A stretch of 46,567 nucleotides of DNA from Candidatus Cloacimonadota bacterium (GTDB lineage Bacteria; Cloacimonadota; Cloacimonadia; Cloacimonadales; Cloacimonadaceae): positions 1 to 46,567 of the forward strand of contig JAHDQK010000010.1 of NCBI GenBank assembly GCA_018433885.1, written 5' to 3'. Made by a program: the position numbers and the translations under genes. Positions 1 through 46,567 of the stretch are shown piece after piece. Position 1 is the stretch's first letter. Every line of letters starts with the position of its first letter. The notes beneath the pieces are model-generated. The model saw only the letters and a program-made list of their open reading frames with translations. It did not search any database and had not been told where the DNA came from.

Positions 1-267
1 ATGCGGTATTATCCCAATCCCCAAGCCGGAGACGGCAGTGGTATCTCATACGAAATAGAGGGGAAAATCCCGGACTTGACAACGCAGGCTACGCTTACTA
101 TCCACAACATCAAGGGCCAGTTGATAAAGCAGATTGATGTAGAAGCTGATCAACTCCGCAAGGGAACGGGCACCATATCCACCCCCCGAATGAATCCCGG
201 GGTGTACATCATTTCTTTATGGCTAAATGGCACAAAAACGAATAGCGAGAAAGTCGTTATCAAGTAA
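1..267 (+). CDS. C-terminal part of a T9SS-exported protein (type A sorting domain)
   Basis: The 88 visible residues look like a type IX secretion C-terminal sorting domain. They open with YYPNP, continue with an Ig-like strand pattern (ISYEIEG, ATLTIHNIKGQLIKQID) and close with MNPGVYIISLWLNG followed by a basic tail, SEKVVIK. In the known family this domain directs a protein through the T9SS outer-membrane translocon and is then removed. Reading is open from the first base, so the ATG at position 1 is probably an internal methionine of a larger secreted protein whose catalytic or adhesive part lies outside the window. The SprA-type gene at 4906-11124 fits this reading. The domain call is fairly sure; the protein's own function cannot be told. 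Confidence 0.75.
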   Translation: MRYYPNPQAGDGSGISYEIEGKIPDLTTQATLTIHNIKGQLIKQIDVEADQLRKGTGTISTPRMNPGVYIISLWLNGTKTNSEKVVIK

Positions 268-278
268 AGGGATACCTT

Positions 279-300
279 GTGTCGCCCGCGAGGGGGCTTT
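279..300 (+). repeat. Short hairpin of the TCGCCC/GGGGC-TTT family
   Basis: The sequence begins GTGTCGCCC and ends GGGGGCTTT, so a GCCC/GGGC stem with a GCGAGG loop is followed by three T. It shares the GTGTCGCCC entry and the GGGCTTT exit with 354-396. It sits 11 nt after the stop of the first gene, so it might act as that gene's terminator, although the T run is short. Confidence 0.45.
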
Positions 301-320
301 GGGGTTGTGTGGCATCCTAA

Positions 321-351
321 CGAGGGGCTCCGCTTAAGCTAAGCACCCTCG
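321..351. repeat. Imperfect palindrome
   Basis: A 31-nt imperfect inverted repeat: CGAGGGGCTCCGCTTA on the left is matched by TAAGCACCCTCG on the right, around a central AGC. It could form a long bulged hairpin on either strand. It lies between two members of the GC hairpin family; no protein-binding role can be read from sequence alone. Confidence 0.5.
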
Positions 352-353
352 CT

Positions 354-396
354 ATGATCGGTGTCGCCCCTGGCGGGGCTTTCTGTGCCCTTGCAT
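354..396 (+). repeat. Dispersed intergenic hairpin repeat, copy A
   Basis: ATGATC, then GTGTCGC, a GCCCC-TGGC-GGGGC hairpin, TTT, then CTGTGCC and TTGCAT. The last 30 nt (367-396) recur with a single mismatch at 27785-27814, and the leading ATGATC is also shared. Two copies 27 kb apart, both in non-coding DNA, indicate a dispersed intergenic repeat or a conserved terminator-like cassette. Confidence 0.7.
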
Positions 397-577
397 GGAG
401 ATTAAGGAGATATACTTTGCTCTTTCTTCAGTTTATGCCACCTCCTCGATGCCCTTTACAGTTCGAAGGGGTTATGAATACTTGTGTAAGCCAATAAATC
501 TGCTCGGCGATAGAAAACGCTTGACTCAAAGGCAGTGTGGAACAGGCTTGCAACAGATGTTGGTAACAGGAGAAAAT

Positions 578-1366
578 ATGAAAAAACACCTATTGATAGT
601 GATGTTGATGCTGATCAGTTTGAGTGTCTTTGCCCAGCGCAAGGCTTTGGTGATTGGCAACAGCAGATATGGATCAGACAGGATTCCCACTAGTTTGAAC
701 GATGCTCAGCTCGCCGCAGATGCATTGGGGGCGATAAATTATGAGGTGACACATCTTCAGGATCTGAATTATGATGAGATGCTGAAGGCGCTGGATGGGT
801 TCAAAGCCAAACTACGCACCGGAGACACCGCGGTTTTCTATTTTGCCGGATTCACCAAACAAGAAGCGGGCAGAAACTATCTCATCCCCAACGCTCAGAA
901 TGTGGGCAAAACGGGACAACTTATCAGCGTGGATGTGGTATTGGAATCCCTCAGCCGTGCCACGAACTCGTTTATGTTCTTGGAGAACCGCACTCTTCCC
1001 CGGGGCTTCTTCAGTAAGCTGTGGGGCAGAGACAAAGGCTTGAGTTCTATCCAACGCTTGAACCAGAATCAGGGTTTTGCCATGGCGAGCGACATCGGGA
1101 AAGATCTGGTAGCCCAGGGAGAACGTTATAGCATCTTCAGCTATTCACTGTTCAACAAAATGACCTCCGAGATGTATAACTATCCGGATCTCATGCGGGC
1201 AGTACAAGAGGAAGTTTCGGCGTATACTGCCAAAGCTCAAAAACCGTTTTGGCAAGCAACTTTACAGGCTCCCTTCACGTTTTATGAGCCGATCCAAAAC
1301 ATGAAATATCCCTTCCGGCTTCCAGCGTACAGGGGGCTTGATGGTGGAGGAAGCTACAACTTCTAG
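578..1366 (+). CDS. Secreted caspase-fold (peptidase C14-like) protein lacking catalytic residues
   Basis: Residues 1-20 are a signal peptide ending in VFAQ, so the protein is exported. The rest follows the caspase-domain pattern: RKALVIGNSRYG (about 21-32), NDAQLAADAL, GDTAVFYFAG (82-91), then GRNYLIPNA (98-106). In active C14 proteins FYFSG is followed by the catalytic histidine (GHG); here the sequence reads AGFT, with Phe92. The strand that should end in DACRN reads FLENRT. The whole 262-residue protein contains no cysteine, so cysteine-protease activity is excluded if the fold assignment is right. The start at 578 is preceded by AGGAGAAAAT and begins the signal peptide; the longer frame from 395 lacks both. 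The gene stands alone and is followed by a strong terminator. It is probably a pseudo-enzyme with a binding or structural role in the envelope. Confidence 0.7.
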   Translation: MKKHLLIVMLMLISLSVFAQRKALVIGNSRYGSDRIPTSLNDAQLAADALGAINYEVTHLQDLNYDEMLKALDGFKAKLRTGDTAVFYFAGFTKQEAGRNYLIPNAQNVGKTGQLISVDVVLESLSRATNSFMFLENRTLPRGFFSKLWGRDKGLSSIQRLNQNQGFAMASDIGKDLVAQGERYSIFSYSLFNKMTSEMYNYPDLMRAVQEEVSAYTAKAQKPFWQATLQAPFTFYEPIQNMKYPFRLPAYRGLDGGGSYNF

Positions 1367-1382
1367 ATAAATATCCTTTGAT

Positions 1383-1416
1383 AGCCGCAATCTCAGACGA
1401 TTTTGCGGCTTTTTTT
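1383..1416 (+). terminator. Rho-independent terminator of the caspase-like gene
   Basis: A perfect 8-bp stem, AGCCGCAA with TTGCGGCT, encloses a 12-nt loop and runs directly into a series of seven T. It begins 16 nt after the stop codon at 1366. Confidence 0.88.
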
Positions 1417-1626
1417 GTTCCAGCTTCATGCTGCTCTCTTCAGCACCGAAGGCAGCCGAAAAAATGGGGAAAAACATAGTGTAAAATCCACCTGTTAGAG
1501 GGATGGCTAACTGCCTGAGATATAGCGAGATATGAGATAAAATGGCATTTTTTTCTTGACAGATAGTTACCTACAAATCAGTGTCGCCGGCATATCTGAA
1601 ATTCGTAAGAAAATTTCTGGAGTAAT

Positions 1627-2148
1627 ATGAGGAAACTAAAGAAGAAAATACTCGTCACCTTCCTCGGTTTACAGGTCTTGTTGATAGGGCCGGTGATCGC
1701 GGATTCGGTGGCAGGAATCGGTAGTGAGGAGATCAGCCAGGATCAAACAGCTCTGGTGATAGATTCGCTACACACCCAAGAACCACCGGGAGTCCCCGCC
1801 GAGACAATGGTCGCTTCCTACTATGCGAAGTATTTCCACGGTCGAAAAACAGCCAGCGGTGAAGTTTACGACAAAAATCTCATGACCGCAGCCCACAAAA
1901 CACTCCCCTTTGATACCAAACTTGTAGTACGAAATCCCAAAAACGGTAAGACTGTTGAGGTACGCATCAACGATAGGGGTCCCTTCCCCAGAGGTAGAGA
2001 TTTGGATCTATCCTTTGCCGCTGCCAAAGAACTTGGCCTTATCCGTGCAGGCGTAGCACCAGTAGAAGTGGTGATCATACATCCCGAAAACCAAGTAGAA
2101 CCTACAATTGTAAGAGAAATCGGTCAAGATCAGTTGGTATCATACTAA
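1627..2148 (+). CDS. rlpA: RlpA-like septal/cell-wall protein (double-psi beta-barrel)
   Basis: A 173-residue exported protein: basic start, hydrophobic stretch (about 8-25, no lipobox cysteine), a roughly 35-residue linker, then a double-psi beta-barrel at about 62-150. Family signatures are VASYYAKYFHGRKTASGEVYD, LMTAAHKTLPFDTKLVV, and VEVRINDRGPF with RDLDLS. The Glu of the SGE motif, the His of AAHKTLP and the Asp of INDRGP match the active-site residues of RlpA lytic transglycosylases, which cleave peptidoglycan strands lacking stem peptides. It lacks the C-terminal SPOR domain found in many RlpA proteins, so septal targeting is not assured. The start has GGAG four bases upstream. It is the first gene of the rightward rlpA-psuG-dppA group. 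Confidence 0.85.
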   Translation: MRKLKKKILVTFLGLQVLLIGPVIADSVAGIGSEEISQDQTALVIDSLHTQEPPGVPAETMVASYYAKYFHGRKTASGEVYDKNLMTAAHKTLPFDTKLVVRNPKNGKTVEVRINDRGPFPRGRDLDLSFAAAKELGLIRAGVAPVEVVIIHPENQVEPTIVREIGQDQLVSY

Positions 2149-2182
2149 TCTCCCAATTACAACTCCCATTCCGTCTTAAGAT

Positions 2183-3112
2183 ATGATCAAAACTTCCCAA
2201 CTCCCTTTAAGGATAGAAGTCTCCCCCGAAATTCAAGATGCATTAAATGCAAAATCTGCCATTGTTGCTCTGGAATCCACTGTGATTACACATGGCTTAC
2301 CGTATCCCCAAAATCTGGAAGCTTTGGCGATGCTGGAAGCTTGCGCCCGGGAAAACGGGGCAATCCCCGCCACTATCTGCATGTTGGATGGGGTAATCCA
2401 TGTGGGATTAGGGGAGAGGGACTTAGACTCTCTTGCCCATAAAATGGAGCATAAAGAGAAGCTTAACAAGCTTGCATCCCGAGATCTGGCAATGGCATAC
2501 TCCAAAAAATCCAGCGGTGGAACAACCGTTTCTGCCACCATGTATCTTGCCTGGTTAAGTGGCATCTCTGTATTTGCCACCGGTGGTATTGGTGGAGTGC
2601 ATCGAGGTTGGCAGAACAACTTGGATATATCCTTGGATATCAAGGCATTGGCTACGATCCCCACGCTAGTGGTATGTGCAGGTTGCAAAGCCATTCTGGA
2701 TATTCCTTCTACTCTGGAGGCTCTGGAATCTGCCGGAGTGCCCGTCTATGGATGGCAAACCGATGAATTCCCCAGCTTCTACAGTAGAGAGAGCGGCGTA
2801 AAAGTAGCCAGGGTTGATAGCTTGTCTGAACTAGCAAATGCTTTTAGCACCCAGCGTTCTTTACCTTTGATAAGTAGCGGGATGTTGGTGGCTAATCCGA
2901 TAGACCGTGATCATGAGATACCCAGAACGGAGATAGAACCATATATCGAACAAGCGATTATTGATAGCAAGGGGATATCTGGCAAGGAGATCACTCCCTT
3001 CTTGCTTGGCAGGCTGGCTGAGATCACAGGAAACAGGTCTGTAACGGCTAATCTTGCGCTACTAAAGAACAACGTGAGCCTTGCTGCCAAAATTGCAGGA
3101 GAATTAACATGA
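2183..3112 (+). CDS. psuG: Pseudouridine-5'-phosphate glycosidase
   Basis: A cytoplasmic enzyme of 309 residues, the normal length, that reversibly cleaves the C-glycosidic bond of pseudouridine 5'-phosphate to uracil and ribose 5-phosphate. Signatures include VALESTVITHGLPYPQN (Glu31), the LASRDL segment, GGTTVSATMYLA, FATGGIGGVHRG, VCAGCKAILDIPSTLE, and a C-terminal ITPFLLGRLAEITGNRSVTANLALLKNN, all strongly conserved in PsuG. The start is weakly marked (CTTAAGAT upstream), but the N-terminus matches the family. No pseudouridine kinase (PsuK) is nearby, so the substrate would have to be phosphorylated by a product encoded elsewhere. The stop overlaps the start of dppA by 4 nt, so the two are co-translated. 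Confidence 0.95.
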   Translation: MIKTSQLPLRIEVSPEIQDALNAKSAIVALESTVITHGLPYPQNLEALAMLEACARENGAIPATICMLDGVIHVGLGERDLDSLAHKMEHKEKLNKLASRDLAMAYSKKSSGGTTVSATMYLAWLSGISVFATGGIGGVHRGWQNNLDISLDIKALATIPTLVVCAGCKAILDIPSTLEALESAGVPVYGWQTDEFPSFYSRESGVKVARVDSLSELANAFSTQRSLPLISSGMLVANPIDRDHEIPRTEIEPYIEQAIIDSKGISGKEITPFLLGRLAEITGNRSVTANLALLKNNVSLAAKIAGELT

Positions 3113-3939
3113 AGATATACATCTCAGTGGATATGGAGGGAATTCCCGGAACCTTTAACTGGGAACATGAAAAAGTGGACCGCCCAAGTGTAAGGAAATA
3201 CATGATGGATCATGTCCGCCAGGCGGTGGAGCAGATACTTGCTCATCCCCAAGCATCTGACATCCAAGAAATCACGATAGCCGATTCTCATAGTAATGGT
3301 GACAACTTGTTTTACGACATCACCGCTTTGGACGAACGCATCACCTTGATCTCGGGATCCCCACGCCCAGAATATATGATGCCCGGCTTTGATTCTTCCT
3401 ACTCTATAGTTTTTCTCTTGGGCTACCATGCAGGCACGGGTGCTCTGAAAGCCAATATGGACCACACCTATTCCAACAGCAAGATACAACGGATAACGAT
3501 CAATGGCATCTCCATGAATGAAGCACTGATCAACGCTGCCTACGCCGGCTATCACGGAGTTCCTGTAGGTTTGGTCTCGGGAGATATGGCTTTGTATCAA
3601 GAACTCCTGCCAAACATGCCCTGGCTAAACTATGTGATTACTAAAGAGGCGGTTGCCAAATTTGCCGCCAAGAACTACAGTGCACTGAAAGTGGAGAAAG
3701 AGCTAAGAAGAGCCGTGGAGCGGGCTTTGGATTTCGCTGAAGATTCCCTCTATAGATTTTCCTCTCCGATCGAGTTGGAAATTGAGTTTCATTCCACAGC
3801 TATGGCGGATGTGGTATCATTGATGCCTGGCACAACACGTGTAGATGGTAAAAGCATCCGGTATATCCATGATGAATATGGAGTTATGTTCAACACTCTG
3901 ATGGCTTTGATTACTCTGGCTTATGCCACTGGGATTTAG
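3109..3939 (+). CDS. dppA: M55 family D-aminopeptidase (DppA-like)
   Basis: A 276-residue metallopeptidase of the M55 family, which removes N-terminal D-amino acids from short peptides and is thought to recycle D-Ala-containing peptides. Visible metal and active-site motifs are ISVDMEGIPG (about 4-13), IADSHSNGDNL, LLGYHAGTGALKANMDHTYS and LVSGD. The Asp/Glu pair of the first motif and the His residues of ADSH, YHAG and DHTYS match the zinc ligands of DppA. It overlaps psuG by 4 nt. No peptide transporter lies beside it, unlike the Bacillus dpp operon, so a housekeeping wall-recycling role is more likely (inference). Confidence 0.92.
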   Translation: MKIYISVDMEGIPGTFNWEHEKVDRPSVRKYMMDHVRQAVEQILAHPQASDIQEITIADSHSNGDNLFYDITALDERITLISGSPRPEYMMPGFDSSYSIVFLLGYHAGTGALKANMDHTYSNSKIQRITINGISMNEALINAAYAGYHGVPVGLVSGDMALYQELLPNMPWLNYVITKEAVAKFAAKNYSALKVEKELRRAVERALDFAEDSLYRFSSPIELEIEFHSTAMADVVSLMPGTTRVDGKSIRYIHDEYGVMFNTLMALITLAYATGI

Positions 3940-4108
3940 AAAATAATAGCCATCCAGTAGATGATTATCCACAAAAGCCCAAGGAAGCGCTTTACTACCC
4001 GTACTTATATCATAAATCCGTTGACACAATTGAGATGTATTCAAGACTGGAACCCGGCTGAGATTTCCAAACGTTTTTTGTTTTTAAAAATCTGATTGAG
4101 CAGGGATT

Positions 4109-4909
4109 ATGCCGGATAGCAAGATAATGGAAGCCACTCTGGTGGTGGATATTGGGAACACCAATATAGTATGTGCGGTGTTTGACCGAGGTGAAAAGAT
4201 CGCTTCATCCCGGATTTTGAGCATACCGCCATTAAGTAAAGAGGAATACCTCAGCCGGCTCGGGATATTATTTCCCGAATATCCCTTCGTGCTTTTCAAA
4301 TATATAGTTGTTGCCAGCGTAGTGCCTTCGATCACAAAAGTATGGCAAGAGATTTCTTTGGATTACCCAGGCCAATGTTTCCATTTTATTACCGGGCTTT
4401 CCACACTGGGTCTGAAATACAATATCACGAACCGAGCCATAGTTGGGGCAGATCTTGTAGCAAATGCTTTTGCGGCGTGGAAGGGCTACAGTGGAAGTTC
4501 CCTGGTGGTGGATTTGGGTACTGCCACAACTATCCAGCTTGTCACCGAGCAAGGATTATATGCCGGCGTAGTGATAGCTCCCGGAATGAAAACCGCAGCC
4601 TCTCAACTTATCCAAAAAGCAGCGCAATTGGAAGAGTTTTCACTTGTAGCTCCTGATGAGGTAATCGGTAACAACACTATTGATGCTCTAAGATCAGGCA
4701 TTGTTCTGGGTCATGCTCTGATGATCCAGTCTTTTATTGCCAAGATATCCGAAGAATATCCCCATTATGCACCATATACTGTGATTTTAACCGGAGGACT
4801 GGCGAGTACAATCGCTCCCTTGTGCCCCTCTGATTACATTTTGGATAGTGATCTTACGATCAACGGTCTGTTTCTGGCAGCCTGTCATTTGGCAGGTGAA
4901 AGCGAATGA
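4109..4909 (+). CDS. coaX: Type III pantothenate kinase
   Basis: Catalyses the ATP-dependent phosphorylation of pantothenate, the first step of coenzyme A synthesis. The 266-residue ASKHA-fold protein shows VVDIGNTNIVCAVF (phosphate-binding loop, about 11-24), VASVVPS, GADLVANAFAAW and VVDLGTATTIQLV, then APGMKTAASQL and ILTGGLAS. All key acidic residues of the CoaX family are present. An alternative ATG lies 18 nt downstream, but neither start has a strong ribosome-binding site. A 169-nt gap with no terminator separates it from dppA, so it may have its own promoter. Its last four bases overlap the start of sprA, which ties expression of the giant outer-membrane protein to this gene. Confidence 0.93.
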   Translation: MPDSKIMEATLVVDIGNTNIVCAVFDRGEKIASSRILSIPPLSKEEYLSRLGILFPEYPFVLFKYIVVASVVPSITKVWQEISLDYPGQCFHFITGLSTLGLKYNITNRAIVGADLVANAFAAWKGYSGSSLVVDLGTATTIQLVTEQGLYAGVVIAPGMKTAASQLIQKAAQLEEFSLVAPDEVIGNNTIDALRSGIVLGHALMIQSFIAKISEEYPHYAPYTVILTGGLASTIAPLCPSDYILDSDLTINGLFLAACHLAGESE

Positions 4910-7900
4910 TATCAAGACGCAGTTTGTTACTGCTCCTATTGCTGCCCGCAGTGTTGGGGGCAAACGTATATCCTCCCAGGCTTTACATCGACGGCTACTA
5001 TCCTATCATCAACAACCGACTTGATATTTATAAGATCAACAAAGGGTTAAATATATATAAGCAGCGCCCTTACGATATCCCAGCGTTGGAAATTCCCCGC
5101 CGTGAAGAAATTGATTTTGAGAATCAGCGGGTGTTGGTGAACACACTGGTGGAAAATCTGGATCTTCATCCACCGGTGCCCTTGAGTTTTGATGCGTATC
5201 TGCGCAACATGCAGAAACATGTTTTCCGTAAATCTCTAAATACCAATATCAAAGAGTATACCCAGAGCGCTGAAGCCACATCCAGCGGATTAATCCGGGA
5301 GTTTGTCCTGGAACTTCCAACGATTGCCCTGCCTCGCAGTGTTCAAAGGGTATTAGGTAACCGGGCAGGTAGGTTGAATCTGGATGGTACCCAAAAGATA
5401 ACGATGCAGGTAAGCAGTACAAAACGCAAACAGATACCCATCTATGAAACCGAAAACCGGAGTACCTTCGACATCAAGATGGAACAAGAAACAAACCTGC
5501 GTCTCACCGGTACAATCGGCGAAAAAATCGCGGTAAACCTCAAGTATAACTCAAATCAGGACGAAGAATTCTTTGATCCCAACAACGTGAACATTAAATA
5601 TACCGGAGACGAGGATGAGGTGGTACGCTCCATTGAAGCAGGAAACATCACACTCTCTCTCTCCGGAAGCAGATACATCAGCTATTCCACCAGCTCACAG
5701 GGATTGTTCGGAGTAACGAGCAAATTCAAATATGGAGATCTGGATTTATCGGTGATTGCTTCCAAGGAAGAAGGGCAAAAAAATACCATGAGCTATGTAG
5801 GCCAAGCTCAGGCAGACAGCGTGGTGTTTCGGAGCCGAGATTATGCCAGCCGCACGATGTATTATATTGCGGAGCCGTATGATCTCTACGATATCTACGA
5901 CGAAACAAACATCGGAAACAATCCCCATGGCTGGATCAATAACGCGATTCGGACGGATCCTGCAGGCGCATGGTTGATCAAAAACCCCGGGATGTTACCG
6001 GAATACGGTTCTGTACGGTTGTATCTCGACGATGCGAACGCTACCAACAACGTAGCCTTTGCCCCTGGCGACACCATCTTTTTCTCGCAGACCGATTACT
6101 ATGTTCCCTACTACGAGGAGTTGATCGAGGGCACCGATTTTGTTACGGATTATGATGCTGGGTTTGTAACCCTTTTGCGTACTATTGACCGGCGCACGAC
6201 CTTGGCAGTGAGTTATACCAGACGAGATGGAATTCCTGTAAGATCTAAGGATTATCTGGTGGAAAGCCAGATCCCGGAGAATGATCTCTTGTATCCTTTT
6301 GTGATTCGTAGGCGGAATCAGGAGTATGACCCAGGAGATCCGGATAATGTGTGGCATTACCAGATGCGTAATGTTTACAACATGAACAAGACTAACATCA
6401 AGAGCGACGGGTTCCGTCTGGATGTATATACTTTAAATGTAGATAATACCCGAAACTACAACCTTCCTGATAGTTTGAATACCGGGCAATTCATTACCTA
6501 TATGGACTATCTTCGCTTGGATAGCACCGGTGATGGATTGATCAATGGCGACGACGCAACTGTAAACCTGAGTTCTGGGTTGATAGTGTTTCCCTTCATA
6601 GAACCCTTTAAGCCATTGGGAGATATTGTGTTGTATGAAGAAGAGAACGAAAGCATCAGCTATTTGGATATTAATTTCTACTTGTCCGTAAAAGGGAAGA
6701 TCGGCAGGGAAGCGATTGATCTCTCCCAAAGCGGGATATTAAAGGGCAGTGTACGGGTAAAAGTAAATGGCTTGGAGCAGAAAGAGAATGTGGATTACAT
6801 CGTGGATTACGATTTTGGCAGGATCACCTTCCTCTCCGCTGCAGGAAAAGATCCGGATGCCAAGATAGAGATCGATTACGAGAGCCGAACCCTGTTTGCG
6901 GTAGCCAGCAAGACTCTGGCAGGTATGCGGGCGGATTGGCAACTGACAGATTATGCCAAACTCGGCGGTACTTTAATATATCGATCTGAAACGGTGGCGG
7001 ATAAGCGTCCCCGCATCGGAAACGAGAATATCCAGATGTGGATGGCGAATGTAGATGGTACTTTGGGCTTCAAACCTGCTTTCATTACCAAATGGATAGA
7101 CGCACTGCCTTTGATATCTACTACGGCAAAAAGCGAGATAACCCTGAGCGGTGAAATTGCCTATACGATTCCCACCATTTATGGGGATTCTGAGACTAAA
7201 AAGAAGATATCCTATGTGGATGATATGGAGTCCATTATGGATTCCTATCCACTTGGAGTTACGTTTTCGACTTGGGTGATGGGAAGCAAGCCGTTTGGAA
7301 CGAATCTCGCCAAAGGTAGAATGAACTGGTACAATCCCAAAAACATCCGTCGAGAACAGATCGAGGATCCCTCCACTTTGACGGAGCGGGAACGTAAGGA
7401 GTCAGCTACGGTTTTAGCTTTGAAGCACTGGCCCAGCAACTTGTATATGCCCGGAAGCGGAGTGCAAAGCTGGAGTGGCGTTATGCGCTATTTGGGCAAC
7501 CAGTTGGATTTCTCCCAAAAGAAGTACATCGAGTTGATGGTAAAAGTGGATAACCCCGGCACAGAACCGCGTCCCGATGTAATGCTGACAGTGGATCTGG
7601 GTGATATCAACGAGGATTTCTACACCGAATTTGGTGGTTTGAACAGGCTTGATACCGAAGATAAAAATCTGGATGGTGTTCTTACCCTGGATGAAGATCT
7701 GGGACTGGATGGAATAGCTCATGGAAGTCCTGGCCATGATCCATTTGATCTGGCGAACTCCAACATAGATGCCCATGGAGATTATCCCCAGATCAATGGC
7801 ACGGAGGGCAACCGTGTGCTGGATACCGAAGATCTGGATGGAAACGGTGTTTTGAACCAACTTGACCGCTATTTCAGCTACAGTATCTCCTTGGCGGATA

Positions 7901-10900
7901 CCACTGGTCAAAATCACGATGGCTGGGTGCTCTACCGTATACCTCTTACGGATCCTAACGCTTACACTATGGTAAGCAACTCTTCAACGGGAGTTATGCC
8001 AACCCTCAAAAAGATCTCTTATGCCCGGATCTGGTTGCAAAGTGATTCTCCCGTCCGGGTGCTGGTAGCGGACGCCGCAGTAGTCGGTAACAAATGGCAA
8101 GATTTTTATGTGAGAGATATCAATGGCAGGATCTTGAGTGATGCTGAAGTTGCTGCATATAACACTAGTTATCTTTCCGGTATTGTGAACAATCAAAAGA
8201 ACTCCAACCACTATACTTCTCCTCCTGGTACAGTTTATATAGAAGAACGCAGAGAATCCTCGGAATCTGCTCTTTCTTTGGATATCGCGAATCTGCAGAG
8301 TGATAACCAGGTAATCCTGCGGCAGAGAATGATAGACTCCTACAATCTATTACCTTATGAAGCTCTGCGCTATTGGGTATATCCTGAGGTAGAAGAAGGC
8401 TCGCTGCTCCAGGATCTGGATGTGTTTTTCAGGATCGGAGCAGATTCGCTGAACTATTACCAGGTAACCCAAAGAATCCCTGTTGTGGAATACCAAAGCA
8501 AGATGGACAAAGATAAATGGCTGGAATTGGAATTTGACTTACAAAGCATCACCGCGCTCAAGGAGAAAAATCCGGGTGCCTTGACCGATACTCTGGTGGT
8601 GGATAATGTTACCTATTTCTATAGGGGAAGACCCACTCTCACTACCATTCGCGAGCTGTATCTTGGGGTTATTAATCCTCGCACAGACTATCAAAATGAA
8701 GCGTTGAACGGTACGGTGTATTTTAATGACATGAGAGTTACCAATCCCTTCCAAGACGTGGGCGTGGCGCAACGCATCTCGCTCAATTCCAAGTTTGCGG
8801 ATTTCTCGACCCTAGACGTGGATTTTGAATCCAAAAGCGAGAACTTCAACCCAGTAATTCAGAGAGGAAGAACCAATACCTTCACTCGCACACAAAGCTT
8901 GAACATCGTAAATAAATACTTCGTAAACAAGTTCTTCCCCAATTCCTGGGGCTTGGATATGCCAGTAACCTTGCGGAGAAATCACACCGAAGGTTCTCCC
9001 AGGTACAGGGCAAACAGTGACCTCTTGGTGGATAACATTCCGGATCCGGAAACAAAAAAAAGAGAGAGTACCGAAAATCTGGTGTATTACGCGGATTTTG
9101 GTTACAGCATGCGTAATGCGCCCAAGAGCAAGATCCTTGGTTATACACTGGGTAAGATCACTCTATCAGGAAACATTGAACAGAAGTATAACTATACATC
9201 TGCCGCGGTGGATACCACTCTGAGCTGGCGTGGCACGATGGGTTATAACTTGAATTTCCCTGCGGATAAAACCAGTTTCCGCTTGTTCGGCAATTATCGT
9301 TTAGGATTTTTCCCCACAGCGTTTACAAATAGTTTCACGATCAACAATATTGAGCCCAAAAGCTGGAACTGGGAACTTCGGGACGGCACGTATAATTGGT
9401 ATGAAAGAGCTTATACCACGTCCTCACGTTTGGTGACCAGCGACAACAACATAACCTGGCCACTAACGAGCGATATGAATCTATCGGCTAGATTCAACAC
9501 AAAAAGGGACCTTCTACAGGAAGTATATCTGGGATCTCTAAATATTGGTAAACAAACGGAGTACGTACAAGATCTGGGCTTGAATTATAACCCTACCTAT
9601 CTGCCCCGTATTATGAACTTAAGTACCAGCGTGTCTGCCAGATATACGGATATGGTACGAAAATACTACGAAAACCAGGATGGCCAACAAGTGGAAGTGT
9701 TTCAAAGCGATGGTAATACAAATAGGGGTTTCCGCGCCAATATCGCTTTGATGAACTCGTCCTTGTTAAGCTCATGGGCACAAAAACTCCTCGCCGGTAG
9801 TGGTAGAAGAACAAGCGGAGGAAGTGAAGGTAAGTTTGAAGGCGATATTAAACCGGAAGATTTTGAGCAGATGAGCGAGGAAGAACGCAAGAAATTTGAA
9901 GAACTGATGTATCAGGAATCTGCTCCGGATTCTGAGGAAGATAAAAAAACACAAGCGGATGAACAGCGCAAACTAGAAGAAGAACTTAGAAGAAGAGAAG
10001 AGGAAAAGCGCAAGCAGGAAGAACGAGATAAAGAAGACGAGAAAACCAAGCAGGAAGACGATTATAAGCAACCAGAGAAAGAGCTTGAGGAAGAACAAAA
10101 AGATCACGCAGAGCTTGATACCGAGATGGAACCATCCGTAGATCCCGCAGTAAACGGTAATATTACTGAGGGAACCGGGGATGAAAAGACAAAAGAGGAA
10201 CGCGAACCCATTAATCTGCTTGGAACCGCTGTTAGCTATCTTTCTAGAGTAAAGAACCTTACCGCAAGCTATCAGAATGCTTATGCCATGAACTATACCC
10301 GCAAGACAGATCTTCCGAATTTCGCATTCAAATTGGGACTACCTCATTCCATGCCGAGAGATTACCTGGACGCGATCGGAAACGATAATACCATTACTCT
10401 TTCTTCGGGAATCTTCTTTGGTAGAAACTTGGATAGCACCATCAATTTCGCCCATAGCTTCAATCGGCGCTATTCCGCTGCCAGCCAACAGAATCAATCC
10501 ACCACATTCCCGGATATCCAGCTCACTCTGATGAATTGGGAACCGTGGCTGGGAATCTCCAAATATCTTCAGGGTGCAAGACTAAATGCTGGCTTCCAAT
10601 ACACTACTCGTGCCAGTGGGGATATCGATTGGGTAAAACCCAAACAGGAATCCCAAACCATCTCGCTGAGTCCATTACTTGGCTTTACCGGTAATATTCT
10701 CAACAAATTGAATACAAACCTAAGCGTATCAATAAGTGAGACCGAAAACATCACTGATATGGATACCTACAACATAGTAAAAACCAGTGAGTCAATTACC
10801 CTGAACGGAAATCTCACCTATAGCTTTACCGCCGGACGTGGCTTTACAATCCCCTTTACCGGCAAGAAGATACATATCAACAACCAGCTTTCATCATCCG

Positions 10901-11124
10901 TGGGAATCAGTTACGATAATAGCAAAGATGTAACTCAGGGTAGAGAAAACTCCCAAGTGGATCGGGATACTTCCAGATTATCGATCTCACCCAGTGCGAC
11001 TTATCAATTCGATAGAAACATTCGTGGGGGACTTACCTCCAGCTTTGAAGTGAATTCGGATCGAAAACGAGACGACGGGACCAGAATATTCAGTCTGGGA
11101 GTGTGGGTGGAAGTAAATCTGTAG
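4906..11124 (+). CDS. sprA: SprA-like giant outer-membrane protein (T9SS translocon family)
   Basis: This 2072-residue protein starts with a signal peptide (SRRSLLLLLLLPAVLGA) and ends with beta-strand-like sequence and a terminal hydrophobic residue (GVWVEVNL), as expected for an outer-membrane barrel. The N-terminal third carries SprA signatures: LTGTIGEKIAVNLKYNSNQ, DEVVRSIEAGNITLSL and SQGLFGVTSKFKYGDL. Asp-rich loops (DSTGDGLINGDD near 540; LDTEDLDGNGVLN near 975-985) resemble the calcium-loop-like segments of SprA proteins. SprA forms the very large barrel through which T9SS cargo leaves the outer membrane. At 2072 residues it is somewhat shorter than the roughly 2400 of Flavobacterium SprA. 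Residues about 1646-1768 are an unusual, highly charged Glu/Lys-rich stretch inside the barrel region. It overlaps coaX by 4 nt and converges on uup with only 16 nt between stops. Family assignment is confident; T9SS function is inferred. Confidence 0.88.
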   Translation: MISRRSLLLLLLLPAVLGANVYPPRLYIDGYYPIINNRLDIYKINKGLNIYKQRPYDIPALEIPRREEIDFENQRVLVNTLVENLDLHPPVPLSFDAYLRNMQKHVFRKSLNTNIKEYTQSAEATSSGLIREFVLELPTIALPRSVQRVLGNRAGRLNLDGTQKITMQVSSTKRKQIPIYETENRSTFDIKMEQETNLRLTGTIGEKIAVNLKYNSNQDEEFFDPNNVNIKYTGDEDEVVRSIEAGNITLSLSGSRYISYSTSSQGLFGVTSKFKYGDLDLSVIASKEEGQKNTMSYVGQAQADSVVFRSRDYASRTMYYIAEPYDLYDIYDETNIGNNPHGWINNAIRTDPAGAWLIKNPGMLPEYGSVRLYLDDANATNNVAFAPGDTIFFSQTDYYVPYYEELIEGTDFVTDYDAGFVTLLRTIDRRTTLAVSYTRRDGIPVRSKDYLVESQIPENDLLYPFVIRRRNQEYDPGDPDNVWHYQMRNVYNMNKTNIKSDGFRLDVYTLNVDNTRNYNLPDSLNTGQFITYMDYLRLDSTGDGLINGDDATVNLSSGLIVFPFIEPFKPLGDIVLYEEENESISYLDINFYLSVKGKIGREAIDLSQSGILKGSVRVKVNGLEQKENVDYIVDYDFGRITFLSAAGKDPDAKIEIDYESRTLFAVASKTLAGMRADWQLTDYAKLGGTLIYRSETVADKRPRIGNENIQMWMANVDGTLGFKPAFITKWIDALPLISTTAKSEITLSGEIAYTIPTIYGDSETKKKISYVDDMESIMDSYPLGVTFSTWVMGSKPFGTNLAKGRMNWYNPKNIRREQIEDPSTLTERERKESATVLALKHWPSNLYMPGSGVQSWSGVMRYLGNQLDFSQKKYIELMVKVDNPGTEPRPDVMLTVDLGDINEDFYTEFGGLNRLDTEDKNLDGVLTLDEDLGLDGIAHGSPGHDPFDLANSNIDAHGDYPQINGTEGNRVLDTEDLDGNGVLNQLDRYFSYSISLADTTGQNHDGWVLYRIPLTDPNAYTMVSNSSTGVMPTLKKISYARIWLQSDSPVRVLVADAAVVGNKWQDFYVRDINGRILSDAEVAAYNTSYLSGIVNNQKNSNHYTSPPGTVYIEERRESSESALSLDIANLQSDNQVILRQRMIDSYNLLPYEALRYWVYPEVEEGSLLQDLDVFFRIGADSLNYYQVTQRIPVVEYQSKMDKDKWLELEFDLQSITALKEKNPGALTDTLVVDNVTYFYRGRPTLTTIRELYLGVINPRTDYQNEALNGTVYFNDMRVTNPFQDVGVAQRISLNSKFADFSTLDVDFESKSENFNPVIQRGRTNTFTRTQSLNIVNKYFVNKFFPNSWGLDMPVTLRRNHTEGSPRYRANSDLLVDNIPDPETKKRESTENLVYYADFGYSMRNAPKSKILGYTLGKITLSGNIEQKYNYTSAAVDTTLSWRGTMGYNLNFPADKTSFRLFGNYRLGFFPTAFTNSFTINNIEPKSWNWELRDGTYNWYERAYTTSSRLVTSDNNITWPLTSDMNLSARFNTKRDLLQEVYLGSLNIGKQTEYVQDLGLNYNPTYLPRIMNLSTSVSARYTDMVRKYYENQDGQQVEVFQSDGNTNRGFRANIALMNSSLLSSWAQKLLAGSGRRTSGGSEGKFEGDIKPEDFEQMSEEERKKFEELMYQESAPDSEEDKKTQADEQRKLEEELRRREEEKRKQEERDKEDEKTKQEDDYKQPEKELEEEQKDHAELDTEMEPSVDPAVNGNITEGTGDEKTKEEREPINLLGTAVSYLSRVKNLTASYQNAYAMNYTRKTDLPNFAFKLGLPHSMPRDYLDAIGNDNTITLSSGIFFGRNLDSTINFAHSFNRRYSAASQQNQSTTFPDIQLTLMNWEPWLGISKYLQGARLNAGFQYTTRASGDIDWVKPKQESQTISLSPLLGFTGNILNKLNTNLSVSISETENITDMDTYNIVKTSESITLNGNLTYSFTAGRGFTIPFTGKKIHINNQLSSSVGISYDNSKDVTQGRENSQVDRDTSRLSISPSATYQFDRNIRGGLTSSFEVNSDRKRDDGTRIFSLGVWVEVNL

Positions 11125-11140
11125 TAGGGATTGACTGATT

Positions 11141-12898
11141 TCAGGATTTATCGCTAAGAACAACCCAGCGATCGAAAGCTAACTCGTGCATGCGGTTGCA
11201 CTCATCGATTCTTGCCGCAATATCGGCGTACTGTTGGGGATTCAAGCCCGGTTTGCTAAGCTCTTCTTCTAGGTTCATGAGTTGCTGTTCAAGCTCTCCG
11301 ATTTCTTGTTCCAATTTCGCGAATTCCCGTTGCTCATTGTAGTTTAAACCCTTGCTTTCACGTTTGGGTTTCAGCAATTTCGGAGCTTCGCTCTCAGCTT
11401 TTGCTTCTTCTTGAAAACGTTTCACCAGAAGGTAATCGGAGTAATTGCCGGAGAACTTGCGAATTCCATCTGATTCGAAGATGAACAGATAGTCGACAGT
11501 GCGATCCAGAAAGTAGCGATCGTGAGAAACCACCGTCAGGCAGCCTTTGAAGGCATCCAGATAATCCTCCAAGATCTCCAGGGTGGGGATATCCAGATCA
11601 TTGGTGGGCTCGTCCAGGATGATGAAGTTTGCGCCAAACATCAAGGATTTTAGCAGTTGCAAACGCTTCTTCTCGCCACCGGAAAGGGAAGACAATCGGG
11701 CCTGTTGCATCTTGCCATCGAAAAGAAAGCGGTTGAGCATCTCAGTAGCGCTCACTTTATTGCCATCTGCGGTTTTAATAGTTTCTGCATATTGGGCGAT
11801 ATAGTCGTATACAGTAAGATTGGGTAGCAGATCTGTTTCTTCTTGCTTGTAATATGCGAAATGAGTGTTGATTCCGACTTTGATGCTACCACGGTCCAGC
11901 TTTTCTTCTCCGGTTATCAAGCGCAGGAGGGTGGTCTTTCCGCAACCGTTGGGACCGATGACGCCAATTCTTTCCATCGGCTGGAAGTTGTGATCCAGAT
12001 CCTCAAAAAGAAGCTTGCCGTCATATGATTTGCTTAGTTTATGCAGTTCCAGGATGGTTCTTCCCAGCCGATCGGTCTGGAACGAGATGTCCAGATCTTT
12101 GTTCGAAATCAGATAGCTCTTACTTAGCAATTCTTTCACCCGTTCCACGTGATCTTTGGGCTTTGTGGCACGGGCTCTGGCGCCACGTTGAAGCCAGGCA
12201 AGCTCTTTGCTAAGTTGGGCCTGACGTCTGGTTTCCTTGCGTTGCAGATCTGTCTCTCGCAACAGCTTCCCCTTCACATACGCGCTGTAATTGCCTTCAT
12301 AAAAATAGAGTTGTGTGCGTTCTATGTTTAGGATGCGGTTGCATACGGAATCCAGAAAATAACGATCGTGAGTTATGAATATGAGGGTAGTTTTGCACGA
12401 AACCAGGTAGTTTTGCAGCCATTCAATGCTATCAAGATCCAGATGGTTTGTCGGTTCGTCCATGAGGAGTAAATCTGGCTCCATGGCAAGAGCTTTGGCA
12501 AGATCTGTCTTTCTCCGTTGACCGCCGGATAGGATTCCCAGTGGAAGATCGTATTGATCCATCCCCAATCGGCTGAGGATGGCTTTATAGTGGTGCGCTT
12601 CTTTTGCTATGGAAGGATTGCTTGGGATCACGTGCTGCAATACACTGCAAGCGGGGTTCACAGGAGCGTCCTGCTCCAGATAGCTGATTCGAATATCTTT
12701 ACGGGTAGTGATGGAACCGGAGTTGGGGCGAATGATGCCTGCGATAGCCTTCAGCAATGTGCTTTTGCCACAACCGTTAACGCCTACGATACCCAGTTTG
12801 TCTTCACTATGGATCCCAAATGAAGCATCGGTGATGATGGGTTTATCGCCAAAGGATATACTAAGGTTATCGGCGGTAAGGATTACTTCGTTTGCCAT
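11141..12898 (-). CDS. uup: ABC-F ATPase, Uup type
   Basis: A soluble protein of 585 residues with two ABC ATPase domains and no membrane segments, as in the ABC-F translation/ribosome factors. Domain 1 has Walker A GVNGCGKST (39-47), signature LSGGQRRKT and Walker B LLLMDEPTNHLD. Domain 2 has GPNGCGKTT (around 320), LSGGEKKRL and FIILDEPTNDLD. The linker contains the basic RGARARATKPKDHVERVKELL segment, and the C-terminal 70 residues form a Glu/Leu/Gln-rich coiled coil (FAKLEQEIGELEQQLMNLEEEL); both features point to Uup rather than EttA. Uup is implicated in ribosome assembly or rescue and in limiting precise transposon excision. It lies 6 nt after the tRNA-Arg gene on the same strand, so it may share the tRNA transcript. 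Confidence 0.92.
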   Translation of the reverse strand: MANEVILTADNLSISFGDKPIITDASFGIHSEDKLGIVGVNGCGKSTLLKAIAGIIRPNSGSITTRKDIRISYLEQDAPVNPACSVLQHVIPSNPSIAKEAHHYKAILSRLGMDQYDLPLGILSGGQRRKTDLAKALAMEPDLLLMDEPTNHLDLDSIEWLQNYLVSCKTTLIFITHDRYFLDSVCNRILNIERTQLYFYEGNYSAYVKGKLLRETDLQRKETRRQAQLSKELAWLQRGARARATKPKDHVERVKELLSKSYLISNKDLDISFQTDRLGRTILELHKLSKSYDGKLLFEDLDHNFQPMERIGVIGPNGCGKTTLLRLITGEEKLDRGSIKVGINTHFAYYKQEETDLLPNLTVYDYIAQYAETIKTADGNKVSATEMLNRFLFDGKMQQARLSSLSGGEKKRLQLLKSLMFGANFIILDEPTNDLDIPTLEILEDYLDAFKGCLTVVSHDRYFLDRTVDYLFIFESDGIRKFSGNYSDYLLVKRFQEEAKAESEAPKLLKPKRESKGLNYNEQREFAKLEQEIGELEQQLMNLEEELSKPGLNPQQYADIAARIDECNRMHELAFDRWVVLSDKS

Positions 12899-12904
12899 TA
12901 TAAA

Positions 12905-12981
12905 TGGCGTCCCTGAGGCGATTCGAACGCCTGACCTTCACCTTCGGAGGGTGCCACTCTATCCAGCTGAGCTACAGGGAC
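12905..12981 (-). tRNA. tRNA-Arg (anticodon CCG)
   Basis: Read on the minus strand, GTCCCTG pairs with CAGGGAC as acceptor stem, followed by discriminator G and an encoded CCA. The D arm is GCTC-AGCTGGATA-GAGT, the anticodon arm GCACC-CTCCGAA-GGTGA (anticodon CCG, reading CGG), and the T arm AGGCG-TTCGAAT-CGCCT. Length is 77 nt. Base pair 27-43 is a G-A mismatch and 10-25 a G-T pair; all other stems are intact. It sits between thyX and uup. A TTGACA overlaps the thyX stop (13021-13026), with TATGAA 20 nt further downstream, a possible but poorly spaced promoter. Confidence 0.95.
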
Positions 12982-13022
12982 GCATAAGTGTACGTTCATA
13001 GATTTTTCAGCCATGCATTCTG

Positions 13023-14441
13023 TCAACTGTTTTGCTCGAAATCACTCTTTCCGCATAGCAGACGTGATGCATTGGGTGCGTTTTTGCGCACACAAGCGCG
13101 GATAGCTTCAGAGATTTCCCGGATCTCCCACTGAGCATGGTCATCGCTTCTTAAACGAACAAAGTGATACAGCTCGCGGAGATTCATCTTCACGTATATC
13201 TTGCAGGTAGTTCCGTTTAGCTTAAGGTAATCCCGAATTGGAGCAATTTTAGCAGGAATCTTATCCATCAAGTGGATAGCAGATTGCCACAGCTCTGCCC
13301 AGTTCTTATCTCTACCAATCATAGAGATTGTAAGTGGAGTCACAAACTGCCCGCTACAGGTCTTCTTCTTAATCACGCTACACTGGCGATGTCGTTTGAA
13401 TTGCGCCCAACATGATTCGCTCATGCTAAGTTCGAATTCAAAATCCGCAGTTTCAAACGCGCGGGGTACTTTATGCCAACTTCTCATTCCCTTGAATACT
13501 TGTTGCCAAAGCCTGTCTTTCGCCACTTTGGGCATTCGGCTGATAGTATCCAAGGTGTCTTGCCAGTTTAACTCACTTTGGTTGTAAGCAATAGCGGTAA
13601 GAACTAGATCATCAGCATTCTTAGGGGCATTGATAAGACGGGCTTTATTCTTGAGATCAATATCTTCCAGCCAAGGTAATTCTTGCTGCAAAAAGTCACA
13701 AAAACCACTATTCTTGAGGTCGATAGCACCCTGATAGCCATCCGTTTCGGTATGCCGGATCAGCGATGGGGTAATTGGTTTTACAGCATCTATTATCTTG
13801 CCTTTTAACTCCGTTGCTTCTGCCAGAGGAGTACTTGCCAATCTGCGCACCAGTTGTTCCAAAGACCTCGCGTTCATGGTGATACCCATCTGCGTAAGGG
13901 TAGCCAGAGGTAATATATAGCGTGCATCTTCTTTGGCAAGGCATTCACGGTCTCTCTTTTTTAGTTGCGGCTTGTGTTTCAGGTAATACTCATTTAGAGC
14001 TACAAAGCTATGTTCATATTCCGCAAAGAGTTGATCCATCAAATGTAAAAAAGAATCCTTTAAAGCTTTGTGGCGTCTTAGTTCTTTGGGAAAAAGATAA
14101 TCTTTAGAAAAAGTAACATAGCGTTGGGATTTTTCGGTGAAAGAGGCTAACCGGCTGCGTTGAATGGTCTCGGCAAGAAGTCTCGAACAATCTATGAGAT
14201 CTAGGTTGAATACCGCGTGTTCTGCGATGGAAGCATGCCCCATTTCGTATATGATGTTCTCATTTGAAGCTCTGGCTTTTTCTACTTCAGAGAGCGCTTC
14301 CACACGCAGTTTTTCAACACTTTTGGCACTGCGCGAGATTCTGGCATATGCGGCGGAAATTGCTTCCGGAGTAGCTCCTGGGTTATTCAGGCTATCGATT
14401 AGGCTTTTATCGATGTTGAATCCTGCTACGATGAGCTTCAT
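13023..14441 (-). CDS. thyX: FAD-dependent thymidylate synthase, long two-domain form
   Basis: Makes dTMP from dUMP using methylene-tetrahydrofolate and reduced flavin. At 472 residues it is about twice a normal ThyX (220-250). The N-terminal half has EMGHASIAEHAVF (about 66-77) and RSRLASFTEKSQR (95-107), a variant of the RHRxxSxxxxSxR signature. The C-terminal half has a second ThyX-like pattern: FELSMSESCWAQFKRHRQCS and, near the end, DDHAQWEIREISEAIR. The active site is probably split between or duplicated across the two halves, as in other double-length ThyX proteins (inference). The start follows the deoC stop by 7 nt, so the two thymidine-related genes are coupled. No ThyA-type gene is in the window. 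Confidence 0.88.
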   Translation of the reverse strand: MKLIVAGFNIDKSLIDSLNNPGATPEAISAAYARISRSAKSVEKLRVEALSEVEKARASNENIIYEMGHASIAEHAVFNLDLIDCSRLLAETIQRSRLASFTEKSQRYVTFSKDYLFPKELRRHKALKDSFLHLMDQLFAEYEHSFVALNEYYLKHKPQLKKRDRECLAKEDARYILPLATLTQMGITMNARSLEQLVRRLASTPLAEATELKGKIIDAVKPITPSLIRHTETDGYQGAIDLKNSGFCDFLQQELPWLEDIDLKNKARLINAPKNADDLVLTAIAYNQSELNWQDTLDTISRMPKVAKDRLWQQVFKGMRSWHKVPRAFETADFEFELSMSESCWAQFKRHRQCSVIKKKTCSGQFVTPLTISMIGRDKNWAELWQSAIHLMDKIPAKIAPIRDYLKLNGTTCKIYVKMNLRELYHFVRLRSDDHAQWEIREISEAIRACVRKNAPNASRLLCGKSDFEQNS

Positions 14442-14448
14442 AACAAAC

Positions 14449-15222
14449 CTATAACAGAGCGCTTACGCTACTGGCTCCGATACGATTTGCGCCGTTTGCC
14501 AGCATCAGTTTGGCTGTTTCGGGGTTGCGGATACCACCACTGGCTTTCACCCCGAAATGAGGTCCTACCACCTCTCTCATCAAGGCGACATCTTCTACAT
14601 TAGCTCCAGCGGTTCCAAATCCCGTACTTGTTTTTACAAACTTCGCTCCTGCCTTTTTGCTGAATAAGCAAGTGATTATGATTTCCTCGCGGGATAAAAA
14701 GCAAGTTTCCAGGATGACCTTTAACAGGACTTTTGTTTCAAGACATTGGATGGCAACGGCTTTGATGGTTTCCAGAGCCATTTCCCAATCCTGACTTTTT
14801 ATGGCAGCAATGTTTTGCACCATGTCCAGCTCTTGAACGCCGGCTTCCAGGACGGCTTTTGCTTCTTTCTTAACAGCTTTCCTACTATTGGAACCGAGGG
14901 GGAAGTTGATCACTGTGCAGCTTTTAACAGAATCTTTAAGTAATGCCTTAGTTTGGGCTATGAAGTAGGAATTAATACATACGGAAGCAGTATTGTACTT
15001 GTTTGCCATCTCACACAGAGATTCGATGTCGGCTTTCGTAGCGTCTGCCCGCAGGATTGTAGCGTCAACCACCGAGGCGATGCCCATTGCTGGATTATAG
15101 ATTTCTTCAGGTTCATCTGCCCTGCATTTTGCGCAATGCAGGCAAATATTGTGGGCTCCGCCACAGCGGGCTGGGTCTTCGGATGCAAAAAAACTCCTGG
15201 CGATATCTTCAATGCTTTTCAT
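14449..15222 (-). CDS. deoC: Deoxyribose-phosphate aldolase with an N-terminal cysteine cluster
   Basis: Cleaves 2-deoxyribose 5-phosphate to glyceraldehyde 3-phosphate and acetaldehyde in deoxynucleoside catabolism. Barrel motifs are ASVVDATILRADATKADI (about 49-66), INFPLGSN, ELDMVQNI (Asp133), FVKTSTGFGTAG (Schiff-base Lys197) and GVKASGGIRN (Lys226). The usual DHT at the first strand reads DAT. The first 48 residues are an extension with four cysteines, C20-x6-C27-x2-C30-x2-C33 (CGGAHNICLHCAKC), which looks like a metal site rather than part of the aldolase. The start has AAGGAG about 8 nt upstream and overlaps the end of rlmN by 14 nt. It is probably co-expressed with thyX. Confidence 0.93.
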   Translation of the reverse strand: MKSIEDIARSFFASEDPARCGGAHNICLHCAKCRADEPEEIYNPAMGIASVVDATILRADATKADIESLCEMANKYNTASVCINSYFIAQTKALLKDSVKSCTVINFPLGSNSRKAVKKEAKAVLEAGVQELDMVQNIAAIKSQDWEMALETIKAVAIQCLETKVLLKVILETCFLSREEIIITCLFSKKAGAKFVKTSTGFGTAGANVEDVALMREVVGPHFGVKASGGIRNPETAKLMLANGANRIGASSVSALL

Positions 15223-16249
15223 TTGGTTCTCCTTTTTGGGCGGCTAATTGTCCGCAAGCTCCGCATACATCTGAACCTCGGCTTCGGCGCAAGGTGATGG
15301 CTTGATGCAGGCTGGCGGCTTTTTGTAAAAATTCATTAATCTCTCTTTCACTGGGGCTTTGATAGGGCAGATGCTCCACCCGATTGTAGGGAATAAAATT
15401 GATCTTGCAAGATAGATCCCCCACAAAACGCTTCAAGGCTTTAATGTCTTCATCGCCCATGTTGATTCCAGGAATCAGGATGTACTCAAACGTTACGCGG
15501 AAGCTGCTTCGGGATAAATAGTAGGAGATGGCTTGCTTAAGCTCCCTTACGGGATGCAACTTGTTCACCGGCATCAAGATATCACGTTTTTCGTCAATGG
15601 CAGAGTTCAGAGAAACAGCCAGCTTCGTTTTAACTCCACTATCAGCGAGTTCACGTATTTTATGTGGAATTCCACAGGTGGATACTGTGGTACGGCGGGG
15701 ACTGAATGCAACTCCTTGCTCGGCTTGCAGGATTATCAGGCTTTTGAGAACATTACACAGGTTGTCCAGTGGCTCTCCCATGCCCATGAATACTAGGTTA
15801 CTTAGCCTCGCAGGGGCAATTAGCTCTGAAGCAAGCATGATTTGTCCCACAATTTCATGAACTTCCAGATTCCGCGACAACCCCATCTTTCCCGTGGCAC
15901 AAAAGGCGCAGGCTCTGGAGCAACCTATTTGGGAAGATACACACAAGGTACGCTTGGACTCCGCCGGAATCAATACCATTTCGATAAATGCTCCGTCACG
16001 TAGTTTCAGACGATACTTGATGGTGGAATCCCGGGCTTCATGGGCAGCATCTATCTCTGGAAGATTGAAACTGTAACTATCCAGCAAGAATGCTTGTAAG
16101 TCTTTGGGAATATTGCTCATCTGAGCTGGATCAAAGACAAGTTTGCGATACAGCCAATCGCAAATCTGCTTGTAGCGATAGGAGGGGAACTTTCCAGAAA
16201 GAGTTCCCGCCATATTATCTGGCATTACCCCAAAGATGTTTACTGACAT
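15209..16249 (-). CDS. rlmN: Dual-specificity 23S rRNA / tRNA (adenine C2) methyltransferase, radical SAM
   Basis: RlmN methylates C2 of A2503 in 23S rRNA and of A37 in some tRNAs. The 346-residue protein has the radical-SAM cluster motif CSRACAFC (Cys110, Cys114, Cys117), the MGMGEPLDN loop, FSPRRTTVSTCG and FRVTFEYILIPGIN. The C-terminal TLRRSRGSDVCGACGQL carries the cysteine that takes part in methyl transfer. The length is typical. It overlaps PSP1 (10 nt) upstream and deoC (14 nt) downstream. Confidence 0.95.
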   Translation of the reverse strand: MSVNIFGVMPDNMAGTLSGKFPSYRYKQICDWLYRKLVFDPAQMSNIPKDLQAFLLDSYSFNLPEIDAAHEARDSTIKYRLKLRDGAFIEMVLIPAESKRTLCVSSQIGCSRACAFCATGKMGLSRNLEVHEIVGQIMLASELIAPARLSNLVFMGMGEPLDNLCNVLKSLIILQAEQGVAFSPRRTTVSTCGIPHKIRELADSGVKTKLAVSLNSAIDEKRDILMPVNKLHPVRELKQAISYYLSRSSFRVTFEYILIPGINMGDEDIKALKRFVGDLSCKINFIPYNRVEHLPYQSPSEREINEFLQKAASLHQAITLRRSRGSDVCGACGQLAAQKGEPNEKH

Positions 16250-17082
16250 GTCTCCAGATCCGGTACGCTGAGTATCTTCAGTCTGGCAAATTCATCCGGA
16301 CTTATCTCCACGAGGTTTTGCTCATCTGAGGTTAGATATATCTTCTTAGCCAGCACATCGATGCGGAATACCATAGCTTTATTATCTTTATACAGGACAC
16401 AGGTACCAATGATGGGGTAGTCTTTGCCCTCTTCCACATAAAAATCTTCTTCGAAGTTCAAGCAACAAAGTAGCCGCCCACATGGTCCTGATATCTTGGA
16501 TAGATTACCTGCCAGATTCTGATCTTTTGCCATTTTAATGGTTACCTGGTTGAATCTCTTCAGGAAGCTGGAGCAACAGTATTGGTTGCCGCACATCCCA
16601 AAGCCTCCAAGGCGCTTGGCCTCATCTCGACCAGTAGTTTGGTGCAATTCGATTCGGGTCTTGAAGATGGTGGCCAATTCGCGCACAAAGGTGCGGAAAT
16701 CGATCCTTCCATCGGCTGTAAAGAAGAAAGTAAGCTTGTTCCCATCGAACTGATATATCGTCTCGATTAGTTTCATTTCGAAGGGATAGTGCAACAAAAG
16801 ATCATTGAAAGTGAAGGTGGCTTTATCCTCTTCTTTGCCAATGTTCTTCAAGCGTTCGAAGTCTTCTTCGCTTGCGCATCTCAAGATTTTATACTCTCTT
16901 CCGTTACTGTCCAAGATATCCTTCTCATCCTGAGGAACAGCCATGTGGACGATTTGGGCTATATCTTCGCCCCGCTCCACTTCCACGATGATCAGGTCTT
17001 CGGGTTGGATGGGCAGGTTATCTGTGTTCAGATAATAGCCCATGCGTCCCGTGCGAAATTCCACTTCTATATAATCTTGCAT
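16240..17082 (-). CDS. ricT: PSP1-domain protein, RicT/YaaT family
   Basis: A cytosolic protein of 280 residues. The PSP1 C-terminal domain is recognisable at about 60-190, with LKNIGKEEDKATFTFNDLL, FFFTADGRIDFR and LHQTTGRDEAKRLGGFGMCG. Two cysteine groups, CGNQYCC and CGRLLCC, follow 30-40 residues apart, the arrangement that binds an Fe-S cluster in Bacillus RicT (YaaT). There RicT works with RicA and RicF in RNase Y-dependent RNA maturation. No RicA or RicF gene is in the window, so the partner set here is unknown. The start directly follows the stop of the GlmU-like gene and has GGAG 5 nt upstream. Confidence 0.85.
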   Translation of the reverse strand: MQDYIEVEFRTGRMGYYLNTDNLPIQPEDLIIVEVERGEDIAQIVHMAVPQDEKDILDSNGREYKILRCASEEDFERLKNIGKEEDKATFTFNDLLLHYPFEMKLIETIYQFDGNKLTFFFTADGRIDFRTFVRELATIFKTRIELHQTTGRDEAKRLGGFGMCGNQYCCSSFLKRFNQVTIKMAKDQNLAGNLSKISGPCGRLLCCLNFEEDFYVEEGKDYPIIGTCVLYKDNKAMVFRIDVLAKKIYLTSDEQNLVEISPDEFARLKILSVPDLETCQ

Positions 17083-18273
17083 TTATTCTCCATAGAGCTG
17101 TTCGAATAATATGATTTCTTCTTTTGAAAGGCCAATGCTACGGCGTCCTTTTACTATTCCCGCGGTTGTGAGAAATTCCTTTAATCTGTACTTGAGAAGC
17201 TGATCTGCTTCCCCCCACGAGAAATCCGGAACAAAGGCAGAGAACAGTTTACTGCCATAGATATTTGACCCTGTACCAACAACCACGCCGGTATTAAGGC
17301 TGGTGTTTATTCCAGTTTTTACGTGATCTCCCACCACACAACCCATGAAACGGGTCTGGCTATCGATCTGAGTTTTGAGGGGATAGCTGTATATCTTCAC
17401 ATTCTTATAAGTGTTCTTCAAGTCGCTATTATTGGTATCTGCTCCCAGATTCACCCATTCACCTATGTAAGCGTGTCCCAAAAATCCATCGTGTTGCTTG
17501 TTTGAATAACCCAAGAATATGCTACCTTCCACCTCGCCACCAATTTTACAAACAGCGCCGATTGACACGCCACCATAGATTTTTGCGCCGATTTTAATCA
17601 AGCTCTTCTTGCCAATATAACATGGACCTGTGATCACGCTATTAGCCATCACTCTGGCACCTTCGTCGATAACTATCGGACCCTCGGAAGCGTCCAACAC
17701 AACATTCGGCGCAAAAGTTACGTTCTCTCCTATCCAGATGTTGTATGGGTTTAGTACGGTAACTCCGGGTTCTGTTTCAAAATAATTATCCGCTTCATAG
17801 AAGATATCCTCAAAATCCTGTTTGATCATCGCTGCATTATCATGAACCATATCTGCTATGTTATTGTAGAGTTTGCAGTTGGATTGCACTTTAAGGATGC
17901 CTTCAGGTAATGGATCGCCAAATGGTATTTGCGCCTTACTGCGAAGGGCGATTGTGCCATCCGTAGAACAAAGGCAAGTCTCTGGAACAAGGCTGTTTAT
18001 CTCTGAGATCACCTCTGGGCAAAACCTGATTCTGGAATTCAGATATAGCTTATCGCCTTCAGGCAGGTTGTTGATTTGCCAATCTGGATGACGTTCCTGA
18101 TACAACTTCTCCAAGCGAGGATCAATTACTATTACGCTATCTTCTGCTTCAAAGGCGTGTTGCAAGCGTTGTCTGAGTTTTAAAATGCCACATCGTAAAT
18201 CTCCCGTGGAACGGGTATGTGTGAGCGGATAAAAGTTTTGGGTGCTTATATCGTCAAAGATTACTACTTGCAT
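17083..18273 (-). CDS. GlmU-like sugar nucleotidyltransferase / acetyltransferase (Bacteroidota-type)
   Basis: Resembles the alternative GlmU family of Bacteroidota, proposed to make UDP-GlcNAc for peptidoglycan and LPS. The N-terminus (MQVVIFDDISTQNFYPLTHTR, LRCGILKLRQR) replaces the classical GGxGTRL loop, as is normal in that family. From about residue 165 a left-handed beta-helix follows, with hexapeptides such as WIGENVTFAPNVVLDAS, MANSVITGPCYIGKKS and VVGDHVKTGINTSL. The length of 396 residues fits. The start at 18273 is chosen because AAAGGAG lies 7 nt upstream and the N-terminus matches the family; the open frame to 18312 adds 13 unlike residues. It overlaps the GT2 gene by 20 nt. The exact sugar is inferred. 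Confidence 0.83.
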   Translation of the reverse strand: MQVVIFDDISTQNFYPLTHTRSTGDLRCGILKLRQRLQHAFEAEDSVIVIDPRLEKLYQERHPDWQINNLPEGDKLYLNSRIRFCPEVISEINSLVPETCLCSTDGTIALRSKAQIPFGDPLPEGILKVQSNCKLYNNIADMVHDNAAMIKQDFEDIFYEADNYFETEPGVTVLNPYNIWIGENVTFAPNVVLDASEGPIVIDEGARVMANSVITGPCYIGKKSLIKIGAKIYGGVSIGAVCKIGGEVEGSIFLGYSNKQHDGFLGHAYIGEWVNLGADTNNSDLKNTYKNVKIYSYPLKTQIDSQTRFMGCVVGDHVKTGINTSLNTGVVVGTGSNIYGSKLFSAFVPDFSWGEADQLLKYRLKEFLTTAGIVKGRRSIGLSKEEIILFEQLYGE

Positions 18274-19423
18274 TGAGAACTCCTTTGGGTGGGCGTTTAC
18301 CGTGCCATACAAAGATACCGAGCTGCCCCAGCACCATGGTGAAAACCAACATGAAGGTCTGGATCACCAGCCAGATAGGGTAGAATCTCAGCATACGTGC
18401 GCTTACTCTGAAGTGCTTGCGTGAATAACTGATCATGAAATGCTCGATCAAAATTCGATACGCAAACACTGCCAACCCCAGCTTCAGATTGATGAACATC
18501 AGGATAATTCCACCCCAATACAGACACGCCATAGAGAACAGGATAAAGAAAAATTCCGGGTCAAAACTGAGCTGATACTTCATATTTGAAGCCCAGCGGC
18601 TACGTTGGTTGATGAATTGCTTCCAGCTTTTTACGGGATGAGTATGGGTAAATGAGGCGGGGGAGAAGTTGAAGATGATCTTATGACCATTTCTGCGCAT
18701 CACTTGCATCAAGTTCACATCGTCGCCACTTATCAGGTGCCAGATTTTACTAAATCCGCCGACAGATTCCCAAGCGCTCTTGCGATATGCGAGGTTCTGA
18801 CCAATGCAAGCCCAGCTTCTACCCAGGGTATAACCTCCACCAAGTACCATATAAGTGAGGGCAAAATCCAGATGTTCGTATTTTTGCAAGATACTCGCCT
18901 TACTCCATACAGGGATCAAAGTTCTGGAATATCCCGCCACCATGCTCACGTCGTCTGAAAAACAACTCACCATGCTGGATATCCAGCCTTTGGGGACGAT
19001 GCAATCGGCGTCTGTGGTAAGGATGATATCTCCTTCTGCGGCGGTAACGGCTTTGTTTAACGCCAGTTTCTTGGGAGAAACGACATCATCTCTACCCAGC
19101 GATTTTATGTAACGCACATTGTGGCCAGCAGCGATATAGCTTTGCATCAAAGCCTCTGTTTCGTCCTCAGAATCATCATCTCCCAACACTATTTCGTAGA
19201 GGTCTTTGGGATAATCCTGAGAAAGTAGGCAGCTCATCAGCCGGGGCAGATTTCGGGCTTCATTTCGCGCAACCACTACCACCGAGACTCTCTGCTTACG
19301 ATAGTTCGAGATTTGCTTGTATCTCTTCCAGCCGAAATAGAAGCGGATTACAAAAACGATGTATGTAAGCGCTCCAGAGCCGATCAGAATCAAGAGCAGC
19401 CAATATAGTATTTTGCCCACCAT
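18254..19423 (-). CDS. Membrane glycosyltransferase family 2
   Basis: Starts with one membrane segment (about 3-30), then a GT-A domain: VSVVVVARNEARNLPRLMSCL, LGDDDSEDETEAL, TTDADC (the DxD nucleotide-sugar site), GDDVNLMQVMRRNG and QRSRWASN (a QxxRW-like motif). At least three hydrophobic segments follow near the C-terminus. This is the layout of processive or polyprenyl-linked GT2 enzymes that add sugars at the inner membrane. Acceptor and sugar cannot be told. The ATG at 19423 shares its first base with the PBP stop (TGATG); a TTG three bases earlier is less likely. Sitting between a class A PBP and a GlmU-like gene, it probably serves envelope glycan synthesis. Confidence 0.82.
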   Translation of the reverse strand: MVGKILYWLLLILIGSGALTYIVFVIRFYFGWKRYKQISNYRKQRVSVVVVARNEARNLPRLMSCLLSQDYPKDLYEIVLGDDDSEDETEALMQSYIAAGHNVRYIKSLGRDDVVSPKKLALNKAVTAAEGDIILTTDADCIVPKGWISSMVSCFSDDVSMVAGYSRTLIPVWSKASILQKYEHLDFALTYMVLGGGYTLGRSWACIGQNLAYRKSAWESVGGFSKIWHLISGDDVNLMQVMRRNGHKIIFNFSPASFTHTHPVKSWKQFINQRSRWASNMKYQLSFDPEFFFILFSMACLYWGGIILMFINLKLGLAVFAYRILIEHFMISYSRKHFRVSARMLRFYPIWLVIQTFMLVFTMVLGQLGIFVWHGKRPPKGVLNASSNL

Positions 19424-21495
19424 CAATCAAGTTCCAAAGCGTCGTTATAACCCCAGCGCGTGGGATAGAAATTGAACTGGAGAGTATCGGATACAGCAGG
19501 TGGAGTAAAGCCATCGATAAAGTATTCGTCCATTCCGCCATCGGCTGCCAGAAATCCTGTATTGGGGTTGATCTTCTTGCTTACAATATTATCTGGCTTT
19601 ACGAAGCTATAGCGTGGGTCGTCACTACGGGGTGTTCTGCCATTGTTGTCCAAGCGGATGCATCGGGTCATGATTCTACCCCAGATCGGAGCGCAAACCG
19701 CGCTGGAAGAGATGGTGGCGTTGCTATCGAAACCATTCCAGATTCCCAAAGTAAATGCTTTGTTGAATCCGATGAACCATGCATCGCGATGATCGCTGGA
19801 TGTTCCTGTCTTTCCTGCTACTTGCCAATGATAGTTATTGCGAGCGGAGGCACCAGTTCCCGAGGTTGTTACGGATTGCATCATGCTGGTCATGATGTAG
19901 GCTACTTCTTCGCTGGTAACATTGCTTTTGGTGGTAAATCCCCGTTCCAATACTTTTCCGTTGATATCTTCCACTTTGGTGATGAATACTGGGCTAACTC
20001 TGGTACCTCCATTGGGGAACGCAGTGTAACCAGAGATCAGGGTAATGGGAGTTACTTCGTAGGAACCTAAAGCTGCGGAATAATCTGTAACCTTGCGTTT
20101 GATGCCAAAGCGATTGAAAGCGTCGGTCAGGGTATCTAGACCCAGGTCGATAGCTGTCTTCACCGCCCAAATGTTGTAAGAGTGGGTGAGAGCAGTACGC
20201 ATGCGCACAAAGCCATAGTATTTCTTACTATAATTTGTGGGAGTCCATTTCTTACCATCCCCCCCGGTAAGGGAGATCGGAGCATCATTGATTACGGTTG
20301 AAGGGCTATATCCTTTCTCTATCGCGGCAGTATAATATATGGGCTTGATCGCGCTTCCAGGCTGACGTTTGGCCTGTGTCATGCGGTTGAACTTGCTATG
20401 CGCGAAGTTCCTCCCGCCAATCATTGCTCTTACATAACCTGTTTTGTTTTCCATCAATACCAATCCCCCCTGAAGATAGCGGGTGTTGATATCGAAAGCA
20501 TTGGGGCTCACGCTTGCCATTTTATTAGCGTAATTGTGCCGCATCTCGATTTCTGTTAGGTAATTATTCAGCACAGAATCCGCATAGACTGTAAGCTCTT
20601 GGTCCAGCGTGGTGTATATTCTTAACCCGCCTTCGAACAAACGGTCTGTGCCGTATTTGCGCTCCAAATATAGTCTTATATGCTCGATAAAATAGTCTGA
20701 TGCTACCTGACGGATAGAGCTTCCCGGAACTCTCACCGGAGAACTTACTGCCAATTCGTAATCCACATCTGTGATCTTTTTTGCCTTGAACATTCGTTCC
20801 AGGATCATATCCCGTCTAGCTTTGGCTCTCTCCGGATGCTTGATCGGATTATAGAAGTTCGGACGTTGTATCATGCCCACCAAAGTGGCGGATTCTGCCA
20901 GACTGAGGTCTTTAGCATGTTTTCCGTAATAGTTCAGAGCAGCAGCTTCCACGCCATGGAGCTGACCGCCCCAGAATATCTTGTTGAAATAGATTTCCAG
21001 AATTTCGTCTTTGCTAAACTCTCGTTCGATGCGGATAGCAAGCAAGATCTCTTTGATTTTACGCGAGATGCGTTTATCTAATGTGAGAAACATATTACGC
21101 GCCATCTGTTGAGTTATCGTACTGGCTCCTTGAGAGAAATCCATTCTTACAATATCTATAGCCAGAGCTCGGATATTGCCGATGATATCCACTCCAAAGT
21201 GGCGGTAGAAATTCTTGTCTTCAGTTACGATTAGAGCGTCGATCAGATATGGCGGCAGCTCTTTGAGGGAGACGAGTTTCCGCTTTTCGAAGGCAAAGAG
21301 ATAGATCATCTTGCCATTGCGGTCGTAGACCTCTGAACCGCTACGCATGGTGAAATTGCGTAGCTCATTGGTAGGCGGCAATCCGTCGGAATAAAACCAG
21401 ACTGTGCCCAATACAATGCCACTTATCACACACACGGCGATGCCGAGGTATTGCAATATCTTGTTCATATCTCTCTTAATTTTTCGTCTTTTCAT
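19423..21495 (-). CDS. Class A penicillin-binding protein (PBP1A family)
   Basis: A bifunctional peptidoglycan synthase anchored by one membrane segment (about 11-34). The GT51 glycosyltransferase domain carries TEDKNFYRHFGVD (catalytic Glu92), GASTITQQMARN and RKIKEILLAIRIE. The transpeptidase domain has the active-site SAIK (Ser381, Lys384), SYN (439-441) and KTGTS (562-566). The 690 residues lack a long C-terminal extension. The first ATG is used here, but a second in-frame ATG nine codons later follows AGAGAG and could be the real start. It is 3 nt downstream of the Gx-family gene and overlaps the GT2 gene. Confidence 0.95.
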   Translation of the reverse strand: MKRRKIKRDMNKILQYLGIAVCVISGIVLGTVWFYSDGLPPTNELRNFTMRSGSEVYDRNGKMIYLFAFEKRKLVSLKELPPYLIDALIVTEDKNFYRHFGVDIIGNIRALAIDIVRMDFSQGASTITQQMARNMFLTLDKRISRKIKEILLAIRIEREFSKDEILEIYFNKIFWGGQLHGVEAAALNYYGKHAKDLSLAESATLVGMIQRPNFYNPIKHPERAKARRDMILERMFKAKKITDVDYELAVSSPVRVPGSSIRQVASDYFIEHIRLYLERKYGTDRLFEGGLRIYTTLDQELTVYADSVLNNYLTEIEMRHNYANKMASVSPNAFDINTRYLQGGLVLMENKTGYVRAMIGGRNFAHSKFNRMTQAKRQPGSAIKPIYYTAAIEKGYSPSTVINDAPISLTGGDGKKWTPTNYSKKYYGFVRMRTALTHSYNIWAVKTAIDLGLDTLTDAFNRFGIKRKVTDYSAALGSYEVTPITLISGYTAFPNGGTRVSPVFITKVEDINGKVLERGFTTKSNVTSEEVAYIMTSMMQSVTTSGTGASARNNYHWQVAGKTGTSSDHRDAWFIGFNKAFTLGIWNGFDSNATISSSAVCAPIWGRIMTRCIRLDNNGRTPRSDDPRYSFVKPDNIVSKKINPNTGFLAADGGMDEYFIDGFTPPAVSDTLQFNFYPTRWGYNDALELD

Positions 21496-21498
21496 ATC

Positions 21499-22008
21499 TC
21501 AAGCCTTCAGGGCGGGTATCCTTTCTTCGATGTAATAGCATATATATGCAGTTATTATACCACTAATCAAGCCAAATAAGATCAGGATTGGTGTCAATAC
21601 AAAAAGACTGTCGTTGGTGATAATCAATCTGCGAGCCAGCGCCAACTGCGCTAGATTGTGCCCGATTGCACCCAAAATGCTGATCCCCGTCAGGCTAAAT
21701 CTTGGGCGCACAAGCAAGCCGATGCTCATCAGAGAAACTGCTGTGATTCCTCCCCCCATCGAGAGTAGTACTGCGGGGCTGATCAGCGTGAAGGTGGCTA
21801 TTCCCCCAATGATGGTCTTGAAGATGGTGACTACATAAGCCTGCCATATTTTTTTATTACTAACCAGATATAGCAACACAATATTTGCCAGACCCAATCT
21901 CAAATAGGGCAGGGGAAGAGCCCGCATTATCACGCTCTCCACCACATAGATCAGGGTAGCCGTGGCTGTCAGAAAGCCGAGAAAGACAGCTTCATTTGTC
22001 TGTTTCAT
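21499..22008 (-). CDS. Gx family membrane protein (heptaprenyl diphosphate synthase component I-like)
   Basis: A 169-residue polytopic membrane protein with about five hydrophobic helices. It shows the pattern of the HepS component I / Gx transporter family: PYLRLGLANIVLLYLV, KTIIGGIATF, SMGGGITAVSLM and GAIGHNLAQLALA. The family is often annotated by association with polyprenyl diphosphate synthesis or as an ECF-type substrate-binding component, and biochemical proof is thin. The frame also opens with a TTG at 22017; the ATG at 22008 is preferred. Either way it overlaps the end of the MlaF-like gene. Its position before a PBP suggests a link to the lipid carrier of wall synthesis (inference). 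Confidence 0.7.
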   Translation of the reverse strand: MKQTNEAVFLGFLTATATLIYVVESVIMRALPLPYLRLGLANIVLLYLVSNKKIWQAYVVTIFKTIIGGIATFTLISPAVLLSMGGGITAVSLMSIGLLVRPRFSLTGISILGAIGHNLAQLALARRLIITNDSLFVLTPILILFGLISGIITAYICYYIEERIPALKA

Positions 22009-22726
22009 CGCAGGCAAAATAATGGCGAATCACCGGGTCATCATTGTGCATCAGGTTATTATAACTATCGTAATAAAGTTGTTCACCGTTATTGATAAAT
22101 AGCACTTTTTGCCCCAAATGACCAATTGTTTTGATATCGTGGGTGATTGTAATCATAGTGGCGCTATTATTCTTGATGATCTGAGTCATATAATACAGAG
22201 TTTCTTCTGCGGTTATGGGATCCAGGCCGGATACTGGTTCATCGAAGATCAGATAATCTGGCTTATATACAAGTGCTCTGGCGATTCCGATGCGCTTGCG
22301 CATCCCTCCGCTAAGTTCCGCTGGATAGAGTTTCAGAGTATGTTCCAGTCCCACCAGCTTCAGGCATTCCAATACTCTGTGCAGGATATATTTCTCGTCC
22401 TTCTCTCCCCGCTCGTAGAGGGGTAATGCCACGTTTTGATACACTGTAAAGGAATCCAGTAATGCCGCATGTTGAAACACCATGGCAAAACGGCTTTTTA
22501 CCTGCTTTAATTCTTCATTGGAGCATCTGTAAATATCTATTCCGTCAATAATGATACTTCCTTCATCCGGCGGGTAAATGCCAAGCAAACTCTTGATCAA
22601 TACCGTCTTACCACTTCCGCTTTTTCCCAAAATCACCAAGTTTTCTCCAAAGGGTAAAACGAAGTCTATCCGCTTCAGTATCTCTCGCCCTGCAAGGCTG
22701 ATTCTTAGTCCTTTTACGGTTATCAT
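21992..22726 (-). CDS. ABC transporter ATPase, MlaF/Mkl-like
   Basis: A single ABC domain of 244 residues with Walker A LGKSGSGKTVL, Q-loop FQHAALLDSFTV, signature ELSGGMRKRIGIARAL and Walker B YLIFDEPVSGLDP, followed by the TITHDIKT switch. The GGMRKR signature and the LDSFTV segment are typical of ATPases that drive MCE-type lipid transport between the membranes (MlaF). No MlaE permease or MCE protein is encoded nearby, so the partners must be elsewhere. The start at 22726 is chosen because GGAGGAGAAGGAG precedes it and its ATG overlaps the stop of the VanZ-like gene (ATGA); the longer frame from 22759 is unlikely. Confidence 0.83.
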   Translation of the reverse strand: MITVKGLRISLAGREILKRIDFVLPFGENLVILGKSGSGKTVLIKSLLGIYPPDEGSIIIDGIDIYRCSNEELKQVKSRFAMVFQHAALLDSFTVYQNVALPLYERGEKDEKYILHRVLECLKLVGLEHTLKLYPAELSGGMRKRIGIARALVYKPDYLIFDEPVSGLDPITAEETLYYMTQIIKNNSATMITITHDIKTIGHLGQKVLFINNGEQLYYDSYNNLMHNDDPVIRHYFACDETDK

Positions 22727-23079
22727 CTCCTTCTCCTCCAGAGTCCAGTTCCATACCATCCCATGCTTAACCCAGCCCAGTTTGCGGCTAGGTCGTAGAT
22801 AGATACATCGCGTCCCGGGATATAGTTTTGGTGATATTCGTTCAGGGCAGCTATCGCCAGCATCAATGCTAGGATCAAGAGTAGGATGATACCGCCATAA
22901 GCTTTCTCAATTGCGAAATTGCGCACCAATACTGCCCACACGAGAAAAACTCCCCAATGCGCCAGTTTATCTAATCCAATCACTCTTAGATTGGGGATCT
23001 CATCGGCTGGAAGTGAGGTTGATATCCAGATTAGAGCCAGCCATAAAATGGAGCTTAACAGATACAGGCGGCTTTTCAT
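22723..23079 (-). CDS. VanZ-like small membrane protein
   Basis: A 118-residue protein with three to four hydrophobic helices. It carries VanZ-family hallmarks: a first helix followed by STSLPADE, then LDKLAHWGVFLVWAVL, and near the end EYHQNYIPGRDVSIYDLAANWAG. VanZ family members are small membrane proteins of unsettled biochemical role; VanZ itself gives mild teicoplanin resistance. The start at 23079 overlaps the previous stop as ATGA and opens directly into the first helix. The frame upstream to 23166 would add a non-hydrophobic stretch lying entirely inside the preceding gene. Confidence 0.75.
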   Translation of the reverse strand: MKSRLYLLSSILWLALIWISTSLPADEIPNLRVIGLDKLAHWGVFLVWAVLVRNFAIEKAYGGIILLLILALMLAIAALNEYHQNYIPGRDVSIYDLAANWAGLSMGWYGTGLWRRRR

Positions 23080-23777
23080 TGGCTGATGCTTTGGATTTCC
23101 CAGCTCATGCTGGTGAAATTCTTTTTCAGATACGCTTTTAGGGGGATGCCATGGGCAGATATCCACAGGGTCAGTTTGGTATCGGGATCTAGGAAGTTAA
23201 AGGTAAGCATATCGATATATGGTGCTTTAGTGGGGCCTAAGGCAACAAAGCTGAACTCGTGGCGGCGGGCAGTATGTTTACCAAGAGCGGTGGATATCTG
23301 TTCGGTTTTGCCACGGCTTACATTTACCTGCCATATTCGGGAGTTGCCGTCCACATAATAGGTACCCCCTGCCTGAGGATCACTACTGATTTTTGCCAGA
23401 AGGCTGAAGATATCCCGGGTATTCGTGCGCAACTTGTATGTAGTGCTACGCCCTGTACTTCTCTGATGCATTGTTGCGCTGCCGTTTTTATATTCGGTGA
23501 ATACAGAGTCCGAAATCTCGGATTGATCTACCAGGCGCAGATACCATTGGGGGAGATAATCCTTGTCGTGGCGGATCTGGTAGCGGTTGTTCAAGTAAGG
23601 AAACAACGGCAATTTAATTCTGCTTTTTACTGCCAAATGTATTTCAGGATCTTGTAGCTCCATCTCGATGTCCGCCACGTTCAAGCGCATGGAGATCACC
23701 TTATAGCGTAGCTTCACGGCTGTTAGAGGCAATGCCAGGCAGGCTATCAGGATCAGCAGGCTAAGTTTATAGCTCAT
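23076..23777 (-). CDS. Exported DUF3108-like protein
   Basis: A 233-residue protein with a signal peptide (LSLLILIACLALPLTA) and then only beta-rich, soluble sequence, so probably periplasmic. The order KLRYKVISMRLNVADIEM, then DQSEISDSVFTEY, DIFSLLAKI, and late KLTLWISAHGIPLKAYL matches the DUF3108 pattern, a family of unknown function possibly related to LolA-like lipid-binding barrels. The GTG at 23780 would add one residue; the ATG at 23777 is preferred. It overlaps the CNNM gene upstream and the VanZ-like gene downstream. Function unknown; family call moderate. Confidence 0.6.
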   Translation of the reverse strand: MSYKLSLLILIACLALPLTAVKLRYKVISMRLNVADIEMELQDPEIHLAVKSRIKLPLFPYLNNRYQIRHDKDYLPQWYLRLVDQSEISDSVFTEYKNGSATMHQRSTGRSTTYKLRTNTRDIFSLLAKISSDPQAGGTYYVDGNSRIWQVNVSRGKTEQISTALGKHTARRHEFSFVALGPTKAPYIDMLTFNFLDPDTKLTLWISAHGIPLKAYLKKNFTSMSWEIQSISQ

Positions 23778-25026
23778 CACCTAAAATGTGGATTTTGATC
23801 TGTTTGATGCTCTTCTCATCGCTATCGATTATCTCAAGTTTCATGCCATCATCCAGAATCAGTTCTTCACCCACATTGGGAACATGGTTGAATTCTGCAA
23901 GGAGAAACTCTGCCATGTTATCGTATTCTTCTACAGGTATCTCGCGGGAAAACTCTTGGTTGAACTGTCGTACGCTGTAATTACCACTTACCAAGTAAGT
24001 GCGGGAGTCCACTTTGCTGAATTCTGGGATTTCGTCTGCATCGTACTCATCTTGAATCTCACCCACGATCTCTTCCAATATATCTTCCAGAGAGATGATC
24101 CCGGATGTTCCGCCATATTCATCCACCACTACAGCAACCTGTAGTTTCTTCTGTTTGAATTGGTTGAGCAGGCTTTGAATCTTCATGTTCTCTGTTACGA
24201 ACCATGCTGGGCGCATCAGGTCTGAAATGCAGGTTTTTTCTGGATACAAAATGAGATCTTTTACATATATGATACCCACGATGTCGTCGATGGTCTCGCG
24301 ATAAACGGGAATGCGGGAGTATCCGCTATCAACAATCAATGCCTTGAGTTCGTCCAGGCTTTGGTTTTCTTCCACTGCAGTCACTTTTACGCGGGGAACA
24401 TATATCTCGCTGATCTCTGCTTCACGAAAGCGGAAAAGCCCTACCAGCATGCGTTTCTCATGCTCTTCTAAGGAGCCGGAGGATGATTCGCTGTTGATCA
24501 GGTTGTGAAAGTCCTCTTCCGTAAAACGCGTGCTGAGTATCTTTTCCGCGGAAGTTTTTCCGGAAAGTAGCTCGCTAAGCTTTACGAAAACCCACACCAC
24601 CGGACTTAGCAGTAACTGCACAAACGCCAATGGATAGGCTAGCATTAAGCTGAGATCGTTTGCCATGGATAGCGCGATTAGCTTGGGCACGATTTCCCCA
24701 AAAAAGAGAATCACTACGGTTACCAAAACTATCTGAACCGTTATCATCAATGAAAGATCCCAGTTGTTTGCTTGAGCTACTTGATATGCGATTAGGGTGC
24801 TGAATGATGATATCGCGATGTTTACAAAGGTATTGCCCAAGAGCAATGTCACCAAGAGTTTTCTGGGTTTCGCCAACAGCTTCAACACCATGTGTTCGCG
24901 TTTGCCTGCGGAATTTTCCAGTTTTTTCAAATATATCCGGGAAAGCGAAAACATAGTTGTCTCGCTTGCCGAAAAGAACGCCGAAAGAGCTAACAGGATC
25001 AGCAAATAGATGCTTGTGGGTTCCAT
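23767..25026 (-). CDS. CNNM/CorC-type membrane protein with CBS pair
   Basis: Residues 1 to about 185 form a CNNM (DUF21) transmembrane domain with the start AFFSASETTMFSLSR and three or four helices. A CBS pair follows at about 205-325 (YVPRVKVTAVEENQ; VVDEYGGTSGIISLEDILEEIVGEI). The last 80 residues are the CorC/HlyC C-terminal domain (YLVSGNYSVRQFNQEF; FNHVPNVGEELILDDGMKLEII). The family is linked to Mg2+/Co2+ efflux; the label haemolysin is historical. The length of 419 residues is normal. The ybeY stop and this start share one base (TAATG), a conserved-looking pairing since ybeY and CorC-type genes are neighbours in many bacteria. Confidence 0.92.
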   Translation of the reverse strand: MEPTSIYLLILLALSAFFSASETTMFSLSRIYLKKLENSAGKREHMVLKLLAKPRKLLVTLLLGNTFVNIAISSFSTLIAYQVAQANNWDLSLMITVQIVLVTVVILFFGEIVPKLIALSMANDLSLMLAYPLAFVQLLLSPVVWVFVKLSELLSGKTSAEKILSTRFTEEDFHNLINSESSSGSLEEHEKRMLVGLFRFREAEISEIYVPRVKVTAVEENQSLDELKALIVDSGYSRIPVYRETIDDIVGIIYVKDLILYPEKTCISDLMRPAWFVTENMKIQSLLNQFKQKKLQVAVVVDEYGGTSGIISLEDILEEIVGEIQDEYDADEIPEFSKVDSRTYLVSGNYSVRQFNQEFSREIPVEEYDNMAEFLLAEFNHVPNVGEELILDDGMKLEIIDSDEKSIKQIKIHILGDEL

Positions 25027-25463
25027 TATGCAAGCCCTTTCGGAATCTGCATTCGGTAATTATCTTCTGCGTCTTCCATTTTCTTTCTGTCCCAGGTTCG
25101 GGTGTGATCGTATCCCGCCAGATGAAGGAGGGAATGAATCAGAACCTGCCAAAATTCCTCTTTGTAAGTATTTTGTCCCTTTTGCAAAAACACCTGATTT
25201 GTGTCAATGATAATATCACAAATCCTTAGTTCACGCTCACCCAAAGATAAACTGTCGCCTACGAAACTCAATACGTCCGTTGTGGAATCCACACCCCTGT
25301 ATTGGCGGTTGATCCGGCGCATCTCAGGGCTATCCGTGCATCGAAGACTGATCTCATAATCTGCTTGCGGAGCTTCATTTACCAAGATCACCTGTGCGAG
25401 TTCATGGATCTGGCTCTCCGTAATCGAAGGGGGTAATTCCCCTTGAACGTCAACTTTTATCAT
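25026..25463 (-). CDS. ybeY: Endoribonuclease YbeY (16S rRNA maturation)
   Basis: The zinc motif HSLLHLAGYDH (His110, His114, His120) and the preceding STTDVLSFV and ICDIIID segments identify YbeY, which takes part in 16S rRNA 3'-end processing and 70S quality control. From the ATG at 25463 the protein has 145 residues, the usual size. The open frame to 25544 would add 27 residues, lies wholly inside the upstream gene and does not resemble the family. It overlaps the 7TM-HD gene by 14 nt and the CNNM gene by 1 nt. The order HD-phosphodiesterase, ybeY, CNNM is the known conserved order of this locus in many phyla. Confidence 0.95.
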   Translation of the reverse strand: MIKVDVQGELPPSITESQIHELAQVILVNEAPQADYEISLRCTDSPEMRRINRQYRGVDSTTDVLSFVGDSLSLGERELRICDIIIDTNQVFLQKGQNTYKEEFWQVLIHSLLHLAGYDHTRTWDRKKMEDAEDNYRMQIPKGLA

Positions 25464-27543
25464 TCTCGTCCGGATAATCCAAGCGTTTGCGATATATGCT
25501 GCCAAGCACGGGAAGCATCGATTGCTTGATCTTGAATAAATCACGCATAGTTATGGGTGCTTCGTCGAACTGACCCTCCCGGATCAAACGCGAGATTGTA
25601 TCGTCGATAATTTTTTCGATATCGCTCTCGTTTGTGATTGTTTTCGCTTTTGTGGTGCTCTCCACGATGTCTGCAATCATCACCAATACTGCTTCTTTGC
25701 TCTGCGGGCGCGGCCCTGGATACTGATAATCAGCCATCTGGGTGGGAAGGTTCAGTTTGCCCGCGCGGTCGTAGAAATAGCGGATCACGCTATCGCCATG
25801 GTGTTGCATGATTACATCGATCACCGGCTGAGGTATTTTATATTTCTTAGCGAGAGTTATTCCTTCCAATACGTGGTTCTTGATTAGTGATGCACTTTTA
25901 TCGGGCATCATTACATCATGTATCTCGGCGGAATCTGCATTGTTCTCTGTAAAGATCTCCGTATTGATGATCTTGCCGATATCGTGATAATAGCTACCCA
26001 CTCTTGCCAGAAGCGGGTTGGCGTTAATTGCTTCCGCGGCGCGTTCTGCCAGATTTCCCACGATCAGACTATGATGATAAGTTCCTACAGCGGAAGTTGC
26101 GAGTTTCTTTAATAACGGATGATTAAAATCCAACAGCTCCAAAAGGGTCTGCTTGGTGGCTCGGTTCCATTTCTTTTCATAATAAGGCACTACCATGATG
26201 ATGCCAATAATGCTTATTGCACTGGAGATTGTTCCAAAACCGATATTGCGAAACACCACGTTGATAGGATCGCTTTTATAGATGGATACGGCAAGATTCA
26301 CCAAGATACTGCTGAAAAGCAGGTAAAACCAAATTGAAAGATATTCGTGATGCGCCTTTTGCTGCTTGATCATGACTATTGTGATTATCGTGCTAAGCGT
26401 ATATATCACAGGAGTATAGGTTTCCCAGTTGATGAACGGGCTTACGATGAACATCGAGGTGATGGCATACAATATCCCAAATTCACTCCCGATTAATATC
26501 GCGGCGGATACCACAGTAAAAGCAAATGGAATCAACAGTGTGTTTAAACTAAACACGTGATTCGTGAGGATGCTTGCTCCCACAAGCGCGATAAAGCCCA
26601 GATTTATCGGCAAGAAATCTGCCAGATGCTCGAGCTTGTCTTTGTGTTGAACCCCATAATAATGGTTTGTGACGAGCAATATCATGAAGATGTACAGCAT
26701 CATTCCCAATGCCAAAAGCATTTGTTGCAAGGCGGATTTCTGCACGTTGCGACTGCGATAAGCTTCTTGGAGAGATTCCAGCTTTTCGATGTCTCGCTCC
26801 GATACGCGTGCGTTTTTCCGGATGATTATCTCGTTTTGTAATACGATACCTTTGGTCTCAGGAATCTGGCTTACGCGCTTTTGGCTGAGTTCTGCCATTA
26901 GATCTGTATCAGGGATGATGTTTGGCATTACGATTCTATCTCTCAGTTCAGAGATCAGTGTAGCAGCCTCTGGAATCGCTTCGCTTACTCTGGTGATTGC
27001 ATTCTCCACCGAAACGAAGTCATCAAGTGCGTGGCGTTCTTCCTGATCCAGATTCCAAATGCTGATGCTGTCATCTGGAATGGACTGATATATCCCCCGG
27101 GTATAAATCTGTGTGATCTCTGCCCGGATTGCATTGTACACTTTTTCTGTGTTTGTCTCGTCATCCAAAAAATCCAAGGCTTCATTGCTTAGTGTAAAGC
27201 CTGATCGGGATAGCTCTTGTCTGATCCCCTCCGGTTCTACCTCAGGATGCTGGAATATCACTCCCCAGATTTCGTCCAAAGCACTGAGAGCTTCAAACAA
27301 AACTTCATCACTCTTACGATATGGCGTTGATAGATCCCTCAGCGAGTCGTCCTGCTCGATGCTCAGTTGCTCTGCGGATTTCATTATCGGAAAGTCAAAT
27401 GGTGCGATAATCTCGGTATCTGCTACCTGACCTTCTTTAAGACGATACTCCGGGTAGTTGAATCGTCCCACGGCAAAGATATGATACAAACCTACGATTG
27501 TGAAGGCTGTAAGCACTATAATCAATACATATTTCGAATTCAT
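25450..27543 (-). CDS. 7TM-HD phosphodiesterase (PgpH/YqfF family)
   Basis: A 697-residue inner-membrane protein: an N-terminal helix (about 4-23), a large extracytoplasmic domain (about 25-270), a block of about seven helices (about 275-485), and a cytoplasmic HD domain (about 500-650). The HD motif is complete: TYHHSLIVGNLAERAAEAI, then GSYYHDIGKI, and later ITLAKKYKIPQPVIDVIMQHHGD. Relatives such as Listeria PgpH hydrolyse c-di-AMP; the nucleotide used here is inferred. It is the first gene of the long leftward operon. A TTGACA at 27571-27576 (minus strand) lies 28 nt before the start, without a good -10. Confidence 0.92.
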   Translation of the reverse strand: MNSKYVLIIVLTAFTIVGLYHIFAVGRFNYPEYRLKEGQVADTEIIAPFDFPIMKSAEQLSIEQDDSLRDLSTPYRKSDEVLFEALSALDEIWGVIFQHPEVEPEGIRQELSRSGFTLSNEALDFLDDETNTEKVYNAIRAEITQIYTRGIYQSIPDDSISIWNLDQEERHALDDFVSVENAITRVSEAIPEAATLISELRDRIVMPNIIPDTDLMAELSQKRVSQIPETKGIVLQNEIIIRKNARVSERDIEKLESLQEAYRSRNVQKSALQQMLLALGMMLYIFMILLVTNHYYGVQHKDKLEHLADFLPINLGFIALVGASILTNHVFSLNTLLIPFAFTVVSAAILIGSEFGILYAITSMFIVSPFINWETYTPVIYTLSTIITIVMIKQQKAHHEYLSIWFYLLFSSILVNLAVSIYKSDPINVVFRNIGFGTISSAISIIGIIMVVPYYEKKWNRATKQTLLELLDFNHPLLKKLATSAVGTYHHSLIVGNLAERAAEAINANPLLARVGSYYHDIGKIINTEIFTENNADSAEIHDVMMPDKSASLIKNHVLEGITLAKKYKIPQPVIDVIMQHHGDSVIRYFYDRAGKLNLPTQMADYQYPGPRPQSKEAVLVMIADIVESTTKAKTITNESDIEKIIDDTISRLIREGQFDEAPITMRDLFKIKQSMLPVLGSIYRKRLDYPDENDKS

Positions 27544-27779
27544 ACTCCCAGTTTAAACCCCTGCCATAATTGTCAATAAAAACCAATTCTCTATTCGCCA
27601 AAATACTGTCTTTATGAATTATGGGATGTAAAAATATGTCCCCACACAAAACTTCTTATCCAATCACCAATACTTCAAATCGGATTAATCTGGTCACAAC
27701 CGGGATTCGAGACAGTTTTTTTTCACAATTCTTCAAATACAACCAAAGCATCGTGAAGTGTAATTCATTGTTGCGGCAA

Positions 27780-27814
27780 ATGATCCCCTGGCGGGGCTTT
27801 CTGTGCCTTTGCAT
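27780..27814 (+). repeat. Dispersed intergenic hairpin repeat, copy B
   Basis: ATGATC followed directly by the CCCC-TGGC-GGGG hairpin, TTT, CTGTGCC and TTGCAT. Compared with copy A (354-396) it has one base change in the last 30 nt and lacks eight bases (GGTGTCGC) between ATGATC and the hairpin. Both copies are non-coding and in the same orientation. Confidence 0.72.
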
Positions 27815-27928
27815 ACGGTTTTTTTATTGAAAATTCCATTTGATACGATATTTAAAAACACGGGTTCCCGATGATCTGTGTCGCTCATACAACATTACTT
27901 TAACGTGTTAATAAAATAGGCGCGGCAG

Positions 27929-27951
27929 GTCGCCCCGTTGGGGTTTTTTTT
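27929..27951 (+). repeat. Terminator-like hairpin of the same family
   Basis: GGTCGCCCC-GTT-GGGG followed by eight T: a short 4-bp stem with a strong T run. The GTCGCCCC entry matches copy A. No + strand gene precedes it within 700 nt, so it does not end a known transcript; it may terminate an unannotated small RNA or be another copy of the dispersed repeat. Confidence 0.5.
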
Positions 27952-28285
27952 CGCTCAATGTCATTCTGACGTTTCATTGTTCGGGGTTTGGAATCCTCGG
28001 ACATAAAATCCGAGATCCATAATCAAATTACCTATCAATTAGTAACCACATATCGGACGAATTGGGATGGTATGTGCAGCATGATACAAACATCCAACTC
28101 ACTCAATGCCATACAGATAATCGATTCTCCGCACCACGCCCATTCTCTGAAGCAATCGCCATGGAGTCTTCATGCAGTGGTAATTGCATCAAAGTAGCTT
28201 CGCGACTCGCTATGTGAATGGGGTAGAGCTGGATATTCATTTAAGAGGAGATTGTGCTCTGGGGATGAATCAAGCTAGAATAAGT

Positions 28286-29881
28286 TCAGCGGTGTTTTTT
28301 GAGCTTGGATTCCAGAAATCCCAGCACTTGTTTCCGTTCCCATTTAAGCAAACCGATTTTCCAAGTAAGAGCCAAAAAAAAGATAACGGAGAGAATGATG
28401 TAAAGCATCACCATTAGCAGGCGGGCAGGGTAGTGGATGTAGTATAGCAAAAATGCAAAACCAAGGGTGAAGATCCCGGTAATAAGCGTGGGTGCCACTA
28501 CGATGCGGAAATACTCACGAATCCTGATGGAGGCAAAGCGGCAGGCTTTGGGGATATTAAAGAAGATAGCCAACAGCAGATTTGGGATCAAGGTTCCTAG
28601 GGCAACTCCTATGATTCCTGCATCTGGGATGTGGATTCCTCTGGAGACTAGGAAGCCCGGTAGGGACTTGATCAAAAATATGCTAAGCCCAAGATTGGCA
28701 ATTGCTTCAAACGCGGCGACAAAAGAGAGGATCCGGTGTTCGTTTGCCATTAGCAGCACATACACTGATGAGGAACGGAAAAACAGCAGAACGTACATGG
28801 AGATTAGCAGCAATATCGCACAGATCATCCCAGCCTGATGATCCAGATTGAGCCAGATGTTTAACAGCGGCTTTATAAACACTAAAAGAGGCAAGACCAA
28901 CATGGTGGAAATCATCCCCATTAAGCGATTTGATTGTAGCATGATTTCTGCCATTTTATTCTTGTTTCCTGCGGCAAAAAGTGAGGCAGATACGGGGCCC
29001 AGGTTATCCAAAAACTGTCCTGAAAATTTCTGATATGTATCTGCCAGACGGATGGATATCTGGTAAACCGCAACCATGGCGACAGAGCCAAAAATGGAGA
29101 TCACCAATTGGTCTGTCTTCAGGATTATGAGGTTGGTAAAGGTAATCAAATAGGCGAAGAGCGAAAAGCCCATTACCGAGCGCAGGAGAGATTTATCGTA
29201 CAAACTGGGGCGGATGCGAAAGCTGGGGATCAAACGGTGAGCCACGATCATCATGGTGAGGCTGGATAACAGATTAGTGCCCAAGGCTACAAACACCATC
29301 CCAGTAAGGTTCACCTTTAGATGGATCATCACAGCCATACCCACAAAATTCAGGACTATGAAGCTGGTCTGGATTATATTGCGCGTGTGCATTTTTTGCA
29401 GACCACGCAGTACTTCTGTGAAGAATCCAAAGGGGAAACATAGCGCGGAACCCAGCCCAAACAAGATGGTTACTTTTTGAAAGTACGCAGCGTTGGTGGA
29501 CGAAAAACCGAAGATTCGCTCCAGATTGAAGCTGAGTAAGACGGCAAAAACCGCAATAAGAGAGGCGAACATCGCATAGGTGAAAAACACCGTACTCACG
29601 ATGCGGTTATAACGCTCCCACTCACCTTTCACGCTGCATTCGCTAGTATATTTCTGAACTGCGGTACCGAACCCAAAATCCAGCAGCAACGAATAGCCGA
29701 ATATAGACCATAACAATGCCCAAAAACCGTATTCTTCCCGCGATAAACCCAAAAACAAGATTCGGGTAAGGAAGATCGAGACTAAAATGCTGATAATCAT
29801 TTTCCCATAATTCGAGATGGTGTTTACTAGCATTCTTTTGCGCAGACCAAGATTGGGTAAGGCGTTGCTATCTGTGTTCAT
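28286..29881 (-). CDS. Wzx-type oligosaccharide flippase
   Basis: A 531-residue polytopic protein with about 14 predicted helices. The N-terminal RKRMLVNTISNYGKMIISILVSIFLTRIL, followed by SREEYGFWALLWSIFGY and FGFGTAVQKYTSE, is the typical opening of polysaccharide-biosynthesis (MOP superfamily) flippases. Such proteins flip undecaprenyl-linked repeat units across the inner membrane. It is the last gene of the EPS operon, 20 nt after the OmpA-like gene. Substrate unknown. Confidence 0.87.
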   Translation of the reverse strand: MNTDSNALPNLGLRKRMLVNTISNYGKMIISILVSIFLTRILFLGLSREEYGFWALLWSIFGYSLLLDFGFGTAVQKYTSECSVKGEWERYNRIVSTVFFTYAMFASLIAVFAVLLSFNLERIFGFSSTNAAYFQKVTILFGLGSALCFPFGFFTEVLRGLQKMHTRNIIQTSFIVLNFVGMAVMIHLKVNLTGMVFVALGTNLLSSLTMMIVAHRLIPSFRIRPSLYDKSLLRSVMGFSLFAYLITFTNLIILKTDQLVISIFGSVAMVAVYQISIRLADTYQKFSGQFLDNLGPVSASLFAAGNKNKMAEIMLQSNRLMGMISTMLVLPLLVFIKPLLNIWLNLDHQAGMICAILLLISMYVLLFFRSSSVYVLLMANEHRILSFVAAFEAIANLGLSIFLIKSLPGFLVSRGIHIPDAGIIGVALGTLIPNLLLAIFFNIPKACRFASIRIREYFRIVVAPTLITGIFTLGFAFLLYYIHYPARLLMVMLYIILSVIFFLALTWKIGLLKWERKQVLGFLESKLKKHR

Positions 29882-29901
29882 ATCGGCTATCCAATATTGG
29901 T

Positions 29902-30690
29902 TTACGGGCGTTTTAGCAGGAAGAGTACTTTCCGGCTTTCCTGAAGATCCATATCGACTCCGGATGCGCTTACCTTGGAAACCTTGCCATGACCATAAGC
30001 TTCCAAGCGTTGGGCGTCTATCCCGCGTTGAACAAGGAAATCCTTTACCGAGTTTGCCCGGGCGAGTGTGAGAGATAGGTTGTGTTCTTCGCTGGCTCTG
30101 TGATCCGCAAAACCAAAGATATCCAGATACATTTCCGGATTCGTTTGTAGCAGATTTACCAGTTCCAACAGCTTGTCCAGTTCACTGGCTCGGATATCAG
30201 ATTTGTCTGTATCAAAGAAAATTACAGGCAGCTTCAGGGTGAAGACTTCCTTGGTTTCCTTTTCTACATAGACTGTATCAATCTCTGTATGTACGATGAT
30301 CTCGGGGTCTGGTTTGCGGGGTGGGACGAACTCGCTATCTTTGTTCCTGTCGTAGTCTTCCGGATAATGGTTCATGTATATGGTCATGGTTTTGGGGATA
30401 GGTGGGATCATCACAAAGATATTCTGTGTATATTGGTTTGGATATAGGGGGACTGCTTTGATGTTGATCATTCGGCTTTGTTCGTGGCTAAGTTTATAAG
30501 ACAACGGAGTGGTACCGATCTCCCGTTCATTGATGTAGATCATCGCTTTGGTGGGTAGTGAACGGATTTTTATCGTGCTGTTGAACATTCCGCTTTCTTC
30601 GTTGATGATGGCATGCTTGTTCTTGGAGCATGCTGTAAGGCTCAGCGTCAAGACAAAGATGAGGATCACGGTATATCTGATAATTTTCAT
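29902..30690 (-). CDS. PEGA-OmpA family outer-membrane lipoprotein
   Basis: A signal peptide with lipobox LTAC (Cys21) makes this a lipoprotein. Residues about 40-85 (IRSLPTKAMIYINEREIGTTPLSY) match a PEGA-type surface domain. A proline- and charge-rich linker follows, then an OmpA-like peptidoglycan-binding domain at about 150-262: LPVIFFDTDKSDIR, DIFGFADHRASEEHN, LARANSVKDFLVQRGID and RLEAYGHG. It would tether the outer membrane to the wall. Its place inside the EPS operon, overlapping the upstream GT4 gene by 4 nt, suggests a part in surface anchoring or export of the polymer (inference). Confidence 0.85.
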   Translation of the reverse strand: MKIIRYTVILIFVLTLSLTACSKNKHAIINEESGMFNSTIKIRSLPTKAMIYINEREIGTTPLSYKLSHEQSRMINIKAVPLYPNQYTQNIFVMIPPIPKTMTIYMNHYPEDYDRNKDSEFVPPRKPDPEIIVHTEIDTVYVEKETKEVFTLKLPVIFFDTDKSDIRASELDKLLELVNLLQTNPEMYLDIFGFADHRASEEHNLSLTLARANSVKDFLVQRGIDAQRLEAYGHGKVSKVSASGVDMDLQESRKVLFLLKRP

Positions 30691-31871
30691 TTTATTCCTC
30701 TTTTGGGATTTTTGGCAATTTCTTCGATTAAATGTTGTACACGCTTTTTGACAAGCTTTATCTCGTATTGTTCTTCCACTTTTCTACGAGCATTGTTGCG
30801 AATGCTATCCAGTTTTTGAATGTCCAATGCCTGAACGGCAAGAACGGCATCTGTAAGGCTTTGCACGGAGCCTCGTTTGAAAAGGAAGCCATCAGTTCCG
30901 GAGCAGATTATTTCGCTGGGTCCGTAGGCATCGGTAGCGATCACAATCAGGCGAGCAGCCATGGCTTCGATGATGATCCTGCCAAAAGCTTCTCTTGCCA
31001 GGGTGGGCATCAGCAGAACATCGTATTGAGGCAGGATTTGGGAAACATCGTGGTATCTGCCTAAAAAATTGAAATGCATCTCCATGCCAGAGATTCTAAT
31101 TTTTTCGCGGCATTCGTTAAGATACTCTTGATCCCCATCGCCGTAGATGTCCAAAGCGAAATCCGGAATGGTTTCTACAAGTTTCTTAGCTGCGGTAATG
31201 ATGAGATCGAGACCCTTCAGAGGTTCAATGCGCCCCGCAAAAATAAAACGCAGCGGTTTGGAGCTGTGTCTGATCTGGCAGGGGGGGAGAGCAATTCCCC
31301 GCGGGATGACGAAAACATGTTTGCTACCATAGGTGGAAAGAAGCTCTGACTTCATCCAGCGCGAAGGGACGATAACCGGATCTATCTTGATATTTCCGCC
31401 GATAGTTCCCGGGATGACGCGCTTGAGAAAGCGGTTCATGATGCTGCTTAAGTTTCGGGAAAGATAGATGCGCGGCCACAAATCTCCGATATCAAAGACT
31501 CTGGGGATATTCTGCTTTTGAACCGCGAGAATGGGAGCGATCGAGATTCCCTTCATGTTACCAAAGTAGATCAGGTCTGGTTGGACATATCTTAGGGTGT
31601 TCATGGTGCGGCGATAGTTGTGCTTTTCCACTTGGTGTTTGTTCTGAAACGAAGGAGATACATAATCTATATAATTCAGAACCCTGTGGGGAATTCCAGC
31701 TCGGGGTGTATCCTGTAGATCTATCTCTTTTGGCGGGATACCCTTGGTTCCGCATAGAACATACACTGTATGTCCGCTGCCTTCCATAAAGTCCATGGTT
31801 TCTTTCACAGATATCTCGTAGCCGCCTTCATAGAAAGGGGGATAGTAGTTTGAAACGCAGAGAATCTTCAT
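30687..31871 (-). CDS. Glycosyltransferase family 4
   Basis: A 394-residue GT-B fold enzyme. The N-terminus ILCVSNYYPPFYEGGYEISV is the usual acceptor-domain glycine-rich opening. The donor domain has RFIFAGRIEPLKGLDLII and the E-x7-E motif EAFGRIIIEAM used for nucleotide-sugar binding in retaining GT4 enzymes. It adds one sugar to the lipid-linked EPS unit; which sugar is unknown. It overlaps both neighbours by 4 nt (ATGA), so translation is coupled. Confidence 0.87.
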   Translation of the reverse strand: MKILCVSNYYPPFYEGGYEISVKETMDFMEGSGHTVYVLCGTKGIPPKEIDLQDTPRAGIPHRVLNYIDYVSPSFQNKHQVEKHNYRRTMNTLRYVQPDLIYFGNMKGISIAPILAVQKQNIPRVFDIGDLWPRIYLSRNLSSIMNRFLKRVIPGTIGGNIKIDPVIVPSRWMKSELLSTYGSKHVFVIPRGIALPPCQIRHSSKPLRFIFAGRIEPLKGLDLIITAAKKLVETIPDFALDIYGDGDQEYLNECREKIRISGMEMHFNFLGRYHDVSQILPQYDVLLMPTLAREAFGRIIIEAMAARLIVIATDAYGPSEIICSGTDGFLFKRGSVQSLTDAVLAVQALDIQKLDSIRNNARRKVEEQYEIKLVKKRVQHLIEEIAKNPKRGIK

Positions 31872-32266
31872 TTGAATATCCCCCGCAAGATGTCTCTAAG
31901 ATGAACATTGGCAAAGAGATCTATGCCTATAAGGGATTTGATGAGATACAAGAGATACAAGATAAGGATCAGTGTAACCAATAGCATTACAATGTATGTA
32001 ACAAACTTGGCGACGGTTGTGAGACCAGTATCCATATCTCCCTTGTCCAGAGATTTAAACTGGTTGCGGGTGTCTCTACCAAAGATAAACACTACGTACC
32101 AGTGACGAAAAAACCAAAATGAGAAGCGGATGTCGATGATACCCAGGGATGGAACCGGGGGTAGCATGCGCTTCATCAGGCTCATCAACTCTTTACGTTG
32201 CTCGTGGGACAGGGTCTCCTGAATCCCTTTGCCGCCCACCGTACGTTTATGCACCTTTTCCTGCAT
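31868..32266 (-). CDS. Small membrane protein of unknown function in the EPS operon
   Basis: I do not recognise this 132-residue protein. Residues about 8-35 are charged and probably cytoplasmic. A segment at about 42-65 (GIIDIRFSFWFFRHWYVVFIFG) is aromatic and may be membrane-associated. A clear membrane helix runs from about 88 to 113 (TYIVMLLVTLILILYLLYLI), and the tail is short and basic. The start is well supported by GAGG 7 nt upstream. It overlaps the Wzy-like gene by 20 nt and the GT4 gene by 4 nt, so it is certainly part of the operon. It may be an accessory subunit of the polymerase or export complex (inference). Confidence 0.7.
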   Translation of the reverse strand: MQEKVHKRTVGGKGIQETLSHEQRKELMSLMKRMLPPVPSLGIIDIRFSFWFFRHWYVVFIFGRDTRNQFKSLDKGDMDTGLTTVAKFVTYIVMLLVTLILILYLLYLIKSLIGIDLFANVHLRDILRGIFK

Positions 32267-33650
32267 AAATACCTCGTAAGCGTTCGGAAGTGCTGAGATT
32301 TCTGGGCAGTGCTACTTTGTGAGATCGGTAACGCTTTTCCAGCTTGGTCATTACCATGATCATGGCAAACATCAACATCAGCTGATAGAAATTATTCGTC
32401 TGTTTAAGCACCCACTCCAAGGTGGATTCCAGATAGATTGCCAGCAGACCCCCGGTGAGACCTATTGCAAAATACTGATAGTCTGTACCCCGGTAGCTTA
32501 GCATATTTTGTACATTGCGGAAAAAGAAAAAGAAGATGAAGCCGAGAAACACCGCCAGAGTGTGCCATCCGGATTCCGCCGCGATCATCAGATAGATTGT
32601 TTCTACCAATCCATTCTGCTCATCTTCGTCGTCGGGATTGTGCATTTCGATATGGTTGCTGTATTGCCAGGGTGGATTGATCTTGATCCCAAAGTTGTTC
32701 AGGCCAATACCCAGAGGTTTGTCGTTCGCCATCTTCACGGCGGCTAATGCTAGATCTCTGCGTACGATGGCGGATTCAGCGGGAGCCGTGTTGAATCTTT
32801 CACTTATCGAGTTCCAAGCCCGCGCCATGATCGCCAATGAGACAATAATCAACAACACGGTCACGGTGATCTTTTTGGATGTAACACCGCTCATGAAAGA
32901 TAGCCCCAGCACTATAACTATGGACATGGCGTAAAGCACCAAGCCAGCTCTGGAAAGGGTGGAAATGATGGAAACGGAGGTCATGGCAAAAAGGAGGAGC
33001 CAGAGCGAAAAACCCACAAACGAGATGTCCTTCTTGTTCAGGAGAAAAGAGAAGATCAACGAACCCAGCACTATGCTATACATCACTAAAGAGTTCTGGT
33101 GGGGAAAGGGACCAAAGGATTGAAACCTGCCCTCCCAATACTTCTGTTTCATCACTTCAATAAAGATATAGACGGTTACCGCGGCTACACCAAGCATGAA
33201 GTCGTTAAACTGCTCAAAGCTATTCACATAGTTATAAACAACATAGAAATACAAGAACATTCTCGTCATCTTCCAGAGTTCAAACCACGAGAATAGCGGC
33301 ACTGCAGCGTTGAAGATAGATATTGCGCTGAGGGAAAAATACAGGAAATAGAGCCACGACCCCGAGGGGAGATGGATGTGGAAGCTCCTGCGGCGTTTGA
33401 GGATCAACAGAAAGATAATGAAGGTGCAGATATCCACAAGCCCAATCTCGAAGCCGCGGGAAGTTAAACGAAAACTCTCTCTAGATACGAAATTGATGTC
33501 TTCCATCCGCACGGTAAAAAACATCATCAGGAAGAATATTACTTTCTCCACTTTAGGGAACTTCAGCGAAAGGAAATAGCCCAAAGGCACTCCGATGAAC
33601 AGAGTAGCAAAGAAGATGATGTATTTGAGGTGGGATAGGGATTCACTCAC
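32247..33650 (-). CDS. O-antigen polymerase/ligase-like membrane protein (Wzy/WaaL type)
   Basis: A 467-residue protein with 10-12 predicted helices and one large extracytoplasmic loop of about 80 residues (about 280-365) holding NSISERFNTAPAESAIVRRDLALAAVKMANDKPLGIGLNNFG. This is the pattern of the O-antigen ligase/polymerase (Wzy_C) family, including the invariant-looking Arg and the PLGIGLNNF segment. As the only such gene in the cluster it probably polymerises repeat units in the periplasm. The start is a GTG. Separated from the Wza-like gene by 36 nt. Confidence 0.82.
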   Translation of the reverse strand: MSESLSHLKYIIFFATLFIGVPLGYFLSLKFPKVEKVIFFLMMFFTVRMEDINFVSRESFRLTSRGFEIGLVDICTFIIFLLILKRRRSFHIHLPSGSWLYFLYFSLSAISIFNAAVPLFSWFELWKMTRMFLYFYVVYNYVNSFEQFNDFMLGVAAVTVYIFIEVMKQKYWEGRFQSFGPFPHQNSLVMYSIVLGSLIFSFLLNKKDISFVGFSLWLLLFAMTSVSIISTLSRAGLVLYAMSIVIVLGLSFMSGVTSKKITVTVLLIIVSLAIMARAWNSISERFNTAPAESAIVRRDLALAAVKMANDKPLGIGLNNFGIKINPPWQYSNHIEMHNPDDEDEQNGLVETIYLMIAAESGWHTLAVFLGFIFFFFFRNVQNMLSYRGTDYQYFAIGLTGGLLAIYLESTLEWVLKQTNNFYQLMLMFAMIMVMTKLEKRYRSHKVALPRNLSTSERLRGIYAGKGA

Positions 33651-33686
33651 CAGGCTTCACCATTAACAATTTCTACTCACAAACAG

Positions 33687-34745
33687 TTAATTATCGGAGC
33701 GGATGTCCTTGTACATCTCGCGCAGAAGATATCCGGATTGGATTGCTTGCAGGCTGGGTAGAGCATAGTTTACTACATCGTTCCACTTGGCTATGGGATG
33801 TTTGGGCACGAAGACTATGTCGTTTGGTTTCAAGCGGAAATCCCGCACTTTGGCTTTGAGTATATCCTTGGTGTTTATTTTGAACAAGCGGGGATGAGAG
33901 AGATTTCCCCGGATGACGTAGATAGTGGATTGAGCGGTATCCTTGAATCCCTGCGCAAAGGTGATGCTTTGCAATAAAGTCATGTTTTCCTGATAAAAGT
34001 AGTGGCCTTCCTGATTTACTTCGCCGATAATATAGACTTCGCGATTGATGGCGGAAGGGATGTAGATATAATCCTTGTCCATTAAAGGGATGTTGTAAAG
34101 CATATTGCCATTTTGTACTAGCTCTACGAAGTCTATGGGCAGGATCTTTTCACCTCGGATCATGAAAGTGCGTTCAAGATCGGCAAGCTCCACAGAGTTA
34201 TTTTGAAACCAGCCCAAGGCCAAGCCGCCGGCATCTGCCAATGCGTCCAGAATCCGCATTCTCCCTTTGATCTCGATGATGCCGGGATATGTGACCTTGC
34301 CCAGAATGGTAACTGTGGAACTACGTACTTCGAAGGGAATGATGGATACTTTGGGGTGGAGGATGTAGCTTTTAAGTTTATCTTCGATGATTTTGCTGGC
34401 TTCGGGGATGGTGAGCCCGGTTACGTCGATTTCTCCCACCAGTCTGTAGGAAAGGGTTCCGTCCTGTTTCACCAATACAGCATCCGAATCCAATTCCGGT
34501 TCGTCGTACACATAGATCTTCATTTTGTCGCCAGGGCCCAATTTATATGGCGGTAGCTCGATCTCGTTTAGTCGGATCAGTTCTTCAATGGTTTCCTGGG
34601 TTGTCTGCGTGGCAAGGTACGTTTCTTCCAGATACTCAGGCAGTGCGTCCAGGTTTTCTTCGTAATAATCCTTTTGGTTTGCGGCGCATCCGGTGAAGAG
34701 CAGGAGCAATGAAATGGCAGAGATAATCAGATAATGGAGTTTCAT
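33687..34745 (-). CDS. Wza-type polysaccharide export lipoprotein
   Basis: The start at 34745 opens into a lipoprotein signal (LLLLFTGC, lipid-bearing Cys near 21); the longer frame to 34781 would bury it. The poly-export domain is clear: YKLGPGDKMKIYVYDEPELD, VKQDGTLSYRLVGEIDVTGLT, and KLKSYILHPKVSI. Two SLBB-like repeats follow (VTILGKVTYPGIIEIKGRMRILDALADAGG; YIIGEVNQEGHYFYQENMTLLQSITFAQG). At 352 residues it is like Wza, the outer-membrane channel for EPS. It starts 1 nt after the Wzc-like gene, its natural partner. Confidence 0.9.
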   Translation of the reverse strand: MKLHYLIISAISLLLLFTGCAANQKDYYEENLDALPEYLEETYLATQTTQETIEELIRLNEIELPPYKLGPGDKMKIYVYDEPELDSDAVLVKQDGTLSYRLVGEIDVTGLTIPEASKIIEDKLKSYILHPKVSIIPFEVRSSTVTILGKVTYPGIIEIKGRMRILDALADAGGLALGWFQNNSVELADLERTFMIRGEKILPIDFVELVQNGNMLYNIPLMDKDYIYIPSAINREVYIIGEVNQEGHYFYQENMTLLQSITFAQGFKDTAQSTIYVIRGNLSHPRLFKINTKDILKAKVRDFRLKPNDIVFVPKHPIAKWNDVVNYALPSLQAIQSGYLLREMYKDIRSDN

Positions 34746-34746
34746 A

Positions 34747-36735
34747 TTAATATCGCTCCGTGAAAAAGTCCTTGGGTACATAGTTTAAAACTCCATAGAT
34801 ATTGGTCATTCCGCGTTCTTTGATGAAGTTAACTGCTTTATGCATGCTGGTTCGGCTGCTACGGTCAAATCTTCCCACGAGTACTAATGTATCCCCCGCG
34901 CAACTGATTCCGGTGAAGAGCTGGATGTTGAACTCGTAATCGAAGAGTTCCCAAATCACGTAGTCGTAATCTCCAACCTGGTCCAAAAAATCTCTTACCC
35001 GAGATGGTTCCAAGACTGTGGTGAAAGAAAGGTCATTCACCCAGAAATACGCCCGATGTACATTGGGATCGGATTTATCGAGGTTGAATGTAGAACCTTT
35101 CTGGTAAAGCCAATCGTTTAAAATAAAGGAGTTGAGTTCTGGGTTAGGTTCCAGTAAGGTATCGATGTACAAAATGCGTTTACGTTGATCTGCCAGCATC
35201 CTGATCATTTCATTGGCGATGAATGATTTTCCGGTTTCACGGATGTCGCTGCCAATGCAGATGGTGGGTGTTTTAAGTGCTTTTGTGTGATGTAGGACGT
35301 TTTCCACCAATACTTGCAGATTGCGGTAGAAGACCTTTTCATCCACCTGATTCTCATCCGGAAGAATCCCAGAAAGCGGGATTTTAACGCCTTCCAAGAT
35401 GTCCTTAGCGTTCTTGGTTTTCACGTCGAGCAACTCTTTGAAAACTAATGTCAGGCTCAAGCCCGCAAAGACCATCATTCCTACCAGAATCACGATCAGC
35501 TTGCGGCGTCCACCTTCCGGATAGCGTGGGGCAGTGGCGGATTCCAAGATCTCGTAATCGCTTACGTTGGATTGCATTGCCATTTTGGATTCTGCCAGAC
35601 GCCCTTCAACTTGCCTCAGGATATCGCGGTTAAGTTCAAGCTGGCGCTCCACCTCAAAGAATTCCTTTTGGATCTGAGTAAGGTTTTCTAGCGATCCCCG
35701 GAGCTGATCAATCTCCTTCTGGTACTCTTCATTCATCCGGAGGGCACCTTGCCGTTCAGCTTCAAACCTGGCTTTATCCACCGTATAGATGTCCACCAGT
35801 CCGCTGGGACCCCAAGTAACAGCCTCGGGGAGGTCACGCTTTTTATCTGCCATGGTTTTCTTGAGATCGCGGATCTCCGTAGCAACCTTGCGCACTTTGG
35901 GATTTTCATCAGTATAACGGGATTTCAGCAGTTCCAGTTCCTTCTCCAGAGCCAGCAGTTTTTTCTCATCGGTTTGGGTATAAGTCCAAGTCTGGATCAC
36001 TTCTTCTGGAAGGCCGGTAAGCTTGTCGTTCATGTCCTTGATCTTACTATCCATGTCGCTGATGCGCAGGGAATTCTCGATCATCTTCAGTTCCACTTCC
36101 TTGAGTTGGTCAAACTTGGTCTGAGTTTCGTGGGGGATCGAGATGATTCCGTTCTCTGCCCGGAACTGCTCGTAGCGTTCTTCAAGATCCATGATGTTTG
36201 CCATTCTCTGTTTTTGTTGTTCCTGATAGTAATCGTGAATCTTCATGGTGGCAGAATTCAAAAGCCTGGTATTACTGTGGATGAATGACTCTGCCGTAGT
36301 ATTTGCCACGATAGCAGACATCTCGGCGTCCTCCCAAGTAACAGAAAAGCGAAGAACATTACTGCGGTTTCCACGCTGTACTTCTATCCGCCTAAATAGC
36401 TGTTCTGGGGTGAGATTCAACTCCAGTTGATCGATCACATTGATCAATACATCTCTTGTACGCACTGTCTCCAGGATTGTGTTGATATCAAAAGTTTGAT
36501 AAAGATAAGGCATATCGGCTGGAGTGCTCATGTTCTTTGGGGCGCGGATTATATAGCAATTCGCCTTCCAGGTGGGTACTACTCTTATCTTCACCCATAC
36601 AGCGGTTAACAGCAGGGCAATGAATGTGATAAGGAGGATGTATTTGATCTTTTTAAGGTAAACCCTAATCAAAGTGCCTAAATCTAGAATAACGGCAGGC
36701 GCGCTATGTGAAGCCTGCTCATCGTGAATGTTCAT
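34747..36735 (-). CDS. Wzc-like chain-length co-polymerase with a degenerate BY-kinase domain
   Basis: Layout: cytoplasmic start, helix 1 (about 32-51), a periplasmic Wzz domain with long coiled coils (about 150-400), helix 2 (about 425-447), then a C-terminal P-loop domain. The P-loop SDIRETGKSFIANE (about 500) is kept, and RILYIDTLLEPNPEL stands where Walker A' normally reads IDADLRRP. The Walker B position reads YDYVIWELFDYEF instead of a VIIDTPP-like strand, and the protein ends in FFTERY without a tyrosine cluster. ATP binding is possible; tyrosine autophosphorylation seems lost. The ATG at 36735 comes 1 nt after the preceding stop; a TTG at 36747 is less likely. Confidence 0.85.
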   Translation of the reverse strand: MNIHDEQASHSAPAVILDLGTLIRVYLKKIKYILLITFIALLLTAVWVKIRVVPTWKANCYIIRAPKNMSTPADMPYLYQTFDINTILETVRTRDVLINVIDQLELNLTPEQLFRRIEVQRGNRSNVLRFSVTWEDAEMSAIVANTTAESFIHSNTRLLNSATMKIHDYYQEQQKQRMANIMDLEERYEQFRAENGIISIPHETQTKFDQLKEVELKMIENSLRISDMDSKIKDMNDKLTGLPEEVIQTWTYTQTDEKKLLALEKELELLKSRYTDENPKVRKVATEIRDLKKTMADKKRDLPEAVTWGPSGLVDIYTVDKARFEAERQGALRMNEEYQKEIDQLRGSLENLTQIQKEFFEVERQLELNRDILRQVEGRLAESKMAMQSNVSDYEILESATAPRYPEGGRRKLIVILVGMMVFAGLSLTLVFKELLDVKTKNAKDILEGVKIPLSGILPDENQVDEKVFYRNLQVLVENVLHHTKALKTPTICIGSDIRETGKSFIANEMIRMLADQRKRILYIDTLLEPNPELNSFILNDWLYQKGSTFNLDKSDPNVHRAYFWVNDLSFTTVLEPSRVRDFLDQVGDYDYVIWELFDYEFNIQLFTGISCAGDTLVLVGRFDRSSRTSMHKAVNFIKERGMTNIYGVLNYVPKDFFTERY

Positions 36736-36736
36736 A

Positions 36737-37876
36737 TCATCTAACAAGTTCTTTCTCCATAGTTTTACGAATATCAGTAATCGACAGAATATCCTGAGGG
36801 ATCTGCCGGTTCGAGAGCATCACACTATAGGAATGCGACGCATCGGGATGGTAGCCATGCATTCCGGGTATCACTTCGAGTCCCATATAACTGGGATTTA
36901 TCAAGAGCCCTTCGTTCATCAGGAAATAAGTATCCCCAAATTTATTGTGGGGAAACTGAACCCTGAGGAGTTTGAGCTCCTCGTTTGGCACCACATAGCC
37001 ACAATCAAGTGTACTTAAATGATCCAGTATGGCTGTTTTGGCGGCATCATTATGCCACCAGAATCTCGCCATGGTGGAGTCGTAAAAAGCAATATAATCC
37101 TTGCCATACTCCAAGCCAAGTGTTTCAATATCCTTCATGAGATCGTAAGAACCTGTAACGGGTGCCATACCGTGGTCCGATATCACATACAGACTCACAT
37201 CATCATATATTCTACGAGCATAATTAAAGAGACCTAATATCTTCTGTTCCATATCCTTCAGTTTGGCTTCGCTCTGATCCGAAAACGGACCAAAGTTGTG
37301 CATAACACCATCCAGCTTGGGCAGATAAACATAGATGAACTGCGCTTTCCCCTCGCTGATCACCTTCTTGTTTTCCAACAATATCTGATCCTCGGAATGT
37401 CGCCAATTGGAACAGTAATAGGGGATGTCGTGCTGGACACACCAATCGAAGATAGTGTCTGTAGCAAGTATTCCGCCGGGAACGAAGTAATCCCTCTTCT
37501 CCAGATAATCGAAATAGGGGAGATGCTTGAAGGGAACGCTATAAAGCTCGAAGTATCCGGTGAATGAATGCAAATGCTTAATCAATTTGCTGAGGTTGTG
37601 TCTTACTCTCCATCTATCAAAGATCATTGGCGGTAGTTTTGCTAGATAATGCATGCCCCTAAACGGCGAGTTTTGAGGATCGTAGATGAAACTTGACCAA
37701 TGAGTGTGTTCATCAGGATACCTTCCGGTCAGGATTGAAGGGTCTGCCGCTGAGGAAAATCCAAAGGTGGTCTTCAGTTTTCTGGATTCAGGAGCTAGTT
37801 CTTCAAGAAAGCCGAAGTGTTTGTAGATTTCCCAACCCAAAGCGTCGATAAACACATACATCGCCAGTTTCTTCAT
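36737..37876 (-). CDS. Alkaline phosphatase superfamily protein (nucleotide pyrophosphatase/phosphodiesterase-like)
   Basis: A 379-residue soluble protein without a signal peptide. Metal-site motifs of the AlkP superfamily are present in order: YVFIDALGW (Asp11), FSSAADPSILTG with the candidate nucleophile Ser41/Ser42, LPKLDGVMHNFGP, VISDHGMAP, and MHGYHPDASHSY. The family includes phosphodiesterases, phosphomutases and phospho-group transferases. The lack of a signal peptide places it in the cytoplasm, unlike most phosphoethanolamine transferases. It sits between the nucleotidyltransferase and wzc genes, with gaps of 7 and 1 nt. It may act on a nucleotide-activated substituent of the EPS (inference); substrate unknown. 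Confidence 0.82.
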   Translation of the reverse strand: MKKLAMYVFIDALGWEIYKHFGFLEELAPESRKLKTTFGFSSAADPSILTGRYPDEHTHWSSFIYDPQNSPFRGMHYLAKLPPMIFDRWRVRHNLSKLIKHLHSFTGYFELYSVPFKHLPYFDYLEKRDYFVPGGILATDTIFDWCVQHDIPYYCSNWRHSEDQILLENKKVISEGKAQFIYVYLPKLDGVMHNFGPFSDQSEAKLKDMEQKILGLFNYARRIYDDVSLYVISDHGMAPVTGSYDLMKDIETLGLEYGKDYIAFYDSTMARFWWHNDAAKTAILDHLSTLDCGYVVPNEELKLLRVQFPHNKFGDTYFLMNEGLLINPSYMGLEVIPGMHGYHPDASHSYSVMLSNRQIPQDILSITDIRKTMEKELVR

Positions 37877-37883
37877 TATGTCC

Positions 37884-39047
37884 TCAATTGTAACGCTTCC
37901 AAAGCGTCATAAATCTTTGTTCCAGCCCCTCTCGGGAGAGGATGCCATTCATGCCCAGGATTCCGGATACTATCTGATTATCCATTTCCTCGCCAAATAC
38001 CATCCAGGGCATTGCCATATGCAGGCGGAAGCGTGGATACCTGAACCAATCCTTGCTGCTTATCTGGTTGAGAGATTTATCCCGCAAGTTCAAAGCTACG
38101 TTTCTAATCTTGAAGTCCCTAATTCCACGCTTTATGCTATTTATAAGAGTGGATCCATCTGAAATCGATTCACCGAGTTCCTTGCTCCACAATGTGTAAT
38201 AGACGTCCTTAAGAGCGGCTGTTGCGTAGTTCAACTTCTGCTCAAAGTATATTGCATCGAAATCCGGAATGTATGGCATTAGCTTGAACTCCATAGCTTT
38301 CAGGATTTCTGCTTTGAGTTCCATTTGGCATGAGTATGATTCTAGATTGGTATCCAGCAGGATGCGCATTCTGGATACTACCGAGCTTTCGTAGCTGCCA
38401 TTATCGATCATGATTGCTTCTGCTAATGCTTGCAGAGCCTTGCAAATGTTTCGATTGATAAAGTCTGCATGGCAGGCGGGGTCTTCTTCTGCGAGATATC
38501 GCTGGGATAAGTATAGCCCAATACCTCTGTTCAGTAGAAGACGCAGTGCTTCCATCCGGGGAATATCCTGGGCAGACCAACCGGGAAGAGCGTGTAGAAG
38601 ATGGGGGTTTCCCCATAACACTTTGTGACCGTATCTGAGATCATAATACATCTGGCTGATCGGTGTGGCGGGTAAACTCTTTGAGATCATAGGGATGCTG
38701 AAATCTATATCAATGCCATGTTCACTGCTCAGGAGCTGATGCAGATGATTCAGGGCGTGCTTCAGTTTACGTCTGGAGATAATATTCATGGGCTTGGTGA
38801 AAACAAACAGATCAAGATCATTATAAAGTTCTTCGATGCCATCATGCCGAAACACACCGCCTTCGCCCCTGCCATATCCACCACCTAGCACCAGCGCGCT
38901 TAGCTTCGAGAGGTCTGTTTTACTCAAAAACTCATCCACAACACTCTTAAGGAGTTTATCCACCATGGCTTCAAAGTCGGAGCTTCCATAGACGCTATAA
39001 CTCATAGCATTTCTAATTTTTGGAACCATCAAATCCCGCGCAGCCAT
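37884..39047 (-). CDS. Pol-beta-fold nucleotidyltransferase-like protein of unknown function
   Basis: A 387-residue soluble protein. The N-terminal 150 residues show LVLGGGYGRGEGGVFRHDG, ELYNDLDLFVF and, later, GIDIDFSIP: a glycine-rich loop followed by an Asp-x-Asp and a third Asp, the catalytic set of the polymerase-beta nucleotidyltransferase superfamily. The rest is mostly helical (about 160-387) and I do not recognise it. It overlaps the upstream fusion gene by 35 nt from this start; in-frame ATGs at 39029 (GGGA upstream) and 39005 are possible real starts. It probably transfers a nucleotide or nucleotide-activated group within the EPS pathway (inference). Confidence 0.65.
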   Translation of the reverse strand: MAARDLMVPKIRNAMSYSVYGSSDFEAMVDKLLKSVVDEFLSKTDLSKLSALVLGGGYGRGEGGVFRHDGIEELYNDLDLFVFTKPMNIISRRKLKHALNHLHQLLSSEHGIDIDFSIPMISKSLPATPISQMYYDLRYGHKVLWGNPHLLHALPGWSAQDIPRMEALRLLLNRGIGLYLSQRYLAEEDPACHADFINRNICKALQALAEAIMIDNGSYESSVVSRMRILLDTNLESYSCQMELKAEILKAMEFKLMPYIPDFDAIYFEQKLNYATAALKDVYYTLWSKELGESISDGSTLINSIKRGIRDFKIRNVALNLRDKSLNQISSKDWFRYPRFRLHMAMPWMVFGEEMDNQIVSGILGMNGILSREGLEQRFMTLWKRYN

Positions 39048-40419
39048 GGATCAATCTTCGAAGAATTGTCCGCCCCAGTATCTTGAGGTTGTGATGTGTG
39101 GAGATGTAGTTGATGTACTCCAGTTCGTAGAATATCTCGGCTTCGGTATCTCTGGAGGCTACACTTTCCGCCAAAGAGAATGCTCCGGGGTTATAAGCTG
39201 GAAGTTCGTTAATCAGTTTCCGATGGTTGAGGGTGTTTGTGAACAAGCGGTTGCCGACGAGGTAAAGCTCTTTGGTGAAAGCGGCGGCACATACTTTATC
39301 GAATTTATCCAGAGACAGGCGCAGTAAAAATCTACCCCAGAGCGTGTTTTGCAGTTTCTCGCTATCCACGAACTTGCGGGACCTCATATTTCTGTTCAAT
39401 AGCTTATCAGTTCTCACAGAACTACCGAACAGAGCAAAGGGTACATACAGAATCAACCACGGCAGAATTTGTAATACGAATAAAACCAGCGCAAGAATCC
39501 GTTGAACTGCACGGTTGAACATGCTGGTAACGATCCCTGGCTCTACTTGGGCAACCAACACTCTGTCGTTGATCTGGATCACCTCGCCATTCTCTGCGTT
39601 GGTGAGATAGCCCTTGTATACTATCTTTTTATCCATATCCAAATCTCTGCCAATATATGTGTTATCGTACACAATGCTATCTGTCACACAGGTGTTTTCA
39701 TCGATTATCACGTTGTTTCCGATGATGCTGTTGCCTCCAATCAAAGTGTTACGCTGAAACCGGCAGTTGTTGCCGATCATGATCGGTGGATGTATCTCGG
39801 AGCTATGAGGATAAACCAGATTTAGTCCTAAAAAGGTATCCTTTTCATTTGAATAGCCTGGTAACACATACTTCTCGTTGTGTTTCTTCAGGATGTTCAT
39901 GGAAAGCTCATAATATTGGGTTATGCTTGCGATATCTTTGGTTTCGAGGCACTCGGGATCTCTGATGTCCTCAGCTTTAAGATCCAGGAGCTTGAAATCC
40001 TTGGGAAGATATATAAAGCGTTTGCTTCCTGTGTAAAAGGCTTGCGAGAACTCTTTTTCAAAGCATAGCTTGCTCTGATCGTAGAGCAAGAAGAAGAATC
40101 CATTCCAGATTAGGAGATCGTCTTCTTTACAAAATGCCATATTCTTCAGATACACGGTTTTAAGGCTGTCGTTGGGGAAGGCAAGACCATAGCTGGTTTT
40201 TACTCCCCATTTCGCTCCGGTTCCAAAGAATGCTTCAATATCCTTGGTGGAACTATCCGTCACGATACGCAGTTCGTTTACGCCCAACAGCGACGCAAAG
40301 TCCATTGCGTATTCCAGCAAAGGCTTGTTCACGATTTTCAAAAGATATGGCTCGATATCCGGGAAGTAATCCCTTAGCCATGCCGTATCCTTTGTTTTGG
40401 CGTAGATCAAACAGCGCAT
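39013..40419 (-). CDS. Nucleotidyltransferase-like / left-handed beta-helix / degenerate phosphoglycosyltransferase fusion
   Basis: Three parts in 468 residues. Residues 1-200 follow the sugar-nucleotidyltransferase pattern (IVNKPLLEYAM, LGVNELRIVTD), but the GGxGTRL loop is replaced by AKTKDTAW and the usual PKP by IEP. Residues about 205-270 are hexapeptide beta-helix repeats (IGNNCRFQRNTLIGGNSIIG). A membrane helix follows at 307-331. Residues 365-456 then align with the C-terminal half of the neighbouring PGT: RLSLDKFDKV for RFSIDELPQL, LYLVGNR for MSLVGPR, YNPGAFS for VRPGITC, and YELEYINY for LDLEYIRS. The catalytic Asp-Glu pair reads Asp371-Lys372. Both enzyme halves therefore look inactive. 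The start has GAGG 5 nt upstream. A scaffold or regulatory role for EPS initiation is possible (inference). Confidence 0.72.
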   Translation of the reverse strand: MRCLIYAKTKDTAWLRDYFPDIEPYLLKIVNKPLLEYAMDFASLLGVNELRIVTDSSTKDIEAFFGTGAKWGVKTSYGLAFPNDSLKTVYLKNMAFCKEDDLLIWNGFFFLLYDQSKLCFEKEFSQAFYTGSKRFIYLPKDFKLLDLKAEDIRDPECLETKDIASITQYYELSMNILKKHNEKYVLPGYSNEKDTFLGLNLVYPHSSEIHPPIMIGNNCRFQRNTLIGGNSIIGNNVIIDENTCVTDSIVYDNTYIGRDLDMDKKIVYKGYLTNAENGEVIQINDRVLVAQVEPGIVTSMFNRAVQRILALVLFVLQILPWLILYVPFALFGSSVRTDKLLNRNMRSRKFVDSEKLQNTLWGRFLLRLSLDKFDKVCAAAFTKELYLVGNRLFTNTLNHRKLINELPAYNPGAFSLAESVASRDTEAEIFYELEYINYISTHHNLKILGRTILRRLIHGCAGFDGSKN

Positions 40420-40441
40420 GTTACCTCTTGTAGATTATTGG

Positions 40442-40789
40442 TTAGTCGTCCCAATCCTGACCAAAGCTGGAGACAGCAGCCTCAAGGTCGTCAAATATAT
40501 GGAATATCTTGTGCGCGCGGGTGATATCAAAAACCATGCGGGGTTTACTTTGCAGGTTTGCGATATGAATATCGCCCCCACCTTGGGAAGCTGATTTTAG
40601 GCAAGCTACGATCGTGCCCAAGCCTGTGCTATCGATAAACTCGCATTTACTCATATCGAACACAAAATTCACTGCTTTTTCTGCAACCTGGTCGTATTTA
40701 GCTCTCAGTTCGGGAGCATTATAGGCATCGAGCCTACCGGATACTTCAATGATCCCTACCTGATCTTGTTGTGTAAAATTGAGCTGCAT
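40442..40789 (-). CDS. STAS-domain protein (anti-sigma factor antagonist-like)
   Basis: A complete 115-residue STAS domain of the SpoIIAA/RsbV type: VSGRLDAYNAPELRAKYD, FVFDMSKCEFIDSTGLG with the conserved phospho-acceptor Ser54, then LQSKPRMVFDITRAHKIF. In the known system a kinase phosphorylates this serine and a PP2C phosphatase reverses it, controlling partner binding. Neither an RsbW-type kinase nor an RsbU-type phosphatase is encoded in the window. It lies 12 nt after the intact PGT gene and 22 nt before the fusion gene, with GGAG 6 nt upstream, so it is a bona fide operon member and may regulate EPS initiation by protein contact (inference). Confidence 0.88.
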   Translation of the reverse strand: MQLNFTQQDQVGIIEVSGRLDAYNAPELRAKYDQVAEKAVNFVFDMSKCEFIDSTGLGTIVACLKSASQGGGDIHIANLQSKPRMVFDITRAHKIFHIFDDLEAAVSSFGQDWDD

Positions 40790-40801
40790 TCGTATCTCCT
40801 T

Positions 40802-41533
40802 TTAATATGCACCCCTACCGCTTATAACGGCGGGGATAGTTTTCAGTAGAATTATCAGGTCGTTTTTAAGACCTTGAGATCGGATGTATTCCAGATCAAG
40901 CTGAACTTGTTGTCGGAAGGGGATCTCGCTGCGTCCTTTAATCTGCCATAAACAGGTGATTCCCGGCCTTACGTGCAAGCGTTTACGATCTTCCAAAGTG
41001 TATTCTGCCACCTCGCGGGGTAAGGGTGGACGCGGCCCAACCAAACTCATATCTCCCTTGAGGACATTGATCAATTGTGGTAGTTCATCGATCGAGAATC
41101 TGCGGATAAACTTGCCGATGGGAGTTACTCTGGGATCGTTCTTCATTTTGAAAATAACGCCATCTTTGGATTCGTTTTGTTCCAAAAGCAGATCCTTCAT
41201 TTTATCCGCGTTCATATACATCGAGCGGAACTTGATGAAGCCAAAATAAGCACCGTTTAAGCCAACTCTGTTTGCCACATAGAAGATGGGACCGGGATCA
41301 TTCAGGTAGATCAGGATGGCAGTAATCGCAAATAAGGGAGAGAGCAGGATCAACATGATGAAAGAGATCAAAACATCCAGAAAGGATTTCAGGAATTTGG
41401 CAAATGCCACAGTCCACTCCCAGATCGAGATCTTCAGGCGCATCCGCAGATTACTGCGTTTCTTGCCCATTTGCATCAAGCGCTCGATTTCCCGGGCTCT
41501 CTGACTCTTGGCATGACCTCTGATCTCTTTCAT
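40802..41533 (-). CDS. Polyprenyl-phosphate sugar-1-phosphate transferase (monotopic PGT), intact
   Basis: Transfers a sugar-1-phosphate from a nucleotide sugar to undecaprenyl phosphate, the first membrane step of the pathway. The 243 residues hold a re-entrant membrane helix (about 52-75, LISFIMLILLSPLFAITAIL), NRVGLNGAYFGFIKFRSM, the catalytic Asp149-Glu150 in RRFSIDELPQLINV, MSLVGPRPPLP, RPGITCLWQIKGRS and LDLEYIRSQ. All family key residues are present. It is the small catalytic-core form with a charged 40-residue N-terminus instead of the multi-helix N-domain of WcaJ/WbaP. GAGG is found 5 nt upstream of the start. Which sugar is added is unknown. Confidence 0.93.
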   Translation of the reverse strand: MKEIRGHAKSQRAREIERLMQMGKKRSNLRMRLKISIWEWTVAFAKFLKSFLDVLISFIMLILLSPLFAITAILIYLNDPGPIFYVANRVGLNGAYFGFIKFRSMYMNADKMKDLLLEQNESKDGVIFKMKNDPRVTPIGKFIRRFSIDELPQLINVLKGDMSLVGPRPPLPREVAEYTLEDRKRLHVRPGITCLWQIKGRSEIPFRQQVQLDLEYIRSQGLKNDLIILLKTIPAVISGRGAY

Positions 41534-41545
41534 GTAATCCTCGGT

Positions 41546-42793
41546 TCAGAAAATCTGTTTACGCCCGTTTTTGTTCCAACGATAAACACGAAAAACAAAG
41601 AGCGGATTTCCCAATATGTATCTTCTCCACATGCGTCCTGGCTCTTGGATCAGGCGAAATACCCATTCCAAGCCAGTCTGGCGCATCCAAATCGGTGCTC
41701 TGGTGATGCGACCTGAATAAAAATCGAACAATCCACCCACTCCCATTTGCAGAGGGGCATGGATCATCTCACCAAAGCGATGTATAAACTTCTCTTGAAG
41801 CGGGGCTCCAAACGCGATCAACAGGATATCCGCCTGCGCGAGATTGATCTCGTTGATCACAGATTCTGCTTCGTTATCCCAATCAAAATATCCGTTTCGG
41901 AAACCGCAGATGTTAAGCTGAGGATAGGTATCCAAAAGCCTCTCACTCATCGCTTTTGCCACACCCTCTGCGGCCCCCAGCAAGAAGATGCGATATCCTC
42001 TGGCTTGAGCTAGCTCACACAGATGAGGTAGCATATCGGTTCCGTTCACGTTCTCTTTCAAATAGCTTCCCAGCATTTTGGCGGCAAGGTTTACTCCGCT
42101 ACCATCCGGAAACACTATCTCATTATTCTTTAATATATCTAGGTATTCCTTATCAACAAGTACTTTATTCAGGCAATCCGCGTTAACGAAATATGCGGGG
42201 CTATGGATCTTGTCATCTATCCTTCTCTCCAACATGCTTATGGCATCTTTCATGGTTAGATTCAGCATTTTTATCCCGAAGATATCCAGTTGATTTTCGT
42301 GGGATTGTTTGCTTTGGTGAAGGATTAACGCTATCATCGCCTGCATCAGTAATCCAATATCTGTGAAAGGTTTTCGTGTTCTGATGTACTCTCGATCGCA
42401 ATCTAGCGCATAGCTTTCTGCCAGACGCGAACTCATGCGGATGAAGTAAAGGCTGATCAATCCGGGTTTGTAAGGATACAAATCCCGTGGTAAGTCCCCA
42501 TCATCAACCCTGCGCAGAGATATCCCCACCAAGCTTAGTTTTCCAGAGATTATCAAGGGAAAGAGAAAGGCGTTTCGCCGCAGCCAGTTATCGGAATCCA
42601 CAATTTTCACCCGAATGATTTCGGCATTTTTACCATAGATATCCAAGAGCTGGATAGTGCCCCGGAGCTTTGCCGAGATTCTAGTGGGTAAACCAATCAC
42701 CAGATCCAAAGCCAATGTCGCTAGATACAGAAAAGTGCTCACAAACACATTTGCTACGCAGTTCTTGATGATGCAAACGATCAGGCTATTCAT
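41546..42793 (-). CDS. GT26 (WecG/TagA/CpsF) glycosyltransferase fused to an N-terminal degenerate PGT module
   Basis: Residues about 168-408 are a full GT26 enzyme: FVNADCLNKVL, IVFPDGSGVNLAAKMLG, NGTDMLPHLCELA, IAFGAPLQEKFI, GVGGLFDFYSGRITRAPIWM and GLEWVFRLIQEPGRMWRRY. Such enzymes add the second sugar to the lipid-linked first sugar. The first 158 residues are an unusual extension: one membrane helix (13-34), then a stretch that aligns with the C-terminal half of the neighbouring PGT (RRNAFLFPL for IDELPQLIN, GKLSLVG for GDMSLVG, YKPGLISLYFI for VRPGITCLWQI, DREYIRTR for DLEYIRSQ). The catalytic Asp-Glu falls on Arg-Asn, so this module is inactive and may only anchor the enzyme at the membrane or pair with the intact PGT. 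The start overlaps the GT4 stop as ATGA. Confidence 0.85.
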   Translation of the reverse strand: MNSLIVCIIKNCVANVFVSTFLYLATLALDLVIGLPTRISAKLRGTIQLLDIYGKNAEIIRVKIVDSDNWLRRNAFLFPLIISGKLSLVGISLRRVDDGDLPRDLYPYKPGLISLYFIRMSSRLAESYALDCDREYIRTRKPFTDIGLLMQAMIALILHQSKQSHENQLDIFGIKMLNLTMKDAISMLERRIDDKIHSPAYFVNADCLNKVLVDKEYLDILKNNEIVFPDGSGVNLAAKMLGSYLKENVNGTDMLPHLCELAQARGYRIFLLGAAEGVAKAMSERLLDTYPQLNICGFRNGYFDWDNEAESVINEINLAQADILLIAFGAPLQEKFIHRFGEMIHAPLQMGVGGLFDFYSGRITRAPIWMRQTGLEWVFRLIQEPGRMWRRYILGNPLFVFRVYRWNKNGRKQIF

Positions 42794-43953
42794 AGCTCTT
42801 CCAGAGGGGTAAACAGTGTTTTCATATGTCTTTGATAATTATATTGGTTGGCAACTGTATCATAAGCCGCTTTGCCATTCTTACATCTTAACTCTTTAGA
42901 TGATAGTAAAATATCTATGCTATCAGCCAGTTTATCGATGTTTCCTGCCGGCACCAAAAGACCGTTGTGTTTGTGTTTCAGCCATTCTCTGATACCTCCT
43001 ACGTCGAATGCCACGACCGCTTTAGCATGGGCAAAAGCTTCAATCCCGATCAAACCAAAAGGTTCCTGCCAGCGGGAAGGTACTACAACAAGGTCCGCCC
43101 GTTGATACTCGCTTTCCATATCATCCGTCCAGTTTACGAACTCTGTGCGTTCCCAAAGCCCTAGATTCTGGCACAATTGCTGCAGATAATTACTGTCGTT
43201 CCCTCTGCCCACAATCCTTAATCTGGCTGGATTCTTCAGCTTCTGCATCGCTACTAGAAGCAGGTCAACCCCCTTGCCTCGGATCAACTGCCCGGCAAAC
43301 AATACTACAGGATTTGCTGGTGAGTTCGGTTCCGCGATGCTGGCACATTTCTGATAAGGAACAAGTATCTTTATCTTATTCTTCTCAAAGCCATTCATAA
43401 TCAGATTATTCTTCATGAAATCCGAGAGAACAAAGACCAAACTGCAAGCGCGCAGAGCTTGTAGGAGCTTCAGGTGGGGGATGGGATTAAACGGTTTGAG
43501 CTTGCCATTTTGTCTTTTGATCAGCATACTGCACATCGAACAATAAGCCAAGTTGAAAGGAAGTGGACAGTTAATGCGTTTATAAGGGAAGTATTTATGT
43601 CGTCGCAAGCAATAGTAATCATGATCATGAACTAAGACTACCGTTTTGAATTCCTTGTTGAATCCAACCACCCAGTTTGCGAAGGAGCACTTGTGGATGA
43701 AGACAAGGTCGATGTTTTCTTCATGATAGAATGTTATCAAATCATCGATCTCATCTTTACCGGCACAGCGGATAGAGTGAAAGGCGGTTTCAAACGCTTC
43801 TTCCCGGCTAGATTCCTGTTCAAACAAGCCATATACTTCGATGCCCTGTTCGCTAAAATCCCGCGCGAGGCTCACCAGCATTCGCTCGACTCCTCCCACG
43901 AAGCCCCGGATGCTGTTGATCATCAATACACGTTTGATCTTGCCGGTTTCCAT
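42790..43953 (-). CDS. Glycosyltransferase family 4
   Basis: A GT-B enzyme of 387 residues. The acceptor domain starts RVLMINSIRGFVGGVERMLVSLA. In the middle is a cysteine- and histidine-rich stretch (HDHDYYCLRRHKYF, CPLPFNLAYCSMC) of the kind seen in some GT4 enzymes. The donor domain has VVLFAGQLIRGKGVDLLLVAM and the E-x7-E motif EPFGLIGIEAFA. It adds a sugar to the lipid-linked intermediate. The gene starts 3 nt after the double glycosyltransferase and overlaps the GT26 fusion by 4 nt. Donor and acceptor cannot be told. Confidence 0.88.
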   Translation of the reverse strand: METGKIKRVLMINSIRGFVGGVERMLVSLARDFSEQGIEVYGLFEQESSREEAFETAFHSIRCAGKDEIDDLITFYHEENIDLVFIHKCSFANWVVGFNKEFKTVVLVHDHDYYCLRRHKYFPYKRINCPLPFNLAYCSMCSMLIKRQNGKLKPFNPIPHLKLLQALRACSLVFVLSDFMKNNLIMNGFEKNKIKILVPYQKCASIAEPNSPANPVVLFAGQLIRGKGVDLLLVAMQKLKNPARLRIVGRGNDSNYLQQLCQNLGLWERTEFVNWTDDMESEYQRADLVVVPSRWQEPFGLIGIEAFAHAKAVVAFDVGGIREWLKHKHNGLLVPAGNIDKLADSIDILLSSKELRCKNGKAAYDTVANQYNYQRHMKTLFTPLEEL

Positions 43954-43956
43954 CAG

Positions 43957-46305
43957 TTATCTTCCTAAGAGCTCTGAATATGCAGATTGATACAGCTCCA
44001 ACAAATATTCGTAGGTATGGGTTTTCAATACCCGCTGTTTACCTAGAGCTGCCAACTGAGGTAGTTGATCCTTCATATTGTATGCTAATATCATTTTATC
44101 TGCCAATGCTTCAACATTCTCGGATTCAAAGAGCCAGCCGTTTTCACCCTCAACCACCAGATTGGGATCCACAACATCGCTTTGGATTACTGGAGTATCG
44201 CTGATCCAGCTTTCTGCTACCACCGCTCCCGAATTCATGAAGCGCACAGGGATCACGTGGATATCGCTATGGTGAAGCCAGGCAAGAACCTCCGCTCGTT
44301 CCACCATCCCTGTAAAATGAACTTTCCCGGAGATGTTTGAAGCTTGAATCTTCTCTTTTATCCCCTCCAGGAAATCCGCCTCATAATCCGACCTACCTAC
44401 AAAAACCAATCTTGCTCCGGGCATCTTGGATGCGGCAAGGGCAAAGGCATTCAGGGCAATATCCTGTCCCTTGATATGAGATACTCTGCCTAAACATAAG
44501 AACACAAAGGATACACTCTCCCAAGTACTCATCAGGGCTGGTTTATCTGTTTTACGATCGAACTCCTTAGTATCTACCGGGACGGGGGAGAACTCGATAT
44601 TGGGGTTGAATTTCTTCAGAAATTCTAGTTCCTTCATTGAGATAGCAAATGCTTTGTCCATCTTGCGCAGGACTATCTTTTGGTACCATTTCACAGGGGT
44701 GTTATCCAAGACATCCTTGGGAACTTTGCCATGAGCCTGGATGTAGCCCGCGTAATCGATAAAATCGAAGAAACACAGGATATACGGGATATTCAGAAGC
44801 TTGGCAGCTATAAATGCTAGGATATTGTTGTAGTTAATCGCCGGGAAGCACTGGATGATATCGTAACGGCCGCGCAAGAGTTCCCATAACAGGATGGGGC
44901 ACAGGGTTTTGCTTTTTAGATTTGGATATTGCGGGGGGCGATTTAAGACGTCCCACATTCTTCTTACGCGAAATCCATCGCATGTTTCGGTGGTGGGTCT
45001 CTCGATTCGTTTGGGGCAGAAGACGGTAACATCATGGTGAGCAGCCAGTGCTTTGGTTTGATAAAAGATATTGGTCTCCGCGCCGCCTACTTCCGGATAG
45101 AACCGGTTGGTCACTATCGCGAGCTTCAGACGTCTCGTCGGTTTATCTATATAAGCAGCTCGGATACTCTCGATAAATGCTTCTGAAACAGGTTTCGCAC
45201 CATATTTAGAGAGGGCGGAATGAAACAGGTTTTTGCCTAGAACATCTCGCTGTTCTTGGTTGTCCACCAGTTCGAGGATCGCTGCTGCAAAATCAGCGGC
45301 TTTATCGATTTGCAATATCTCCTTATTACTGAAGCTGAATCCCTCCATTCCAATAGAGGTGGTGATCACGGCTTTCTTTACCCGGGCTGCTTCCAGGATT
45401 CTGGTTCTGGTTCCGGAAGCAATTCGCAAGGGCAGGATCACGAATTCGGAGCTTGCAATAAGCGGTTGCATGTCCTCTACCGCACCCAATATGCGAATGC
45501 AATCATCCTGGTTTTTTTGAAAGAAATCGGGTGGATTCTTCCCTGCTACCCAGATCTGCACTCCGGCACGTCGCAATTGGCTTTCTATAGAGGGATAAAT
45601 GTCGTTCACGAAATAGCGGAAGGCATCCTGATTTGCCACGGAGTTCATCGTGCCAAAAAAGAGGATGTATCTACCCTGAGTGCTAGAGTAAGAAGGTGGG
45701 GTATCCATCTCCATCATATTGGGAAACACATGGGCGTTTTCGGGCAGAAGTCCATATTCACTAACAGCCATATCCAATTCCACAGGATTTGTGAAATAAA
45801 AGGAAAAATCTTGTTGGAAGGCAACAGCTTCGAATTTTTTTAGCTTGATCATCTCGATCAAGTTATAGCGGTTGTGAAGGTTGGGGTTTTGTTTCCATGC
45901 CAGTTCTGAGATACGGGAGAAGAGCATATCCACATCGATCACTATCCGGCAATTGGTTAATGTTTTCTCTGCCAGTTTTGCCAGATGATAGTGGCTCAGG
46001 AAACGGAACACGATGATATCGTATTGTTCGCGGATGAGGATATCCTTGAATTTCCTAAGTTGAATCGGGTGAAAATTGAAAATTGCTTTTGGCTTAAGAG
46101 CTTGGGGAGCCATGCTACCCAGAGTAAAAAGTTTACGGTAGCCATGATGTTCTTCCACGGTTATGGTTGTATAGATTGCTGTCTTCACCAGCAAGAGATC
46201 GGCAGCGAATTCCATGGCTAAACAACTCCAAATGAATCTACTACGGTATTTATCTCCACCTTGAAGTCCGTCAAATGGAGTATCCACGTATAGCACTTTC
46301 ATCAT
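43957..46305 (-). CDS. Tandem glycosyltransferase (two GT-B/GT4-like domains)
   Basis: A 782-residue protein made of two GT-B glycosyltransferases. The first (about 1-385) ends in a donor domain with ILFFGTMNSVANQDAFRYF, VQIWVAGKNP and GTRTRILEAARVKKAVITT. The second (about 392-782) begins anew with LKLAIVTNRFYPEVGGAETNI and has FVFLCLGRVSHIKGQDIALNAF and NSGAVVAESWISDTPVI. In the second domain the first Glu of the usual E-x7-E is not at its normal place. Two sugar transfers by one chain are likely. The frame opens at a GTG (46311); ATGs at 46305 and 46302 have GAGGTGGC upstream and are preferred. It is the first gene of the EPS operon. Confidence 0.85.
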   Translation of the reverse strand: MMKVLYVDTPFDGLQGGDKYRSRFIWSCLAMEFAADLLLVKTAIYTTITVEEHHGYRKLFTLGSMAPQALKPKAIFNFHPIQLRKFKDILIREQYDIIVFRFLSHYHLAKLAEKTLTNCRIVIDVDMLFSRISELAWKQNPNLHNRYNLIEMIKLKKFEAVAFQQDFSFYFTNPVELDMAVSEYGLLPENAHVFPNMMEMDTPPSYSSTQGRYILFFGTMNSVANQDAFRYFVNDIYPSIESQLRRAGVQIWVAGKNPPDFFQKNQDDCIRILGAVEDMQPLIASSEFVILPLRIASGTRTRILEAARVKKAVITTSIGMEGFSFSNKEILQIDKAADFAAAILELVDNQEQRDVLGKNLFHSALSKYGAKPVSEAFIESIRAAYIDKPTRRLKLAIVTNRFYPEVGGAETNIFYQTKALAAHHDVTVFCPKRIERPTTETCDGFRVRRMWDVLNRPPQYPNLKSKTLCPILLWELLRGRYDIIQCFPAINYNNILAFIAAKLLNIPYILCFFDFIDYAGYIQAHGKVPKDVLDNTPVKWYQKIVLRKMDKAFAISMKELEFLKKFNPNIEFSPVPVDTKEFDRKTDKPALMSTWESVSFVFLCLGRVSHIKGQDIALNAFALAASKMPGARLVFVGRSDYEADFLEGIKEKIQASNISGKVHFTGMVERAEVLAWLHHSDIHVIPVRFMNSGAVVAESWISDTPVIQSDVVDPNLVVEGENGWLFESENVEALADKMILAYNMKDQLPQLAALGKQRVLKTHTYEYLLELYQSAYSELLGR

Positions 46306-46347
46306 TGCCACCTCACATTTTTTTTACTCTGCGGGCAAGTCTGCATT

Positions 46348-46382
46348 AATATAAGATAAAGTCAAGCACAATATCCGCCAAG
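46348..46382 (-). promoter_or_regulatory. Possible promoter of the EPS operon (weak)
   Basis: On the minus strand TTGGCG (46377-46382) is followed after 17 nt by TATCTT, and TATATT lies just beyond (46348-46353), in an AT-rich stretch about 45 nt before the first EPS gene. Each box matches the sigma-70 consensus at only four or five positions. This is the best candidate in the 250 nt upstream, but it rests on position and composition only. Confidence 0.25.
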
Positions 46383-46430
46383 TATTTGAATAGTTTTATA
46401 GTACTAGGGCGGGGAATGGAGAAAACCGAG

Positions 46431-46567
46431 GTAGTGTCTCAAAGGTTGGTGTAAAATAGGTAACGCCAGATGAAGAAAAAGGTTGAGCCGGATCCCGCAC
46501 TTTGTTTTGATGGTTTAAACCCAAAAACTACCAGACAAGGAGAAGATCATGACTCAACCAAAGAGAA
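46431..46567 (+). mobile_element. Possible left end of an insertion sequence (IS256-like?)
   Basis: Near the right edge GTAGTGTCTCAAAGGTTGG is followed by TGTAAAATAGG and, about 100 nt later, by a well-marked start codon. The GTGTAAAAT-type terminal segment followed closely by a transposase start is typical of IS256-family ends. Only one end is in the window, so neither the matching inverted repeat nor a target duplication can be checked. It lies upstream of the EPS operon, which reads away from it. Confidence 0.35.
46549..46567 (+). CDS. Start of a truncated gene (possibly a transposase)
   Basis: ATG with AAGGAG 7 nt upstream, coding for MTQPKR before the window ends. The strong ribosome-binding site makes a real gene likely. 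A transposase is suggested only by the IS-like sequence before it. Confidence 0.4.

Follow-up and report, generated by a model that had tools for sequence, protein, structure and literature searches.

One intact and two apparently inactive phosphoglycosyltransferase modules in an EPS locus of Candidatus Cloacimonadota: a proposed STAS-associated initiation complex

The window analysed is a stretch of 46,567 nucleotides from a Candidatus Cloacimonadota bacterium (GCA_018433885.1, contig JAHDQK010000010.1). Its EPS locus holds three modules of monotopic phosphoglycosyltransferases (PGTs) within 3.8 kb, in three proteins designated A, B and C. The genes of the window listed below are all encoded on the reverse strand. 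Protein C (415 aa, 41546..42793) consists of a PGT-like module (residues 1-160, 42314..42793) and, behind it, a GT26 domain (WecG/TagA/CpsF) with an intact conserved site (residues 166-415, 41549..42298). Protein B (243 aa, 40802..41533) is an intact small monotopic PGT. The gene of a STAS protein (115 aa, 40442..40789) lies between B and A; its motif IDSTGLG (40616-40636) includes a serine of the phospho-acceptor type. Protein A (468 aa, 39013..40419) is composed of a nucleotidyltransferase-like domain (residues 1-195, 39835..40419), a left-handed beta-helix of the eIF2B/GMPP type (residues 196-292, 39544..39834) and a further PGT-like module (residues 300-462, 39034..39522). The adjacent gene N387 (37884..39047), which comes after A in many loci, is conserved, and its product shows a nucleotidyltransferase signature of the polymerase-beta type. 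A type I phosphodiesterase/nucleotide pyrophosphatase-like protein (36737..37876) is a cassette member in Cloacimonadota. The open reading frames of A, B and C given in a first-pass annotation were borne out, including their coordinates, the STAS gene in the same cassette and both fusions, i.e. the PGT-like module of A behind a nucleotidyltransferase-like/beta-helix protein and that of C in front of GT26.

The three proteins were examined regarding their relationship to known PGTs. B matched the Pfam family Bac_transf (PF02397) with an E-value of 1e-65. Taken singly, the window copies of A (residues 347-454, E 2e-5, 24.5 bits, cut-off 27) and C (residues 81-156, E 0.0095) score below the Pfam cut-off for this family. 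These weak scores are no obstacle, because other family members match Bac_transf clearly: a match at E<=0.001 was obtained for 24 of 30 relatives of A (best 2.3e-9) and for 46 of 61 relatives of C (best 2.8e-26). Family profiles were compared with all PDB sequences as well. PglC was matched by the A profile (302-463 on 5-185 of 205, E 1.3e-13) and by the C profile (21-177 on 7-190, E 1.3e-11), and WbaP was also matched by both. Thus, the likeness spans nearly the whole PGT, the membrane helix included. The first-pass annotation, which had proposed such a profile search of both extensions, assumed that the three proteins share the C-terminal half of a PGT; the homology holds, but its restriction to that half does not. 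The motifs named there were found at the claimed places in all three proteins, namely SIDELPQ, LVGPRP, RPG and LEYI in B, SLDKF, LVGN, NPGAF and LEYI in A, and LRRN, LVG, KPG and REYI in C. Furthermore, the helix-breaking proline of a putative reentrant membrane helix (Pro320 in A, Pro36 in C) is at least 90% conserved (alignments A1 and A4) and sits in a predicted long helix. In the predicted structures of the A and C modules the order of helices and strands matches a PGT, but no PGT structure was among the top 50 Foldseek matches of the AlphaFold model of C, and the list for A was occupied by nucleotidyltransferases.

The columns of the catalytic dyad were read from a joint alignment of A, B and C sequences. 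Asp-Glu was present in all 72 B sequences (SIDELPQ at 41075-41095 in the window), whereas none of the 57 A and none of the 63 C sequences contained it; Asp-Lys was found in 21 of the A sequences. The window copies read Asp-Lys in A (SLDKFDK, 39295-39315) and Arg-Asn in C (WLRRNAF, 42566-42586). The presence of Asp-Glu in the stand-alone PGT only, as first noticed in the window, thus extends to the relatives, and no A or C sequence with Asp-Glu, regarded beforehand as contrary evidence, was detected among them. Further active-site positions are also lost in A and C, while the fold glycines are retained. As judged from the sequences, the observation of one live and two dead PGT modules in this locus is confirmed. 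Compared with the definition of Bi-PGTs, A and C have the fusion to another domain and lack the competent dyad. No earlier description of dead PGTs was found in the open-licence literature.

It could be assumed that binding of undecaprenyl phosphate, or of the lipid-linked product of B, has survived in the dead modules, which would then pass the lipid to the GT26 (C) or report it (A). Positions of the sugar-nucleotide site are lost in A and C while the membrane-helix proline, which matters for polyprenol binding in PglC (PMC6133551), is retained, and the C module is part of the same chain as the enzyme expected to use the product. However, basic positions that are invariant in B are mostly gone from both modules, which makes phosphate binding doubtful, and a conserved polar pocket is missing. 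No polar residue reaches 85% conservation in either dead module; the columns at 85% contain Gly and Leu only, so no universal binding residue is apparent. Handling of lipids by these modules is considered unlikely.

A, B and C co-occur in at least five phyla. B is located within 2.5 kb of A in 55 of 65 loci, and C lies within 2.5 kb of B, or is fused with it, in 53 of 63. The C-B fusion, with the order dead PGT, GT26, PGT, was identified in six genomes. The dN/dS values in the dead modules range from 0.05 to 0.33. As these values are well below 1, both modules are under purifying selection and decay is rejected. The subtrees of B, A and C recover the same clades, with an ancestry that crosses phyla; the dead modules are ancient and common to several phyla. 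Seven very divergent C modules of Alteromonadaceae group with A in the full FastTree tree with a support of only 0.08, and this placement is not trusted.

Three PGT modules within such a short distance in a single locus might be taken for the decaying products of a local duplication that happened recently. Besides the selection on both modules, the same dead state across phyla argues against it, and a lineage-specific duplication in Cloacimonadota was rejected by the AU test for trees pairing A with B (p 1e-86) and C with B (p 2e-58). The probability of this explanation is negligible. Long retention under selection would also fit a rebuilt site, with A and C catalyzing some different reaction. 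The zero count of conserved polar residues is hard to reconcile with any catalytic site, and such a reaction is very improbable. With regard to the first-pass annotation, dead, fused and retained copies in a conserved trio, whose occurrence in related genomes it had suggested to check, and a STAS gene in the cassette were supported, but the proposed duplication as a local event was not.

Several loci deviate from the common arrangement. In five of them no B adjoins A and C, and live PGTs are encoded elsewhere in these genomes. In two further cases a distance of about 28-30 kb separates C-B from A on the same contig, and three Actinobacteria possess C without B nearby. A GT26 without dead module, with B present, was found in three loci, and in two others the A-like proteins stop after the beta-helix. 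Thus, neither dead module is indispensable. For gut Lentisphaeria, the absence of B and of the dead module of A was considered and rejected: B is present, and the A module is shortened but retained.

The GT26 domain of C was identified with PF03808 (E 4e-60), and the C family profile matched TagA among the PDB sequences (E 5e-72). The GT26 site residues are retained in 61 of 61 C proteins, in the same chains as the dead PGT module. The AlphaFold model of C reached a pTM of 0.89, which indicates a defined packing of the predicted dead module onto GT26. The C-terminal appendage of TagA-type GT26 enzymes is also present in C, with conserved arginines. In the nucleotidyltransferase domain of A, the pyrophosphorylase active-site signature GGxGxR was detected in none of 64 sequences, the window copy included; this domain is thus itself dead. 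The head of A was most similar to tlr0611, VTC1-KJC2 and GMPPA/GMPPB in the Foldseek search.

One could argue that the dead modules are plain membrane anchors, merely tethering GT26 and the head of A to the membrane without touching B. The strongly conserved proline, the requirement of a membrane for GT26 activity in TagA (PMC6493773) and the few genomes having C without adjacent B agree with this. In contrast, TagA-type GT26 enzymes reach the membrane by their own appendage, which C shares, the retained globular part would be superfluous for a mere anchor, and gene adjacency together with the C-B fusions indicates B as partner. Pure anchoring is improbable in our view.

Among 66 STAS proteins the phosphorylatable-serine motif is DSxGL in 43 and IDSSA in four; it is lost in gut Lentisphaeria. 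An RsbW-type kinase gene was found near A in 22 of 65 loci and a PP2C phosphatase gene likewise in 22 of 65, mainly in Desulfobacterota, Methylococcales and Acidobacteriota. These genes, present in about a third of the loci, are a new element of the cassette. In the cassette of the window neither a kinase nor a phosphatase gene was found, only the STAS gene; three SpoIIE genes are located elsewhere in the source genome. The STAS protein SypA of Vibrio is governed by such kinase and phosphatase parts (PMC4517449). In relatives, the location of their genes beside that of the STAS protein speaks for regulation.

Loss of catalytic residues combined with retention suggests that the dead copies hold or control the live enzyme rather than carry out chemistry. 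They may act by anchoring, pairing or allostery; the C-B fusions, the adjacency and the similar tree shapes favour pairing. We propose that B places the first sugar-1-phosphate on undecaprenyl phosphate, and that the dead modules of A and C serve as membrane-bound docking modules assembling with it. The C module would keep its active GT26 membrane-bound next to B, allowing addition of the second sugar to the product of B in situ. The A module would deliver its dead nucleotidyltransferase and beta-helix head to this complex, where the head, whose shape resembles that of regulatory pyrophosphorylase subunits for sugar nucleotides (GMPPA, KJC), would work as a sensor or a scaffold. The likely on/off switch would be the STAS protein, phosphorylated by the RsbW-type kinase and dephosphorylated by the PP2C phosphatase. 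The deviating loci, the lack of a universal binding residue in the dead modules and a window cassette devoid of kinase and phosphatase genes count against this explanation. For it as a whole we assume a probability of about 0.5. A complex of this kind throughout the phyla, with a live PGT both held and gated by two dead paralogues, one carrying GT26 and the other a dead sensor head for sugar nucleotides, under STAS partner switching, is suggested tentatively, the odds being somewhat against it.

Initiating PGTs spend scarce undecaprenyl phosphate, and little is known about their control and their coupling to the next enzyme. The conserved combination of a live PGT with two dead copies, tied to a phospho-switch, makes both testable in cultured carriers such as Methylovulum psychrotolerans and Desulforhopalus vacuolatus. 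If the proposal is true, the committing step of EPS synthesis is a candidate direct target of SypA-type STAS proteins. The trio also hints where to seek the target on which SypA acts as a biofilm regulator.

A precedent for a protein that directly controls an initiating PGT comes from Myxococcus xanthus, where the response regulator EpsW activates EpsZ (PMC12802240). There, a regulatory gene is likewise paired with the initiating PGT, but EpsZ is a large PGT and EpsW a single receiver domain, in contrast to the small PGT, dead paralogues and STAS protein described here. With small monotopic PGTs of the PglC type (PF02397), A and C share the homologous module and membrane helix, and with Bi-PGTs (PMC10942596) the fusion to functional domains. 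They differ from both, since every sampled A and C lacks Asp-Glu and most other invariant positions, and the live PGT is a third copy, separate or fused. The GT26 domain of C has the same fold and conserved site as TagA/TarA, but sits behind a dead PGT module and at times also ahead of a live PGT. The A head belongs to the same type of dead nucleotidyltransferase with beta-helix as known from GMPPA/GMPPB and KJC/VTC1, pairs of a dead regulatory paralogue and a live enzyme. However, A has a dead PGT module at its end, and its linkage is to a PGT gene, not to a pyrophosphorylase gene. The STAS partner switch SypE/SypA in a polysaccharide locus of Vibrio fischeri (PMC4517449) resembles the EPS loci of the relatives, which share genes for STAS protein, serine kinase and PP2C; in these loci, kinase and receiver/PP2C are separate genes, and the window cassette has the STAS gene alone.

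The window corresponds to contig 34 in a genome of 2.42 Mb (99.9% complete). Its EPS locus lies on the minus strand with the gene order GT4s, C, B, STAS, A, N387, phosphodiesterase, Wzc-like and Wza-like. C (41546-42793 (-), 415 aa) joins a dead phosphoglycosyltransferase (PGT) module to a GT26, B (40802-41533 (-), 243 aa) is the live PGT, and A (39013-40419 (-), 468 aa) carries a nucleotidyltransferase-like domain, a beta-helix and a dead PGT module. The STAS protein (40442-40789 (-)) is encoded between B and A. The neighbour N387 (37884-39047 (-)) has no Pfam match in the window copy. In its family GGxYGRGEGG...NDLDF...D is invariant and 4 of 17 members match NTP_transf_2 (best 5.6e-5), while the PDB search gave no match for any member; it is an uncharacterised nucleotidyltransferase-like protein co-travelling with the cassette. 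A single ORF of 568 aa (L161:8588-10291 (-)), again adjoining B, joins an A-like protein to N387. The type I phosphodiesterase-like protein (36737-37876 (-)) belongs to the cassette in Cloacimonadota and is also present in EPS loci of Lentisphaerota. For the EPS-locus proteins 32247-33650 (-) (467 aa) and 31868-32266 (-) (132 aa) no Pfam match was found. A second clear PF02397 match of the genome is located at the end of another contig (G000:C20:49-507, L002, E 7.5e-24).

The homology of the modules in A and C to PGTs was shown by profiles. The window copies matched Pfam Bac_transf with 1e-65 (B), 2e-5 (A, below the cut-off) and 0.0095 (C); among relatives, 24/30 A and 46/61 C proteins matched. 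In searches of all PDB sequences, PglC was covered over residues 5-185 of 205 by the A profile (E 1.3e-13) and over 7-190 by the C profile (E 1.3e-11), both profiles also matching WbaP, and the profile-profile alignment with B extends over the membrane helix. Thus, the PGT likeness described in the first-pass annotation was confirmed, but not its limitation to the C-terminal half, as both modules are near-complete.

Catalytic residues were compared across 57 A, 72 B and 63 C modules aligned together. Asp-Glu is present in 72/72 B, but in none of the A or C modules, so that the dyad is indeed intact only in B; 21 of the 57 A modules read Asp-Lys. Further B-invariant positions are gone in both A and C (fragment numbering; full-length B is +7): K94, R96, K122, D126, P127, R128, R137, Q146, Y171, G193 and R194. 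The stretch ~118-128 is missing in all of them. G159 of the LVG motif (100%) and G184 of the PG motif (86% in A, 98% in C) are kept, as is the membrane-helix proline in most cases. At 85% identity 69 columns are conserved in B, three in A and two in C, the A and C columns being all Gly or Leu. The same C chains keep their GT26 site (Asp230, Gln333 and several arginines in 60-61/61) and thereby provide an internal check that the losses are not artefacts of sequencing or alignment. The N-terminal domain of A, with GGxGxR kept in 0/64 and a profile still alignable with MurU and tlr0611, is a dead nucleotidyltransferase.

The dN/dS values of the dead modules were 0.05-0.33 for pairs with usable dS, compared with 0.03-0.09 for B. 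Hence, the dead modules are maintained under weaker constraint. The IQ-TREE analysis of 72 modules separated B from A plus C (100/100), with the deep branching order limited by long branches. The duplication suggested before is not supported as an event within the lineage: uniting A and B, or C and B, within Cloacimonadota was rejected (AU test, p 1e-86 and 2e-58), whereas a single origin was not rejected for A (p 0.35) or C (p 0.24). Judged by eye, the subtrees of the three proteins share many clades, such as window-L034-L109-L035 and L237-L039-L041 in both A and B, which would fit a cassette inherited as a unit.

The distribution of A is patchy and cassette-like. It was found in 25/125 Cloacimonadota, in 18/151 genomes of Methylovulum's order, 5/150 of the order of a Granulicella MAG and 3/194 of Desulforhopalus's order, and also in Lentisphaerota and others. 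In 55/65 loci B and A are on the same strand and at most 2.5 kb apart; among the ten others, L114 and L119 end at a contig edge. Dead-module C is fused with B or found no more than 2.5 kb from it in 53/63. The trio is conserved in relatives. The dead-PGT-GT26 protein is more widespread than A, occurring in 7/321 sampled Gammaproteobacteria and, with no B nearby, in three Actinobacteria. A GT26 without dead module adjoins B in L118, L123 and L235, and the A-like proteins of L051 and L052 end past the beta-helix. In gut Lentisphaeria (L080-L105) a GT4-GT26 fusion of ~595 aa replaces the dead PGT-GT26, and the STAS protein encoded close by has lost the serine (IDNYGL). In Methylococcales L224-L228 a hydrophobic protein of ~404 aa, GT-C-like by eye, takes the place of B between C and A; no B was found within the 13.5 kb examined, and live PGTs are encoded elsewhere in the genome.

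Furthermore, dead PGT, GT26 and live PGT were found as a single ORF in Desulforhopalus vacuolatus (L040, 736 aa), Desulfogranum japonicum (L053, 698 aa), a Granulosicoccaceae MAG (L056), one genome from Methylovulum's order (L215) and two further Gammaproteobacteria (L240, L241). In the last two, SIDEIPQ or SVDEIPQ is found in the second PGT copy and no dyad in the first, hence a dead and a live copy coexist within a single chain. As Rosetta-stone evidence, these fusions suggest that C and B act next to each other. The AlphaFold2 model of C (pLDDT 95.5, pTM 0.89) predicts that dead PGT and GT26 are packed in a defined way. Foldseek gave TagA/TarA and no PGT among the best 50 matches, so the fold identity of this module rests on sequence profiles and on secondary structures whose order matches. 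The A model (pLDDT 89, pTM 0.67) has a helix at 300-331 and, behind it, a small alpha/beta domain; its best PDB matches were tlr0611, VTC1-KJC2 and GMPPA/GMPPB. GMPPA is described as a non-catalytic regulatory paralogue of GMPPB (PMC11228364).

Most likely, B would start the repeat unit and C would add the second sugar with its GT26 docked at the membrane. A would give a sensor or scaffold head, and both dead PGTs would tie the GT26 and this head to B in an assembly switched by the STAS protein. The sequences themselves show the homology, the lost catalysis, the maintenance and co-inheritance of the modules, the C-B fusion and the regulator genes; the complex, its docking through the dead modules and control by STAS are inferred. 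The main rivals are that the dead modules serve for anchoring alone or for lipid hand-off.

Regarding the proposed switch, 34/65 loci have a STAS gene in the same orientation as A and at most 1.5 kb away from it. Genes for an RsbW-like HATPase_c_2 protein and for a SpoIIE-type PP2C phosphatase, usually preceded by a receiver domain, were each found in 22/65 loci (mainly Desulfobacterota, Methylococcales and Acidobacteriota). In Methylococcales the phosphatase gene is often 4-92 bp off A, and L054 has the order C, B, A, kinase, STAS, receiver/PP2C. These genes are probably parts of a partner switch. In the window cassette STAS is the only one of them; three SpoIIE domains are encoded elsewhere in the genome.

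Among the open-licence papers searched, none was found to describe dead PGT paralogues that are conserved as partners of a live PGT. Bi-PGTs with live PGT domains are already known (PMC10942596), and EpsW-EpsZ is a precedent for an initiating PGT under direct protein control (PMC12802240). The STAS, kinase and PP2C genes of the cassette resemble SypE/SypA of Vibrio fischeri, in which SypA is a STAS protein that regulates biofilm in a way not yet known (PMC4517449). We rate the trio as a system of pseudoenzyme partners within a known pathway.
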